From: Enteroscipio rubneri
GTDB taxonomy: Bacteria > Actinomycetota > Coriobacteriia > Coriobacteriales > Eggerthellaceae
DNA length: 64,000 nt
Direction: 5' to 3'
Assembly: GCF_002899715.1 (NCBI RefSeq)
Contig: NZ_PPEK01000002.1
Coordinates: 62,001 to 126,000 of the forward strand
Part shown: one piece after another, positions 1 to 64,000 of the stretch
Layout: the number at the start of each line of letters is the position of its first letter
Numbering within the stretch: position 1 is the stretch's first letter
The notes under the pieces: generated by a model
Database searches by the model: none
Seen by the model: the letters and a program-made list of their open reading frames with translations, nothing else
Told to the model about the DNA's origin: nothing
Made by a program: the position numbers and the translations under genes

Positions 1-123
1 TTGCTGCCTATTGTGTGGGGCATCGATGGGGTGTGGAGTGCCATTATCGTGGCGGAGGCGTGCGCGCTCGTGCTGACGACGTTCTTTCTCGTATATCTGC
101 GAAAACCCTACGGGTATGCGTAA
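1..123 (+). CDS. C-terminal end of a MATE-family efflux pump (partial)
   Basis: The window opens inside a gene; frame 1 is open for 40 codons and stops with TAA at 121-123. The visible tail reads GIDGVWSAIIVAEACALVL followed by a hydrophobic stretch and a short basic end (YLRKPYGYA). This is the usual pattern of the last transmembrane helix of MATE (MatE) multidrug/Na+ antiporters, where a GIDG-W-A motif precedes the helix. Only the C-terminal helix is visible, so the substrate cannot be judged. Another polytopic exporter remains possible. Confidence 0.55.
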   Translation: MLPIVWGIDGVWSAIIVAEACALVLTTFFLVYLRKPYGYA

Positions 124-223
124 GCTGCGAGCCGAACCTGCTTTGCCCGGGATGCACCTTGCGATACGAAGAGCGCTCGCGCCCGAAAGGGGTTGAGCCG
201 AAGCGGGGCCTTCTGCGGCGCGG

Positions 224-625
224 CTACCGATAGCAGGTGGCGGTCATGCGGGCTATCTGCTTGCCGAGGTCATCTTCGACGAGGATTGTGTAAAACCCGA
301 GGTTGCGTCCCGATTTGTCGCAGGTCGCCGTGGCGATGAGCTCCGTTCCCTTCGTAGCCGACAAAAACGAGATGCTCGACTCGACCGACACAGTGGGCTT
401 CTCGCCGAGGTTGCAGGCGATGGCCAGTGCGAAATCGGCGAGCGTGAAAATAGCGCCGCCCATCACGTTGTGCATGGCGTTGCGGTGCACGTCGGCGAGC
501 TTCATCGAGCAGACGGCGTGCCCTTTCGATCCTTCTTCGACACGGCAGCCCGCTGCGTCGGTTGCGAATCGGTCGTTGCGGAAGACGGCCTCGATCTCTT
601 CGCGAGAGGGATGGTCTGAAAGCAT
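224..625 (-). CDS. PaaI-type hotdog-fold thioesterase
   Basis: This 133-residue protein has the size and pattern of a single hotdog-domain acyl-CoA thioesterase of the PaaI/YbgC superfamily. The helix motif N-x-MGGAIFTLADFALA lies near residues 48-65 and matches the family pattern G-x-x-HGG-x(4)-LAD, although the usual His of HGG is a Met here. The LAD aspartate is kept. The start at 625 was chosen because an AAAGGA ribosome site sits just upstream and the protein begins close to the hotdog core; a longer in-frame start at 709 would add 28 Arg-rich residues with no family match. The substrate is unknown. The gene stands alone at the end of a minus-strand run. Confidence 0.85.
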   Translation of the reverse strand: MLSDHPSREEIEAVFRNDRFATDAAGCRVEEGSKGHAVCSMKLADVHRNAMHNVMGGAIFTLADFALAIACNLGEKPTVSVESSISFLSATKGTELIATATCDKSGRNLGFYTILVEDDLGKQIARMTATCYR

Positions 626-788
626 AGGGTGTCCTTTCTGTGAGACGGGAAGGGGACGGCGGCTGCTTCGGCGACGGATCACATGCGCGGCTGCGATCGC
701 ACAGCTCAAGGCTGCATCCGATCGGCGTGAGCCGCCGAGAGGGTATCCGCGCAGGCGGGCGAGGCGTCGGAAGATGTGGCGAAAAAGC

Positions 789-1988
789 CTAGGCAGTCGC
801 AGGCTCCGCGGGTGTTGCCACGGCTGCGAACAGCTCCAGATAGTCGCCGTCTTGTACGGTCACGGTTTGCGAGCCGCCTGCGATAACGTACTTCGTATCG
901 GTGATGGAGTCGTCATCGAAGTCGAGATCCTTCATGACGAACGCTCCACTGTCGTTGCTGGTGTGCGCTGCGGCGTCCTCTTGGACGGTGATCGTGTACG
1001 TGCCGGCGGGAATGTCCGTACCCACCCGATACAGGCCGCTTCGGTAGGGCGCTTCGGGAGAGAATGCGGCTTTCGCAACGGGGTACATATGCAGCGAATC
1101 GTCGCCGGGCAAAAAGGCTATGACGTCGCCACGGTCAAGTTCGGTGAGGTAGTTGCCGAAGTACACGACGGCGTCGTCGATACTGTAGGAGTCGGAGCCC
1201 TCTTCGTCGAATACGTAGTACTCGCTTTCGGCCGATTGGCTTCCCTCCAGGAAGTACAGCCCCGGCTCGATGTCTGTGCCAATCGTGTACACGCCTTCTG
1301 TGCAGGCGTTGTCCTCGACGATCCCCGCGCCCGCGCCGACGATATCCTTGATGGATTCGAGCGTGTAGAACGATGAGCCGCTAGAGCTGTCGTCGTAACC
1401 GTCGTCGTATCCGTAACCGTAACGATGGTCGTAGTCGTCGGCGCTGCGCTCGCTGCGTGCGGTGTCGTTGTCGGACATGAGGACGGCGCATGAAACGCAT
1501 CCGACACATCCGCCAATGCCGAGCAGGAACGCGAGCAAGCAACCGCCGAGTACCCAGGGCCAGGCTTTCTTACGGGGCGGCTGGGCTGCAGGGTACGGCT
1601 GCGGGGTGTTCGGAATGTGCGGAGGATAGGGAGGCTGCGCACATTCGGAGGCCTGATAGGGCTGCTGCCCGTACGGCGGAGCGTACGGGCCGGCAGGAGG
1701 CGGCGGGAAGGACCCTGCAGGTGGTGGAGGGTACGATCCCGCTGACGGCGCAGCGCTCATTCCGGCTGGCTGGTGGGAGGCGCCCTGCTGCTGCCCAGGA
1801 GCGGGAGTCGCGCTCCCTGCCGTTCCGGGATCTCCGCCCGGAAGCGGAGGCGGCGCAAACGGTACGGGAGGCGGCGGTGGAGTTGCAGCGCCGCCTGCGC
1901 TTGTAAAAGATTCGGTTCGATGATCGGGGGTGCCGTCTGCAGCCGGCCGCCGGCCGTCGTCTGGATTCGGACGTTCTGCTTCGGTCAT
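789..1988 (-). CDS. Proline-rich membrane-anchored protein with duplicated C-terminal domain
   Basis: This 399-residue protein has three parts. Residues 1-140 are low-complexity and rich in Pro, Gly, Ala and Tyr. A single hydrophobic helix (about 143-170) with several Cys (CVGCVSC) follows a PPRKKAWPW basic stop. The C-terminal half contains two related beta-type units of about 75 residues, marked by GVYTIGTDIEPGLY and GLYRVGTDIPAGTY. A Tyr/Asp/Gly linker (YGYGYDDGYDD) joins helix and domains. The layout (cytoplasmic Pro-rich tail, one helix, outside domains) suggests a cell-surface or sensing protein, but no function can be assigned. The start is supported by GAGGAG seven bases upstream. Similar Pro-rich/TM/DUF architectures are common in Coriobacteriia. 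Confidence 0.8.
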   Translation of the reverse strand: MTEAERPNPDDGRRPAADGTPDHRTESFTSAGGAATPPPPPVPFAPPPLPGGDPGTAGSATPAPGQQQGASHQPAGMSAAPSAGSYPPPPAGSFPPPPAGPYAPPYGQQPYQASECAQPPYPPHIPNTPQPYPAAQPPRKKAWPWVLGGCLLAFLLGIGGCVGCVSCAVLMSDNDTARSERSADDYDHRYGYGYDDGYDDSSSGSSFYTLESIKDIVGAGAGIVEDNACTEGVYTIGTDIEPGLYFLEGSQSAESEYYVFDEEGSDSYSIDDAVVYFGNYLTELDRGDVIAFLPGDDSLHMYPVAKAAFSPEAPYRSGLYRVGTDIPAGTYTITVQEDAAAHTSNDSGAFVMKDLDFDDDSITDTKYVIAGGSQTVTVQDGDYLELFAAVATPAEPATA

Positions 1989-2111
1989 GAGGGCTCCTCG
2001 TTTCGCGGTTTCGACCATTTTAGCACAGGCCGAAACCGCAGCGCGGTCCTGTCCCTCGCACATCGAAGCGCTCTCGCTGGCGTCGATGTGCGAGCGATCG
2101 AGGCGGATCTG

Positions 2112-3248
2112 TCAGTTGCAGGTGCCTTCGCCTTCGCTGTCTAGGAATACAGCTGCCGTTGCCTCAACGAGCTCGATGGCTCCTTCGGGGCATGCGGCGA
2201 CGCAGAGTCCGCATCCGCTGCAGTACCGTACGTCGTAGGCGAGCTGGCCGGTCGTGGAATCACGATGACGCGCGCCGGTTGGGCAGGCGTCTGCGCAGGC
2301 GAGAAGGTTCGTGCATAGCGCGCAGTCAGTGCGTGACACCGTTACGGATGCATGATCTGCTATGGAGGGGTCGCAGTTGATGGCCTCGAGCAGCATCTTG
2401 CGCCGCGGCCACATCGTCTTGCGCGTGCGGCCTTGCGGCACGAAATTCTCGAAGTCGATACCATCGCTCAGGTTGAGCCGCGCTTGCGCGCGCGCTTTTT
2501 CGCGGCGCTCCAAGAATTCGTGCAGAACTTCGGAATTGCGCAGCCGACGTTTGCCCGATGCGATGTCGCCCACGTCGCCGACCAGGTTTTCGAACGCGCT
2601 GCGACGGTCGACGCCGACGGGGTTCGCCATGTCCTTGAGCAGGTTTTCCTTCTCGGGAATCGAATCAAGGGAGCCCACCGTGCGCCCCGTAGCGGCTTCA
2701 GCCGATTCGATGGCATGCGTGTACAGCATCTCGCCCATCTCCCCAGCGCGGTCGCAGTCGGCGCAGTATGATAGGTCTGCCGCCAACTTCACAGGGATGT
2801 TTTCGGCTAGCACGAGCGTCCAGAATTCGGGAGAGAGGCTTGCCAGGCATGGAAGCACGACGACATTTGCCGCCGGCTCGAGGCCGGGAAAGATGTTCTC
2901 CTTGCAGGTGACTACCACGTCCTCGCCTCGCTCGGCGATGCGCTTGAATCGCTCGTGCAGATCGTCCATCGTGATCCGGGGAGAGGCGAATGCATCGCAT
3001 ATCCCCAGACAGATGCCGCAGCGCGTGCAGGCATCGGCATCGATCGACGGGCGGCCGTCGTCTTCGAACGAGATGGCTTCGGCAGGGCAGGCCAGCGCGC
3101 AGCGCGAGCATGCGGCGCCCTGGGCGCGCATGCAGAATCCCCGCAGTACGGCGATCTGTCCTTCACAACTGCGGATTGAGGAATCTTCGAACTTCGGATC
3201 AGCCCCGGACTCCTGTGCGTTTTTGTCATTTTCAGGCACGTCAGCCAC
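2112..3248 (-). CDS. Four-cluster 4Fe-4S ferredoxin-type protein
   Basis: The 378-residue protein has two ferredoxin-like pairs of [4Fe-4S] motifs, one at each end. The N-terminal pair is CSRCALACP and CTRCGICLGICD (about residues 47-85). The C-terminal pair is CALCTNLLACADACP and CSGCGLCVAACP (about 313-360). Between them is a domain with CADCD and no recognised motif. There is no signal peptide, so it is probably cytoplasmic and moves electrons. It begins at a GTG whose first eight bases overlap the end of gltX, with an AGAGG site inside gltX, so it is probably translationally coupled. The partner enzyme is not apparent nearby. The middle domain resembles the core of multi-cluster oxidoreductase subunits, but this is a guess. 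Confidence 0.8.
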   Translation of the reverse strand: MADVPENDKNAQESGADPKFEDSSIRSCEGQIAVLRGFCMRAQGAACSRCALACPAEAISFEDDGRPSIDADACTRCGICLGICDAFASPRITMDDLHERFKRIAERGEDVVVTCKENIFPGLEPAANVVVLPCLASLSPEFWTLVLAENIPVKLAADLSYCADCDRAGEMGEMLYTHAIESAEAATGRTVGSLDSIPEKENLLKDMANPVGVDRRSAFENLVGDVGDIASGKRRLRNSEVLHEFLERREKARAQARLNLSDGIDFENFVPQGRTRKTMWPRRKMLLEAINCDPSIADHASVTVSRTDCALCTNLLACADACPTGARHRDSTTGQLAYDVRYCSGCGLCVAACPEGAIELVEATAAVFLDSEGEGTCN

Positions 3249-4773
3249 CGAACACCTCTTCTGTCACCTGGTCGATGCGGGCGAGGACGTCCTCGCGGGG
3301 CAAAAGCTCGATGCTCTCGAACAGGGGCGGCGACACCATGTTGCCGCACACCGCCACGCGCAACGGCTGGAACAGCAGCTTCGGCTTGAACTCCAGCTCC
3401 TCGCCGCGGGCGCGGCACGCCTCCTGCAGCGCCTCGGCCTCCCACGCGACTCCCTCGTCGGCCAGCACGCCGCGGCAGGCGCGCAAAGCCTCGTCGGCGC
3501 GCGCGCCTTCCTTCCTCAGTACCTTGTTAACGCTCTTCTCGTCGAGCTCGCGCACCTCGGGCCCCCAGAACATGAACGCCAGCTTGGCGGGGATCTCGTC
3601 GAGGCGCACGAGGCGCTCGGCCACGAGCGGGTAGAGCTGGGCGTACCACTCCGGGCGCGCGCCCAGGTCGGCCGCCGCCGCGTCGCGAGCCTCGTCGGCG
3701 AGCTCGCCGTCGGCCGCGACACCCGCATGCGCGCGGAAGAGCCACGGCATCGACGCCTGCACCCAAGCACCCGCGTCCATGGCCTTGATGTACTGGCCGT
3801 TCATCCAGTCGAGCTTCGTCTCGTCGAACACGGCGTCCTTCTTCGTCACCCGGTTGAGGCCGAATTTCTCGCACAGGGTGGCGCGGTCGATGAGCGTCGT
3901 CTCGCCGTCAAGCGACCAGCCCAGAAGCGCCAGGAAGTTCACCATGGCGTCGGACAGGTAGCCGCGCTCGTAGAACTCCTCCACCGAGGCCGCGCCGTGG
4001 CGCTTCGACAGCTTCTTGCCGTCGGGGCCCAGGATCATCGACAGGTGCGCGAACGTGGGCACGCGCAAGCCGAGCGCCTCGTAGATGAGGATCTGGCGGG
4101 GCGTGTTGGACAGGTGGTCGTCGCCGCGGATGACGTGCGTGACGCCCATGTTCGCGTCGTCGCACACCACGGCGAAGTTGTAGGTGGGGGAGCCGTCGGT
4201 GCGCACGACGATCATGTCGTCCATCACCTCGGCCGGGAAGCTGACGTGGCCGTACACGGCGTCGTCGAACTCGATGGCGGCGTGGTCCTCGGGCACGCGC
4301 AGACGCCACACGTGCGGCTCTCCCGCGGCGATTCGGCGGGCCGCCTCGGCGGGGTCGAGGTCGCGGCAGGTGCGGTCGTAGCCCGCGTAGCCTCCCTCGT
4401 TCGCTTCGGCCGCGGCGCGCTTGGCGTCGAGCTCCTCTTTTGTGCAGAAGCAGGGGTAGACGCTGCCGCGCTCCTTCATGCGCTCGAGTGCCTCTGCGTA
4501 CGTGTCCATGCGCTGGGTTTGGAAGTACGGGCCGGCGTCGCCGCCCACCTCGGGACCCTCGTCCCAATCGAGCCCCAGCCATTTCATGGCGTTGAGGATG
4601 ACCTGCACGTTCTCCTCGGTCGAGCGCTCGGGGTCGGTGTCCTCGATGCGCAGGATGAAATCGCCGCCCATGGCGCGCGCGAACGCCCAGTTGTAGATGG
4701 CCGTGCGCGCGCCGCCCACGTGGAGGCGGCCGGTGGGGGAAGGTGCGAAGCGCACGCGTACGTTTTTGTCCAT
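3241..4773 (-). CDS. gltX: Glutamyl-tRNA synthetase
   Basis: This enzyme charges tRNA-Glu (and tRNA-Gln where a transamidation route is used) with glutamate. The class I signature RFAPSPTGRLHVGGARTA is at the N-terminus (HIGH motif variant HVGG). LRIEDTDPERS follows, and KKLSKRHG is the KMSKS loop, about residues 245-255. The length (510 residues) is normal. I chose ATG 4773 because it places the first catalytic strand where the family has it and has GGTGAG upstream; in-frame ATGs at 4788 and 4830 would only lengthen the N-terminus. The downstream Fe-S gene overlaps its stop. The upstream region contains a broken gene remnant, so the promoter is not obvious. Confidence 0.96.
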   Translation of the reverse strand: MDKNVRVRFAPSPTGRLHVGGARTAIYNWAFARAMGGDFILRIEDTDPERSTEENVQVILNAMKWLGLDWDEGPEVGGDAGPYFQTQRMDTYAEALERMKERGSVYPCFCTKEELDAKRAAAEANEGGYAGYDRTCRDLDPAEAARRIAAGEPHVWRLRVPEDHAAIEFDDAVYGHVSFPAEVMDDMIVVRTDGSPTYNFAVVCDDANMGVTHVIRGDDHLSNTPRQILIYEALGLRVPTFAHLSMILGPDGKKLSKRHGAASVEEFYERGYLSDAMVNFLALLGWSLDGETTLIDRATLCEKFGLNRVTKKDAVFDETKLDWMNGQYIKAMDAGAWVQASMPWLFRAHAGVAADGELADEARDAAAADLGARPEWYAQLYPLVAERLVRLDEIPAKLAFMFWGPEVRELDEKSVNKVLRKEGARADEALRACRGVLADEGVAWEAEALQEACRARGEELEFKPKLLFQPLRVAVCGNMVSPPLFESIELLPREDVLARIDQVTEEVFGG

Positions 4774-4777
4774 ATTC

Positions 4778-4960
4778 TCACCAGTCATGGCAGTGATGAT
4801 CCTTCGCGTCGTCAGAGGTGGTTTCGTCATCGGTGACCTTGCGTAGGCCCGTTTGAGGGGCTTGCCGCGCGCAGCGGAGATGCGCGCCGATCACGATTGC
4901 CAGTATAGACAACAACGCGGTCGTCGCAAGCCAGACCCCTTCCATTCCCATTCAAATTAT
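4778..4960 (-). pseudogene. Remnant of a TIGR01906/DUF1461 membrane protein (C-terminal fragment)
   Basis: Read on the minus strand, this stretch encodes MGMEGVWLATTALLSILAIV followed by IGAHLRCAR. It matches the end of the intact gene at 5257-6042 (MGMGAVWLAITSAFSLTAIV, then AGILLRRPGR). The codon before the first Met is TGA where the intact copy has TGG (Trp of EFW). Upstream of that the similarity stops, so only about the last 35 codons of a second copy survive, followed by an unrelated acidic tail (VTDDETTSDDAKDHHCHDW). The frame ends just before the gltX start. A 57-codon ORF from the ATG at 4951 is open, but its lack of the rest of the domain makes it a likely pseudogene. Confidence 0.7.
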
Positions 4961-5256
4961 CGAGAGAGGGCTTGCTGGGCTTTGCGAGGGATGATTGCGT
5001 GCTGACTGTAGGTGCGTCGGGTAGCCGACTATCCGGGGGCTGCGTACTTCCGTGCATTGTGATGGGCGCTTTGATGCGCGCAAGACTCGAAGACAATGCA
5101 TTTTTCATGTTGGGCCGTGATAGATGCACGCTGGATCAGCGCGAGTGCAGCGCTGGATTCCCGGAGAAAACGCGCTGCGCCCTCGTCGGAAACCCGCTGG
5201 ATCCCAACGAAGGCCATTCGCTTCATTGGAGTCTGGATATATTCAGGCTCCGGATG

Positions 5257-6042
5257 CTATCCGTGCCGGATCGTCGCCATGCGGCCTGGGCGTCGCAGGA
5301 GGATGCCTGCGACGATCGCCGTCAGCGAGAACGCGGAGGTGATGGCGAGCCACACCGCGCCCATCCCCATCCAGAATTCGGGCGGATACATGGTGATGAG
5401 CAGCGAATCATAGGAAAACGTCCAGGTTCCATCCGCGAAGAACAGCGAGTGGAAGGCGGCGAAAAAGCCGTTGAAGTCCGTGACCACCCAGGCGGCAAGC
5501 AATGCGAACGCTGCGACTACCGCGATGCCTGCCGCAAGAAGTATTCCGCCGAGAGCGCGACGACCTCTGCGGTAAGCCACGTGAGCGCTTGCCGCCACGG
5601 CAAGAAGCGCGATGATGACGAGCGCGATTCGCGCATCGACGACGACGCGGTACACGTCGTCGAGGTGGGACAGGGCGTCAGCGGGCAACGTGTACTCTTC
5701 GGGAGCTGCAGCCAGCTCGTCGGGGCTTGCTTCCGCGTAGGGCGTGCCCGCGCTCCTATTGATTGCATGCAGCGTGGAGAATAGCTTGTCACGGTCGTTC
5801 GATCCTACCGTGTAATCGCGAGTAGCAACGGCGGCCTGCACGAGTTCGTCGTGAGAAAAGGGCGTGTCGGGATTGCCGTTGCCCGAGAATGCACCGGCGA
5901 GCGTTCCGGTGGTCTGCGGAAACGCTGCGCATACAGCAAATCCTGCTGCGACGAGCGTGATCGCGAGAGAAACTGCCGCTGCAATGGCGGCCGCGGTATT
6001 GAGCGCTTCGGCGAACGGCGCGTCGCTGCCCGGTGTATTCAT
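5257..6042 (-). CDS. TIGR01906 (DUF1461) family integral membrane protein
   Basis: A 261-residue membrane protein with an N-terminal helix (about residues 12-40), a roughly 80-residue extracytoplasmic loop, and three or four further helices toward the C-terminus. The loop contains DTPFSHDELVQAAVATRDYTVG and SHLDDVYRVVVDARIAL, the pattern of the TIGR01906/DUF1461 family, whose function is not known. The start is supported by GAGGGG seven bases upstream; a longer open frame exists upstream but has no membrane-protein character. It lies 95 bases downstream of the ATP-grasp gene on the same strand, and a broken duplicate of its C-terminus lies between it and gltX. Confidence 0.85.
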   Translation of the reverse strand: MNTPGSDAPFAEALNTAAAIAAAVSLAITLVAAGFAVCAAFPQTTGTLAGAFSGNGNPDTPFSHDELVQAAVATRDYTVGSNDRDKLFSTLHAINRSAGTPYAEASPDELAAAPEEYTLPADALSHLDDVYRVVVDARIALVIIALLAVAASAHVAYRRGRRALGGILLAAGIAVVAAFALLAAWVVTDFNGFFAAFHSLFFADGTWTFSYDSLLITMYPPEFWMGMGAVWLAITSAFSLTAIVAGILLRRPGRMATIRHG

Positions 6043-6137
6043 GCATATCCCCTCTCTCAGGAAGCCGGCCGCCCCCGCGCTGGCACCTGCGCCCCTCCCC
6101 GCGCGATGCGTTTGCGAAGAGGGGCGACGCGGCTTCG

Positions 6138-7508
6138 TCAGTCTACATCCACCCAGATGGTGGCTGCCGTCATGCCCTGCATGTCCTTCGATATGGTAGG
6201 CAGGGGCCCCAGACGGCTGAACACGCCCTGAAAGACGCCGTCGTACAGATACAGGCCGTTCAGATTGTTGTACGACTTCGGATCCCATGGCACTTCGTCA
6301 TCGGGGAGCTTGTCGATCCCCGTGTCGGGCGGCAGCGTCTCGGTTTTGAAGGGGACGATGTAGCGCTGCACGATGAAGGGGTAGCCGGCTCGGCCGTTTG
6401 CATAGCGATCGACGAGCTCCTCCCAACGCTCCTGCGACACAGCGGCGCCAGCGTACACCTCGTCGGCGCCGTAATGATCGGTCGGCTTGATGATCCATTC
6501 GCATCGGTTCGCGCGGATCTGCGGCAGGTTTACGTGCTCGTCGTCCAAAAAGGCTGTCATGGGCACCGTCTCTTCGATGAAGGATATCTCGTCCGCATCG
6601 AGGAAGGCGGTCGTGCGTTCGTCGAACAGCACCGAGAAGATCTGCTTGTCGTGGACGATATGTCCCGCGAAGCTGCCGATGAGCGCAACGCACTCGGCGC
6701 GCACGGCATCAACGAGCTGCTGAGACTCGTCCCAATGATCGATCACGTCGTTCGTCACGCAGCGTCGCCATACCGCATCGATGCGCTCTCCGGAGCTATC
6801 GCGCAGAACCTCGCCGTCGAAGGACAGATCGCGTACGTCGGCTACCGCGCAGGGCACTCCGCGACGCTCGAACGCCTCTGCGTAGAGGCGGAACTCGTCC
6901 ACCACGCCGTTCTCCAGGTAATCGACGATGGCAATGCGCGGGTTGTCGACGCGTCGCGTGTAGGTTGCGTAGATGTCCATAAACGCATCCACCCAGCTTT
7001 CGAATAGCTCGCAGCCTTCGACGCGATGGCGCTTCGAGAACTCCTCGAAGGTTCGCGAACGCGCGACCGACAGAGTGATCTCGCGGTTCTCGTTCATCCC
7101 GCTCGACCCGTCGCCGTTGAACTCGCAGAATCTCACGCGGTAGTCGTCCTCGTCGAGGAACGTGTCCACGCGTGCGAACGGCAGCAGCGAATCGTAGCCC
7201 CGCGGCAGCAAGATGAGTTCTTCAAGGCGCGGGTCGAAGTCGAACGCGCGGCGATAGGCGGGGTCGTTCAGATAGTGCTGGATGACCTTGCAGAGGATGC
7301 CGTGGGCGGTTTCGGCCGTCTTCTTCATCACGGTGTAGGTTTCGGCGTTGAACAGCCGGGGCACGAAGCTCGAAGCTACCACCTGATGGTGGACGATGGC
7401 GGTCGAATTCCGCATGTAATCGTAGGCGGAGCGGCGGCTTTCGACGTCGCCGCCGAGGGATTCCATGATGTCGAAGTATTCGCGGGTGTAGTCGGCGTTG
7501 GTTGGCAT
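6138..7508 (-). CDS. ATP-grasp (glutathionylspermidine synthase-like) ligase
   Basis: The 456-residue protein has features of circularly permuted ATP-grasp enzymes related to the synthetase half of glutathionylspermidine synthase. Suggestive segments are FCEFNGDGSSGMNENREI (substrate/metal region, about residue 130), HDKQIFSVLFDE, CEWIIKPTDHYGADEVYAG (nucleotide-binding Lys and glycine-like loop, about 340-360), PFIVQRYI, and a C-terminal NNLNGLYLYDG with a VFSRLG segment. Such enzymes join a carboxylate to an amine using ATP. Glutathionylspermidine itself is unlikely in this group of organisms, so the substrate is open. AGGA precedes the chosen ATG; an in-frame start at 7583 would add 25 residues. 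The next gene downstream encodes a DUF1461 membrane protein. Confidence 0.7.
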   Translation of the reverse strand: MPTNADYTREYFDIMESLGGDVESRRSAYDYMRNSTAIVHHQVVASSFVPRLFNAETYTVMKKTAETAHGILCKVIQHYLNDPAYRRAFDFDPRLEELILLPRGYDSLLPFARVDTFLDEDDYRVRFCEFNGDGSSGMNENREITLSVARSRTFEEFSKRHRVEGCELFESWVDAFMDIYATYTRRVDNPRIAIVDYLENGVVDEFRLYAEAFERRGVPCAVADVRDLSFDGEVLRDSSGERIDAVWRRCVTNDVIDHWDESQQLVDAVRAECVALIGSFAGHIVHDKQIFSVLFDERTTAFLDADEISFIEETVPMTAFLDDEHVNLPQIRANRCEWIIKPTDHYGADEVYAGAAVSQERWEELVDRYANGRAGYPFIVQRYIVPFKTETLPPDTGIDKLPDDEVPWDPKSYNNLNGLYLYDGVFQGVFSRLGPLPTISKDMQGMTAATIWVDVD

Positions 7509-7782
7509 GGGCGATCCTGCTTTCATCCAGGGCATGATGTAGAAAAGTGTACCATGACCGAAAACTCGTGCACATGCGCCCATCCGGGAAACGCCGCGCC
7601 GTCATGCAAGGGTAAACAGCCTTAAACCGTTTCGCCCGATTTCGTACGCGGGGATATTCTGCGGAGCAACCGCAGCGGCATGCATCTTTTCCTCTGTGAC
7701 GGCGAGAATGTGATACATTGATCCGAAACCGAGGGCATGCTCGAAGAGGTGTGCCTTGCACGTTGCGAGGAGATAGAGCCAC

Positions 7783-9048
7783 ATGGACGACCTGCATGAT
7801 TCGTACCTGTTCACGTCCGAATCCGTGACCGAAGGTCACCCCGACAAGGTGTGCGACCAGATCTCGGACGCCATACTCGACGCCATTCTGGCGAAGGAGA
7901 CCGAGTTGGCTGCATCCGGCTACATCGCTCCGAGCGGACAGCCGGCCGATCCTGCGCAGGTGAGGTGCGCCTGCGAGACCATGGCAACGACGGGCATGGT
8001 CATAGTCACGGGCGAGATACGCACGCAGGCGTACGTCGACGTGCCGGCCATCGTGCGCGAGGTGCTGCGTGACATCGGCTACGACCGTGCGAAATACGGT
8101 TTCGACTGCGACACATGCGGCGTGCTGAACGCTATTCACGACCAGAGTCCCGACATCGCGCAGGGCGTCGATGAGAGCTGGGAGGCTCAGCACGGCCTGG
8201 CCGATGACGATCCCTACGAGCGCGTCGGCGCGGGCGACCAGGGCATGATGTTCGGCTACGCGTGCGACGACACGCCCACGCTCATGCCCATGCCGGTGTA
8301 TTTGGCCCATCGCCTGGCGGAGCGTCTGACAGAAGTGCGCAAAGACGGCAGCATGCCTCATCTGCGCCCTGACGGCAAGACTCAGGTTTCGGTGCGTTAT
8401 GCGGACGGACGCCCCGTGCACGTGGAGAAGGTGGTCGTATCCACGCAGCATTCCGAAGAGATAGCGCACGATGATCTGCGTACGCAGATAATCGAGAACG
8501 TGATCGACCCGGTGCTCGCGCGCGAGGGCGTGGCGCTCGCCGAGGACGCCGAGATTCATGTGAATCCCACGGGCCGTTTCGTGATCGGCGGCCCCATGGG
8601 CGACGCGGGTCTTACCGGTCGCAAGATCATCGTCGATACCTACGGCGGCATGGGCCGTCACGGGGGTGGCGCATTCAGCGGCAAGGACTGCACAAAGGTG
8701 GATCGCTCGGCTGCCTATGCTGCCCGGTGGGTGGCGAAGAACGTGGTTGCAGCCGGTCTCGCGCGGCGTTGCGAGGTGCAGGTGGCCTACGCCATCGGCA
8801 TGGCGAAACCCGTGAGCGTGATGGTGGACACCTTTGGCACCAACGAGGTTCCCGAGGTTGACATCATGGCCGCCATCGAGGCCGTGTTTGATTTGCGTCC
8901 CGGCGCCATCGTCGACGAGCTGGACCTGCGCCGCCCGATATATCGCAAGACCGCCGCCTACGGTCACTTCGGGCGCGAGCTTCCCGAGTTTACCTGGGAG
9001 CGCACCGATAAGGCCGACGATCTGCGGAAAGCGTGCGGTCTGGCGTAG
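7783..9048 (+). CDS. metK: S-adenosylmethionine synthetase
   Basis: The protein makes S-adenosylmethionine from ATP and methionine. Family signatures are present: [18 protein letters not shown] (residues 16-33, ATP/Mg binding), [12 protein letters not shown] (about 149-160), [17 protein letters not shown] and [19 protein letters not shown] (about 295-313, phosphate-binding loop). At 421 residues it is slightly longer than the usual 380-400. GAGGAG lies ten bases before the ATG. The 274-base gap upstream, shared with the divergent ATP-grasp gene, shows no clear SAM riboswitch; a weak GATACA -10-like element is near 7711. Confidence 0.97.
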
Positions 9049-9153
9049 GCGCCAAAACCGCGCGCGAAAAGGCGGGCCTGCGGGCTCGAGCAGGAGCGCG
9101 GGGATTTCTTGCGACAGAGGGCTCGGTCGGGCCGGGTCCGCACGGGTGTGCGC

Positions 9154-9159
9154 TATACT
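9154..9159 (+). promoter_or_regulatory. -10 box for leaderless priA transcript
   Basis: TATACT in the context GCTATACT ends seven bases before the priA ATG. This spacing would start transcription at or next to the start codon and give a leaderless mRNA. No strong -35 was seen and there is no convincing ribosome binding site, only AAGG two bases before the ATG. The same element and spacing precede uvrC. Confidence 0.45.
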
Positions 9160-9166
9160 TAAGGCC

Positions 9167-11530
9167 ATGAAACTCGCATCGATCATCCTGGACATACCCA
9201 CGCAGGCGCTGGACGCGCCTTATACCTATGCCGTGCCAGACGACGCAGGCGGAGACCAGCCTATCGAGGTTGGTTGTGCCGTTGTCGTGCCGTTCGGGCA
9301 TAGACAGGCCGTCGGCTTCGTCATCGGTATCGAGGAGCGTATCGCGGAGGAATGGCCGGACGGCCTCGATCCGTCGAAGATTAAGCCCATCGCGCGCGCG
9401 GTGAGTCGCCCGTACTTCGATGAGGAGGGCGCCGCCTGCGCGCAGTGGCTTTCGGAGCGCTATCTTGCGCCACTTTCATCGTGCGTGCGCCTGTTCACGC
9501 CGCCTGGAGGCGTGCCGCGCATGGTGCGCGCGAACGCGGGCTACTGGCGGCTCGAGGAACCGGCCGTCGGCGAGGTGGACGACCGCTGGGTGGTGCCGGG
9601 TCCGGCATTCGATGGGTTCGAGCCCCGCAAGAACGCCGTCAAGCAGGCTTCCATCGTGGCGGCGCTGCGCGCGGGCGAGCTGCGCGTGGCGGAGCTCGTT
9701 GCAGAATTCGGCGCGGTGTCGGTCGCTCTCAAGACGCTGGAGGGCAAGGGCGTCGTTCGCATCGAGCGCCGCCGGAGGATGCGGGGCTTCGCGGTTCCGC
9801 CGGCCCGCCGGCCGCCGGAACCGGCCGACGGTGCGGAATCGGCCCAACCTGCGGGGCCGTCCTTCATTCCCAGCCGCAAGCCGCCGCTTACGGAGGGCCA
9901 GGCCGAAGCGCTTGCGGCTATCGACGCAGCGCGTGCACGCGAGACGGGGGAGGTGGTGCTCGTCGACGGCGTCACCGGCTCGGGCAAGACCGAGGTATAT
10001 CTTCAGGCCATCGAGGCAGCACTCGCTGCAGGGCACACGGCATGCGTGCTCGTGCCGGAGATATCGCTCACGCCGCAAACAGTGGCGCGCTTTCGCGGGC
10101 GCTTCGGCGACACCGTGGCCGTTATGCACTCGCGCATGAGCGCCGGTGAGCGCTTCGACCAGTGGGACTTCATTCGCTCGGGAGCAGCGCGTGTGGTGGT
10201 GGGCGCGCGCTCGGCGCTGTTTACGCCTTTGCGCGACGTGGGCCTCATAGTTATCGACGAAGAGCATGAGGGCTCCTACAAGCAGGACAGCGCCCCACGC
10301 TACCACGCGCGCGACGTGGCCGTGTGGATGGCCCGCCGCTCCGGTGCGGCCGTGGTGCTCGGTTCGGCCACGCCTTCCATCGAGGCGCTCTATGCCTGTT
10401 CTCAGGACCCCGCCTGGCATCATGTCGTGCTGCCCGAGCGAGCCAACGGGCGTCCTTTGCCCGCCATACAGGTGGTGGACATGGCCAAGGAGTTCGGCGG
10501 CGGCTCGCGTTCGATGTTCTCGCACGCGCTCGTCTGCGCGCTTGCCGAGGAGCTTGGCGTCGGGCACAAGGCAGTGCTCCTGCTCAATCAGCGCGGTTTT
10601 GCGAGTTTTCTGCTGTGCCGGGAATGCGGGTTTGTGCCGGAGTGCCCCTCGTGTTCGACTTCGCTCACGTTCCATGAGCGCGGCAACTTCCTCATCTGCC
10701 ATCATTGCGGTTATCGCGAGGTGGCGCCGTCCGTCTGCCCCGAGTGCGGCAGCCCTTACCTGAAGAAGTTCGGTGCCGGCACCCAGCGCGTCGAAGCGGA
10801 GCTGCGGGTGCTGCTCGACGGTATGTTCGGAACGGACTCAGGCGTGCCGATCGTTCGCATGGATGCCGACACTACGAGCGGCAAGGGCGCGCATCAACGG
10901 CTGCTCGAAGAGTTTGCCGCCGCGGATGCCGCCGTGCTCCTCGGTACGCAGATGATCGCGAAGGGGCTCGACTTCGAAGATGTGACGCTCGTGGGCGTCG
11001 TCAACGCCGACACCATATTGAAGCTGCCCGACTATCGTGCTGCCGAGCGCACGTTCGACCTGATCGAACAGGTAGCGGGTCGGGCTGGGCGCGCCGAGCT
11101 GCCGGGACGGGTGCTCGTGCAGACCTACGAGGCCGACGCGGCCCCCATCCGCGCCGCCGCTCGCTACGACCGCGCGCTGTTTCTGCGCGACGAGCTGCCG
11201 AAGCGTCGGCTTATGGGATATCCTCCCTACGTGCGCATGGCCAATGTGCTTGTGTGGGGCAAAGACGAGCCTTCCGTACGCCTCGCCGCATGTTCGTTGC
11301 ATGATGGCCTTGCAAGCGCGGTGCGCGATTTTGGGGGCGATGGATGGAGCGTGCTGCCTGCGACGCCGTGCGTGCTCGCGAAGCTTCGGGGAACCTATCG
11401 CTGGCATATTGTGGTGAAGTGTCCGGTCGAAGACGATCTTTCGCGAGCGCTGCTGCCGTTCTTTCGGAAGCGCAAACCCGAGCGCGACGTGAACGTTGCG
11501 GTGGATATTGATCCGGACGATCTGCTGTGA
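9167..11530 (+). CDS. priA: Primosomal protein N' (replication restart helicase PriA)
   Basis: PriA reloads the replicative helicase at stalled forks. The 787-residue protein has an N-terminal DNA-binding part (about 1-230), then a superfamily 2 helicase with GVTGSGKTE (Walker A, about 268-276), VIDEEHEGSYKQ (DEEH box, about 362-373) and VLGSATPS. A zinc-binding insertion with eight Cys follows (CRECGFVPECPSC and CHHCG-CPECG, about 484-530). The last helicase motif QVAGRAGRAELPG is also present. The start was chosen because the -10 box would give a leaderless message at this ATG and the first residues (MKLASIILDIPTQALD) match the family start. Confidence 0.95.
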   Translation: MKLASIILDIPTQALDAPYTYAVPDDAGGDQPIEVGCAVVVPFGHRQAVGFVIGIEERIAEEWPDGLDPSKIKPIARAVSRPYFDEEGAACAQWLSERYLAPLSSCVRLFTPPGGVPRMVRANAGYWRLEEPAVGEVDDRWVVPGPAFDGFEPRKNAVKQASIVAALRAGELRVAELVAEFGAVSVALKTLEGKGVVRIERRRRMRGFAVPPARRPPEPADGAESAQPAGPSFIPSRKPPLTEGQAEALAAIDAARARETGEVVLVDGVTGSGKTEVYLQAIEAALAAGHTACVLVPEISLTPQTVARFRGRFGDTVAVMHSRMSAGERFDQWDFIRSGAARVVVGARSALFTPLRDVGLIVIDEEHEGSYKQDSAPRYHARDVAVWMARRSGAAVVLGSATPSIEALYACSQDPAWHHVVLPERANGRPLPAIQVVDMAKEFGGGSRSMFSHALVCALAEELGVGHKAVLLLNQRGFASFLLCRECGFVPECPSCSTSLTFHERGNFLICHHCGYREVAPSVCPECGSPYLKKFGAGTQRVEAELRVLLDGMFGTDSGVPIVRMDADTTSGKGAHQRLLEEFAAADAAVLLGTQMIAKGLDFEDVTLVGVVNADTILKLPDYRAAERTFDLIEQVAGRAGRAELPGRVLVQTYEADAAPIRAAARYDRALFLRDELPKRRLMGYPPYVRMANVLVWGKDEPSVRLAACSLHDGLASAVRDFGGDGWSVLPATPCVLAKLRGTYRWHIVVKCPVEDDLSRALLPFFRKRKPERDVNVAVDIDPDDLL

Positions 11531-11688
11531 GACGGCTGCGCCTATGAACTTGCTGCATGTCGCGGCTTGGAAGCTGTGCCGGCATCTCATGGGACGCCGA
11601 AGCGCCCGCATGTGGGAAAGGGTATCATAGTCGGCGATGCCGCGTTGCGGGATCGCCGACGGAGAAGGGGAAGCGAAGGTATCGCGCG

Positions 11689-12648
11689 ATGGAGGTATTG
11701 GGACACGCGGGTTTTCAGATGCTGGTTCTGTTTACTATAGTGCTGCTCGGAGCCGTGGCGCGCAAACGGGATCTGATGAACGACACGTTCGATTCGACGT
11801 TGTCGCGCTTGGTTATGACCGTGGCGCTGCCGGGCATGATTCTCGATTCGGTGCTGGGCAACCAGAACCTTCCAAGTTCCGAGACCATCCTCGTCATGAT
11901 GGCCTGCTCGACGGCGGTATACGTGATCGTGTGCCCGGTTGCCTTTCTCATCGTCCGCTTCCTGTACCGGGGCGTCTCCAAGAGCGCGCGGGGCGCGCAC
12001 GCCTTCCTCATCGCGTTCGGCAACACGGGGTTCATCGGCTTCGCTGTGCTCGATGCCGTGTTCGGGGCTGACGCGGTGCTCTACGGGGCGATCTACAACA
12101 TTCCCTACAACCTTTTCCTGTATTCCGTCGGGCTGCTGTTTATCATGAGTTCCGACGATGCGGGCGGCCGCGGGCCGGGCGCCGCGTACCAGTTGAAGCT
12201 GATCGCTAAGCAGTTGGTGAGCCCGTGCCTGCTCAGTTGCTTTGCTGCCATGGCCCTTGCGCTTCTGGGCGTCACCGATTCGGGCTTCGTGGGACAGGCA
12301 TGCGGGCTGCTCGGGCAGATGACCGTGCCCGCGGCCATGCTGGTCATAGGCTCGACGCTCGCGAAGATGCCGCTGAAGGACATGATATCCGACGGCTGGG
12401 CTTACGTGACGACGGCATTGCGCCTGGTGGGCGTGCCCCTCCTGGTGTTCGTGGTGGGCGGGATATTCATTAAGGACCCCTATATCCTGGCGATCACCGC
12501 GCTTCTGTCGGGCATGCCCGCGGCATCCTCTGGCACCATGATGTGCCTCGCCTACGGAGGCGATGTGCAGGCGATGGCGCGAGGAACCTTCCTTACCACG
12601 GTGCTTTCGCTGGTCACGCTGCCGATCATTGCCCTCATCGTGGCGTAG
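11689..12648 (+). CDS. Auxin efflux carrier (AEC) family transporter
   Basis: A 319-residue polytopic membrane protein with about ten helices, split into two five-helix halves by a short polar loop ([17 protein letters not shown]). Features of the AEC family are the N-terminal [16 protein letters not shown], the [15 protein letters not shown] helix, and the repeat in the second half ([17 protein letters not shown]). Members export small carboxylates, often malate or oxalate-like acids. The specific substrate cannot be read. The start was chosen for GAAGG about nine bases upstream. Confidence 0.88.
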
Positions 12649-12673
12649 CGCTCGTCCGAGGGGTAGCTACGTC

Positions 12674-12689
12674 GATGAAGCGCTTCATC
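12674..12689. repeat. 16-base perfect palindrome between AEC gene and rpoD
   Basis: GATGAAGCGCTTCATC is a perfect palindrome just downstream of the AEC stop codon. No U-run follows, so it is a weak terminator at best; it could also be a protein-binding site. Ten bases later there is a run of nine G (12700-12708). Confidence 0.4.
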
Positions 12690-12699
12690 CTTCTCGTTC

Positions 12700-12708
12700 G
12701 GGGGGGGG
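12700..12708 (+). repeat. G9 homopolymer upstream of rpoD
   Basis: Nine consecutive G lie in the gap between the AEC gene and rpoD, about 115 bases before the rpoD -10 box. Similar length variation in such tracts can alter spacing between elements, but nothing here shows that it does. Confidence 0.5.
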
Positions 12709-12823
12709 TGCCGATCGGCCGTATCCGCTCTTTGCGTCAGGCGGAATGCAAGGAGCGAGAATCGCGAGAAGGATGGCGGATATATCCGCGATTCGATTGA
12801 GGGTTCATGTTCTTCGTCACTTG

Positions 12824-12832
12824 TGGTATATT
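12824..12832 (+). promoter_or_regulatory. Extended -10 promoter of rpoD
   Basis: TGG followed by TATATT is an extended -10 element at 12824-12832, about 70 bases before the rpoD start. A good -35 is not seen, which is usual for extended -10 promoters. Confidence 0.45.
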
Positions 12833-12904
12833 GTTCAGCTGTATCTTTGCGCCCGGTGCGTGAGTTTTGCCGTGCCCGCGCTCACAGCAGGAAAGGAAGA
12901 TCAC

Positions 12905-14173
<1,269 letters not shown>

Positions 14174-14178
14174 AACCG

Positions 14179-14216
14179 TATCGACCCGCAGAAATTTCTG
14201 CGGGTCGATACCTTTT
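14179..14216 (+). terminator. Intrinsic terminator of rpoD
   Basis: A perfect 32-base inverted repeat (14179-14210; arms begin TATCGACCCGCAGAAA) followed by CCTTTT. It starts five bases after the rpoD stop codon. Confidence 0.85.
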
Positions 14217-14399
14217 CTGCCGTCATTGACTTACTTCCCGTTGAGAGGCCGGCATCGTCGGGCCCGATCGTTTATGGATATTGGGGCGCTGGTCTGATCC
14301 CCCTTAGGTTGATCGGATACGATATGCACCAACCGATGCTTTCGCATCCTGTTGGACTGCGAGGCGCTGCCAGCCGCATGACCGATTGGACCGCATTTC

Positions 14400-16709
14400 A
14401 TGGACAAGGAAAACCTCGAATTCTTCGCTAGCTGTCTTTCCGGGTTGGAGTCACCGCTCGCCGAGGAACTGAAACGGCTCGGGATCAAGCGCGTGCGTCC
14501 GCTTGGTGGGGGTGTGGCCTTCTATTGCGACGTGCGACGTGCGCTCGAAGCGTGTTTGTGGTCGCGGCTGGCCTCGCGCATCATGCTCGTGGTGGGACGC
14601 GTCGACGCGCGTATGGCTGATCTCCTTTTCGACGATGTGCTGGATATTCCCTGGGAGGACGTCATCGCGCCCGGCGCCAGCATCGCGGTGTCGGCGCACG
14701 GTTCGAACGACGAGCTGCGCAACACGCGCTTCACGGCGCTAAAGGTGAAGGACGCTGTGTGCGATCGGCTGCGCGAGGTGCGAGGACTTCGTCCCGATGT
14801 AGATACCGAGAATCCCGATGCGGCCATCGATGTGCGCATCCGCGACAAGCGCGCCACCGTTTCGCTCGATCTGTCGGGCGCATCGCTGTACCGGCGCGCG
14901 TATCTCGCTCCCGACGATGGGGCGGAAGCGCCGCTCGAATGCGCGCTGGCTGCCGGTCTGCTGGCGATCGCCGGGTGGGATGAAATCGCGCATGCGGGCG
15001 CATCGCTGGTCGATCCTACGTGTGGCGACGGTTCCGTGGTCGTCGAGGCGGCGAGCGTAGCGTGCGATCTGGCGCCCGGGCTTACGCGCGATCGATGGGG
15101 CTTCTTCGGATGGGCGCGCTTCGACGAGCATGTGTGGGATGACTTGCTGGCTGAAGCCGATGAGCGATTCGAGCGCGGGCTGGCCGGGGCCGCGGTCGAG
15201 GGGACGATTGACGACCCCGGCTCGGCCCGACCCAACCTGGACGTCGTGCGCTTCGCAGGCGCGTCCACCTCGTCGCCGGCCATTGCCCGGGCTCGCGGTC
15301 GCGCCAAGCGCGCGGGTTTGCGTCAGGCGGTCAGTATCGAGGCGTTCGGTGCGGAAGGCGTGGTTGGGCTCGTCGAGCGCGTAGGCGCCGCCGCTGCGCG
15401 TGCGGGCGAGCGTTCGGGCCACGAAGCCCCGGTCGGCTTCGTGGCCAGCGTGCTGGGCGCGCGCGAGCGATCTTCCGAGGCGAGCGCCCAGGCCGATGCT
15501 TCTGCATTCGTCGCTGCGGCGGCTGCGGCGCCTGCAGGCTCGACGTTCGCCGAGGCGGGCGGAGCCGCTGTCGAAGCGCGTTTTGGGGCGCCGCCCCACG
15601 TGCGGGTCGTGCTCGGGCGCGACCGCGTCGCTGTCGAAGCGCTCGTGTTCGCTACGCCGCCCATCAAGGCGACGTCGGTCACAGTGCCCGATCCGGCGGG
15701 TGGAGCGGAACATCGCGTGGAGGTGTTGGAGCCTGCATCGGAACAATTCGCTGCGCGCCTTTTCAAAGTGGCTAAGGAGCGCCGCAAATGGGCGCGACGC
15801 GAGGGAGTGGAAAACTACCGCGTGTACGATGCCGATCTGCTCGATTATGCGGTCGCTGTCGACGTGTATGCGGGAGCGGGGGATGCTGCGGGTACTGCCT
15901 TCCTGCATGTTGCCGAGTACGCGCCGCCCGCCTCGGTCGATCCCGCCAAGGCCCAACGCCGCTTCGACGATGTGCTGGCCATCGCGCCGGTGGCGCTCGG
16001 CGTGCGCCCGGACCACGTATTCGCGAAGACGCGCCGTCGCGACAAGGGCGGAAGCCAGTACCGTGATGCGGGGAGCCGTTCCTATGTCACGCATATCGAC
16101 GAGGGCGGCTATTTGCTCGAAGTGGACTTCTCGGGATACCTGGACACGGGCATTTTTCTCGATCATCGCATCACGCGCCAGTTGGTGGGCTCGAAGGCGG
16201 CTGGCAAGCGCTTCCTCAACCTGTTCGCGTATACCGGTACGGCCACCGTGCATGCGGCCGGCGGGGGAGCGGTGGAGACCACCACGGTGGATCTTTCGCA
16301 GACCTATCTGGATTGGGCCCGGCGCAACATGGAGGCCAACGGCTTCGACGGTCCGGAGCACTCCTTCGAGCGCGCGGACGTCATGGCCTGGATCACCGAA
16401 TGCCGGCGCAAGCCCCTTCGCTATGATCTGATCTTCGCGGATCCGCCGACGTTCTCGAATTCGAAGGCCATGGGCAAGCGTACGTGGGACGTGCAGCGCG
16501 ACCACGTAGAGCTCCTCATCGGTGCGTCCCGCCTTCTGACGGAAGGCGGCGAGATCGTGTTCTCCTGCAACCTGCGGAGCTTCAAGCCCGATGTCGATGC
16601 GCTTGCCAGATATGGCGTGGTCCTCGAGAACATCACGGCGCAGACCATTCCGCACGACTTCGAGCGCAATCCGCGCATCCACCAGTGCTATCTTGCGAGA
16701 CGTCCCTAA
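14400..16709 (+). CDS. rlmL: Fused 23S rRNA methyltransferase RlmKL with degenerate RlmL motif
   Basis: The family enzyme modifies 23S rRNA at G2445 (RlmL half, N2) and G2069 (RlmK half, N7). The 769-residue protein has a THUMP-containing N-terminal part, then a methyltransferase fold with SAM-binding motif DPTCGDGS (about 204-211). In place of the expected catalytic NPPY there is GFVASVLGARER (about 344-356), and an Ala/Gly-rich insert (about 358-385) follows. The C-terminal RlmK half is intact: FLNLFAYTGTATVHAA (about 606-621) and DPPTFSNSKAMGKRTWD (about 680-696). The start has only a weak ribosome site, but the first residues match family starts. The RlmL half may be inactive; the RlmK half should work. 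Confidence 0.85.
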   Translation: MDKENLEFFASCLSGLESPLAEELKRLGIKRVRPLGGGVAFYCDVRRALEACLWSRLASRIMLVVGRVDARMADLLFDDVLDIPWEDVIAPGASIAVSAHGSNDELRNTRFTALKVKDAVCDRLREVRGLRPDVDTENPDAAIDVRIRDKRATVSLDLSGASLYRRAYLAPDDGAEAPLECALAAGLLAIAGWDEIAHAGASLVDPTCGDGSVVVEAASVACDLAPGLTRDRWGFFGWARFDEHVWDDLLAEADERFERGLAGAAVEGTIDDPGSARPNLDVVRFAGASTSSPAIARARGRAKRAGLRQAVSIEAFGAEGVVGLVERVGAAAARAGERSGHEAPVGFVASVLGARERSSEASAQADASAFVAAAAAAPAGSTFAEAGGAAVEARFGAPPHVRVVLGRDRVAVEALVFATPPIKATSVTVPDPAGGAEHRVEVLEPASEQFAARLFKVAKERRKWARREGVENYRVYDADLLDYAVAVDVYAGAGDAAGTAFLHVAEYAPPASVDPAKAQRRFDDVLAIAPVALGVRPDHVFAKTRRRDKGGSQYRDAGSRSYVTHIDEGGYLLEVDFSGYLDTGIFLDHRITRQLVGSKAAGKRFLNLFAYTGTATVHAAGGGAVETTTVDLSQTYLDWARRNMEANGFDGPEHSFERADVMAWITECRRKPLRYDLIFADPPTFSNSKAMGKRTWDVQRDHVELLIGASRLLTEGGEIVFSCNLRSFKPDVDALARYGVVLENITAQTIPHDFERNPRIHQCYLARRP

Positions 16710-16784
16710 GCGGAGCGCAAGATGCAGGCTTCGCGCAGGAAGGCTTGAGGCCGCTCGCCCGCCGTCGGCTTTGCATGCCGGTGA

Positions 16785-17483
16785 TCATGCGCCGGCTTCG
16801 GGCGCGCGCTCGCCTTTCCCCGTCTTCCGGCTTCCGCTCGAAGGCTCGGCAAGCGGCGGACGTGCGCCGCCCATGAGATCAATGAAAGCGTTCGCGACCA
16901 GCCCGGTGGCGAACGCGGCGACGAGCGTGCCCTCGCGCACGCCTTCGATGCCCCCAAGCAGAACGAGCGAAGCCGCCACGGCCAAGGAGACGCATACGAG
17001 GTCGAAGCCCACTTTCGTACGTCCGAAGTTCCAGCCCGCCTTGCCCGCGACTGCGCAGACGAGTGCTTCGCCGCTGTTCATGGCAACGTTGGCGACCACT
17101 GTGCAGGCCACGCCGAATGCGAGCACGACCACCCCGATCGCGAGCAGCACGAGCGATTCTGGATAGGAGGAGGGCTCATAGAGGACGAACAGGTTGTTGA
17201 ACGCGTCGATACCCAAGCTGAACACCACGGAGATGGGGATCTGGAGCAGTGCGATCGCCTTGAAGTCGCGCCGGAGCACGGCGATCTGTCCTAGCAGCAG
17301 CGCGATGTTCCAAGCGAACATGAACGCGCCGTAGGACATGTTCGGAAACGATAGGCTCAGCACGTAGCCGAGCGAGGATATGGGGGAGGTGCCCAGGCTC
17401 GTTTTCGTGACGATGACGATACCGGCCGCCATAATGACAATGCCTGCGGCAAGCAGGCAGGAGCGCACTGCTATCTGTTTCAT
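16785..17483 (-). CDS. YczE/YitT-like integral membrane protein
   Basis: This 232-residue protein has about five or six hydrophobic helices. The segment TSLGTSPISSLGYVLSL near residues 29-45 and SGEALVCAVAGK near 155 are typical of the YczE/YyaS/YitT group, whose function is not known. The C-terminal 30 residues are polar and basic (SSGSRKTGKGERAPEAGA). GGAAG lies seven bases before the ATG. It stands between rlmKL (convergent) and a tRNA gene. Confidence 0.82.
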   Translation of the reverse strand: MKQIAVRSCLLAAGIVIMAAGIVIVTKTSLGTSPISSLGYVLSLSFPNMSYGAFMFAWNIALLLGQIAVLRRDFKAIALLQIPISVVFSLGIDAFNNLFVLYEPSSYPESLVLLAIGVVVLAFGVACTVVANVAMNSGEALVCAVAGKAGWNFGRTKVGFDLVCVSLAVAASLVLLGGIEGVREGTLVAAFATGLVANAFIDLMGGARPPLAEPSSGSRKTGKGERAPEAGA

Positions 17484-17593
17484 GGTCCACTTCCGGATCG
17501 AGTCTTGCGATGATGATGGAGAGGCCGTCCCGTTCGGGTACCGTCCTGCTCCAATGCGATCGTATCGACGGGGCTCGCGATTGGCTGCTGACG

Positions 17594-17624
17594 AAAAAAG
17601 CCGTCGATCTGTGCGATCGACGGC
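17594..17624 (-). terminator. Intrinsic terminator of the CAU tRNA gene
   Basis: On the minus strand a perfect 10-bp stem (GCCGTCGATC pairing with GATCGACGGC) with a five-base loop is followed by six T. It lies ten bases after the CCA end of the tRNA. Confidence 0.9.
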
Positions 17625-17634
17625 GGTTGTATCG

Positions 17635-17709
17635 TGGTGGGCCCAGCAGGATTCGAACCTGCAACCAAAGGATTATGAGTCCTCTGCTCCACCGTTGAGC
17701 TATAGGCCC
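17635..17709 (-). tRNA. tRNA with CAU anticodon (probably tRNA-Ile2)
   Basis: A 75-base cloverleaf with encoded CCA can be drawn. The acceptor stem is GGGCCUA paired with UGGGCCC (one G-U), the D-arm includes AGCUCAACGG and UGGAGCA, the anticodon loop is CUCAUAA, and the T-arm contains GGTTCGAATCC. The anticodon CAU allows initiator Met, elongator Met or lysidine-modified Ile2. It lacks initiator features. Its acceptor and anticodon arms resemble Escherichia coli ileX and Bacillus Ile2 more than elongator Met, so Ile2 (a TilS substrate) is favoured without proof. Confidence 0.85.
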
Positions 17710-17910
17710 CTCAAGCGCTCCGCTATTCTATCCCAAAACGCGCATGGATGCCAGTTGGATGTATGTGCGGTTTGCGAGGAGCGTCTACGATGGCCGGATG
17801 CATGCGGGTGCGCCCGTAAAACGAATTTCGTGATTCGGGGAATCTTCCCTTGCGCGAAATGCGAAATGCCGCTAGAATATTCCAGCACGTTGGAACGCAT
17901 CAACGTATTC

Positions 17911-17985
17911 GGTCGCTTGGCTCAGCGGGAGAGCATCGCCTTCACACGGCGGGGGTCACAGGTTCAAATCCTGTAGCGACCACCA
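17911..17985 (+). tRNA. tRNA-Val (CAC)
   Basis: The sequence forms a normal 75-base cloverleaf with encoded CCA. The acceptor stem is GGTCGCT paired with AGCGACC, the anticodon loop TTCACAC has anticodon CAC, and the T-arm contains GGTTCAAATCC. It is followed by a strong terminator. Confidence 0.93.
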
Positions 17986-17995
17986 TGAACCATCC

Positions 17996-18032
17996 GGGCC
18001 GTCGGGGCAACCCGACGGCCCGCTTCGTCTTT
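17996..18032 (+). terminator. Intrinsic terminator of tRNA-Val
   Basis: A perfect 11-bp stem (GGGCCGTCGGG with CCCGACGGCCC) and a GCAA tetraloop precede CGCTTCGTCTTT, a U-rich but interrupted tail. Confidence 0.8.
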
Positions 18033-18228
18033 GCGCGGTTGCCGGGTTCCCTTCTCGGTTGCGCTCCGTCCTCTTCGCTGCTGGGGTTCTGCCGGGTTGC
18101 CGGCATGATATGCGGGCTTTGGACGCGTTTCCACTCTTCTCGATCCGCTTTGGCATGCGCATCTGGCGATACTATGCGAAGCATCGTGGCACGTGCAACC
18201 TCTTGTACCATATCGCGGTCGAACTCGG

Positions 18229-18234
18229 TATACT
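18229..18234 (+). promoter_or_regulatory. -10 box upstream of the multi-PAS diguanylate cyclase
   Basis: TATACT in the context CGGTATACTGC lies 34 bases before the start codon. TTGTAC is the nearest -35-like hexamer but is 20 bases away, longer than ideal. Confidence 0.4.
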
Positions 18235-18267
18235 GCAACGTATACGCGACGGAAAGAGAAGGCGGGC

Positions 18268-20871
18268 ATGAGCGGCGCAAGCGCGATGGGAGAACAACCG
18301 AAAACAGTGTTGGGCGTTTACATCGCGCCTGCTGAGCACAATGCTCTTTGCGCAGCGGCCGAAGACAATTTTTGTTTCGAGTTTGCGACGTCGGTTGAAG
18401 ACGCCCTGCGGCTCGTCGACGCTTCCGTTCCTGATGCGATCTTATGCGATTTCGCTGCGCCGGGTGCCGGGGATCTTCTCGGGCGGTTGCGGGACGGTGG
18501 AATGACGTCGAGCTTCGCCGTGCTCGCCCTCGCGCCGGAAGACGACGAGGTTGCGCAGGCGGCCGCTCTCGAGCAGGGGGCCGAGGATGTCATCGCACTA
18601 CCTGCTCATCCGCGCCTTGTCCGCGCGCGCCTCAAGAAAGCTCTGTGCAACCGGAACGCGCCCGAGGCCCGCTTGCGGGAAGGCGACGTCCAAAGCCTGC
18701 CGCTGGAAAAGGCGAGCGATCTCGCTCTGAAGCTCATCAACGAAGCTCCCGGCGGCTTCATCCGCATGAGGATGGCGCCCGATGGCAGCGTTGTGCCCGT
18801 GTTCGTGAACGACGGGTTCTGCCGCATGATGGGCATGGGCCGTGCCGAGGCGATGCTGCTCGTCGTCTCGGACGTTTATGCGGGTGTGCATCCGGACGAC
18901 GTGGCGGCGCTTCAACAGGCGATCGCGCAGGCCATGGAGAAGCGTACCGTCTTTTCGGCTCGGGCGCGCTTTCTGCACAAGCAGAAGGGCTACCTGTTGT
19001 TTCAGGCGTTCTACCGCGCAACGGCAGACGCGGATGGTTCGAGGTGCATCAACGCCTACTTTGCCGATATCACGTCGGAGGGGGAGCGCGAGGAACGCCG
19101 CCGCGAGCTTCTGGACAACCTGCCGTGCGGCGCGATCATCTTCGAGATAGCCGCGGACGGCACCATCGACTGCCCCCACATCAACAAACGCTACATCGAG
19201 CTGGTCGGTCGGGACGCTGCCGAGCTGCGCCTGCACGACGCCATCCGGGCCGTCCACGTCGATGATCGCGAGCGCCTGATGCGTGCTATCGACGAAGCCG
19301 TGCTCGAAGACCGCCAGATGGAATGCGATATCCGCACGCTCAGAGGAGACGGCAGCTATGTGCCGTTCCATCTTGTGGGGCGCGTAGTGGAAAAGGGCCC
19401 GATCAAAAGTGTCATGTACACCACCTATACGCCCATCAGCGAAGAGACGCGCTCACTGAGCGTCGCCCTGGCCGACCAGCGGAGGGCGGAGCGCCAGGCG
19501 CAGGAGATCAACGAGCAGCTGAGCTTCCTCAACGACGTCTCGCGCTACCTGCTGGTGGGATCCGACCCGAACGACTCCATCCGCCTGGCGCTCGAGAAGA
19601 TGCGCGAGTACTTCGACGGCGATCGTTCCTACGTCTTCGAGCTGGACGAGAAGCGGCAGGAGTCGAACAACACCTATGAGACCTGTGCTCCAGGAGTGGT
19701 TCCGGAGAAGGAAAACCTACAGCACGTTCCCTATGCGTTGCAGGAGTACGCTCTGGGCATTCTGAGGAAAGGCGAAAGCATCTTTCTGAACGACTCCCGC
19801 GGCATTGCGGACAGCGGTATCGATGCGGGCCAGATCATCACCAACCAAGGCATCCAGCGCCTCATTCTCGTGCCGCTGCGCAGCGGCACGGAGCTTGTCG
19901 GCTTCATGGGGGTCGACAACCCCATGCGCAACGCCTCCCACGTGAGTCACCTCATGGCTCTAGGCGACTATATGACGGCCATGCTGCGGCGTCGCGACAA
20001 CGAGGAGCAGATCCTGCGCGACAACCGGGTGCTGCGCGACATCATGAACGACATGCCGGGCGGCTTCGTGCAGCAGCTGGTGACTCCCGACGGCAGGACC
20101 GTGCCCATCTTCATCAACGAGGAGTTCTGTCGCATAAGCGGCATGAGCCATGACGAGTGCGTCAGGTTCTACAGCACGGACGGCTTCACGGGCGTGCATC
20201 CCGACGACGAGGAGATGGCGCGCCTGGCGCTGGAGAAGCTCGTCGCCACCCGTGAGACCATCACGCTACGACTGCGCCTCATCCGCGGCGACGGCAGCTA
20301 CGTGCCCATGCAGGTGTTCTACCGCGTGACCGACGATCGCGACGGCAACCTGCTGCTCAGCGGCTACTACACCGACCTGACCGATGAATTGGCCGCCAGG
20401 GAACGCGAAATGGCCGAGCACGACGAGCTCACGGGGCTGTTCAACCGCACGAGGCTCGCCCGCATGCAGGCGAGCGTCTACCAGGAGCTTTCGTCGTGCG
20501 GCGTGCTGTTCTTCGACGTGAACCACCTGAAGACCGTGAACGACACACAAGGCCACGAGCAGGGCGACGTGCTGCTGAAGCTGGTAGCGGACGGCATCCG
20601 GGCCGTCACCGACGAGCGCATACACGGCTACCGCTACGGCGGCGACGAGTTCCTCGTGGTGGCGTGCAACGGCGACGAGGCTGAGCTTCCTGCGCTTGCA
20701 GCGCGATGGAAGGAGGCCATGCGCGCGCTGTCCAGCGATCGGGGAGTGGCGGCCACGGCCGCCATCGGGAGCACGTGGAGTCGTGCGCCCCTCGCACTGG
20801 GCGATCTCATCCGCCGGGCCGACCAGGCCATGTACGACGAAAAGCAACGCGTGCGGCAAAGCGCCGACTGA
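18268..20871 (+). CDS. Multi-domain diguanylate cyclase (receiver-like, PAS, GAF, PAS, GGDEF)
   Basis: An 867-residue protein expected to make cyclic di-GMP. The N-terminus (about 10-120) resembles a response-regulator receiver (ILCDFAAPG, ALAPEDDE). Two or more PAS-type sensor domains follow (about 150-400; FVNDGFCRMMGMGRAEAM and YVPFHLVGRV). A GAF-like domain (about 420-570) contains FDGDRSYVFELDE and LVPLRSGTELVGFMGVDN, and another PAS (about 590-710) includes FINEEFCRISGMSHDE. The C-terminal GGDEF domain has the intact motif RYGGDEF at about 789-795. No RxxD inhibitory site is seen at its usual place. No membrane segment is evident, so it is cytoplasmic. The start is supported by AGAAGG six bases upstream. 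Confidence 0.92.
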   Translation: MSGASAMGEQPKTVLGVYIAPAEHNALCAAAEDNFCFEFATSVEDALRLVDASVPDAILCDFAAPGAGDLLGRLRDGGMTSSFAVLALAPEDDEVAQAAALEQGAEDVIALPAHPRLVRARLKKALCNRNAPEARLREGDVQSLPLEKASDLALKLINEAPGGFIRMRMAPDGSVVPVFVNDGFCRMMGMGRAEAMLLVVSDVYAGVHPDDVAALQQAIAQAMEKRTVFSARARFLHKQKGYLLFQAFYRATADADGSRCINAYFADITSEGEREERRRELLDNLPCGAIIFEIAADGTIDCPHINKRYIELVGRDAAELRLHDAIRAVHVDDRERLMRAIDEAVLEDRQMECDIRTLRGDGSYVPFHLVGRVVEKGPIKSVMYTTYTPISEETRSLSVALADQRRAERQAQEINEQLSFLNDVSRYLLVGSDPNDSIRLALEKMREYFDGDRSYVFELDEKRQESNNTYETCAPGVVPEKENLQHVPYALQEYALGILRKGESIFLNDSRGIADSGIDAGQIITNQGIQRLILVPLRSGTELVGFMGVDNPMRNASHVSHLMALGDYMTAMLRRRDNEEQILRDNRVLRDIMNDMPGGFVQQLVTPDGRTVPIFINEEFCRISGMSHDECVRFYSTDGFTGVHPDDEEMARLALEKLVATRETITLRLRLIRGDGSYVPMQVFYRVTDDRDGNLLLSGYYTDLTDELAAREREMAEHDELTGLFNRTRLARMQASVYQELSSCGVLFFDVNHLKTVNDTQGHEQGDVLLKLVADGIRAVTDERIHGYRYGGDEFLVVACNGDEAELPALAARWKEAMRALSSDRGVAATAAIGSTWSRAPLALGDLIRRADQAMYDEKQRVRQSAD

Positions 20872-20902
20872 TTGTTGTCGAACCCGAGTAGCGGAAACGT
20901 AT

Positions 20903-21412
20903 CTACTTCAATGTGAACTTCCACGAGCAGTTGCAGGTTTCATCTTCGATCTCGGGATAGCAGCTCAGACACTCGCATGCGATGCGATCGTCGATGTTCT
21001 CGGCGAACACCCCGTACTCGATGATGCCCACGCTCTTGCAGGGGTGAAACCCCATACCCTTGCGGTCGCGCGCGTTCTGCACGCGGCAATCGACGATGCG
21101 GTAGAGCAACTCGCCCTTTTCCAGTATGATCTCGTCGACGTTTGCGGCCGACTGGCAGCGCAGGGGGAGCGCCTGCGCGAGCCCTTCGAGTCCGGGATGC
21201 TCGGGCAGTCCGAGGAAGCCCTTGATGCGTCGCGCCTCCGACACGCTGAACCGCCGCCAGGCTTCTCGGTCGTGGTGCATGGCTGCGTCCATGCCGTCGT
21301 CGCGTTCGACCGATTGGAACCAAGTGCCGTCCAGCGCGACAAGGTTCTTGGCGTAGATCTCCAAAAGCTCGACCATTTGGTCGTGCGTAAGGCTTTCGAT
21401 GACGTCGTTCAT
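20903..21412 (-). CDS. Cys-rich protein of unknown function (possibly DUF6125)
   Basis: A 169-residue cytoplasmic protein. Its N-terminal part is helical and acidic (ESLTHDQMVELLEIYAKNLV). A segment RIVDCRVQNARDRKGMGFHP carries a Cys. The C-terminus is Cys-rich, with CKSVGIIEYGVF, CECLSCYPE and CNCSWKFTL. The seven Cys, several in CxC or CxxC pairs, suggest metal or Fe-S binding. It resembles an uncharacterised family found in Eggerthellaceae (I think DUF6125), but this name is from memory. AAGGAG lies eight bases before the ATG. It is convergent with the diguanylate cyclase; no operon partner is seen. Confidence 0.7.
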   Translation of the reverse strand: MNDVIESLTHDQMVELLEIYAKNLVALDGTWFQSVERDDGMDAAMHHDREAWRRFSVSEARRIKGFLGLPEHPGLEGLAQALPLRCQSAANVDEIILEKGELLYRIVDCRVQNARDRKGMGFHPCKSVGIIEYGVFAENIDDRIACECLSCYPEIEDETCNCSWKFTLK

Positions 21413-21577
21413 GGCTCAACTCCTTGCAGGAGGCGTTCGCCGGTTCCCTGCGGCGGGTAGGTGGCGGCGCCCGATCGTGTCGTTCGGTTCATCCGGGCCC
21501 CGAACGGGTTCCGTTGGGCGACGATTATAGCGCTCGGCTCCCGAGGCTTGCGCCGAGGCTTCCCGATTCGGGCGTTT

Positions 21578-21608
21578 TTGCGGGGCGCGCGTCCAAAACC
21601 GCTATACT
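21578..21608 (+). promoter_or_regulatory. Candidate trpS promoter
   Basis: TTGCGG (21578-21583) and TATACT (21603-21608, in GCTATACT) are separated by 19 bases. The transcript would have a leader of about 90 bases. No T-box sequence was recognised in the leader. Confidence 0.45.
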
Positions 21609-21703
21609 GTTGCGGTGCGGATCGGGGTGCTCCGGCCCGCCGATACGCGGCACCGCCAGGACGTGGCCGCGCCCGTGACCCACCGCAGGTAAGGAATGAC
21701 GCA

Positions 21704-22750
21704 ATGAGTATCGATAGCTTCGAGGCAAGCCGCAAGCGCTCGGACGAGATCCGCGCCGATTTATCCGTCCATCCTGAGAACTACACCATGCTGACCGGCG
21801 ACCGCCCGACAGGTCGGCTGCATCTGGGCCACTACTTCGGCACCATTCGCGAGCGCGTCGCGCTCCAGGACATGGGCATCGCCACGCGCATCATCATTGC
21901 CGACTATCAGGTGATCACCGATCGCGACACCACCGAGCACATCGCAGACAACGTGCGCAACATGGTTGTGGACTACCTGGCCTGCGGCATCGACCCGGAC
22001 AAGACCATCGTATTCACGCATTCGGCCGTGCCCGCCCTGAACCAACTCATGCTGCCGTTTCTGTCGCTCGTAACCGAGGCCGAGCTGCAGCGCAACCCCA
22101 CGGTGAAGTCCGAGATGGAGGCGTCGGGCCATGCACTTACGGGCCTTTTGCTCACCTATCCCGTGCATCAGGCGTGCGACATCCTGTTCTGCAAGGGCAA
22201 TATCGTGCCGGTGGGCAAAGACCAGCTTCCCCACATCGAGCAGACGCGTATGATCGCGCGCCGCTTCAACGAACGCTACGCGCAGGTGTTTCCCGAGCCT
22301 GAGGGCGTGCTCAACGACGCTGTGGAGATCCCCGGACTCGACGGGCGCAAGATGTCGAAGAGCTACGGCAACGCCATTGCGCTGTCGGCGACCGACGAGG
22401 AGACGGCCAAGCTCATCAAAAAGTCCAAGACCGACGCCGACCGCATGATCACCTACGACAAGGAGAGCCGGCCCGGCGTATCGGCGTTGCTGACCACGGC
22501 CGCCCTCTGCACCGGGCGCACCGAGCAGGAGATTGCCGACGAGATTGGCGAGTCCGGCGCTGGCGCGCTCAAGAAGTACGTCGCTGAAAGCGTAAACGGC
22601 TTTCTGGCGCCCATTCGCGAACGTCGACGCGAACTGGAAGGCGATATGGCCTACATCGAGGACGTGCTACACGAGGGGAACCGCCGCGCCAACGAGATTG
22701 CGAATGCAACGCTCAACGAGGTGCGCGAGGCGATGGGCATGGTGTACTGA
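21704..22750 (+). CDS. trpS: Tryptophanyl-tRNA synthetase
   Basis: Charges tRNA-Trp. The class I motifs are present: GRLHLGHYFG (HIGH-like, about residues 37-46) and GRKMSKSYGN (KMSKS, about 214-223). The 348-residue length is normal. AAGGA lies nine bases upstream of the ATG. It appears to be transcribed alone; the next gene (rimP) has its own leader. Confidence 0.96.
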   Translation: MSIDSFEASRKRSDEIRADLSVHPENYTMLTGDRPTGRLHLGHYFGTIRERVALQDMGIATRIIIADYQVITDRDTTEHIADNVRNMVVDYLACGIDPDKTIVFTHSAVPALNQLMLPFLSLVTEAELQRNPTVKSEMEASGHALTGLLLTYPVHQACDILFCKGNIVPVGKDQLPHIEQTRMIARRFNERYAQVFPEPEGVLNDAVEIPGLDGRKMSKSYGNAIALSATDEETAKLIKKSKTDADRMITYDKESRPGVSALLTTAALCTGRTEQEIADEIGESGAGALKKYVAESVNGFLAPIRERRRELEGDMAYIEDVLHEGNRRANEIANATLNEVREAMGMVY

Positions 22751-22850
22751 GCAAGGCTCCGAGCGCTTTCGAGGTGTTGCTCGGACGATCCGAAAATGTG
22801 AGGAGATTGCGGGCAGCCCGATCGCATCTCTAGGCAAGTCATGCTGAATA

Positions 22851-22859
22851 TGGTATAAA
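22851..22859 (+). promoter_or_regulatory. Extended -10 promoter of the rimP-nusA-infB operon
   Basis: TGG followed by TATAAA forms an extended -10, with TAGGCA 17 bases upstream as a weak -35. Transcription would start near 22866, giving a leader of about 170 bases before rimP that contains a terminator-like hairpin. Confidence 0.45.
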
Positions 22860-22920
22860 CTACGAAGCAATGCGCGTGGGACGGGTTGGATGTGGCGCGC
22901 ACCATACTTTCGAGACATGA

Positions 22921-22951
22921 GAAAGTGGGCTTGCCCCGCTTTCTTTGTTTG
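22921..22951 (+). terminator. Terminator-like hairpin in the rimP leader
   Basis: A nine-pair stem (GAAAGTGGG with CCCGCTTTC, one T-G pair) with a short loop is followed by TTTGTTTG. It lies about 55 bases into the predicted transcript and 90 bases before rimP. It may be an attenuator or simply terminate read-through from trpS. Confidence 0.6.
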
Positions 22952-23038
22952 TAGGGCCCCGGATGCACGGGGTCAGCAGGATGGAAGAAGACGCCGGCTT
23001 CGCTCGAGGAACGAGCGTGCGGCGGGGAAGGAGAAGGC

Positions 23039-23509
23039 GTGCTCAGCAAGAAGGAACAGCAGCTGCTCGATGCGCTGGCCCCCCGCGCGGAGGCCGAGGG
23101 CGTCGAAGTCGTCACCGTGGAGATTGTGGGGGCGAAGAAGGCGCCGACGATACGCGTGTTTATAGACACGCCCGACGGCGTGAGCTTTGACGAGCTGTCG
23201 ACCGCGCAGGCGTGGATCAACGACATCATGGACGAGCTCGATCCGTTTCCCGGAGCGTATACCCTTGAGGTATCCTCGCCGGGCATCGACCGCCCGCTGC
23301 GCACGCTCGATCATTTCGCCCGGTTCGCGAACGAGACGGCCGTAGTGAAGACCACCCAGCCTTGCGAGGGGCGCAGCTCCTGGACGGGGACGATCCTTTC
23401 CGCGAAGGAAGGGCTTGTCGTTCTCGACGTGGACGGCGAGTCCGTGCAGATACCGTTCGATACCATCAAACGTGCCCGCTTGAAGGGCGCGATCGATTTC
23501 GGCTCCTAG
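23039..23509 (+). CDS. rimP: Ribosome maturation factor RimP
   Basis: RimP assists assembly of the 30S subunit. The 156-residue protein has the family pattern: an alpha/beta N-terminal half (VTVEIVGAKKAPTIRVFIDT, about 25-44), then LDPFPGAYTLEVSSPGIDRP (about 80-100, the most conserved segment), and a C-terminal SH3-like barrel with VLDVDGESVQIPFDTIKRAR. The GTG start has AAGGAG upstream. It is the first gene of the rimP-nusA-ylxR-infB operon, with 27 bases to nusA. Confidence 0.95.
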   Translation: MLSKKEQQLLDALAPRAEAEGVEVVTVEIVGAKKAPTIRVFIDTPDGVSFDELSTAQAWINDIMDELDPFPGAYTLEVSSPGIDRPLRTLDHFARFANETAVVKTTQPCEGRSSWTGTILSAKEGLVVLDVDGESVQIPFDTIKRARLKGAIDFGS

Positions 23510-23536
23510 AGCATTCGGAGGAAAGGAAGCGAAAAC

Positions 23537-24757
23537 GTGGCAAGTTCAGAACTGATTGAGGCGCTGCAGGCGCTGGCCCACGAACGCAAGATCGACGAGT
23601 TCTACCTCATCGAGCGTCTGGAGCAGTCGCTCGCGAAAAGCTACGAGCGCATTCTGGATCTCGAGTGGGACGCGCGCGTGACCATCGACCGCCAGACGGG
23701 TCGCATTTATGTGTATGAACTGGTGCCCGTGGGCGAACCCGACGAGGAGACCGGCGAGTACGAGGAATACGAAGAACGCGACGTCACGCCTGCCGATGTG
23801 AGTCGCATTGCCGCTCAGAACGCCAAGGGCGTTATCGCATCCATCGTGCGCGAGGCCGGCCGTCAGTCCATTTTCGAGGAGTTCTCGGACCGCGTGGGCG
23901 ATCTTGTGACGGGCACGGTCTTGCAGGGCACGCCCGACTTCACCATCATCAAGATCCGCGATGGCGTGGAGGCTGAGCTTCCGCACTACGACGTGAAGCG
24001 CAATCCGAACGAGCGCAACGAGCGCCCGGCCGGCGAGCACTACCGTCACAACCAGCGCCTGAAGGTGCTCATCATCGAAGTGCGCGATCCGAATTCCGAT
24101 GCGCCGAAGATGCGTGGCGAGCAGGCGCGGCCTCCCATCGTCGTGTCGAGGACGCACCCTGATCTTATCCGCCGCCTATTCGAGATCGAAGTGCCCGAGA
24201 TCTACGACGGGATGGTGGAAATCAAGTCCATCGCCCGCGAGCCGGGCGCGCGCTCGAAGGTGGCCGTCGCCTCCCGTGAGGCGAATCTCGATCCGGTGGG
24301 CGCGTGTGTGGGTCCCAAGGGCAGCCGCGTGCGCATGGTGGTTGAAGAGCTGCGCAACGAGCGCGTCGACGTGATCCAGTGGGCCGAGGATCCGGCCGTC
24401 TACGTGGCGAACGCGCTGTCGCCGGCCAAGGTCACGCGCGTGATGGTGGACGAGGAGAATCATTACGCCACCGTCATCGTGCCCGATGATCAGCTGTCGC
24501 TCGCCATCGGCAAGGAGGGGCAGAACGCGCGTCTGGCCGCGCGCCTCACAGGATGGCATATCGACATCAAGAGCACGAGTTTCACCGGCGAGCCGCTCGC
24601 CGCATCCGACGGCAATATGCTCATCGATGAGGCCGAGATCGACGATGACGAAGCGGGGGTGTGCGCGTTCGTGGGCGAAGACGGCGTCCGCTGCCGCAAC
24701 CATGCTCGTCCGGGCAGCCGGTACTGCGGCGTGCACGCCGAGTTCGACGAGGTATAG
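23537..24757 (+). CDS. nusA: Transcription factor NusA with a Cys/His C-terminal tail
   Basis: NusA binds RNA polymerase and controls pausing, termination and antitermination. The order is an N-terminal polymerase-binding domain (about 1-125), an S1 domain (VGDLVTGTVLQGTPDFTI, about 133), and two KH domains with GACVGPKGSRVR (about 255) and LAIGKEGQNARLAARLTGW (about 320-340). An unusual tail follows after an acidic linker (IDEAEIDDDEAG), with CAFVGEDGVRCRNHARPGS and YCGVH at about 376-402. This pattern can bind zinc. The GTG start is standard. The E. coli-type acidic repeats are absent. Confidence 0.94.
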   Translation: MASSELIEALQALAHERKIDEFYLIERLEQSLAKSYERILDLEWDARVTIDRQTGRIYVYELVPVGEPDEETGEYEEYEERDVTPADVSRIAAQNAKGVIASIVREAGRQSIFEEFSDRVGDLVTGTVLQGTPDFTIIKIRDGVEAELPHYDVKRNPNERNERPAGEHYRHNQRLKVLIIEVRDPNSDAPKMRGEQARPPIVVSRTHPDLIRRLFEIEVPEIYDGMVEIKSIAREPGARSKVAVASREANLDPVGACVGPKGSRVRMVVEELRNERVDVIQWAEDPAVYVANALSPAKVTRVMVDEENHYATVIVPDDQLSLAIGKEGQNARLAARLTGWHIDIKSTSFTGEPLAASDGNMLIDEAEIDDDEAGVCAFVGEDGVRCRNHARPGSRYCGVHAEFDEV

Positions 24758-24782
24758 GTCGAAGCAGGAGAGGGGCGGTTCC

Positions 24783-25058
24783 ATGGCGACAACGAAGCGG
24801 CAGCGCAGCTGCATCGCATGCGGGAAGCTGGCCGGCAAGGCCGAGCTCATGCGCATCGTGCGCGACCCGTCCGGCGTCGTGTCGTTTGACAAGACCGGCC
24901 GTGCGCCGGGCAGGGGGGCGTACGTCTGCTCCGAGGAGTGCTTCGCCGCCGCATGCAAGAAGAAAAAGCTCGACCGGGCGCTCAAGGCGACGCTCGGCAG
25001 CGACGAGTACGACAGGATCGCCGCCGACGTCGCAACGCACGCGCGCGAAGCGAGATAG
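24783..25058 (+). CDS. ylxR: YlxR family RNA-binding protein
   Basis: A 91-residue protein with the YlxR (DUF448) signature: RSCIACG at about 8-14, [20 protein letters not shown] at about 32-51, and a basic C-terminal helix ([10 protein letters not shown]). It sits in its usual place between nusA and infB and is thought to bind RNA and the translation or RNase P machinery. GGAGAGGGG precedes the ATG. It is 25 bases from nusA and 17 from infB. Confidence 0.93.
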
Positions 25059-25075
25059 AAGTAGAGGAGTGGTAT

Positions 25076-27832
25076 ATGGCCAGCATGCGAGTACATGAGT
25101 TGGCGAAGGAATTCGATATGTCGAGCAAGGAGCTGCTCGACAAGCTGCAGCAGATGAAGATCCCCGCGAAGAGCCATGCGAGCATGCTCGCGGACGCTTA
25201 CGTCGATAAGATACGCAAGAACCTCGAGCCCGAGATCAAGCAGCGCGCGGGCAAGCTGGAGGATGAAGAGGCCAGAAAGCTGGCTGAAGAGCAGGCCGAG
25301 GCCGAGCGCAAGCGCGCCGAGGAGGAGCGCGCCCGTCGCGAAGCCGTGGAGCAGGAGCGTGCCGCCCGCGAGGCCGAGCGCGCGCAGCGCGCCGAGGGCT
25401 CGTCCGACGATGAGAGCGGCGCGGGAGCCGATGGTTCCGACAAGCCGAAGAAGGCGCCTGCATCCTCGCCGTTCGAGAGCCTGGCAAGCCAGATCGAGAG
25501 CGAGAAGGAGCGTGTCGCCCGCGAGGCCGCCGAGGCCCGAGCCCGAGCCCGAGCCGCCAAGATGGCGGCCGAGGTCGCCAAGAAGCAGGCGGTGGAGGAG
25601 GCGCTGCGCAACCGCAGCTCAAAGGGCTCCAAAAGCGCAACAGCAGTGCAGAACGCCAAGAAGCCTGCACCGGTCTTGGGCGCGAAGAAGCCCGCATTCG
25701 ACTCGCTGCTTTCCCAGATCGAGGCCGAGAAGCAGCGTATCGAAGCCCAGAAGCAGGCGCATCCCGCCGCCGGCGCGCGCCGCGGCGCCAAGCCCGAGCG
25801 TCCAAAGAAGGGCAAGAAGGGCGCATCGCACTTCGAGCAGGTTGTTCCTGAGCTGGAGATGCAGCAGGTTTCAGGCGAAGACCGCTACGCCCAGATGGCC
25901 GTGCAGGCCGAGAAGCTGCAGCGGGACAAGGTGCTGGCCGAGGCTCGCGCTGCCGTAGCTGCCGCCACCTCGCACGAAGGTGAGGGCCGCCGCAAGAAGC
26001 GCAAAGAAAAGCGCGAAGCCGAGAACCGCGAGCGTCTCGAGCTCGAGGCCATTGAGAAGGGTCTCGATCCCACGCTCGTCCTCGACGATTCCGTCGTGGA
26101 GATACCTCAGGGCGCTACGGTGGCGAAGTTTGCCGAGATCCTCGGCGTACAACCCAACGACGTCATCAAGCGCCTGTTCATGTTGGGCCAGGTGCTTACG
26201 CTCACCCAATCCATGGGCGACGAGCTGGTGGAGCTCATCGCCGACGACATGGGCCGCAAGGTGCGTGTCGTGTCTCCGGAAGAGGAGTACGCAGTCGTCT
26301 ACCACGATCGCGATGAGGACCTCAAGCCCCGTCCGCCCGTCGTCACCGTCATGGGCCACGTCGACCACGGCAAGACGTCGCTTCTGGACGCCATCCGCGA
26401 CACGGGCGTTGCCGCGGGTGAGGCCGGCGGTATCACGCAGCACATTGGCGCGTCGGTTGTGAACATCGACGGTCGCAAGATCACGTTCATCGACACGCCG
26501 GGCCACGAGGCGTTCACGGCCATGCGCGCCCGCGGCGCCCAGGTCACCGACGTCATCGTGCTCGTGGTGGCCGCCGACGACGGCGTCATGCCGCAGACCG
26601 TCGAGGCTATCAACCACGCGAAGGCGGCCAACGTGCCCATCGTGGTGGCGGTGAACAAGATCGACAAGCCGGGTGCGAACCCCGACCGCGTGCGTCAGGA
26701 GTTGACTGAATACGAGGTCATTCCCGAAGAGTGGGGCGGCAAGAATATGTTTGTCGAGGTGTCCGCGAAGCAGAAGCTGCACATCGACGATCTGCTGGAG
26801 ACCATCCTTCTGCAGGCGGATGTGCTCGAACTCAAGGCGAACCCCGACGCCGAGGCTTCCGGCTTCGTCATCGAGGCGAATCTGGACAAGGGCCGCGGAC
26901 CGGTGGCCACCGTGCTCGTCCACCGGGGCACGCTTCATCCGGGCGATGTCGTGGTGGCGGGCGCCTCCTACGGCCGCGTCCGTGCGCTCATCGATCCGCG
27001 CGGCAAGCATGTGGACGAAGCGCTACCGGCCGACCCGGTGGAGATCCTCGGCCTCAACAGTGTTCCTACCGCCGGCGACGAGTTCCGGGTGTTCGAGGAC
27101 GAGCGCGACGCCCGCAAGCTGGCCGAGGAGCGCGCGCTGCGCGCCCGCCTGGCCGAGCAGGAGACGAAGTCTCATGTGAGCCTGGACGACCTGTTCAGTC
27201 GCATCGAGGAGGGTAAGCAGACCGACCTGAACCTCATCGTGAAGGCCGACGTGCAGGGCTCTATCGAGGCGCTGCGCGACGCGTTCGAGAAGATGGACCA
27301 GTCCGAGGTGCGCATCAACATCGTGCACTCGGCCGTGGGCGGCATCACCGAGACCGACGTCACGCTGGCCTCCGCCTCCGACGCCATCATCATCGGCTTC
27401 AACGTGCGCCCCACGGGCAAGTCGAAGGTGCAGGCCGAGAAGGAGAAGGTGGACATCCGCCTGTACCGCGTCATCTATCAGGCTATCGAGGAGATCAACG
27501 CCGCGCGCGTGGGCCTCTTGTCCCCCGACATCGTGGAAGAGGATACCGGCATCGCCGAGGTGCGCGAGACCTTCAAGGTGCCGAAGGTGGGCACCGTGGC
27601 CGGCTGCTACATCGTCGAGGGTGAGTTGCACCGCGACGACAAGGTGCGTATCGTACGCGACGGCACCGTGATCTTCGAGGGCGTCATGGCATCTTTGCGC
27701 CGCTTCAAAGACGACGTGAAATCCGTGAAGCAGGGCTACGAGTGCGGTATCGGCATCGAGAAGTTCCAGGACCTCAAGGTGGGCGACACCATTGAGGGGT
27801 ACGTCGTGAAAGAAGTCGAGCGCACGGAATAG
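25076..27832 (+). CDS. infB: Translation initiation factor IF-2
   Basis: IF-2 places initiator tRNA on the 30S subunit using GTP. This 918-residue form starts with an IF2_N helix ([20 protein letters not shown]). A long Ala/Glu/Arg/Lys-rich coiled linker follows (about 60-330), then a second IF2_N domain near 340-420. The GTPase has [14 protein letters not shown] (G1, about 427), IDTPGHEAF (G3) and NKIDKPG (G4). Domains II-IV follow, and the C-terminal part contains [23 protein letters not shown] lies six bases before the ATG. It ends the rimP operon; a terminator follows at 27950. Confidence 0.97.
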
Positions 27833-27949
27833 CGAGAAGGACCTGCTCCGCGAAGCGCCCAGCAATGCTCAGTCGCTCGGCAGTCCTGCTCGCGCGAAAC
27901 CTCCAGTGGACGTTTCGACTCGTGCGGAACTCGCTTGGTGGGCACCGCC

Positions 27950-28000
27950 GGACGCCCCGCTATGGCAACTTTGCGGTTACCGTGACGGGGCGTCCCTTTT
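27950..28000 (+). terminator. Intrinsic terminator after infB
   Basis: GGACGCCCCG pairs perfectly with CGGGGCGTCC across a 26-base loop, and the 3' arm is followed by CTTTT. It closes the rimP-infB operon, about 120 bases after the infB stop. Confidence 0.75.
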
Positions 28001-28080
28001 CGACCGCTCCCCTCGCGGTATGCTGGACCTAAGGGCTGACGTTGGATGCCGAGGTCGCTCGGTTAGCTAGAAGCCCTTTT

Positions 28081-28116
28081 TGTCATCCTGATCGTGTGAA
28101 GCGAGGCGAAGGATCC
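28081..28116 (+). repeat. GTCATCCTGA-type intergenic repeat
   Basis: The stretch contains TGTCATCCTGATCG and GCGAGGCGAAGGATCC. It resembles the TGTCATCCTGAGCGAAGCGAAGGATC motif that recurs in intergenic regions of many unrelated bacteria. A six-base insertion (GTGTGA region) separates the halves here. Only one copy is visible in this window. Confidence 0.5.
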
Positions 28117-28166
28117 AGCGCAGCGCTGACTGGAAACGAAATGCCTCTTCGGAAGGAGATGGGACC

Positions 28167-28607
28167 ATGAAGCAGAGTTCATCGAACCGCAAGGTCAACG
28201 AGCAAGCGCGCGAAGTGATTGCGAGCATCCTTTTGTTCGAGATATCCGATCCGCGTCTTGAGCTGGTTACCATTACGGGTTGCGAGGTCAGCTACGATCG
28301 CAGCGTATGCAACGTGTTCTATACCACCGAGCCGGAGCGCTATGACGACGTGGCGGCAGCCTTTCAGAAGGCGTCGGGAGCTATCCGATCGTTGATGGCG
28401 AAAAAGCTTTCGTGGAGGGTAGCGCCCGAGCTGCGTTTTTTACTGGATACGAGCGTGGATCAGGCCGAGCGCATTGCCACGGCGCTTGAGCGGGATGCGG
28501 TGCGCAACAGGAAACCCATCGACGTTCAAAGCGATGTGCCGGCCGATGCCGATGCGTTCGCCGAACATGAGGTCGAAGCTCAGGCTTCGGCCGAGCGTGA
28601 CGAATAG
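28167..28607 (+). CDS. rbfA: Ribosome-binding factor A
   Basis: RbfA matures the 16S rRNA 5' end and 30S subunits. The 146-residue protein has family features: NRKVNEQAREVIASIL at the start, EISDPRLELVTITGCEVS (about 29-46), and SWRVAPELRFLLDTSVDQ (about 84-101). The acidic C-terminal 25 residues are a family-typical tail. GGAAGGAG precedes the ATG. It begins an apparent operon rbfA-nrnA-truB-ribF with short gaps or overlaps. Confidence 0.95.
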   Translation: MKQSSSNRKVNEQAREVIASILLFEISDPRLELVTITGCEVSYDRSVCNVFYTTEPERYDDVAAAFQKASGAIRSLMAKKLSWRVAPELRFLLDTSVDQAERIATALERDAVRNRKPIDVQSDVPADADAFAEHEVEAQASAERDE

Positions 28608-28616
28608 GAGGCGCCG

Positions 28617-29663
28617 ATGGCGGTCACGCCCCAGACGAACATTGATCTTCCCTCCGTTGCGCGTTTCCTTGCGTCCCGCGACGATTTTGTCATCTGCGGG
28701 CATGTGAGCCCCGATGGGGACTGTCTTGGCTCTCAGTTGGGGCTGGCCGCCGCTTTGCGCTCGCTCGGCAAACGTGCGACCTGTCTGCTGGCGAAGGACG
28801 AACCCGTCGATACGCGGCTCGGGTTCTTGCCCGGCATCGCGGATATGGTTCCGGCCTCGTCGTTTTCGGGCGAGGCGGTCACGTTTGTCGCGGTGGATGT
28901 GCCCACGCGCGAGCGCATGGGAGAGGCCGCTGCGGCATTGCTCGACCGCTGTGCTGCATCGCTCACGCTCGATCACCACGCTGCCGATACCGCGATGACC
29001 GAATTGGCGTACGTTGATCCGGAAGCTGCATCCGTTACGATGCTCGTGTGGGAAGTTGCGCGCCTTATGAGAGCGGATCGCGTGGGCGATGTGGCTACGT
29101 GCTGCTATACAGGCCTTGTGACCGATACGGGCCGCTTCCAGTATCAGAACACCGACCGCGCAGCGCTCGCTGCTGCTGCGGACATGGTGGGCGCAGGCGC
29201 CGATCCGTCTTCAGTGTCACGCGAGGTCTTTCAGAACCGCAGCTTGGCGTCCATCCGCCTTGAGAGCATTGCTGTCGATCGCATGGAGCTGGAGGCTGGC
29301 GGCTCCGTCGCGCTAAGCTGGCTCTCATTGGCTGATTTCGCTGCCTTGGACGCGGTCAAGGCTGATGCAGAGCCCGTCATCGATGCGCTGCGCTCGGTGG
29401 CTGGCGTGCGGGTTGCCTGCGTGCTGCGCGAGCAGGACGATGTCGTACGCGGCAGCATCCGCGCGAAGGATGATACCGACGTCGCCGCCATTGCTCGGCA
29501 CTTCGGCGGAGGCGGCCACCGGGCTGCCGCCGGTTTTACGCTCAAGCGCTCGCTCGAGGAAGCGCGCGGCATCGTGCGCAGGGTGCTCGTCGAGGCTGTC
29601 GGCGCTGGTTGCGACCGGGCGGTTGATGCAGTCCGTCCATCCGAGGAGGCGCGCCGGGCGTGA
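28617..29663 (+). CDS. nrnA: DHH/DHHA1 phosphoesterase (NrnA-like oligoribonuclease/pAp phosphatase)
   Basis: The 348-residue protein has DHH-family metal motifs: GHVSPDGDCLGSQLGL (about 26-41), FVAVDVPT, LTLDHHAADT (DHH, about 119-128) and VTDTGRFQYQNTD. The DHHA1 part ends with ARHFGGGGHRAAAGFTL (about 297-313). Members degrade very short RNA and dephosphorylate pAp. It lies nine bases after rbfA, with GGAGG before the ATG. Its placement between rbfA and truB is conserved in many Gram-positives. Confidence 0.9.
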   Translation: MAVTPQTNIDLPSVARFLASRDDFVICGHVSPDGDCLGSQLGLAAALRSLGKRATCLLAKDEPVDTRLGFLPGIADMVPASSFSGEAVTFVAVDVPTRERMGEAAAALLDRCAASLTLDHHAADTAMTELAYVDPEAASVTMLVWEVARLMRADRVGDVATCCYTGLVTDTGRFQYQNTDRAALAAAADMVGAGADPSSVSREVFQNRSLASIRLESIAVDRMELEAGGSVALSWLSLADFAALDAVKADAEPVIDALRSVAGVRVACVLREQDDVVRGSIRAKDDTDVAAIARHFGGGGHRAAAGFTLKRSLEEARGIVRRVLVEAVGAGCDRAVDAVRPSEEARRA

Positions 29664-30673
29664 AGAGGGGGACGTCGGGGCGTTCGCTTGTCGTCGGAGT
29701 GAACAAGCCTGCCGGCATGAGCTCGCATGATGTTGTGAACCGCTGCCGATCGATCTTCGAGGAACGGCGCGTGGGGCACACGGGGACGCTCGATCCCATG
29801 GCGACCGGTGTGCTTCCCGTGTGCGTTGGCCCGGCGACGCGGCTGGGGCCGTATCTGACCGGCCACGACAAGCGCTATCGTGTAGCGGTCGCCTTCGGTG
29901 CGGGCACCGACACCGACGATGCCGACGGTGCCGTGGTGCGGACGGCGCCGGTGCCGAGGCGCGTGCTTGACGAGGGGTTCGCCGCTGCATTCGTCGCCGG
30001 GCTCGTAGGTTCTCGCAAGCAGATGCCTCCTGCTTATTCCGCCGTCAAAGTGGGCGGCAGAAAGTCGTACGAAGCTGCCCGGGCCGGCACCATCATCGAC
30101 CTTGCGCCGCGCGATATCACCGTGTACGATGCGCGGCTCTTGGCTGTGCGGGAGGTCGGTGCACGCGATTATCCCGTGTGGGACATCGAATTCCACGTGT
30201 CGAAGGGGACCTATATTCGTGCGCTTGCCCGCGATGCGGGCCTGGCGCTCGGGTGTCCGGCGCACGTTGAGGCGCTTGAGCGCACGGCAATCGGCATGCT
30301 CGGACTCGAGGAGTGCGCGAGCCTCGAGGCTCTTGCCGAGCTGAAGGATCGTGCTGCGCTCGATCCGGTGCGTCTGCTGGGCGTTCGCTTCGCCTTCGTA
30401 TCGAAGGACCTGGCGGGAAAGGCCGCGAACGGAGCGCAGCTGCCGTCAGCCGCGTTGGAGCTGTTCGAGCGAAGGACATCGCCGCTTTCCGCGGAGTTCT
30501 GCGCCTGCACGGCGGGTGTGCGGGAGAGCCTCGAGCCTCCTGCAGATGGCGAGCTTGTCGCACTTGTCGCGGAAAACCGACTTGCGGCGTTGTACGAGTA
30601 CGATGAGGCGCTCGGCTGGTACCGGGCGCGGTGTGTGTTTCAGAAGGGGGTGTCTCGTGGCGGAGATCTATAG
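29660..30673 (+). CDS. truB: tRNA pseudouridine synthase B
   Basis: Makes pseudouridine 55 in the T-loop of most tRNAs. The catalytic Asp is D45 in VGHTGTLDPMATGVLP (38-53). KQMPPAYSAVKVGGRKSYEAAR (about 120-141) and FHVSKGTYIRALARDAG (about 176-192) are other family motifs. The GTG start overlaps the nrnA stop by four bases (GTGA), so the two are translationally coupled. A C-terminal domain of about 80 residues follows the core. It overlaps ribF by 17 bases. Confidence 0.95.
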   Translation: MKRGTSGRSLVVGVNKPAGMSSHDVVNRCRSIFEERRVGHTGTLDPMATGVLPVCVGPATRLGPYLTGHDKRYRVAVAFGAGTDTDDADGAVVRTAPVPRRVLDEGFAAAFVAGLVGSRKQMPPAYSAVKVGGRKSYEAARAGTIIDLAPRDITVYDARLLAVREVGARDYPVWDIEFHVSKGTYIRALARDAGLALGCPAHVEALERTAIGMLGLEECASLEALAELKDRAALDPVRLLGVRFAFVSKDLAGKAANGAQLPSAALELFERRTSPLSAEFCACTAGVRESLEPPADGELVALVAENRLAALYEYDEALGWYRARCVFQKGVSRGGDL

Positions 30674-31580
30674 AGTCGACGCATCGTTCGACCACAGCTT
30701 TTTCAAGGACTCGTCGTGTGCCTTCGGCGTTTTTGACGGCGTGCACCTGGGGCATCGTTTTCTGCTTGGCTGCGCGCAGAAAACAGCACGCGAGAGCGGC
30801 GGAAAGAGCATTGCGCTCACGTTCGATATTGACCCCGACGAGACCTTCCATCCCGAGCGCTTGAAGAAGCTTATGGGAAACGACGAGCGTCTCGCCATGC
30901 TTGCAACGACGGGGGTCGATGCTGTTGTGATACTTCCGTTCACACGGGAGTTCGCTGCGTCGAGTCCTGAAGAGTTCCTTTTGCAGACGTTCGACGGTAC
31001 TCCTCCTGCATTCCTGCATGTAGGATTCGATTTCAAATTCGGCGCTCGTGCTGCGGGCACGGTCCGGGATCTTGATGCGTGGGCTTCGAACATGGGAACG
31101 CAGGTGTGCGCGCATGGCCTCAAGAGCGAGGATGGCGCGCCCATCACGGCCACGCGCATTCGCCTGCTTTTGGCGGAAGGTGATATCGAGGAAGCGAATC
31201 GCCTGTTGGGTCGCCTGTACTTCATGACAGGGACGGTCTCTCCGGGACGCGGGGAAGGGGCCGACTTCGGTTTCCGCACGGCCAATCTGACGGTGCCCGA
31301 TCAGTTGCGCCCGCTCAGCGACGGCGTTTACGCTGCTTGGGCCGATGTCGACGGCGCCCGATTCAAGGCTGCTGTGAACGTCGGCGTGGCGGCGACGTTC
31401 GCCGATCGTGCCACGGCGACCTGCGAAGTGCATCTGATCGATTTCGACGGCGATCTCTATGGCAAGCGCGTGAAGGTGGAGTTTGCGCACTGGTTGCGCC
31501 CCATGCGCAAGTTCGACGACCTTGACGAGCTTATCGCGACGGTCAAGGATAACATAACCTGGGTGAAGGAGAACCTGTAG
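30657..31580 (+). CDS. ribF: Bifunctional riboflavin kinase / FAD synthetase
   Basis: Converts riboflavin to FMN and FMN to FAD. The 307-residue protein has an N-terminal nucleotidyltransferase domain with FGVFDGVHLGHRFLL (23-37) and ITATRIRLLLAEGDIEEA (about 163-180). The C-terminal flavokinase domain begins near RLYFMTGTVSPGRGEG and has FGFRTANLTVP, where the family usually has PTAN; the Thr and Asn are kept but Pro is Arg. The GTG start at 30657 has AAGGGGG upstream. Its frame lies inside the end of truB. A terminator-like stem follows. Confidence 0.94.
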   Translation: MAEIYRVDASFDHSFFKDSSCAFGVFDGVHLGHRFLLGCAQKTARESGGKSIALTFDIDPDETFHPERLKKLMGNDERLAMLATTGVDAVVILPFTREFAASSPEEFLLQTFDGTPPAFLHVGFDFKFGARAAGTVRDLDAWASNMGTQVCAHGLKSEDGAPITATRIRLLLAEGDIEEANRLLGRLYFMTGTVSPGRGEGADFGFRTANLTVPDQLRPLSDGVYAAWADVDGARFKAAVNVGVAATFADRATATCEVHLIDFDGDLYGKRVKVEFAHWLRPMRKFDDLDELIATVKDNITWVKENL

Positions 31581-31592
31581 AACGTCCTTTCC

Positions 31593-31619
31593 GCTTTCGG
31601 CTTCTGCCGAAGGATCTTT
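31593..31619 (+). terminator. Possible terminator after ribF
   Basis: CTTTCGGC pairs with GCCGAAGG (one mismatch-type wobble) across TTCT, followed by ATCTTTA. It lies 13 bases after the ribF stop codon and overlaps the end of the convergent gene. Confidence 0.5.
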
Positions 31620-33768
31620 ACGAAGGTCCGACGGCGTCCAGCCATTGGGGGGAGCGTTCTGAAGATTTCTCGAACAGGTTGCCGTATTGCACGATGGCGT
31701 AGGCGTTCAGGGCATCGTCGACGTCGGTCTGCTCGCCAAACCAGTGCCAAGAACCGTCGGCTGTGAGGAAGCCGTTGAGGTTAATGGCGGGTATGCGCTC
31801 GCTCGTGGTCAGCAGGAAGCTCTGGTAGCTCGTCAGCGGCAGGCCGGCAACTCCTGCAAGGCGCGCTCCCAGGTAGTTGAGGCTCGTGCGCTGCCCACAC
31901 GGGGCGAGGGCTGTGCAGGCGTCGCCTTCATCGTCGGGGGCCGGGTTGTCGTTCGCGTCCATGGGCTCTGCGGCGAGCGGAGCAGCGCCGTTCTCGAGCG
32001 CCTTCTCGTTTGCCCATATCAAATAGGGGACAGTATAGCGTTCCTGCACGGCTTCCAATCCGATTTCATCGGCGGTGGAGCCGTCATGGGTGGCCTCGAA
32101 TAGCCAGTCGCTGAATCCGGGTTGGTGGTCGCCGAAGAAACAGAGCACGACGGGACGATCAAGCCCGTCGAGCCGCTCGGTCAAATACGCCAGATCCTGA
32201 TCGGCCTGACGGATGCAGCTTGCGTATTCGTCGAGGTCGGTAGATTCCGATCCGTCGGCCAGCGGCACGGAGACGGCCAGCTCCTCGCCGATCCCTCCCG
32301 TGTCGTATCCTCCATGATTCTGGATGGTGACGTCGAACACGAACTGCGGTCCGACCTCCTCGGCGAGGAGGTCGAGCACGTAGTCGTACGTCGCGCGGTC
32401 GGTGGTGAGGCCGCGCAGCGTGTCCGCGCCGCCGAACACTGATATGTCGGAGAACTCGTCGAAGCCGAGCTGCGCATACACCCGGTCACGGCGCCAGTTT
32501 TCGGCTTCGGCCGGATGGACGGCGTGGGTGCCGTAGCCGAGCGCCGACAGATACGACACGAGGCTTTCCGTGCCGTCGAGGTCGTAGAGCACGTACGGAT
32601 ACACGCCGCCGCCGAGATGGCCCATGCTCGAGCCGGTGAGGAACTCGAACTCGCTGTTGCATGTGCCGCCGCCCAGCGCCGAGACATATGCTTCGCCTGC
32701 ATCGAGGGCCGATGCCGCGATGTCGTAGTACGCAGCGGGCCGTGCCTCGGTTCCAGCCAGTCCGGGGTAGCGCGAGAGATCTGCGAATGTCTCGTTCATG
32801 ATGGCGATGACGGAAGGCGGTTCTTGATCGGATACGCGCTGCGCCGGCACGGGTGCGTGGGCGGCTAGCAGCTCGTCGGCGGTCTGCGCGTCATAGCCTT
32901 CGGGGCGGGTGGGGGAGAGGTCCTGGGCGCGCTTGAGGAAGCAGAGGGCTGTTCCCTGCTCGGCGTAGGATTCCTTCACGCCCCAGACGTCCACGGTGCA
33001 GCCGTAGGCATCCTCCAGATTGCACGAGGTGATCCATATTCCGAATCCGGCCGCCACCACGAAGGCGGCCGTTGTGCTGAGGGCTGCACGTCGAATGGAA
33101 AGCCGCACTTTTGGTACGAACGCGAGCAGCGTGCAGTACCCCGCGAGCATGACGATACATTCGAGGAGACGAGCGTCGAGCAGGTAGGAATAGCCTGAGC
33201 CCACCGATGCCGCCGTCGAGAGGGCGAAGAGGTCGGCGGGCACCACGGGCTGACCTTTGAACAGGATGACGTAGTGGTTTGCCGCGCCCGCGATGAAGCA
33301 GGCTGCGAGGAAAGCGGCCACTGCGGCGCGCGATTGCTGTCCGAGCGCGTAGACGAGCGCGAAGAGCGCGGCGAGCACGCACAGGTTGACGAGGATATAG
33401 TACGGGTCGATGCTTAAAAACCCCTCGTTCGACGGTCGCTCTATAAGGTAGAAGCTCAAGGGCACGGCGAACGCGATAAGAAGGGGTCGCGCTCGCTTCC
33501 AGCCTGCCAGGGCGCGCGTGGAGCGTCGTTCGCGCAGAAGCAGGGCTGCTCCGCAGAGCGCCAGGCAGAAGATGGACGCCGCTGTGCCGAAGACGGGTGC
33601 GTCCACGCCTCCCAATGCCGCGTACAAGCCGATCGACGCCGCTACGACGAAGCAGGCGACCGCGGCGGCGATGGAATTGCGCGCGGGTCGGGGGCTCGTT
33701 GTTGCGGCGTTGGCTCCATATGCCGAGTTCGCAGCGGACGCTGCGCTGCTGCCCGGTGATGATGACAT
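31618..33768 (-). CDS. LTA synthase-like phosphoglycerol transferase
   Basis: A 716-residue membrane enzyme. The N-terminal 320 residues contain about eight to ten hydrophobic helices. The C-terminal part is a sulfatase-fold domain with VIAIMNETFADLSRYPGL (about 325), ALGGGTCNSEFEFLTGSS (about 363-380, whose Thr is the expected catalytic residue), VTIQNHGGYD and CFFGDHQPGF. These match the LtaS/MdoB family that transfers phosphoglycerol to lipid or glycan acceptors at the cell surface. GAGGAG lies seven bases before the ATG. A longer in-frame start at 33984 exists but reaches into the promoter area. It is convergent with ribF. Confidence 0.9.
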   Translation of the reverse strand: MSSSPGSSAASAANSAYGANAATTSPRPARNSIAAAVACFVVAASIGLYAALGGVDAPVFGTAASIFCLALCGAALLLRERRSTRALAGWKRARPLLIAFAVPLSFYLIERPSNEGFLSIDPYYILVNLCVLAALFALVYALGQQSRAAVAAFLAACFIAGAANHYVILFKGQPVVPADLFALSTAASVGSGYSYLLDARLLECIVMLAGYCTLLAFVPKVRLSIRRAALSTTAAFVVAAGFGIWITSCNLEDAYGCTVDVWGVKESYAEQGTALCFLKRAQDLSPTRPEGYDAQTADELLAAHAPVPAQRVSDQEPPSVIAIMNETFADLSRYPGLAGTEARPAAYYDIAASALDAGEAYVSALGGGTCNSEFEFLTGSSMGHLGGGVYPYVLYDLDGTESLVSYLSALGYGTHAVHPAEAENWRRDRVYAQLGFDEFSDISVFGGADTLRGLTTDRATYDYVLDLLAEEVGPQFVFDVTIQNHGGYDTGGIGEELAVSVPLADGSESTDLDEYASCIRQADQDLAYLTERLDGLDRPVVLCFFGDHQPGFSDWLFEATHDGSTADEIGLEAVQERYTVPYLIWANEKALENGAAPLAAEPMDANDNPAPDDEGDACTALAPCGQRTSLNYLGARLAGVAGLPLTSYQSFLLTTSERIPAINLNGFLTADGSWHWFGEQTDVDDALNAYAIVQYGNLFEKSSERSPQWLDAVGPS

Positions 33769-33823
33769 GAAACGCTCCTCGAACTGGGTGCTGAAAGACT
33801 GCTGTTTCGTTTTCGAAGTGCAC

Positions 33824-33829
33824 AGTATA
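33824..33829 (-). promoter_or_regulatory. -10 box for the LTA synthase-like gene
   Basis: On the minus strand TATACT lies about 55 bases before the start codon. No clear -35 was found. It faces away from the hppA promoter on the other strand. Confidence 0.4.
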
Positions 33830-33934
33830 ACCGTTCGGCAGGCGTGTGCGCTCGCGTCCGCATGCCAGCGGTTGCTCGCACCGGTGCGCCGACCGGGGTT
33901 TTTGCTCTGCAGTCCAAAAAACTGCGATTCGGAC

Positions 33935-33962
33935 TTCACATTACCTGCAAATCCCCTAAAAT
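33935..33962 (+). promoter_or_regulatory. hppA promoter
   Basis: TTCACA (33935-33940) and TAAAAT (33957-33962) are spaced by 16 bases, about 80 bases before the hppA start codon. Confidence 0.45.
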
Positions 33963-34043
33963 GAGGCAGTTGCGATCTTCCCACCTCAATGCCCGGTGCG
34001 AAGGCCGCATCGGTTCGTGTCGGTCAAATCAAGGAGGAATCAC

Positions 34044-36182
<2,139 letters not shown>

Positions 36183-36229
36183 GCTTAACGCCTTCTCATC
36201 TGGTTTAACGAGCCCCGGCTAATGGGCTG

Positions 36230-36268
36230 CCTCCCATTTCTCGAACTAGAGAAATGGGAGGTTTTTTT
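36230..36268 (+). terminator. Strong intrinsic terminator after hppA
   Basis: A perfect 13-bp stem (CCTCCCATTTCTC with GAGAAATGGGAGG), a six-base loop and seven T. Its 3' arm GGGAGG also sits at ribosome-site distance from the ATG of the next small ORF. Confidence 0.93.
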
Positions 36269-36427
36269 ATGGCGGAGAGGCGTGAATGGCAAATTCATGA
36301 ACTTGAACAGAAGTCTTCTCTGTCTAAAGCGTTAAACCTCTGGAAAAATCAGAAAATGAAGATGAAAAGGGATTATTTGAAAGGTAAAATCGACCATGTC
36401 GAAAGCTCATTCGCTTCAAAAAAGTGA
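36269..36427 (+). CDS. Small AT-rich ORF, unknown (52 aa)
   Basis: The ATG lies directly after the T-run of the hppA terminator. GGGAGG in the terminator stem is seven bases upstream, an ideal ribosome-site position. The product starts MAERREWQIHELEQK and is basic and Lys-rich, with KNQKMKMKRDYLKGKI in the middle; it contains no hydrophobic helix. The base composition is clearly more AT-rich than the neighbours. I do not recognise it. Its last codon overlaps the GTG of the next ORF (GTGA). It may be a real small gene, a phage remnant or chance. Confidence 0.35.
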   Translation: MAERREWQIHELEQKSSLSKALNLWKNQKMKMKRDYLKGKIDHVESSFASKK

Positions 36428-36558
36428 AGATCGAGATCGCTTCGATTTCTACGGGCGTTATGTTCTACTGGTGCGCATTTCACGGCGATTTGGATGCTGC
36501 AAGTTTGATCGATCGAAAACTTGCGAGCTACTTGTCAACGATCGAGGTGAAAAACTGA
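36424..36558 (+). CDS. Small ORF coupled to the preceding one, unknown (44 aa)
   Basis: Begins at a GTG that overlaps the stop of the previous ORF by four bases, the normal pattern of translational coupling. The 44-residue product includes ASISTGVMFYWCAFHGDL, moderately hydrophobic, then a polar end (LIDRKLASYLSTIEVKN). It has no recognisable domain. An imperfect hairpin (GCAGTCCCC with GGGGTGTCTGC) follows at about 36560. It could also be the continuation of the first ORF after a frameshift. Confidence 0.3.
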   Translation: MKIEIASISTGVMFYWCAFHGDLDAASLIDRKLASYLSTIEVKN

Positions 36559-36710
36559 AGCAGTCCCCTGGGGGTGTCTGCTGTTGATTTTGGAAAACTC
36601 GGCTGCGATCGGCAGGCCCGAACTTGGTTCCGCATCCTGCAAACGGACAAGCCGGGCTGCTGCGCAGCGCAGAGGCGAATGCTAATCGGAGATGCAAACA
36701 GGAGGATGCT

Positions 36711-38066
36711 ATGGGTGGATTGAAGGGGCTGAAGGTAGTCGACCTCACCGTGTTCGCGGCGGCGCCAGGGTGCGCGCGTCTGTTGGGCGAGCTGGGGGCG
36801 ACAGTATACAAAGTCGAGCGCGAGATCGGCGATGACCAGAGGACGCAGGGTGTGTCGTGGGGCATGAAGTTCAAGACCGATGCCGATGACGCAGCATTCG
36901 ATTGCGGCGGTTTCAACCGTAAGTGGGTTTCGTTGAACTTGAAGACCGAGAAGGGCATGGAGGTCATGATGCGCCTTCTGGCTGACGCCGACGTGTTCAT
37001 CACGAGCAATCGCACCCCGGCGCTCCGCCGCTTGGGACTTGACTACGAAACGCTCCACGAGAAATACCCTCGGCTCGTATGGGCGCAGCTGCGTGGGTAC
37101 GGCGAACGCGGCGAGATGGCCGACGAGCAGGGATTCGACGCGATAACATACGGTGCACGTGGGGGAGTAACCATGAGCTTTCCGAACGCGGGCGAGCATT
37201 TCGAGGTGGGCAACTGCCCCGTTGCTTTCGGCGATTGGAACTCCTCGAACGCGCTTGCCGTGGGCGTTTTGGCGGCGCTCTGGAACGCCGAGCGCACCGG
37301 GGTGGGGGACAAGGTGGTGACGAGCCTGTACCATGTCTCCAACTGGGGCATGATGAGCGCGATCTGCGCTCAGCAGCAGGGGCAGCCCCACCCGAAGAAC
37401 CGCGCCGAGGCTCCCTGTCCGACCAACAATAGCTACGTTACATCCGACGGCGTGTGGTTCGTGATGTGCTTCGGGAACTACAACAAGTTCCACCGCAAGG
37501 TGTTCGAGAGTATTGGAATGGATTCGCGTTACTGGGAGGATCCGGAGTACAACAGCCTCGAAGCTCTCGCTCGTAACGGCAAGAACGTCGAGGTCATCGC
37601 CGAGATGGAGCGAATCTTCAGGCAGAGGACCTGGGCGGAGTGGGAGCCGTTGCTCGTCGAGCGGGAGCTGGCGTGCGAGCGATGCCGAACGGTGGCCGAT
37701 GTCCTGGAAGATCCCGAGGCGTTCGCCAACGACCAGCTGCGTCGCGTGCAGTACGACGATCAGGGATACGGCTCCGACAACTCCTACACTGTGACCACTG
37801 CTCCCGTGCGTCTGGCGAGCCTTGGGGATCCGGTGCTCTACCGGTCTCGTCCCGTGGGCTATGACACGCGCGAGGTATTGGAGGAGCTGGGCTTCTCCAA
37901 TACTGAGATTGATGAGGCTGATGCCGAAGGAGCGGTTTGCTGCTATGCCGGTGCGCCCATGCCCGAGAGCGTGCTCGCACCCAGCTACGGCATCAGCCCC
38001 GCAAACGCCGCCGAGGCCGCCGAGATGGCAGCCGCCCGTGCGGCCGAGGAGGCGTCCTCGCGCTAG
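36711..38066 (+). CDS. Family III CoA-transferase (CaiB/BaiF-like)
   Basis: The 451-residue protein transfers CoA between carboxylic acids. Family features are the N-terminal GLKGLKVVDLTVFAAAPGCA with LLGELGATVYKVE (about 3-40), FNRKWVSLNLKTEKG, VFITSNRTPALRRLGLDYE, and VAFGDWNSSNALAVGVLAAL, whose Asp at about 175 is the likely catalytic nucleophile. The substrate is not known; family members act on carnitine, bile acids, or aryl-lactates. The AGGAGG site lies six bases before the ATG. It is convergent with an enoyl-CoA hydratase gene, 16 bases apart, which suggests related CoA-ester chemistry. Confidence 0.92.
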   Translation: MGGLKGLKVVDLTVFAAAPGCARLLGELGATVYKVEREIGDDQRTQGVSWGMKFKTDADDAAFDCGGFNRKWVSLNLKTEKGMEVMMRLLADADVFITSNRTPALRRLGLDYETLHEKYPRLVWAQLRGYGERGEMADEQGFDAITYGARGGVTMSFPNAGEHFEVGNCPVAFGDWNSSNALAVGVLAALWNAERTGVGDKVVTSLYHVSNWGMMSAICAQQQGQPHPKNRAEAPCPTNNSYVTSDGVWFVMCFGNYNKFHRKVFESIGMDSRYWEDPEYNSLEALARNGKNVEVIAEMERIFRQRTWAEWEPLLVERELACERCRTVADVLEDPEAFANDQLRRVQYDDQGYGSDNSYTVTTAPVRLASLGDPVLYRSRPVGYDTREVLEELGFSNTEIDEADAEGAVCCYAGAPMPESVLAPSYGISPANAAEAAEMAAARAAEEASSR

Positions 38067-38081
38067 CAGGCGCCTCGCTGG

Positions 38082-38870
38082 CTATCTGCCGCTCCAGGAG
38101 GGTTCGCGCTTCTCCGCGAACGCTCGCGGGCCCTCCTGCGCATCTTCGGTTGCGTTCACGAGCTCTTGGTAGCGATCCATGATCGCCCAGCCTTTGCCAG
38201 GGCATAGGTCGTTTTCGGCCGCCGCCTCCTTCATGGCGGCCTTCGAGTATTCCACGGCCAAAGGCGCGCTCTTTACGATGCCTGCGGCAAGCTTGCGTGC
38301 CGCAGGCATGAGCTCTTCTTCATCGACGACGCGGCTCACGAGTCCCCAGTCGCACGCTCGTGCCGCATCAATGTTGTCGCCCACCAGGATCAGCTCGGCA
38401 GCGTATTTATGGGGGATCTGCTGCATGAGCCGCAAGATGGCGCCGTCGCCGGTGGATGCCCGGCCGTGGCGCGCCTCCGGAAGCCCGAAGACGGAGTGCC
38501 GGCTGGCGATGGCGATGTCGCAGGCAAGCACAAGGCCCATGCCGCCGCCGACGCACACGCCGTTTACGGCGGCAATGAGCGGCTTTTTGAACGCATGCTT
38601 CGACATGCCGAGCAGCCCCCAGTCCTCTTTGCCAGGCGGCAGATGATAGGTGCCTGCAGCGAGTTCTTTCAAGTCGGCGCCTGCACAAAAGCACGTGCCA
38701 GCATTCGTGAGGATGCAGACGCGCTGCGTCGGATCGTCGTCCCAGCGCTCCAGCTCGTTGGAAAGTTCCTGCATCATGAGCGAGCTCATTGCGTTGCGCG
38801 CCTCAGGGCGGTTCAACGTGATGGTCAGCATCCCATCGCGTGCCTCGGTTCGTATCGTCTCATATGCCAT
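38082..38870 (-). CDS. Enoyl-CoA hydratase/isomerase family (carnitinyl-CoA dehydratase-like)
   Basis: A 262-residue crotonase-fold enzyme. Motifs are TLNRPEARNAMSSLM (about 18-32), CFCAGADLKELA (about 60-71), AAVNGVCVGGGMGLVLACD (oxyanion hole, about 100-118) and GLPEARHGRASTGDG (about 130-144). The second catalytic Glu of crotonases is not clear at its usual place; CaiD-type dehydratases also vary there. The substrate is unknown. GGAAGG lies about seven bases before the ATG. It is convergent with the CoA-transferase gene. Confidence 0.9.
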   Translation of the reverse strand: MAYETIRTEARDGMLTITLNRPEARNAMSSLMMQELSNELERWDDDPTQRVCILTNAGTCFCAGADLKELAAGTYHLPPGKEDWGLLGMSKHAFKKPLIAAVNGVCVGGGMGLVLACDIAIASRHSVFGLPEARHGRASTGDGAILRLMQQIPHKYAAELILVGDNIDAARACDWGLVSRVVDEEELMPAARKLAAGIVKSAPLAVEYSKAAMKEAAAENDLCPGKGWAIMDRYQELVNATEDAQEGPRAFAEKREPSWSGR

Positions 38871-39054
38871 AGCCGTTCCTTCCCCCTCGTTTGTGTCCTT
38901 TATTGTAGGTCAAGGCAGCCGACAAGGCTATGACAAGCCGGCTGCAGTTTCGGATTCGGAGTGGACCTGCGGGTCGAAAGCGGCTTGCGACGCGATCGTC
39001 CGGACTCCGGCGACCCCGCCCTGTCGTCGGTTCTCGATGCAAGGGGGTGACCCC

Positions 39055-39063
39055 GGGGGGGGG
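39055..39063 (+). repeat. G9 homopolymer at the -35 position of a cyclase promoter
   Basis: Nine G follow GTGACCCC and lie 11 bases before an extended -10 element. The tract therefore covers or abuts the place where a -35 box would be expected. A length change would alter promoter geometry. Confidence 0.5.
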
Positions 39064-39071
39064 TGCTGTTA

Positions 39072-39080
39072 TGGTATGCT
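39072..39080 (+). promoter_or_regulatory. Extended -10 promoter of the second diguanylate cyclase
   Basis: TGG followed by TATGCT is an extended -10 about 34 bases before the ATG. No -35 match exists because a G9 tract occupies that place. Confidence 0.4.
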
Positions 39081-39113
39081 GATCTTATCTGCCTTCAGAA
39101 GAAGAGGAGCTGC

Positions 39114-40670
39114 ATGGCGGAAGATTCCAGCACATCACGAGGGCGTTCGCGATTCTCGTTCAGGCGGATGGCCGTATGCGGCGTTCTGCTTGCGCTCGCT
39201 TCCGTCGTGGCCGTGTGTCTGACCGGTGCCGTTATCGCGGTGTACGATATGCAGCACGAGGCCGATGTGACGCTTGCGGCAGCCCAACCTCGCATAGAAG
39301 ACCGCATCGATGAAACGTTCAAGCTGCTCGAGACACTGTCCGAACATCCTACGCTCTCCGATCCCGACGTCGATGTCATGGAGAAGGTGAATCTGGTCGA
39401 CGCAGTGAACGAGCATTTCGGGTTCTTTTTATTGTGCTATGTCGACGAAGACATCAACGTGTGGGATGCCACGGGAGCCGCTAGCCTGGCCAGCCGTTCG
39501 CATATGCAGCGCGTGTACTCCACCGGCCAACGCTACGTCACCGACAGCTTCGTGGCGGGCGCGGACGGAACGACGCTCAACTACACCATCATCGTGCCGT
39601 TGCGCGACGAGCAGGGCGCGATGACGGGCTCGGTGTTCGCGTCCATATACTTCGACGAGATCATGGCCATGCTCGACGACAGCCTTGCCAGCTCCTATGT
39701 GAAATCCCTGGTGATCGGCGGTAAAGGGCAGGTTATGTCCGCCACTTCGGGTTTCGTGTACGACGACCCTTTCCTCGATCCTATCCGTGACTCTATCGCC
39801 TTCGGGATGACGGCCGACACCGTGCAGAGCGAGCTGCTCGCGTTGAATCCGGTGAGTTTCTGGACTGTAAACGGCTTAGATGTGAAGTACTACACGGTCG
39901 CTCCCATCGCGGAGACCGAGTGGGATGCTGTGTGCGTGACGAGTTTCTGGGAAGCCTACTCCAAGGTCATGTGGGCTATCTCTCCCCTGGCGCTTGTGGC
40001 TGTTGTCTTGATAGCCACGGCCTTCCTTATCATAAGGCGCAGCTTCATGCGGCAGATGCAAGAAGCGCGCACGTTGGAAAGGTCGGTGTCGGAACTGCAG
40101 AAGAAGCTTTATAGCGACGATCAGCCCGCCGACGCCGGCATAGCCGACATCCTCGAGCTCACTTCTTCGGGTCTTTCGGACGGCCTGACGGGCACGATGA
40201 CGCGCTCCGTGTTCGCCAGCCGTTTGCAAAACGTGCTGGAGAACGCCGACGACGGCATCTACGCACTTTGTTTCATCGATCTCGACGATTTCAAGCATGT
40301 TAACGACACGTTCGGCCATGCGACCGGCGACGTTGCACTCAAGAGCGTCGGGTACCTTCTACGGGAGTATGAGCGTCGCTACGACGGGCTGGTGGGGCGT
40401 TACGGCGGAGACGAGTTCACGCTGCTCATGACCGACTTCGACGATAGAAGCGAGCTGTATCGCGTTCTCGAGGAGCTCACGAGCAGCTTGCATGCAGACG
40501 TCCAAACCACCGGCTCCGCATTCTCGGTCCACTGCAGCGTAGGCGTGTCGGTATGGGATCATCAGGCGAGCGCAGACGAGCTCATGAAACAAGCCGACAG
40601 CGCGCTGTATCGCGTCAAGCAGCGCGGGAAGGAGTCGTTCTGCATCTACCAGGACGAGGAACGGTCATGA
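39114..40670 (+). CDS. Membrane diguanylate cyclase with extracytoplasmic sensor
   Basis: A 518-residue protein: N-terminal helix (about 18-45), an outside sensor domain of about 240 residues in the dCache style (NEHFGFFLLCYVDEDINVWD, RVYSTGQRYVTDSFV, YTIIVPLRDEQGAMTGSVFA), a second helix (about 290-310), a coiled segment and a C-terminal GGDEF domain. DGLTGTMTRSVFASRL, FIDLDDFKHVNDTFGHATGD and VGRYGGDEFTLL are intact, so it should make cyclic di-GMP. GAGGAG lies four bases upstream. The stop codon overlaps the next gene's ATG, coupling it to a degenerate GGDEF protein. Confidence 0.93.
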   Translation: MAEDSSTSRGRSRFSFRRMAVCGVLLALASVVAVCLTGAVIAVYDMQHEADVTLAAAQPRIEDRIDETFKLLETLSEHPTLSDPDVDVMEKVNLVDAVNEHFGFFLLCYVDEDINVWDATGAASLASRSHMQRVYSTGQRYVTDSFVAGADGTTLNYTIIVPLRDEQGAMTGSVFASIYFDEIMAMLDDSLASSYVKSLVIGGKGQVMSATSGFVYDDPFLDPIRDSIAFGMTADTVQSELLALNPVSFWTVNGLDVKYYTVAPIAETEWDAVCVTSFWEAYSKVMWAISPLALVAVVLIATAFLIIRRSFMRQMQEARTLERSVSELQKKLYSDDQPADAGIADILELTSSGLSDGLTGTMTRSVFASRLQNVLENADDGIYALCFIDLDDFKHVNDTFGHATGDVALKSVGYLLREYERRYDGLVGRYGGDEFTLLMTDFDDRSELYRVLEELTSSLHADVQTTGSAFSVHCSVGVSVWDHQASADELMKQADSALYRVKQRGKESFCIYQDEERS

Positions 40671-41998
40671 AACGGAAAGGCCTTCGCGGCGCTGTTGAGT
40701 TCGCGGCGTTCTCTCTTGTGGTGATTGCAGCGTGCGCTGCGCTTGGACTATTCGTTTATGGAGAAGTGGAGAACGCCCGCAGACACGATGCGGACAACGT
40801 GTTGGCTTCCTTCCAGCAGACCATTACCTTGAAGCTGCGCGGCGATCTGAGCCAGACGAGCGATTTCGTCGCCGCTCTCAAGGTGGATCCCGACGATGAA
40901 TCTTGGTTGGCCGCCTCGGCGGCCGAGTTGCTCGAACGCGACGAGGCGATCTACATGGGATACGTGGTGGACGAGACGATGCGCTATGCGTTTCCTGAGG
41001 ATCGGTTCGCCGACTTGGTGGGACGCGATCTTACCCAGTTCACCTATGTCTATACGCTTGCCAAGTGGATCGACGGATTCGTTGTCGAAGGCCCGGTCGA
41101 GCTCTCGAACGGTATGCAGGCGTTTTTGTTCATCGAACCAGTGGACGTCGATGGTGCGTATTACGGTGAGATCGCGGTTGGCTTGAAGGCGGAGTACGTC
41201 ATCGACCAGCTCGATCTTTCGATGCTTGAAGACGAAGGTTACCTCTATGAACTGTGGGCGGTCAGCCCTCAGGACGGTCGCAAAGACATCATCGCCGTTT
41301 CGAACGGGGGGCATGATTTCTCTCACGGGGCCAAGACATCCTTCGACATGCCCACCCAGTGGACGCTGTCCATCATGCCGGCAGACGGCTGGGTTCCGCA
41401 GTCGTGGATGTTCTGCATTGCGGCGTGCTCGGTCGGGTTCGCGCTGCTCGTCGTCGCCGCCGCGTTCATGGCTCTGCGCATACGCCGCATGCGCCAGCGG
41501 ATCGAAAGAGAGAAGCGCATCGACCAGGAGACGGGGATGTTCACCTACGACGGCTTTGTCGAGACGTTCGATAAGGCAGCGGGCGGCTCGGGGGAGCCGC
41601 TCACACTGATCTGCCTGATGGTGGACGATTTCGAGAAAACGGCGTTCGCCATCAGTTGGGAAGCGCGCCGCTGCTATCTGGGGAAGGCGCGCGAGGAGAT
41701 CGATGCCGTCGTGCACAGCAGCCATGTGGAAGCCCGCATCGGCAGCGGAGCCTTTGTCGTTGCCGTTCGCGAACGGATCGAAACGCATGCGCTCGCGGAC
41801 CTAATGCGCGCGCTCGAGCTGGCTCTCATGTGGAAGGTCCGCATCGACGGAAAGAAGACGTTCTGCCGCGTGCGGTCGGCGGCCGTATACTATCCAGAGG
41901 ATGGCGCCGACCTGACCGCTCTTGTGGAGCGCACGATATCGCTGCTTGAGCGCGATAAACCCGAAAGTTGCGCGCCGGCACGGAAGCGCCAAGGTTAG
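40667..41998 (+). CDS. CHASE-type membrane sensor with degenerate GGDEF domain
   Basis: A 443-residue protein translated with the cyclase before it (ATGA overlap). A helix near 10-30, an outside domain (about 35-240) with DGFVVEGPVELSNGMQAFLF and EIAVGLKAEYVIDQ typical of CHASE domains, a second helix (about 248-275), then a GGDEF-like domain. That domain keeps the opening DQETGMFTYDGFVETFDKA, but the active motif reads ARIGSGAFVVAVR where GGDEF is expected, so it should not make cyclic di-GMP. It may bind GTP or cyclic di-GMP, or modulate its partner. Confidence 0.85.
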   Translation: MKRKGLRGAVEFAAFSLVVIAACAALGLFVYGEVENARRHDADNVLASFQQTITLKLRGDLSQTSDFVAALKVDPDDESWLAASAAELLERDEAIYMGYVVDETMRYAFPEDRFADLVGRDLTQFTYVYTLAKWIDGFVVEGPVELSNGMQAFLFIEPVDVDGAYYGEIAVGLKAEYVIDQLDLSMLEDEGYLYELWAVSPQDGRKDIIAVSNGGHDFSHGAKTSFDMPTQWTLSIMPADGWVPQSWMFCIAACSVGFALLVVAAAFMALRIRRMRQRIEREKRIDQETGMFTYDGFVETFDKAAGGSGEPLTLICLMVDDFEKTAFAISWEARRCYLGKAREEIDAVVHSSHVEARIGSGAFVVAVRERIETHALADLMRALELALMWKVRIDGKKTFCRVRSAAVYYPEDGADLTALVERTISLLERDKPESCAPARKRQG

Positions 41999-42020
41999 GC
42001 TTCCTGCGCTACCGGAACCA

Positions 42021-42054
42021 CGAGAGCGGCCCGCGAACTGGCGGGCCGCTCTCG
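42021..42054. terminator. Bidirectional terminator between the GGDEF pair and gdhA
   Basis: A perfect 14-bp inverted repeat (arms begin CGAGAGCGGCCCGC) with a GAACTG loop lies between two convergent genes. The + side has a T-rich but broken tail (TATTCGCCTTGT). Confidence 0.75.
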
Positions 42055-42078
42055 TATTCGCCTTGTATTCCGCTTGTC

Positions 42079-43482
<1,404 letters not shown>

Positions 43483-43543
43483 TTATTTAAAGAACTTGAA
43501 ACAAAAGATTCGAGAACGGTTGTGGATGTGGAGGACGATGGTC

Positions 43544-43596
43544 GCGCAAGCCGCAAAGCCGCCCGACTGCAAGTCGTGTGGCTTTGCGGCTTGCGC
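43544..43596. repeat. Long hairpin-forming inverted repeat
   Basis: A perfect 17-bp inverted repeat (arms begin GCGCAAGCCGCAAAGCC) encloses an inner five-bp hairpin (CGACT-GCA-AGTCG). No U-run follows on either strand. It lies between two minus-strand genes and may end the upstream transcript or bind a protein. Confidence 0.7.
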
Positions 43597-43674
43597 TTGA
43601 GAGCTCGATGCGTGGGATCGTGCAATTCATGCGGACGAGAACATGTACTCATGCCCGGTTGCTTGTAAGCCGAG

Positions 43675-44286
43675 CTATCTCTTCTTGATGACCTTCGTGA
43701 CGCGTTTCGCCTTTTTGAGCGTGGGCTTCTCGCGTTCGACCGCAGCCATCGTGGTGAAGACAAGTGCCGCCAAGACGATGTTGACCACGGATACGGGGTC
43801 GGGCACGTGCACGACCAAAAGCGCTGCGAGCTCGTAGAGGATCGAGCCGATGCCGATCACCGCGATTATACTCGTGATAGCTCGCGGGCTGCGCTTATCG
43901 TACATCCAGTTGAAACCGATGAAATTGGCGCAGAAGCTCAGAAGCGCCGTGAAGAGGCAGAGCAAGCCTTCGACTCGGAGCAGGAAGGCGAAATCGAAGC
44001 CGTTCAGCTGTGTTCCGCCTCTCATTTCCACGTCGAGGTTGCCGACAAGAAAGAACTCCTGATTCTGTGCGTAGGCGAAAACCGTGCAGAAAATGCCGAT
44101 CAGCACGGCGATGATAGCCCACACAAACAGAGCGTTGAACAGGCGATGCATCCTCGTTCGGATGCGCGTCATAGGGTAACCGTCATCGCCGATCTCGACA
44201 CCGTCGGCATCGAACCAGACAATGTGCGGTTTGCGCTCGGGCTTCGGCTCGTCAACGAGCCCGGTCTTCTTTTTCTTTCGTGCCAT
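43675..44286 (-). CDS. Membrane protein of unknown function (203 aa)
   Basis: A 203-residue protein with basic ends (MARKKKKTG at the start, KKAKRVTKVIKKR at the end) and four predicted helices (about 50-72, 95-118, 132-150 and 155-178). The N-terminal 45 residues are polar with an ISTYLE-like segment (KPHIVWFDADGVEIGDDGY). I do not recognise a family. GGAAGG lies about nine bases before the ATG. It is on the same strand as gdhA but separated by the hairpin. Confidence 0.7.
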   Translation of the reverse strand: MARKKKKTGLVDEPKPERKPHIVWFDADGVEIGDDGYPMTRIRTRMHRLFNALFVWAIIAVLIGIFCTVFAYAQNQEFFLVGNLDVEMRGGTQLNGFDFAFLLRVEGLLCLFTALLSFCANFIGFNWMYDKRSPRAITSIIAVIGIGSILYELAALLVVHVPDPVSVVNIVLAALVFTTMAAVEREKPTLKKAKRVTKVIKKR

Positions 44287-44465
44287 AGAAGGCGGCCTTC
44301 CTTCTTGTCGCCGAGGTTTCGGAATAGGTGCTAACAGGGATCATGGTACCAAAAGGCGCAGGTTGTTCGGTGCGCGATCGCATTCTGCGGCGCGTTCACC
44401 GCACAAACGACAGCTTTCTATCTGGTGTCCTGCGGCGCCGTGGCGCTTTCGGCTGTCCGGGGAAG

Positions 44466-44498
44466 AGAAGAGGGCTTCGATGCACGAAGCCCTCTTCT
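44466..44498. repeat. Inverted repeat at the end of the MFS gene
   Basis: A perfect 14-bp inverted repeat (arms begin AGAAGAGGGCTTCG) with a five-base loop, downstream of the minus-strand MFS gene. It lacks a T-run on that strand, so a terminator role is likely but not certain. Confidence 0.6.
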
Positions 44499-44531
44499 GG
44501 GAAACGTTGTTCGAGGATGAAGAAAAAACGT

Positions 44532-45932
44532 TTACTTGTCCAGCAGACCCTTGGTGATGTCCTCAAGCGTACGACCGCGCGTCTCGACGCCGAAGATCGC
44601 AAGCCAGATGGCCATGAAGATGGCCAGCGCGGAGTTGATAACGTACGCACCGAGCGTGCCCATGGGGCTTGCCACGAAGAACGCGATCCACATCGGGCTG
44701 AAGATACCGCCCAGACGACCGAAGGCGTTCGCCACACCGGCACCGCGAATACGGCAGGCGGTCGGGAACGGTTCGGACAGATAAATCGCCGACGTGGTGA
44801 CGGAGTTCGTGAACGTGCACACGCACACGAGGAATCCGAAGAACATGACCAGAGCAGGCTGGTCGGTCGGCAGCATGGACCAAATGGGACCCAGGATGGC
44901 GATCAGAACGAAGGTCACGATCAGGATGGTCTTGCGGTTGACCTTTTCGACGTAGAACGTCAGAAGGCCGACGCCCACCGGGATGCCCAGCTGCATGACA
45001 ACGGTCATGAGCGTGGAGAGGCCCGTGTCGAAGCCGTTCGCCTTCAGGATGGTCGGCGTCCAGGAAATGACCGTGTACACCAGGACGTTCATGACGAAGC
45101 AGAGGAACATGGCCGTGAGCGTGCGGGTGATCATCTTCTTGGTGAAGAGGAACTTCCACGGCAGCTGCGTCACGTTCTCGGCATGCTCGCGGCGCTCGAT
45201 CTCTTCGGCGGGGACTGGCGGAAGCGCCACGCCCTTGGAGGCGATCTTGTTCTCGAGGTTCGACACGATCTTGCCAGCTTCCTCGTTGCGGCCCATGAGG
45301 GCGAGCCAACGAGGCGACTCGATCAGGTAGAAGAAGCACAGCACCATCACGACTGCACCGAGGACGCCGCAGAAAACGAACACCTCGCGCCAGCCGGCGA
45401 TCGGCAGGATGATGAGGTTCATCACAGAAGCGAAGAGCGTACCGCAGTTGGCGATGAGGCCGACGTAGGACTGGTACTTGCCGCGCTTCTGTGGAGGCGT
45501 GAACTCGGTCAGCGCCGAATAGCCCGCCGGGAACGCGGCACCAAGGCCGACGCCCATGAAGAAACGGCATCCGGTGAGGAAGTTCGCGTCGGGAGAGGCG
45601 GCTGCCACGAAGCAGAATACGGTGAAGAGGCTGCCGCAGACGAGAACCGCCTTGCGACGTCCGATACCGTCGGAGATGGCGCCGGCCAACAGGCCGCCGA
45701 TCAGGTATCCGACCATCGTAATGGAGTTGAAGAAAGCGAACTGTTCAAGCGTCATGAAGCCCTGATCTTGCAGGACCATGCCGATGGGTCCGCCGACACC
45801 CATATCGACGGAGTCGCAGAACGTGAGGCCGGCAAGCAACCACATAACCTTTTTGTGGAAGCCGGAGATCGGGATGCGGTCAAGACGCGCTGCGATTCCG
45901 TGGAACGAAGTGTTCGCATCAGCTGAAGCCAT
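44532..45932 (-). CDS. MFS transporter
   Basis: A 466-residue major facilitator protein with twelve predicted helices. The loop-2 signature DGIGRRKAVLVCG is at about 83-95, and RFFMGVGLGAAFPAGYSAL is typical of the aromatic-acid/sugar-type MFS members. The long central loop is charged (NLENKIASKG). The substrate is unknown. GGAAGG lies about eight bases before the ATG. It is divergent from the LuxR regulator and starts from a strong promoter, leaving a leader of about 220 bases. It probably belongs to the same function as the reductase beyond luxR. Confidence 0.92.
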   Translation of the reverse strand: MASADANTSFHGIAARLDRIPISGFHKKVMWLLAGLTFCDSVDMGVGGPIGMVLQDQGFMTLEQFAFFNSITMVGYLIGGLLAGAISDGIGRRKAVLVCGSLFTVFCFVAAASPDANFLTGCRFFMGVGLGAAFPAGYSALTEFTPPQKRGKYQSYVGLIANCGTLFASVMNLIILPIAGWREVFVFCGVLGAVVMVLCFFYLIESPRWLALMGRNEEAGKIVSNLENKIASKGVALPPVPAEEIERREHAENVTQLPWKFLFTKKMITRTLTAMFLCFVMNVLVYTVISWTPTILKANGFDTGLSTLMTVVMQLGIPVGVGLLTFYVEKVNRKTILIVTFVLIAILGPIWSMLPTDQPALVMFFGFLVCVCTFTNSVTTSAIYLSEPFPTACRIRGAGVANAFGRLGGIFSPMWIAFFVASPMGTLGAYVINSALAIFMAIWLAIFGVETRGRTLEDITKGLLDK

Positions 45933-46449
45933 TACAATCACCTTCCTTTCTAAAATCCGCCCTGGCGCAACGACAGGGCACGGGGGATGGGGTTCCTGCA
46001 ACCGTCGCAGGGAGCGGGGATGCAAGATGGGAGTGGGAGTTTCATCCTCTTGAAACGTCTCCGGGTACGGCTCCGACCGAATTGAGGGTACTGCGTCTCT
46101 CGCAACAGTTTCGCAACAAAGATTGCTTCCTCCCCTTATTTGTGATCGCGAACCGCAGTGTATTATAGGGAGATTCTAAGGATTATCAACACCTTTACGG
46201 ACATTTAGAACGTTTTGGGTGATTTCTTGAATCAGCATCTCATTCCGATTGAATGCGTTTCCCGAGGGGACGCCCTCGAGGGGCTTCAGGTTGTCGTTGG
46301 CTGCGCAAAGCGTTCACGCCGTTACCGCATCGCTTGCGCAGGGTCGCCGCCGCAGAAGCCTCCTTCGATCCGCCAAGGAGGGTGCAGGGGCGGGGCTCAT
46401 CTTCGGGCGTACTACAATATGAAGTGTCCGAGGGGGAGTTGGAGGGGTT
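45933..46449. other. Divergent promoter region of MFS and LuxR genes
   Basis: This 517-base gap contains the strong minus-strand promoter at 46162-46189 and the long MFS leader (45933-46155), in which I found no riboswitch. No second promoter for LuxR was recognised. No credible ORF was seen. Confidence 0.6.
46162..46189 (-). promoter_or_regulatory. Strong promoter of the MFS gene
   Basis: On the minus strand TTGATA (46184-46189) and TATAAT (46162-46167) are 16 bases apart. This is the closest match to the primary sigma consensus in the window. The start site would be about 46155. Confidence 0.7.
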
Positions 46450-47880
46450 TTGGCGACGACGAGTAAGGCCGCATTCAATCCGACGCGGGCTTGGGAGCTT
46501 GCCGGATTGGCGTTTTTGTGGCCGTGTCTGCAGTCCTCGGGTTTCTACCCGCTATCGGTGGTTCCATCGATAGCGTCGATGGATGCTGCGACGGTTGCTT
46601 TTTTCCATCTGTGCTATTCCATCGAGTTGATCGTCGCTTTCGCCGTGATGATCGCGCTTCGAAGGCGGCTCGAAGCCCTGTTCCGATCGAGTCGGACGAT
46701 CCCCGTGCTCGGCGGGTTCCTTGGCGCGGTCGGTCACGCTCTCCTGATCGCCTGCGAAGCAGGGTCCTCCTCTTCGCGCATTCTCATTATGGCGGGCATG
46801 CCGCTTGTCGCGACATTCGAAGCTGCGTTTGTACTGCTCTGGGGGTGTCGGCTCTCAAGCGATGGCGGAGGCCGGGCGGTGCTCGGTATTGCCATCTCGT
46901 TCGCGGCATCGCAGCTGGGGCTGATCGTGGTTTGCAGCGGTTTTTTGCCCTATGCGCCGTTTCTTCTTGTGTGCGCGGTTTGTACGGGAATGTGCGCGGC
47001 TTTTTCGGCGCGTGGCGCGTCATTGTCGCGCACGTTCGATCTATCGTCCATGCGACAGCTTCCATGGCGCATGGCTGCGCTCATGATGCTGCTCGTCTAC
47101 TTTTGCGTCGTCTACGTCCGTCTGCGGATTCCCGAGTTCTCGGGGGATGCGTCGATGTCCAGCAAGTTGTTCGCATCGGTTTTGTGCTTGTGTACTTTTT
47201 CCGCAGTGGTGCTCTGTCTCCGACGATTCGCAGATCCGGAGAGCGGGCTCGTTGTGGTGTTCATCATCTTGGCCAGCGTGTATATGGTAGGCCTTTTGAT
47301 GGTCGCCCTCTTCCCCGACGACGGAAGCGTGCTCGCGCGGCGCGTGTTGATTGCCGGTGAGCACTGCGTGGAGGTTTTCATCTGGATGACCTTCGCTTAC
47401 GCCGCCGCCCGCAAGCGTTTGTCCGCGGTCCTCGCATTCGGCATCCTCGGTATTCTCTTAGTTGCTTTGCCGTGGATGCTCTCCTTCGATTTCCGCTATC
47501 TCGTGCCCATCGCGGAAAGCGTCGTATCGAGCGATGCCCTCAATTCGGTGGTGACGGTGGCGTTGTGCGTGACAGCCTTGGGAACGATCGCGTACCTGAG
47601 CGTGTATGCGCTGCAAATCGCTCGGAAAGCTTCCGAGGATGCTCATTCTTCGCACAACGAAGCCGCAAAGAGGGCTTTCGCGAATGTGGGACTGACGGAA
47701 CGGGAATTGGAGGTGGGGATCCTAGTTTACCGCGGCTACAGCGCGAAGCGGATTGCCGAGATGCTCTACGTTTCTGAGCCGACGGTGAAAAGCTACACGT
47801 CGCGCGTATATCGCAAGATCGGCGTCCATTCGAAGCAGGAGCTGATCGGCTTCGTGGATGGGCGGGATCTTTTCATGTAG
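46450..47880 (+). CDS. LuxR-type regulator with polytopic membrane domain
   Basis: A 476-residue regulator. About twelve hydrophobic helices occupy residues 15-385, and a LuxR/GerE helix-turn-helix lies at the C-terminus (about 410-470). The DNA-binding part has LTERELEVGILVYRGYSAKR and IAEMLYVSEPTVKSYTSRVY (DNA-recognition helix). This architecture is a marked feature of Eggerthella-type genomes, where it sits beside respiratory reductase genes. It begins at a TTG preceded by GGAGGGG; no better start is seen. The neighbours (divergent MFS, convergent ferredoxin and reductase) suggest that it controls them. Confidence 0.9.
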   Translation: MATTSKAAFNPTRAWELAGLAFLWPCLQSSGFYPLSVVPSIASMDAATVAFFHLCYSIELIVAFAVMIALRRRLEALFRSSRTIPVLGGFLGAVGHALLIACEAGSSSSRILIMAGMPLVATFEAAFVLLWGCRLSSDGGGRAVLGIAISFAASQLGLIVVCSGFLPYAPFLLVCAVCTGMCAAFSARGASLSRTFDLSSMRQLPWRMAALMMLLVYFCVVYVRLRIPEFSGDASMSSKLFASVLCLCTFSAVVLCLRRFADPESGLVVVFIILASVYMVGLLMVALFPDDGSVLARRVLIAGEHCVEVFIWMTFAYAAARKRLSAVLAFGILGILLVALPWMLSFDFRYLVPIAESVVSSDALNSVVTVALCVTALGTIAYLSVYALQIARKASEDAHSSHNEAAKRAFANVGLTERELEVGILVYRGYSAKRIAEMLYVSEPTVKSYTSRVYRKIGVHSKQELIGFVDGRDLFM

Positions 47881-47916
47881 CGCGTCCTCTCTCGTATCGC
47901 GCCGGTGCTGTTCTGT

Positions 47917-47967
47917 GAGGCGAACGGGCCGCCGAGCCTCGGTTTGGCCCTGCGGCCCGTTCGCCTC
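47917..47967. terminator. Bidirectional terminator between LuxR and the ferredoxin gene
   Basis: A perfect 16-bp inverted repeat (arms begin GAGGCGAACGGGCCGC) with a 19-base loop separates two convergent genes. The + side continues GCGTCTGTTCGATT. Confidence 0.7.
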
Positions 47968-47979
47968 GCGTCTGTTCGA

Positions 47980-48201
47980 TTATCTGCCGTAGTTGATGCC
48001 GAAGCTTACTTCGGCATCTTGCAGGCCGATGGAATCGGTGGGGCAGTTGAGCCAGCATTGGCCGCAGGTTTGGCAGCTTTGCACGTAGGCTATAACCGAC
48101 TTCATATGGTCGGCGTCCATGCGGAAGACGTCCATAGGGCACACGTTCACGCATGTCTCGCATCCGATGCATGAGTCGAGGTTTTGACGAATGACTGACA
48201 T
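47980..48201 (-). CDS. 2x[4Fe-4S] ferredoxin
   Basis: A 73-residue ferredoxin with two motifs, CIGCETCVNVCP (about 12-23) and CQTCGQCWLNCP (about 44-55). It has no signal peptide. AAGGA lies about nine bases before the ATG. It starts 59 bases downstream of the flavin reductase gene and is probably co-transcribed with it. It is the likely electron donor; the APS-reductase-beta type is similar in layout. An open frame to 48381 continues upstream, but its extra part lacks a ferredoxin match. Confidence 0.88.
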   Translation of the reverse strand: MSVIRQNLDSCIGCETCVNVCPMDVFRMDADHMKSVIAYVQSCQTCGQCWLNCPTDSIGLQDAEVSFGINYGR

Positions 48202-48260
48202 CAGGCCATCCTTTCGTTCGTGGTTTTCTTCTTGTGTGAGGATCGGTTCAACCGGAGAGG

Positions 48261-50321
48261 CTAGTTTGCCTCGGGGTAATGCAGCTTGGCGTCCAGGGGA
48301 TTCTGCGGCACGGGATAGCGGGCGAGGTAGTCTGCGTTCACGTCGCCCGTCCAACGTTCGGGCAGATCGACCTTGCCCCATGAAATGCTGCCGTCTTCGC
48401 CTTTCGTCATGGTGAGGAAGTACAGGTACTTGTCGTCGCGCGACGGATAATCTTTGCGGTAATGGTGTCCGCGTGATTCTTTGCGCTCGAGTTTCGCGCG
48501 CACTTTCAGCTCCATGGCGAGCAGAAGGTGCTCGGCTTCGTGAGCCTGCCGCAGCGCGTGTCCAGACTGGGCGTAAATCTTGTCTTTAACGAGGTCGCGC
48601 AACGTGGTGATGTTCGTCAGCGCCGCGTTGAGGGTCTCTTCGGTCGCACCTCCCCAGTTCATCCATCCCGGAGCCATGATAGAGTGCAGCACTTCCTTGA
48701 TCCATTCGGGATGGTAGCCGCGCTCCAATGTGGTGGGCTGCAGTGCCTTTTCCTTGAGCTGATCCACCGCGGCTTGCGGAAGCGTCACGTCGCCGACGCC
48801 GTCGGCGTACTGGGCGGCGTAGGTTCCGGCATGGAAGCCCTGCACGCTCATGAAGCTGGAAGTGGAGCCGCGCTGGGCTCCGTAGCAGGGCCCTCCGACG
48901 TAGCAACCGTTGGTGCCGTCGCCGGCGGCATAGAGGCCGGGCAGGCCGGTCGCGCAGGTGAGGTCGTCCACGCCACACCAGATGCCCGCCGCCGTGTGCA
49001 CGCTCATGCCGACGGCGGCTCCGTAGACGTGCCCCTTCGGCAGGGGGCTGGTCATCTTGCCTTTGCGCGGATCGCTCTCGTTGCCGTTGGTGCTGGCGAC
49101 CGATGCCGCCGCCCCGCTCTCTTCGCCGTCCATGAGCGTGATGTCGTTGTATTCCAGGTTGAAGCCGTTCGCGAATTCGGTGTAGCGCTCGTTCACCTTC
49201 TTCTGCTTGCTCATCGATTCCGCGCTCACGGTGCCGCCGGTCGGCCAGACGGGCTCGAGGTAGGGGTAGGCGTTGTTGGTGAGGGAGTTCGAAGGCGCGT
49301 AGCTCGTGGTCATGTGGAAATCCTCGAACTCCAGACCCGTGATGGGCAGGCCGTGGTTGTAGCCGATCCACACGCCATCGTAGGTGTCGGAGCCTATCGG
49401 ATAGCCCATGGGCTTGATCACGCCGTTGCCCGTGGCCAGAACGACCGCCTTCGCGGCGATGGAGACGAACGTCTCGCTTTGGTAGTGCAGGCCCACGGCG
49501 CCCATGCAGACTCCGTTCTCCTCCACGATGTCGGTGATCATGATGTGATCGAGGGTGGTCACCCCGTTGTCGTCGAGGACCTGGCAGAACACGCGGCGAC
49601 GGTCGGGAACGGAATTCTTGTAGCCCTTGAGGTCGTCGTGGTAGATGTTACCGTCAACCCAGAATTCGGTGTCGGCGGCGCGGTCGTAGGATTGGATCCA
49701 ACCCCATTGCTGCAGGCGTTCGAACGCCTCCTTCGACTCCGCGCACCACGCATCCTCCCAATTCAGATTCGCAAAGCAATCGCAGCTGTTGCGCATGTAG
49801 TGATCCCAGGTATCCATATCGGCGTCCAGCTCGGGATCGTAATAGGCCGTGCAGCTGGGCCATGCGGAAAGCCCGCAATAGCCGGGAGTGCCTTTTTCGG
49901 CGAGGATGACACTCTTGCCCGCTGAAGCCGCGGCGTAGGCGGCATTCAGGCCGGTGAGGCCTCCGCCTACCACGAGTACGTCGCAGGTGTATTCGGTGGT
50001 GGGTGGAGCCTCGACGGCGGGTGTCGGGTACTCGCCTCGTCGCGGCAGGTAGGTGATATCGGCGGTGGTGTCGGGAACAAGCCCATCGGCGCTTGCGGTC
50101 ATACGGGTATCGCCGGCGAATGTTCCCGGTCCATCGGAGTCGGCGCCGTCCGCCTCGGAGCTTTTCTGCGGAGCGCATCCGGCCAGGCCGAGCGTTCCCA
50201 TCGCTCCGATCGCACCCGCTGCCACGGTCGCATTGCGGATAAACGCCCTCCTTGAGACGCCTGAGCCGCCCGGCACGCCTGAGCCGCCCGGCGTTTCTAG
50301 TGGTTGAACGGTTTTCTTCAT
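48261..50321 (-). CDS. Tat-exported lipoprotein FAD-dependent reductase (fumarate-reductase superfamily)
   Basis: The 686-residue flavoprotein begins with a Tat signal, GVSRRAFIRNATVAAG, ending in a lipobox (LAGC at about 50), so it should be a surface lipoprotein. FAD-binding VLVVGGGLTGLNAAYAA is at about 113-130, and ATGNGVIKPMGYP follows. The C-terminus ESRGHHYRKDYPSRDDK (about 630) resembles SdhA/AprA-type enzymes. Such enzymes reduce organic or sulfur acceptors; the substrate is unknown. AAAGGG lies five bases before the ATG. An 18-bp tandem repeat precedes the twin Arg. The small ferredoxin is its probable partner. Confidence 0.9.
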   Translation of the reverse strand: MKKTVQPLETPGGSGVPGGSGVSRRAFIRNATVAAGAIGAMGTLGLAGCAPQKSSEADGADSDGPGTFAGDTRMTASADGLVPDTTADITYLPRRGEYPTPAVEAPPTTEYTCDVLVVGGGLTGLNAAYAAASAGKSVILAEKGTPGYCGLSAWPSCTAYYDPELDADMDTWDHYMRNSCDCFANLNWEDAWCAESKEAFERLQQWGWIQSYDRAADTEFWVDGNIYHDDLKGYKNSVPDRRRVFCQVLDDNGVTTLDHIMITDIVEENGVCMGAVGLHYQSETFVSIAAKAVVLATGNGVIKPMGYPIGSDTYDGVWIGYNHGLPITGLEFEDFHMTTSYAPSNSLTNNAYPYLEPVWPTGGTVSAESMSKQKKVNERYTEFANGFNLEYNDITLMDGEESGAAASVASTNGNESDPRKGKMTSPLPKGHVYGAAVGMSVHTAAGIWCGVDDLTCATGLPGLYAAGDGTNGCYVGGPCYGAQRGSTSSFMSVQGFHAGTYAAQYADGVGDVTLPQAAVDQLKEKALQPTTLERGYHPEWIKEVLHSIMAPGWMNWGGATEETLNAALTNITTLRDLVKDKIYAQSGHALRQAHEAEHLLLAMELKVRAKLERKESRGHHYRKDYPSRDDKYLYFLTMTKGEDGSISWGKVDLPERWTGDVNADYLARYPVPQNPLDAKLHYPEAN
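50257..50292. repeat. 18-base tandem repeat in the reductase signal region
   Basis: Two perfect, directly adjacent 18-base units (50257-50274 and 50275-50292, each ACGCCTGAGCCGCCCGGC) encode a doubled PGGSGV before the twin arginines. The repeat is in frame and changes only the length of the signal's N-region. Confidence 0.85.
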
Positions 50322-50412
50322 AGTGATCCCTTTCGTTTCTCGACTTTCCGCTGCGTTGGAGCGCGAACCCCCTCGCCGCAGTGCAACCATAGGAAAAGCG
50401 GCTCAAGCGGGG

Positions 50413-50431
50413 AATATACGTTTCGTATATT
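50413..50431. promoter_or_regulatory. Palindromic operator candidate upstream of the flavin reductase
   Basis: AATATACGTTTCGTATATT is a perfect palindrome with eight-base arms. On the minus strand its outer half is TATATT, a -10-like hexamer about 92 bases before the reductase ATG. A bound dimeric regulator there would block or adjust transcription. Confidence 0.55.
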
Positions 50432-50603
50432 TCGCGATCCTATACAAAGCGGATGGCGTCGAAGCGCTTCTTTCTGCCGAGGCGTGCGTGCGGCGGACTC
50501 CTCGCTGCTGTGCGTGTAGCAAGGAAGCGGCTTGTCCGGCGAAAGGCCGCGATTGCGGCGAAGCCCGCGGGCCGAGAAAAGGAGGCAATGATCCCCGATC
50601 GCG

Positions 50604-50619
50604 TGTTTCACGTGAAACA
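50604..50619. other. parS chromosome-partition site
   Basis: TGTTTCACGTGAAACA is identical to the standard 16-bp parS consensus (TGTTNCACGTGAAACA) bound by ParB/Spo0J. It is intergenic. Only one such site is seen in the window. Confidence 0.9.
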
Positions 50620-50663
50620 TTTGTTTGCCGAATGAGGAGCCACAAGGCGACGCGTCGAGGGTT

Positions 50664-50672
50664 TGCTATACT
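50664..50672 (+). promoter_or_regulatory. Extended -10 of a leaderless uvrC transcript
   Basis: TGC followed by TATACT ends seven bases before the uvrC ATG, as for priA. There is no ribosome binding site, so leaderless translation is probable. Confidence 0.5.
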
Positions 50673-50679
50673 GGCGGCT

Positions 50680-53106
50680 ATGGACGATCTGCATGAGAGC
50701 GCCTGTGAAGGCGAGTCGATAGAAGAGGGACACGGCGGCGGCATCCTGGGAGGCGGCGGCTTCGTGAGCGATGGCGGAGGCGGCGTGGAGCGCCTCTTCT
50801 CGGATGTCGTAGCGAGCGTTCCCGACGGCAGCATCGAAGCCTCCGATGCGGGCGGCTTCGAGCGCTGGGACGCCGACGAACCAGCCGATGCCGAGGCCGC
50901 CGAGCGCCTCGAGCGCGAGGGCCGCCGCCGGCCCGCGCTCAACCGCGCCGTGCGCGAGCGCGGGGATGGCTCCGCCGACGATGCGCTCGCCGCCAAGCTC
51001 GAGCGCATCAAGCAGGAGCTGAACGCCGTGCCCACGCTGCCGGGCGTGTACCTGTGGAAGGACAAGTCCGGCCAGGTCATCTACGTGGGCAAGGCGAAAC
51101 AGCTGCGCGCTCGCATGCGCCAGTACGTGAACTACCAGGACGAGCGCGCGAAGATCCCGCTTCTGGTCGACCAGATCGACAGCTTCGACTACCTCGTGGT
51201 GGAGAACGAGCACGAGTCGCTCGTGCTGGAGAAGAACCTCATCAACCAGCATGCCCCGTTCTTCAACGCCGACTTCAAGGACGACAAGTCCTACCCCTTC
51301 ATCGCGCTCACGAAGGGCGACGTCTTTCCCGCCATCAAGTACACGCGCGAGAAGCACCGCCCCGACACCAAGTACTTCGGCCCCTACACCGACAGCCGCG
51401 CCGCCCGCGACATGGTGGACATCGCCCGCCGCGTCGTGCCGCTGTGCGCCACGTCGTGCGCCGATTGGCGCGGACTCAAGCGCCGCCTCGACAAAGACCC
51501 GCTCGCCCTGCTCGACCGCGACGCGCGCCCGTGCTTCGACGCGCACGTGGGCCTCGGCCCCGGCGCGTGCTGCGGCGGCATCACGCCCGAGGAGTATCGG
51601 GTCAACGTCAAGCGCATCGAGCGCTTCCTGTCGGGTCAGCACCGCGAGTTCGTCGACGAGCTGACCGAGGAGATGCAGACCGCCGCCGCCGAGCTCGACT
51701 TCGAGCGCGCGGCGCGCATCAAGGCCCGCATCGACACGATCAACAGCCTCACCGACAGGCAGCACGCGGTGTCCACGCGCAACCTCGACGCCGACGTCGT
51801 GGGCCTGTTCCGCGAGGAGACGGTGGCGGGCGTGCACGTGTTCATGGTGCGCGAGGGACGCATCATCAACTCCAACGAGTTCGTGCTGAACCGCGGCAAG
51901 GACGTGCCCGACCAGGACCTGCTGCACATGTTCCTCCTGCGCTACTACGACGCCACCACCTCCATCCCGCATGAGGTCATCCTGCGCGATGAGCCCGAGG
52001 ATAATGACGCCATGGAGGCATGGCTCACGGAGAAGCTGGCCAGCCCCCATGGCGCCAAGGTGCGCATCTGCGCTCCGCAGAAGGGCGAGAAGGCCGAGCT
52101 CGTTGGCATGGCCGAGACGAACGCGAAGCACACGCTCATGCGCTACAAGGTGCGCACGAACTACGACGACAAGCGCATCAACAACGCGCTTCTGCAGCTG
52201 GAGAGCGCGCTCGCCCTCGACGAGCCGCCCATGCGCATCGAGTGCTTCGACATCTCCACCATCCACGGCTCCTACACGGTGGCCTCGATGGTGGTGTTCA
52301 CGAACGGCAAGCCCGACAAGAATCAGTACCGCCGCTTCAAGATCAAGACGCCGCTCGACGAGGCGAACGACTTCCTGTCCATGCAGGAGGTCATGAGCCG
52401 CCGCTACGCGCCCGAGCGCATGGCCGACGAGCGCTTCGGCAGCAAGCCCGACCTCATCATCCTCGACGGCGGCAAGCCGCAGCTGTCGGCGGCGCTCGAG
52501 ATGTTCGAGCAGATGGGCATCGACGACATAGCGCTGTGCGGTTTGGCCAAGCGCGACGAGGAGCTGTTCGTGCCGTGGCAGGACACGGGCCCCGTCGTGC
52601 TGCCCAGCGGCTCGGCGTCGCTCTACCTCGTGAAGCAGGTGCGCGACGAGGCGCACCGTTTCGCCATCACGTTCCACCGCGAGCTGCGCGGTAAGGGCAT
52701 GACGGCCTCCATCCTCGACGACGTGACGGGTTTGGGCCCGGTGCGCAAGAAGGCGCTGCTTAAGCACTTCAAGTCCTTCAGGAACCTGAAAGGCGCCACG
52801 CTCGAGGAGATCAAGGAGGCGCGCGTCGTGCCGAACGAGGTGGCCGAGGAGCTCTACCGCGTGCTGCAGCAGTATAATAACGAGCGGAAGGACGAGCGCG
52901 TCGTGGGAGGCGAGGTCGACGAGGTCGTCCGCGCGCCCGCCATCGATGCGACTGACGGCCTGGACGCTGCCGATGCGCTCGACGAGCGTGCGGCCGCCTG
53001 CCCGCCCGCAGGCGAGGGCCCGGCCGGCACCTGGTCGCCTGTCGTGGACGAGGCGGTACGGGTTGCCGTGCAGGGTCGCAGCGAGCAAGAAGACATGGAA
53101 GGATGA
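50680..53106 (+). CDS. uvrC: Excinuclease ABC subunit C with long N-terminal extension
   Basis: UvrC makes both cuts in nucleotide excision repair. The 808-residue protein has the GIY-YIG domain near residue 115 (LPGVYLWKDKSGQVIYVGKA) and LTEEMQTAAAELDFERAARI (UVR motif, about 325). The RNase H-like half has IECFDISTIHGSYTVASMV (about 520) and LIILDGGKPQLSAAL, and a helix-hairpin-helix end has LDDVTGLGPVRKKALLKHF. The first 105 residues are Gly-, Asp- and Glu-rich with no match. The start is supported by the -10 element; no internal Met is found before the GIY domain. It is four bases from rapZ. Confidence 0.94.
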   Translation: MDDLHESACEGESIEEGHGGGILGGGGFVSDGGGGVERLFSDVVASVPDGSIEASDAGGFERWDADEPADAEAAERLEREGRRRPALNRAVRERGDGSADDALAAKLERIKQELNAVPTLPGVYLWKDKSGQVIYVGKAKQLRARMRQYVNYQDERAKIPLLVDQIDSFDYLVVENEHESLVLEKNLINQHAPFFNADFKDDKSYPFIALTKGDVFPAIKYTREKHRPDTKYFGPYTDSRAARDMVDIARRVVPLCATSCADWRGLKRRLDKDPLALLDRDARPCFDAHVGLGPGACCGGITPEEYRVNVKRIERFLSGQHREFVDELTEEMQTAAAELDFERAARIKARIDTINSLTDRQHAVSTRNLDADVVGLFREETVAGVHVFMVREGRIINSNEFVLNRGKDVPDQDLLHMFLLRYYDATTSIPHEVILRDEPEDNDAMEAWLTEKLASPHGAKVRICAPQKGEKAELVGMAETNAKHTLMRYKVRTNYDDKRINNALLQLESALALDEPPMRIECFDISTIHGSYTVASMVVFTNGKPDKNQYRRFKIKTPLDEANDFLSMQEVMSRRYAPERMADERFGSKPDLIILDGGKPQLSAALEMFEQMGIDDIALCGLAKRDEELFVPWQDTGPVVLPSGSASLYLVKQVRDEAHRFAITFHRELRGKGMTASILDDVTGLGPVRKKALLKHFKSFRNLKGATLEEIKEARVVPNEVAEELYRVLQQYNNERKDERVVGGEVDEVVRAPAIDATDGLDAADALDERAAACPPAGEGPAGTWSPVVDEAVRVAVQGRSEQEDMEG

Positions 53107-53110
53107 CGGT

Positions 53111-54139
53111 ATGGCTGATGTGAATGCCGGATTGGCGGACATGCCCGAGTTGGTTGTAGTGAGCGGCATGAGCGGAGCGGGGCGCACCGAGGCCATGCAC
53201 GCTTTTGAGGATCTAGGTTACTTCTGCGTCGACAATCTGCCCTCGAGTCTTATCGGCAACTTGCTTGAACTCACCGGAATGCCGGGCCAGCCTGATGCAA
53301 AGCGCCGTCTGGCCGTCGTGTGCGATGCTCGCAATCGCGATTTCTTTACAAACTTGAACAGCGAGCTGAAGAAGCTCAAAGCGCTCGGCATCTATTATAG
53401 GGTGCTCTTCCTCGATGCTGACGACGAGAAGTTGGTTGCGCGCTACAAGTCGAGCCGCCGCCGACACCCGCTTTGCACGGACGGCTCCTCCATCGCGCAG
53501 GGTATCGAGCGCGAGCGCGACTTGCTGTTCGAGTTGCGCGAGAGCGCCCATCACGTGGTAGACACCACCGACATGCTCCCTGCGCAGCTCCGCGCGACCA
53601 TTCGGGCTCTGTTCGCACCCGGTTCCGAGCAGCAGGGACTGTCGGTGACCGTCTACTCGTTCGGGTTCAAGCATGGTGCGCCGCTCGACGCCGACCTCGT
53701 CATGGACGTTCGCTTTCTGCCGAATCCCTACTACGAGCCGCAGCTGCGTGGCCTCACGGGCCTCGATAAGCCGGTTCGCGATTTCGTGCTGTACCGTCCC
53801 GAGACCGAAGAGTTCGAAGCGCGCTGGCGGGCGCTGCTCGACTGCGTCATGCCCGGCTACGTTGCCGAGGGCAAGCAGCAGCTCGCCATCGCTGTGGGAT
53901 GCACCGGTGGGCAGCACCGCTCTGTTGCGCTCGCGGAGTCTACAGGCGACTACCTGAAGACGAAGGGCTACCGCGTGAGCATCGCGCATCGCGACCTGGC
54001 GCTTGCCGAGGGCGCCGACGGGCGCCTTATCGCCGATCCGCGAGCAGCGGCGCCTGGCTCGTTCGAGGATCCGTGCTCCACGGGGCCGGCCTCGGACGAT
54101 TCTGCGAGTCGCGTGCTCTCGCCGGATTCGAAGGCATAG
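53111..54139 (+). CDS. rapZ: RapZ/YvcJ nucleotide-binding adapter protein
   Basis: A 342-residue P-loop protein of the RapZ family, linked in some bacteria to GlmY/GlmZ or cell-wall precursor control. The Walker A motif is SGMSGAGRTEAM (18-29), with an unusual Arg where Lys is usual. Conserved segments follow: GYFCVDNLPSSL, RVLFLDADDEKLVARY, RRRHPL, YSFGFKHGAPLDADLVMDVR and GCTGGQHRSVALAE (about 258-271). GGAAGG precedes the ATG. It lies four bases after uvrC and one base before yvcK. Confidence 0.94.
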   Translation: MADVNAGLADMPELVVVSGMSGAGRTEAMHAFEDLGYFCVDNLPSSLIGNLLELTGMPGQPDAKRRLAVVCDARNRDFFTNLNSELKKLKALGIYYRVLFLDADDEKLVARYKSSRRRHPLCTDGSSIAQGIERERDLLFELRESAHHVVDTTDMLPAQLRATIRALFAPGSEQQGLSVTVYSFGFKHGAPLDADLVMDVRFLPNPYYEPQLRGLTGLDKPVRDFVLYRPETEEFEARWRALLDCVMPGYVAEGKQQLAIAVGCTGGQHRSVALAESTGDYLKTKGYRVSIAHRDLALAEGADGRLIADPRAAAPGSFEDPCSTGPASDDSASRVLSPDSKA

Positions 54140-54140
54140 G

Positions 54141-55274
54141 ATGTCGACGATGGAAATGCCTGCATTCAGTCACGATCCTTCAGCTACCGCTGCGTTCGCG
54201 GCGCTCGAATCCGAGCGTTCGGTCGTCGTGCCTGGCGAGCGCCTCCGTGCTGTCGTCATAGGTGGAGGCACGGGCGCTCCGGTATCCATCAGGACGCTTT
54301 TGTCCATGGGATTGGAGACGAACGCCGTCGTGGCGATGGCCGACGATGGAGGCTCCACCGGCATCCTGCGCGAGGAGGCCGATGTGACGCCGCCGGGCGA
54401 CGTGCGCAAATGTATCGCCGCCATGGCCTCCGATGCGAGCGATCCGCTCACGCGCGCATTCAAGTACCGATTCTCCTTCGCACGCAACCATACGCTCGGC
54501 AATCTCATGCTCTCGGCGCTCGAGGATGCGGCAGGATCGTTCCCCGAAGCCGTCGCCATCTGCGAGCGGCTGCTGAACGCGCGCGGGCACGTGTACCCCT
54601 CCACGCTCGATCGGGTGACCCTTGTCGCGCGAACGCGCGACGGCCGCTACATCGAGGGCCAGGCGGTCGCGTGCCATTCCCGCACGGCGCTTGATCAAGT
54701 GGCGCTCAGCGCTGCCGATCGCATCGTTCCCTATGCGCCGGCTCTCACAGCCATCCGCGAGGCCGACCTCATCGTGTTGGGTCCGGGATCGCTCTTCACA
54801 TCCATCATCCCGAACCTCCTGGTACCTGGCGTCGTCGATGCCATTCGCGCTTCGAAAGGCGCTACCTTGTTCGTGTGCTCGCTCGCCGATATGCAAGGCG
54901 AGACGTGGGGTCTGACGGCACGCGAGCATGTCGAGGCTCTTATGGATCACGGGATGCAGGGGCTCGTGGACTACATGCTGGTTCATACTGTCGTACCCCT
55001 CCGGCCCGATAGCCCGGCGACGGGTCTGTTCAGCGCTGTCACGGGCGCAGAACCAGAGCATGCCTCGACATCTGGGATGGACGATGCGGTGCTGTCCGGG
55101 CGCATTCGCCCTGTACGCGTGAGCTATCATGACGTGCAGGCCATTCAGGCGCAGGGACCGGTCGTTATTGCTCGCAACCTGGTGGATCCGATCCGTCCGA
55201 CGTGGCACGACCCGAAGGCTCTGCGCGACGCGTTCTCGGGGGTGTTGAAGCTATGTCGTTCACGTCGGAGGTAA
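54141..55274 (+). CDS. yvcK: YvcK/CofD-like gluconeogenesis factor
   Basis: A 377-residue protein of the YvcK family, required for growth on gluconeogenic carbon and for cell-wall assembly in Bacillus. Motifs are AVVIGGGTGAPVSIRTLL (38-55), VVAMADDGGSTGILREE (about 64-80), PPGDVRKCIAAMA (about 85-97), NHTLGNLMLSALEDA and LGPGSLFTSIIPNLLV (about 211-226). The first 30 residues are poorly conserved. It overlaps whiA by 22 bases and follows rapZ by one base. ATG at 54153 and 54141 are both possible; 54141 has AGG nearby. Confidence 0.93.
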   Translation: MSTMEMPAFSHDPSATAAFAALESERSVVVPGERLRAVVIGGGTGAPVSIRTLLSMGLETNAVVAMADDGGSTGILREEADVTPPGDVRKCIAAMASDASDPLTRAFKYRFSFARNHTLGNLMLSALEDAAGSFPEAVAICERLLNARGHVYPSTLDRVTLVARTRDGRYIEGQAVACHSRTALDQVALSAADRIVPYAPALTAIREADLIVLGPGSLFTSIIPNLLVPGVVDAIRASKGATLFVCSLADMQGETWGLTAREHVEALMDHGMQGLVDYMLVHTVVPLRPDSPATGLFSAVTGAEPEHASTSGMDDAVLSGRIRPVRVSYHDVQAIQAQGPVVIARNLVDPIRPTWHDPKALRDAFSGVLKLCRSRRR

Positions 55275-56185
55275 AAGACGAGCTCGCACGCGTTCCCCCG
55301 GCGTGCACGCATTGCGAGAAAGCGGCGCTTGCCGCACTCGTGCGCATCGAGGGGACACTGTTCCTCAGCGGGCAGGGAGCCTATCGGCTTGAGGTGGCCA
55401 CCGACGCTCCCGGCGTCGCACGTCTGATTATCAGACTCCTTCACGAACTCTACCATGTTAAGACCCATCTCACCGTGCGTCGCAGCGTGCTGCACAAGAC
55501 CCCGAACTACTTGATCGAGGTGCCGTCGCAGCTGCATCTGGCCGAGTCCCTCGCGGATATGGGAGTGCTTGCCGACGACGGCGGACTCGAGATGGGGGTC
55601 AAGCCTGACCTTGTCGAGAAGCAGTGCTGCTCGGCCGCCTACCTACGCGGTGCGTTTCTAGGCGGCGGGTTCGTCGCCGATCCGCGCGGCGATTTCCACT
55701 TCGAGATCACGGTCGAAAACGAGGCTTTAGCCGAAGGCATCGTGGAGCTGCTCGACCAGAAGGGCATCAAGGCGCGCATCATGCAAAGGCGCAGTTCCTA
55801 CATGGTCTACCTCAAAAGCGGCAGCGCCATTCTGGAGTTCCTTGCCTTTACGGGCGCACATCAGAGCGCGCTCGCTATGGAAAACGCACGCGTTATCAAA
55901 AGCGTCCGCAACGATGTGAACCGCATGACGAATGCCGAAGTGGCGAATCAGGCAAAGGCCGCGAGTGCGTCGGTGGATCAGCTGTTCGCCATACGCGTCG
56001 TGCTCGAGGCTCACGGTATGGAGAACCTGCCGCCCGCCTTGCAGGAGTTCATCAGGTTGCGGGTGACGTACCCCGATGCCACGATCAAAGAGCTTGGTGA
56101 ACGCGCAAACCCGCCGCTGTCGAAATCGGCGGTCTACCATCGCGTGCGCCGCATCGAGCAGATGGCGAAGGAGGCGCGAGGGTAG
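55253..56185 (+). CDS. whiA: WhiA DNA-binding regulator
   Basis: WhiA controls cell division and differentiation genes in Actinobacteria and supports growth in other Gram-positives. The 310-residue protein starts MSFTSEVKDELARVPP and has an LAGLIDADG homing-endonuclease-like core (about 90-200; AAYLRGAFLGGGFVADPRG). A C-terminal helix-turn-helix follows (LRVTYPDATIKELGERANPP and LSKSAVYHRVRRIEQMAKE, about 270-305). It overlaps yvcK by 22 bases, completing the conserved rapZ-yvcK-whiA cluster. Confidence 0.95.
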   Translation: MSFTSEVKDELARVPPACTHCEKAALAALVRIEGTLFLSGQGAYRLEVATDAPGVARLIIRLLHELYHVKTHLTVRRSVLHKTPNYLIEVPSQLHLAESLADMGVLADDGGLEMGVKPDLVEKQCCSAAYLRGAFLGGGFVADPRGDFHFEITVENEALAEGIVELLDQKGIKARIMQRRSSYMVYLKSGSAILEFLAFTGAHQSALAMENARVIKSVRNDVNRMTNAEVANQAKAASASVDQLFAIRVVLEAHGMENLPPALQEFIRLRVTYPDATIKELGERANPPLSKSAVYHRVRRIEQMAKEARG

Positions 56186-56235
56186 GGCGCTCTTCGGGAT
56201 ACCGACGGACTTGATGCGGCGAGGCGGCGCACGCG

Positions 56236-56259
56236 CGGGCTCGCCGTACGCCGAGCCCG
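56236..56259. terminator. Hairpin between whiA and the LysR gene
   Basis: CGGGCTCG pairs perfectly with CGAGCCCG across an eight-base loop, between two convergent genes. There is no U-run, so it is a weak terminator at best. Confidence 0.45.
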
Positions 56260-56272
56260 CCGGTCCCGCAGC

Positions 56273-57220
56273 TCACACACGTCCACGCGCAAGCCAATGA
56301 GCGTTGATCGGACAGATGCTTTCCGAGATGTTCAGCAGTACCTCCCGAAAGATCGTGATCTGGTCGGCCTGCTCGTTCTTGCGCCAGATGAGGTGGTAGG
56401 GGAAAGCCGCGTCAGGCTCTTCGATGGGCAGGGGAAGGTAGTCATCCAGCGAGCCGGGAAAGAGCCGCTTGGAGAAATTCGAGCGCGGGGTCACCAAGAT
56501 GCTTTCCTCCAGATTCGAGAACGAGAAATCGCGCGTTGAGTCGGCGAAGATAAGCTCTTGCTCGACAACGACGCCATGGCGGCGGAAGAACTCGTCCACG
56601 GCAAGGGTTCCGCGCGCGAAGCCGAGGCTGCCGATGGGGTGTACGACCAACCGTCCCTCCAGATCATGCACGGATATTGCTTCGCGATCCGCCAGCGGGT
56701 GCTGGCGACTCACGATGGCCACCAAAGGCACCGTTGCCAGAATGCACGAATCGCAGCGCGGATCGGTCTCTTCGTCTTGCAGGGCGACCTCGACAAACAG
56801 ATCGATCTGCCTCGACGCAAGCTGATCGAAGGGCGACTGGGTGCCGCAATGCGCCAAGGAGAGCGTGAAGCCGGGATCGTGCGCAGCCAGATATGCTTTC
56901 GCCTCGGACACCAACCTCACCATAGCGTCGTCCTCGATGCTCCCCGCCAGGCGGACTTCGCGCGTCGCGGATCTCACGTGCCGTTTGGCCTCATCGTAGA
57001 GATTGAGCATCTTCTGCGCGTCGATGCTGAAGACGCGCCCCTGCGAGGTCAGTTCGATCCCCTGGAGGTTGCGTTTGAACAGCGTGCAGCCGAATTCCTT
57101 TTCAAGCGCGGCCATGTGCTTGCTCAACGAGGACTGCGTGAGATTGAGGTACTTGGCTGCTGCGGTGAAATTCATATGCCGAACAACGACGAGAAACTCG
57201 TTCAGATAGCTTGAATTCAT
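56273..57220 (-). CDS. LysR family transcriptional regulator
   Basis: A 315-residue LysR regulator. The N-terminal winged helix (1-60) has HMNFTAAAKYLNLTQSSLSK and HMAALEKEFGCTLFKRN. The effector domain (about 90-300) includes IDLFVEVALQDEETDPRC and TVPLVAIVSRQHPLA. Its ligand is not known. The gene is divergent from the molybdoenzyme operon, with 230 bases between, so it probably controls it. The ATG at 57220 has a GAGAGGG site nearby; a longer frame upstream has no HTH content. The gap contains an imperfect ATTC-GAAT repeat but no convincing LysR box. Confidence 0.92.
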   Translation of the reverse strand: MNSSYLNEFLVVVRHMNFTAAAKYLNLTQSSLSKHMAALEKEFGCTLFKRNLQGIELTSQGRVFSIDAQKMLNLYDEAKRHVRSATREVRLAGSIEDDAMVRLVSEAKAYLAAHDPGFTLSLAHCGTQSPFDQLASRQIDLFVEVALQDEETDPRCDSCILATVPLVAIVSRQHPLADREAISVHDLEGRLVVHPIGSLGFARGTLAVDEFFRRHGVVVEQELIFADSTRDFSFSNLEESILVTPRSNFSKRLFPGSLDDYLPLPIEEPDAAFPYHLIWRKNEQADQITIFREVLLNISESICPINAHWLARGRV

Positions 57221-57300
57221 GTCCCTCTCCCCGCGAGGCGCTTCGTTTTGGAATGGCATGATTCCATTGCGCGATCGCATTGCGCTCGAATCGTCATGTC

Positions 57301-57327
57301 TTTGATTCCCCTTCTGGTAAGTATAAA
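57301..57327 (+). promoter_or_regulatory. Possible promoter of the molybdoenzyme operon
   Basis: TTTGAT (57301-57306) and TATAAA (57322-57327) are spaced by 15 bases, about 124 bases before the catalytic gene. The spacing is short, consistent with an activated promoter. Confidence 0.3.
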
Positions 57328-57450
57328 TGATTTCAGAGGCATCGTCGTGAAAGGGGGACGTGCCAAAAGACAGCGAATACGAGCAATCTTGAGGCTCGGG
57401 GGGATTCGAGAGGCGCTCTGAGCCGTCGATCGAAGAGGAGGAGATGCAAC

Positions 57451-60400
57451 TTGTCAACGAATACCATGAGTCGGCGCACATTCGCCAAGGTGGGCGTCGG
57501 ATCGGCCCTCGCCGCGGTTCTGGCTCCGGGCTCACTGACCGGATTGGAGCAGGCGAGCGCCGAAGAGCTCAATGCCGACAACGGAGAGGTCAAGCGCATC
57601 CGCAGCCACTGCCGCGCCTGCGGAAAGATGGAATGCCCGATCTGGGTCAGCGTGAAGAACGGGCGTGTGATCAAGATCGAGGGGGACGAGTCGGCTATTT
57701 CGTCGCATGGCAACTGCTGCTGCAAAGGCCGCGGCGCCATGCAGGCGCTATATCATCCCGACCGCATCAAGTACCCGATGAAGCGCACGAATCCCAAGGG
57801 CGAGGATCCCGGCTGGGTGCGCATCTCGTGGGATGAGGCCATCCAGCAAGCGGCCGACGGGCTGAGGAAAATCGTCGAGGATCCGAAAAACAACGGGTGG
57901 CATTCCATTAAGATTCTGCACGGCACCGGCCGTACCACCACATACGCCACCGAGAGTCTGCCGGCGGTGGTGGGGACTTCCAATCAGGGCTCGACCGCGG
58001 GGCAGGTATGCAAGGGTCCGCGTATTGCAAGCGGCGCGATGATCGCCTATGCATCTCCGCACTGGGTGGCCAGCAACGATGGTGCGAAGTGCTTCTTCCA
58101 ATGGGGTACCAACCAGGAGGTTTCGAACTACGACACGGCCGGCAAGGTGGCCGCTGAGATGAAGTCCAATTCCGAGGTGTCGATCTGCGTTGGCCCGCGG
58201 CTGCAGAATCTGGGCAAGGAGTGCGACTATCAGCTGCATCTTCGGCCCGGCACCGATGATGCACTTGCGCAGGCCCTGATCAACGTCATCATTCAGAATA
58301 AAACCTACGACGAGCTGTTCATCAAGCGCTGGACCAACGGCCCCATGCTCGTGGTGGACGATCTCGAGCCGAGCGGGTTTGCATGGACGAACAAGTACGA
58401 GATGCCCGGCGCCTATCCACTCAATATACGCACCCGTCTGCTCAAGGAGAGCGATATGGTGGAGGGCGGTTCGCCGCAGAAGTTCGCGGTGTGGAACGCC
58501 AGGCAGGGCAAGGTCACCTTCTTCGACGCGCCGTCGGGTTTGTGGGAAGGCGAGACGGGCCCGACGTATCCCGACCCGGAGAAGGACTGCGAGGTGCTGC
58601 ATCCCAGCTACCTGACTCCCGAGGACGACAACTACGACGACACCGCTGCTTTGAACACGATCGATCCGGGCTTTCCCGAGGCGCTTAACCTCGACCCGGC
58701 GCTTGAGGGGGAGTTCGAGGTCACGCTGAAGGACGGCAGGACGGTCAGGGCCGTCCCTGTGTGGCAGCGGTTCGCCCAGCGCGTGGCGTACTGGACGCCC
58801 GAGCGCGCCGCCGAGCATTGCTGGCTTGACGCCGACCTGATCCGCGAGACGGCGCTTGCCTACAGCAAGGAGCCGGGCATGGGCGGCATCATGTACAACC
58901 TACCCATCGAGCATACTGGCAACGCGACCGAGACGTGCCGCACCATCTTGTGCCTGAGCGGCGTCACCAACAATATCGACACGTTCGGCGGCAATCGCGG
59001 AAGCGACCTGCTCTACTTCTTGTACAACACCTATTTCCAGTACCATACGCCCTTTGTCGACAATAAACTGACGCCGGACCAATCGGGCCAGTGCGCCGGC
59101 GCGGTGGGCGAGGACGGCACGCCGGGCGCGGGGCGCTTCCCGCTCATCCCCTGGGCCGGCCAGGTGGGCAACGCAGCTATCTTCCACGATCAAACCACCT
59201 GCACCGACCAAATCATGTCGGGCAAGCCCTATCCCATCCGCGGCATGATCTCATGCACGGGCAGCCACTTCCATTCCGGCAACGCCGTTGCCAACTGGGA
59301 GGCATTCAAGACGCTCGATTTCTACCTGGGCTGGGAGCTGTGGTGGACGCCGACCATCGAGCTTGCCGACATCGTCTTGCCGGCGCGCCACTTCTTGGAG
59401 AATACGTGCGTGCGCGCTTCGCAGAACGGCGAAGGCGGTTTCGGAGCCATGGTCAAGATCGTCGAGCCGATGGCTGAAAGCAAGTGGGACAGCCTCTCCC
59501 TCATCAACGAGCTGGCTCCCGCGCTCGGCGCACCCTGGTGGCCCGCGGATAAGTCGCAGGTCCCGTTCCTCGGGCAGTTCGGCGACGCGCAATGGCCAAC
59601 CGAGGAGCAGGCGCTCGACATGTCGGTCATCACCATGAAGCCCATGGACTTCATGGGTGGACACGTCATGCAGGCGGGCGGCCCGACCGAGCTGGGGCTT
59701 GACGGCGCCCCGTTGCAGTTCGACAGCTACCAGGATTTCTGCGACAAGTTCCAGGAGCATGGGCAGTGGTCGCTCAAGAAAATGTCGCCGTTTGGCTATT
59801 ACAAGCGCTATCTGTGGGGTTGGCTGCGCTCGGTTGAGGGGTACTTCGATTCCGAGAGCGAGGACTTCATGGTGACCGGTAAGCCCGGTCCGCTCGGATT
59901 CCCCACGCCGACGGGCAAGTTCGAGTTGTGGTCGACCGTCTTGGAGTCATACCCCGCCGACACGCAGGGCGTGGAGCGCGAGGTCGGCCTTGAGGACGAT
60001 TACCTGGCGGCTCTGCCGATCGTGCGCGAGCCCTACGAGAGTCCCTATCAGACCCCCGAGGTCTACGAGGAGTATCCGCTCATCATGACCACCGGGCACC
60101 GCAACCCACTGTACTTCCATAGCGAAGGCCGTCAGCAGCCCTACATGCGCGAGCTCTACCCCGTGCCGCATTTCCAGATTCACCCCGACACGGCCGCCCA
60201 GCTCGGCATCGAGCAAGGCGACTGGTGCTGGATCGAGTCGCGCCGCGGAAGGGTCCGCGAGACGGCCGATCTGTTCGCCGGCATCGACCCGAGGATCATC
60301 GAGGCGGATCACGGCTGGTGGTATCCCGAGCTGCCCGCGCCGAAACACGGCTGGGATCTCTCGAACGTCAACGTCCTGGTCGATCAGTACGCCCAGGACC

Positions 60401-60588
60401 CCGTTCTGGGCAGCACGACTCTGCGCGCCTATCTGGTGAAGGTTTACAAGGCTACGCCGGAGAACTGCCCGGACGGCCATGTGGTGCCGCGCGATCCCGA
60501 CACCGGGATCGAGATCATCACCTCGGGCGACGATCCGCGTCTGAGGGAGTGGATGCCCCTGACCGAAGAAGAGAAGGAGGCGCTGTAA
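57451..60588 (+). CDS. Tat-exported molybdopterin oxidoreductase, catalytic subunit (probable Mo-Cys ligand)
   Basis: A 1045-residue enzyme of the DMSO reductase superfamily. A Tat signal (SRRTFAKVGVGSALAAVLAP, 7-26) leads it outside. A [4Fe-4S] motif uses C54, C57, C62 and one of C89-C91. QVCKGPRIASG places Cys187 at the Mo-ligand position, aligning with the selenocysteine site of formate dehydrogenase (RVUHGPSVAGL). Later motifs include PLIMTTGHRNPLYFHSEGRQ. The substrate is unknown; catechol dehydroxylase-like or acetylene hydratase/thiosulfate-type enzymes are possibilities in these organisms. The TTG start has AGGAGGAG seven bases upstream. It overlaps the next gene by one base. Confidence 0.88.
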   Translation: MSTNTMSRRTFAKVGVGSALAAVLAPGSLTGLEQASAEELNADNGEVKRIRSHCRACGKMECPIWVSVKNGRVIKIEGDESAISSHGNCCCKGRGAMQALYHPDRIKYPMKRTNPKGEDPGWVRISWDEAIQQAADGLRKIVEDPKNNGWHSIKILHGTGRTTTYATESLPAVVGTSNQGSTAGQVCKGPRIASGAMIAYASPHWVASNDGAKCFFQWGTNQEVSNYDTAGKVAAEMKSNSEVSICVGPRLQNLGKECDYQLHLRPGTDDALAQALINVIIQNKTYDELFIKRWTNGPMLVVDDLEPSGFAWTNKYEMPGAYPLNIRTRLLKESDMVEGGSPQKFAVWNARQGKVTFFDAPSGLWEGETGPTYPDPEKDCEVLHPSYLTPEDDNYDDTAALNTIDPGFPEALNLDPALEGEFEVTLKDGRTVRAVPVWQRFAQRVAYWTPERAAEHCWLDADLIRETALAYSKEPGMGGIMYNLPIEHTGNATETCRTILCLSGVTNNIDTFGGNRGSDLLYFLYNTYFQYHTPFVDNKLTPDQSGQCAGAVGEDGTPGAGRFPLIPWAGQVGNAAIFHDQTTCTDQIMSGKPYPIRGMISCTGSHFHSGNAVANWEAFKTLDFYLGWELWWTPTIELADIVLPARHFLENTCVRASQNGEGGFGAMVKIVEPMAESKWDSLSLINELAPALGAPWWPADKSQVPFLGQFGDAQWPTEEQALDMSVITMKPMDFMGGHVMQAGGPTELGLDGAPLQFDSYQDFCDKFQEHGQWSLKKMSPFGYYKRYLWGWLRSVEGYFDSESEDFMVTGKPGPLGFPTPTGKFELWSTVLESYPADTQGVEREVGLEDDYLAALPIVREPYESPYQTPEVYEEYPLIMTTGHRNPLYFHSEGRQQPYMRELYPVPHFQIHPDTAAQLGIEQGDWCWIESRRGRVRETADLFAGIDPRIIEADHGWWYPELPAPKHGWDLSNVNVLVDQYAQDPVLGSTTLRAYLVKVYKATPENCPDGHVVPRDPDTGIEIITSGDDPRLREWMPLTEEEKEAL

Positions 60589-61166
60589 TGCAGTATGCGA
60601 TCGTAACCGAATGCAACAAGTGCGTATGCTGCTATGCATGCACGGTTGCCTGCAAAGTGGAGAACAACCCGCCTCTGGGCAACCATTGGACGAAGATCCT
60701 GCGCGTCGGCCCCAATCCCATCAACGAAGGCGATACGTTTCCCGACGTGGAGATGTACTACCTGCCGATGAAGTGTCAGCACTGCCGCACGCCGGAATGC
60801 GTGAGCGTCTGCCCTACGGGCGCCTCGCAGAAGCTGGAAGACGGCACCGTGCAGATTGACAAAGAGAAGTGCATCGGATGCCAATTCTGCGTGATGGCGT
60901 GCCCCTATGATGTGCGCGCGCTCAACAAGGAAACGAAGGTCGTCGAGAAGTGCACGATGTGCGAGCAGCTGATCGCGGCCGGCGGGCAGCCGGAATGCGT
61001 GAGCGCCTGTACCGGAGGCGCCCTGCACTTCGGCGACCTCGATGACGCGTCGAGCGAGGTATCAAAGCTGGTCGCCGAGGCGGGCGACAGGGCCCATACC
61101 CTGCCCGACGTCGGCAACGGGCCGACAAACATCTATATCCTCGACAAGCAGAAATGGAGGCTGTGA
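60588..61166 (+). CDS. DmsB/NrfC-type iron-sulfur subunit
   Basis: A 192-residue electron-transfer subunit with four [4Fe-4S] clusters: CVCCYACTVACK (about 12-23), CQHCRTPECVSVCP (about 63-76), CIGCQFCVMACP (about 96-107) and CTMCEQLIAAGGQPECVSAC (about 124-143). The first motif also holds extra Cys (CNKCVCCYAC). There is no signal peptide; the protein is expected to be exported together with the Tat catalytic subunit. It starts on the last base of the catalytic gene, with GGAGG eight bases upstream. Confidence 0.93.
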   Translation: MQYAIVTECNKCVCCYACTVACKVENNPPLGNHWTKILRVGPNPINEGDTFPDVEMYYLPMKCQHCRTPECVSVCPTGASQKLEDGTVQIDKEKCIGCQFCVMACPYDVRALNKETKVVEKCTMCEQLIAAGGQPECVSACTGGALHFGDLDDASSEVSKLVAEAGDRAHTLPDVGNGPTNIYILDKQKWRL

Positions 61167-61168
61167 AC

Positions 61169-62047
61169 ATGGAGCTCCAGTGGCCTCTCGTAGTCTTCAC
61201 CACATTCATATGCCTGTCCGCCGGGACGTTCGGGTTCATCTCCGTCGCCTCGATGAAGAAGGAGTATGCGCGCATACAGCTCCCCGGCCTCATTACGGCG
61301 TTTGCCGCGCTCGTGATCGGAGGACTGGCAAGCGTTCTGCACCTCCAGACGCCGGCGCGCTACTTCGGCCAGTTCGGCAATATCACGTCGGGCATCAACC
61401 AGGAGCTCATCGCGCTTGGCCTGGTTGCCATCACCATGGTGGTCTACTTCGTGCGGCTCAGGCGAAAGGGCGATGTCGGAAGGGCGGTCAAAGTCGTCTC
61501 GGCGCTGCTCTCGGTCGTGCTCGTGCTCGTGATGAGCCATTCCTACATGATGGCGTCCATGCCCGCATGGAACACCATTTTGCTGCCGCTGTACTACCTG
61601 TTGGATGCCGCCTCGCTGGGAGCGCTTGTCATGGCGCTGCTCATGGCCGTCTGCACGGAGGATGACACGGCTTGCTCGAAGGCGATCGTCGTCGCGATTG
61701 CGGCCGTCGTCCTGCTCGCGCTCGCAGTCGTGGCCTTCGCTGTCTTTTTCTGCTCGCTTGCCGGCGCCGGATACACGCAGGCGATGCACGTCGATCTGCT
61801 GACGGTGCCTCCTGTCGATCCCGCCTCGATTGGCGAGCGGATGCTCTCGGGCGATCTTGCCATGCTGTTCTGGGGCGGCGTCGTGGCGGTGGGACTCGTC
61901 CTTCCGCTGGCGGCCCTGGTCGTCTCGCGCAAGGCACCCCGGGCAAGCGTTGGGGCGACGGCGACGGCGGTCGTCCTGGTTCTTCTGGGCGGGCTGGCCT
62001 TCCGCGCGTTGCTCTACTGCGCCGGCGCCTCCCTGCTGGTTTACTGA
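61169..62047 (+). CDS. DmsC-type membrane anchor subunit
   Basis: A 292-residue integral membrane protein with about eight helices, the size of DmsC anchors that take electrons from quinol. LQTPARYFGQFGNITSGINQEL (about 60-82) is a typical DmsC loop. GGAGG lies eight bases before the ATG at 61169; an in-frame ATG at 61154 has a weak site. It lies two bases after the iron-sulfur gene. A hairpin at 62060 follows in the operon. Confidence 0.88.
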   Translation: MELQWPLVVFTTFICLSAGTFGFISVASMKKEYARIQLPGLITAFAALVIGGLASVLHLQTPARYFGQFGNITSGINQELIALGLVAITMVVYFVRLRRKGDVGRAVKVVSALLSVVLVLVMSHSYMMASMPAWNTILLPLYYLLDAASLGALVMALLMAVCTEDDTACSKAIVVAIAAVVLLALAVVAFAVFFCSLAGAGYTQAMHVDLLTVPPVDPASIGERMLSGDLAMLFWGGVVAVGLVLPLAALVVSRKAPRASVGATATAVVLVLLGGLAFRALLYCAGASLLVY

Positions 62048-62059
62048 CATTGAGCGATT

Positions 62060-62094
62060 CCGCGCGCCCGCCTGCCACGCGCACGGGCGCGCGG
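62060..62094 (+). repeat. GC-rich hairpin inside the molybdoenzyme operon
   Basis: A perfect 11-bp stem (CCGCGCGCCCG with CGGGCGCGCGG) with a 13-base loop lies between the anchor and chaperone genes. It has no U-run, so it is more likely an mRNA-stability or processing element than a terminator. Confidence 0.6.
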
Positions 62095-62123
62095 ATACGC
62101 GCGGCACCTGAGAGGATGCAGTT

Positions 62124-62810
62124 ATGGAAGCAACGAATTTGGCGGAGCTTGACGACGCCATGCGCCATCGTATGGAGATGTACGCCTTGCTGGCGCGCCT
62201 GTACCGCGAAGAAGTCGACGGGGATCTTCTGCAGATGCTGCAGGAAGGCGGCGTGACGGTCTCTGGGGACGCATCGCTTGACGAGGGATTGTATCTCATG
62301 CGGCGCTATCTCGCATCGTCCGATGCATCGACGCTCGATCTGGCGAAAGACTACGCCAAGGTATTCTGCGGCGCCGCTTCGACCAACAAGACCGCGGCCT
62401 ATCCCTACGAGTCGGTCTTCACGAGCGAGAAGGGCCTTCTCATGCAGGAGGCTCGCGACGAGGTGCTTGCGTGGTACCACCGTTACGGCCTCGGGCGAAG
62501 CGAACGGTATCACGAGTGCGAGGACCACGTTGCGCTCGAGTTCGAGTTTTTCGCATTCCTCATCGGCAAGTATCTCGATGCGTCCGCGTCCGGGCAAGCG
62601 GCCTCGGCCGAACAGCTGCTGGCCGCACAGCGGGATTTCATGCAGGGACACCTGGTCAATTGGGTGCCGGCGTTCTGCCGGCACGTGAACCTCCGAGCGA
62701 AGACGGACTTCTATCGCGGCTTGGCGCAGTTGACGGCGGCCTACGTGAAGCGGGATTTCGCCGCATTGAAGGAGACGGCGGGCGCATTCGCGAGCGCGGA
62801 GCGGTGCTAG
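62124..62810 (+). CDS. TorD/DmsD family chaperone
   Basis: A 228-residue, mainly helical protein of the TorD/DmsD (NarJ-like) family, which guards molybdoenzyme folding and Tat export. The motif KTAAYPYESVFTSEKGL (about 88-104) and ECEDHVALEFEFFAFLIGK (about 132-150) are characteristic. GAGAGGA lies about nine bases before the ATG. It comes after the catalytic subunits and is presumably specific to the DmsA-like enzyme in this operon. Confidence 0.92.
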   Translation: MEATNLAELDDAMRHRMEMYALLARLYREEVDGDLLQMLQEGGVTVSGDASLDEGLYLMRRYLASSDASTLDLAKDYAKVFCGAASTNKTAAYPYESVFTSEKGLLMQEARDEVLAWYHRYGLGRSERYHECEDHVALEFEFFAFLIGKYLDASASGQAASAEQLLAAQRDFMQGHLVNWVPAFCRHVNLRAKTDFYRGLAQLTAAYVKRDFAALKETAGAFASAERC

Positions 62811-62811
62811 C

Positions 62812-63486
62812 ATGGCTGGCGAAGCGGGCTCGGCGAAGCCGAAGGCGCCTCATGGCCCGAGCATGGGCCGCCGGGATTTCGTGTACGCAGCCGGCGCGAT
62901 AGCGGGATTGGCGTGCGTGGGCGGCGCCGCGAAACTCGCGCCCGGAGACGAGAGTCTGATTCGACCGCCGGGAGGCGGCGACGAACAGGAGTTTTTTGCC
63001 CGGTGCACGCGCTGCGATCGCTGCCGCAGCGCGTGTCCCACCCGGGTCATCGCGCCGGCGACGCTCGAGGACGGACTGCTCTCAATTCGAAGCCCCAAGA
63101 TGAACTTCAAGTTGGGATGGTGCAATTTCTGCGGGGCGTGCGCCGAAGTCTGTCCGACCGGCGCGCTTGCGACGTCGGGCGGCGCGCGCTTCGCGTTCGA
63201 TCCGATGCCCGATGACGAGTTCTTCGAAACGTCGCTCGTGCTGGGGCATGCGGTTGTCAACGAAGACCGCTGCATCGCCTGGAAGGGGCAGAGCGCATGT
63301 GTTCTGTGCTCGCAGGCGTGTCCCTACGAAGCGATATCGCTTGACGAGTACGACAGGCCTGTGGTCGATGAGAACGCATGCAACGGCTGCGGGGTCTGCG
63401 AAAACCGCTGTCCGTCCTCCCGGCTGTTGAGCTATGGGGGAGGGGATGTGCGCGGCATCGAGGTGGAGCCTGCGCTCGTGCGCTGA
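62812..63486 (+). CDS. NapG-type Tat iron-sulfur protein
   Basis: A 224-residue protein with a Tat signal (GRRDFVYAAGAIAGLACVGG, 19-38) and four [4Fe-4S] motifs: CTRCDRCRSACP (about 65-76), CNFCGACAEVCP (about 103-114), CIAWKGQSACVLCSQACP (about 154-171) and CNGCGVCENRCP (about 190-201). NapG works with NapH to pass electrons from quinol to periplasmic enzymes. It begins one base after the chaperone stop codon. This is a second electron route beside the DmsBC pair. Confidence 0.92.
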   Translation: MAGEAGSAKPKAPHGPSMGRRDFVYAAGAIAGLACVGGAAKLAPGDESLIRPPGGGDEQEFFARCTRCDRCRSACPTRVIAPATLEDGLLSIRSPKMNFKLGWCNFCGACAEVCPTGALATSGGARFAFDPMPDDEFFETSLVLGHAVVNEDRCIAWKGQSACVLCSQACPYEAISLDEYDRPVVDENACNGCGVCENRCPSSRLLSYGGGDVRGIEVEPALVR

Positions 63487-63520
63487 CGGAGCACCTCTCC
63501 TTCGAGAAAGAGTGCGTGTC

Positions 63521-64000
63521 ATGAAAAGAAAGATTCCGGTGACGTATCTCCGCGTGGCTGCCATGCTTTTGTTTTTTGCGCTCGTGCTTGTCGGGCTTGC
63601 GACGAACCTTGCGCCGGGTACCCCGTCCTCGTTCGGATTCGGCAGCATCGCGGCGATATGTCCGCTCGGCTCGCTTGAGGTGCTCATCGCATCGAAGACG
63701 TTCATCCCGCTGGCGGTGGCCTCCTTGGCGTGCCTGATCATCATCGCCTTCGTGCTGGGCAAGGTGTTCTGTGGCTGGGTCTGTCCCGTGCCCCTGTCCC
63801 TGCTGCTCGCCCCGAAAAAGGAGCGCGAGCTTTCCCGCGAGGCCGACGACGAGGACGGCGACCCCGTCTTGTCGCATCCTCATCCCGAGACGAGGGCGCG
63901 CCCTCGTTTTGATTCACGCTTCGCGGTGCTTTTGGGTGCGCTGGGTTCAACGGCGGTGTTCGGATTTCCGGTTTTCTGTCTTGTGTGCCCGATCGGCCTG
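63521..64000 (+). CDS. NapH-type membrane ferredoxin (partial, runs off window)
   Basis: The first 160 residues are visible. The start is MKRKIPVTYLRVAAMLLFFA, then helices with ICPLGSLEVL, VLGKVFCGWVCPVPLSLLL (a cytoplasmic Cys-pair motif) and VFCLVCPIGL at the window edge. These are the signatures of NapH/PceC-like four-helix quinol oxidases. It lies 34 bases after napG. An acidic loop (READDEDGDPV) follows the third helix. The C-terminal ferredoxin domains lie outside the window. Confidence 0.9.
   Translation, partial: MKRKIPVTYLRVAAMLLFFALVLVGLATNLAPGTPSSFGFGSIAAICPLGSLEVLIASKTFIPLAVASLACLIIIAFVLGKVFCGWVCPVPLSLLLAPKKERELSREADDEDGDPVLSHPHPETRARPRFDSRFAVLLGALGSTAVFGFPVFCLVCPIGL

Follow-up and report, generated by a model that had tools for sequence, protein, structure and literature searches.

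What lies behind hppA in Enteroscipio rubneri, where two very small open reading frames begin at a ribosome site that is part of the stem of a terminator-like hairpin? A sequence-only reading had taken the two frames for small coupled genes whose translation may respond to read-through of the hppA terminator. Within the 64,000 nucleotides of DNA that were analysed as a whole (the window), the features that raise the question are the following.

33996 to 36182, plus strand: hppA, the upstream gene, encoding an H+-translocating pyrophosphatase (PF03030, E = 8e-259).
36229 to 36262, plus strand: terminator-like hairpin with a 14-bp stem, a 6-nt loop and a T-run after it.
36256 to 36261, plus strand: GGGAGG, the ribosome site within the 3′ arm of the hairpin, read from the sequence.
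36269 to 36427, plus strand: ORF1, 52 aa, beginning at a probable former transposase start codon, with no relatives found for its body.
36424 to 36558, plus strand: ORF2, 44 aa, with a GTG start.

We propose, with a probability of about 0.8, that this feature is a relic in which the left-end stub of an insertion sequence (IS) is joined to a 3′-terminal piece of a broken TetR gene, and that there is no two-gene unit.

The layout that had been described was confirmed. GGGAGG lies in the terminator-like 3′ arm, seven T follow at 36262-36268, and the ATG of ORF1 stands seven bases on from the motif, at 36269; the two frames overlap by GTGA, and they are AT-rich on a GC-rich background, with a GC content of 42% for 36272-36558 versus about 0.58-0.68 in 500-base windows outside this stretch. 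A scan of the window showed that only one of 28 terminator-like sites, the hairpin downstream of hppA, has a 3′ arm that feeds an ATG at ribosome-site spacing, and GGGAGGTTTTTTTATG with up to three mismatches occurred once in the window versus 0.13 occurrences expected. The leader fold is far more stable than that of shuffled sequences (z = -5.1). An Rfam search of window positions 35900-37000 at E <= 1 gave no match, nor did 12 hairpin loci at gathering scores, so that neither a known riboswitch nor an rRNA or tRNA setting was indicated.

When the intergenic DNA was compared by BLAST with 138 genomes from the bacterial family, 37 had matches, and outside the genome of the window these were limited to the hairpin and its near surroundings. 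Counting the window and 62 others, 63 hairpin places were examined. At 21 of these, the ATG that follows the T-run opens a transposase OrfA from its residue 1; one further place has a partial OrfA, nine are cut by a contig end, and 32, including the window, have no transposase downstream. The complete elements measure about 1449-1455 bp and carry TG...CA terminal inverted repeats. Their OrfB matches the NCBIfam model transpos_IS3 (NF033516, E = 9.5e-75) and has the integrase core domains PF00665 and PF13333, as expected of a DDE enzyme, and HTH domains are present in their OrfA, which is 173 aa long. In the intact relatives, OrfA and OrfB stand in a -1 relation with a CTAAAAAAATCG-type A-run between them, where a frameshift is predicted from the sequence; the length of OrfA and the A-run point, as we presume, to the IS150 group. 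Inverted repeats were present in all copies, and 3-bp duplications (TSDs) were found in 12 of 18 copies of a first sample and in 36 of 59 copies of a larger sample. On sequence homology, the hairpin, GGGAGG, the T-run and the ATG behind hppA are the left end of an IS150-like element of the IS3 family.

36223 to 36271, plus strand: probable IS150-like, IS3-family left end, comprising the terminal TG, inverted repeat, hairpin, SD, T-run and transposase start codon, assigned from BLAST, from OrfA downstream in relatives and from the end alignment.

Terminators are common and GC-rich, and about half of the similar hairpins (those 32 places) have no transposase, as would be the case if an ordinary host terminator merely resembled an IS end. 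We consider this very unlikely, because the stem sequence, the SD, the spacing and the start codon all agree with the IS end, the window left end aligns with the IS end at a score of 27 compared to a shuffle maximum of 13, and the sequence after hppA in relatives is unrelated, as described below. Among 33 distinct ungapped hairpin sequences, the number with a standard pair ranges from 28 to 33 across the 14 stem positions. Solo hairpins, which have no transposase, showed 0.067 changes per stem site versus 0.275 in the loop, in a set biased by having been found through similarity to the window hairpin. The T-run of the window stub has seven T versus CTTCTTT in the common intact copies, which suits a terminator role of the stub. 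Membership in the IS3 family concerns the left end only in the window, where no OrfA or OrfB was detected at E <= 0.2; no IS right end above chance was found in 36000-42200, and the genome gave no relative of OrfB at E <= 1e-10, in an assembly of 43 contigs from which an intact copy could be missing.

Downstream of the left end, the sequence is at least in part of another origin, and two more features are needed to describe it.

36409 to 36558, plus strand: C-terminal remnant of a TetR-family regulator gene, enclosing ORF2 (48 aa align at 60% identity with the very end of a TetR protein, E = 5.6e-17).
36418 to 36424, plus strand: AAAAAAG run at the end of ORF1, a -1 slippery heptamer of canonical form at which indels are also common.

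The match of ORF2 ends at the same C-terminus as the TetR protein of a family member, with weaker matches to others, and the intact relative of ORF2 carries a TetR_N domain (PF00440). The similarity starts at 36409, five residues ahead of the GTG, and therefore the GTG of ORF2 is an internal codon. ORF2 lacks the N-terminal HTH and has no Pfam match, and the C-terminal 48 residues alone align; compared with TetR-family regulators, ORF2 shares the C-terminus, whereas the remnant in the window has no DNA-binding domain and a frame that is broken upstream. By this similarity, ORF2 is the C-terminal scrap of a broken TetR-type regulator gene. For ORF1, no relatives were found in Pfam, NCBIfam, viral contigs, phages or genome contigs, the best PHROG match was non-significant (E = 0.13), and the frame was absent from the single other genome of the same genus that was compared. 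Three candidate origins of ORF1 were rejected: a frameshift-tolerant anchored alignment to TetR gave no signal (0.8 versus a shuffle mean of 1.8), permissive tblastn with OrfA was weak (best E = 0.027 among the matches listed, in a 611-base database), and a phage or viral origin had no relative among phages or viral contigs. We propose that ORF1 is a chance reading from the transposase start codon into foreign or decayed sequence. The two frames had been put forward as coupled genes, and as a conserved pair they did not hold up: ORF1 has no homologs, ORF2 is a fragment of a TetR C-terminus, and the homolog search with both leaves essentially neither conserved.

The heptamer A_AAA_AAG is in the frame of ORF1 at 36418-36424, immediately ahead of the ORF1 stop, and its motif class is used by IS elements, as an excerpt of PMC4066793 states. 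A -1 frameshift at this site could join ORF1 and ORF2 into one protein of 96 residues, for example a domain devoid of DNA binding that titrates a TetR partner. This is the least probable of the alternatives weighed here, because a search for the fusion in 396 genomes of the class and in genome contigs gave no relative covering ORF1, because ORF1 shows no TetR signal in the alignment above, and because A-runs are ordinary indel hotspots.

The remaining alternative for the pair is a functional micro-operon, in which read-through of the hppA terminator would lead to coupled translation of ORF1 and ORF2, and for which the ideal SD spacing and the GTGA overlap speak. As predicted by ViennaRNA, the SD has an unpaired probability of 0.0 in window RNA that arrives from upstream, and in RNA that starts inside the hairpin and so misses the 5′ arm, five of the six SD bases are unpaired with a probability of at least 0.93. 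Since the SD is closed in upstream RNA, terminator read-through should keep translation off, not on. The predicted pairing of the SD in read-through RNA, the absence of ORF1 relatives, also in the other genome of the genus, and the TetR similarity of ORF2 that starts ahead of its GTG make a micro-operon highly improbable. Among the 59 complete IS copies, which are partly non-independent as several Schaalia copies are near-identical, 54 form a hairpin of 10 or more pairs at the left end, with an SD-like motif in its 3′ arm, and 53 also have a start codon 9-21 nt after the first base of the motif. Thus, the earlier idea that the stem hides the ribosome site is supported by the predicted fold and by those 53 intact copies, in which the arrangement is the transposase leader, while the idea that translation responds to read-through was not borne out. 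In the intact relatives, RNA polymerase that leaves the host gene would stop at the left-end hairpin; any read-through RNA would have a paired ribosome site, and transposase would be made only from RNA that starts inside the IS end, at a presumed internal start. Three more distant relatives, with about 50% OrfB identity (L131, L132 and L134), have a left-end hairpin of different sequence with the ribosome site outside it, which is perhaps an earlier form of this device.

Complete copies of the IS occupy the loops of hairpins, mostly at the 3′ ends of genes. In four of five complete copies, the joined flanks rebuild a hairpin with the 3-bp duplication in its loop; the fifth has neither a duplication nor a rebuilt hairpin. 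The first sample was reduced from 30 loci to 18 by dropping those with unreliable ends (L120, L121, L130, L135, L136, L142 and L146) and those with no ends (L122, L123, L128, L133 and L137); the ends of L138 and L143 were placed by eye. In these 18 copies, the right flank of a copy was the best stem partner of its own left flank in 12 cases (about 1 expected), and 13 scored above the 95th percentile of mismatched flanks. The larger sample, from public records, had 80 loci, 59 with detectable ends and 21 without, and the 59 retain L152, L153 and L174, the ends of which are probably misplaced; the samples of 18 and 59 copies overlap in part (e.g. L119/L147 and L139/L158). Here, 33 of 59 copies exceeded the 95th percentile for mismatched flanks, among them 25 of the 36 copies that have a TSD and 8 of the 23 that have none. 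Duplex energies of the flanks are inflated by GC-rich flanks, and a stem score and a sliding control were used instead. In this strongest control, the hairpin centre was moved along each empty site, for 44 sites that represent deduplicated copies with exact 3-bp TSDs, where the TSD also served as a tie-break when ends were chosen. The best hairpin centre within 60 nt was at most 4 nt from the insertion point in 38 of the 44 sites (3.3 expected), and the mean hairpin score was 29.1 at the insertion point versus 10.4 at distances of at least 25 nt. Of 30 scored target sites of the larger sample, only 10 have a 3′ arm that is followed by five or more T within 10 bases, and therefore "hairpins at gene ends" is a safer description for all targets than "intrinsic terminators".

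The orientation of the copies is also largely uniform. The IS left end faces a codirectional upstream gene in 17 of 18 copies; in the larger sample, 47 of 59 copies are codirectional and 9 opposite, with 3 that had no call. Gene orientation was taken from a crude ORF caller. The hairpins that have no transposase and no spanning ORF follow a codirectional gene in 27 of 29 cases, 24 of them within 150 nt, in a tally that excluded beforehand those sites which lay inside a called ORF or too close to the edge of a locus. The IS would thus split the host hairpin and supply its own, with its left end toward the gene. Loop insertion and orientation could also reflect selection, with other insertions lost, instead of a choice by the transposase, as an insertion at a gene end is less harmful and a left hairpin that faces the gene would restore termination. 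We regard selection as unlikely, because a preference for gene ends would not centre the insertions on the hairpin axis as in the 38 sites above, and because IS1397 and ISKpn1 are precedents for a palindrome choice that is determined by the transposase, according to an excerpt of PMC1525189.

To place the stub behind hppA in its own locus, we compared the region downstream of the gene with other hppA loci.

36207 to 36219, plus strand: AACGAGCCCCGGC, the putative remaining 5′ arm from the original terminator of hppA, assigned by analogy with the complete copies.
36711 to 38066, plus strand: CoA-transferase family III gene downstream of the TetR remnant (PF02515, E = 1e-71).
36183 to 42015, no strand assigned: block between hppA and glutamate dehydrogenase, defined by comparison with other hppA loci.

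AACGAGCCCCGGC is followed by TAA and then by the terminal TG of the IS at 36223, and this order is the layout expected for an IS insertion in a terminator loop. For a 3′ arm that matches AACGAGCCCCGGC, no candidate above chance was found in 36285-42100 and no exact match in the same genome; in view of this negative result, loop insertion at hppA is argued by analogy with the complete copies. The block at 36183-42015 contains the TetR remnant, the CoA-transferase, an enoyl-CoA hydratase and a GGDEF protein. Ten other hppA loci were read, and their sequence 3′ of hppA is unrelated to that of the window; three of the 10 (G001, G021 and G087) have glutamate dehydrogenase sequence within the 700 nt read after hppA; the distance between the two genes in the window is 5.9 kb. 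The unrelated sequence after hppA in relatives and the distant dehydrogenase indicate that the locus is a rearranged junction with the IS stub at its edge. The IS150-like element would have entered directly 3′ of hppA, with the native terminator loop as the most likely site, and would later have decayed except for its first 50-60 bp, so that the stub now adjoins the TetR 3′ end. Today, the hairpin most likely serves as the hppA terminator, since a scan of the same strand from the end of hppA to 37205 found no other terminator-like site. At the far end of the block, 40667-41998 encodes a protein of 443 aa with no Pfam match, which follows the GGDEF gene and overlaps the gene end by 4 bases.

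Several parts of this arrangement are known from other elements. With the IS150 group of the IS3 family, the intact relatives share an OrfA of about 173 aa with an HTH, an OrfB with rve domains, an A-run between two frames, TG...CA ends and 3-bp duplications; they differ in that the 3′ arm of the left-end hairpin is the transposase ribosome site and that insertion occurs in the loops of gene-end hairpins, and the window differs in having the stub alone. An excerpt of PMC1525189 describes IS1397, ISKpn1 and ISPsy8 as IS3-family elements that insert into REP palindromes, ISPsy8 with 3-base repeats. The present IS shares the family and the palindrome insertion with these three, which target one repeated REP, whereas its own targets vary, lie at gene ends and are in many cases terminator-like. 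An exception comes from Schaalia, where six copies (L169, L170, L172, L173, L183 and L184) repeatedly interrupt a recurring palindrome with CCCCGGCCTCGT that resembles a REP-type repeat. In the IS200 tnpA leader, as outlined in an excerpt of PMC12594629, the transposase mRNA folds into a stable stem-loop that covers its ribosome site; IS200 is of another IS family and sequence, and the present hairpin is in addition an inverted-repeat end and terminator-like. Our literature search covered open-access papers, with ISfinder outside it, and gave no account of an IS in gene-end hairpin loops together with a terminator that buries its own ribosome site, which at this limited coverage is weak evidence of novelty.

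The window relic is minor by itself, and the element family is worth specialist attention. On balance, we favor a wider reading in which an IS150-like lineage of the Coriobacteriia, which has relatives in Schaalia, Actinomyces and Bifidobacterium, enters hairpin loops at gene 3′ ends with a fixed orientation and puts its own hairpin in place of the one that it splits; the left inverted repeat would be transposase binding site, terminator and ribosome-site lock at once, and stubs such as the one behind hppA would persist as host terminators. The pattern suggests a near-harmless transposon that lands where transcription ends, brings its own terminator and silences its own enzyme unless transcribed from inside. 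Host genes would in this way acquire new terminators, and the element would offer a case in which recognition of a DNA shape, the palindrome, by a transposase in place of a fixed sequence can be tested. For annotation, the odd "micro-operon" is explained as a relic, and transposon stubs can pass for small genes behind terminators. Five other hairpin places that have no transposase (L031, L095, L098, L106 and L108) are near-perfect palindromes of ~46 bp, with the IS inverted repeat (TGAAC...GTTC) at the end of either hairpin side, and these are possibly miniature elements or abutted left ends.
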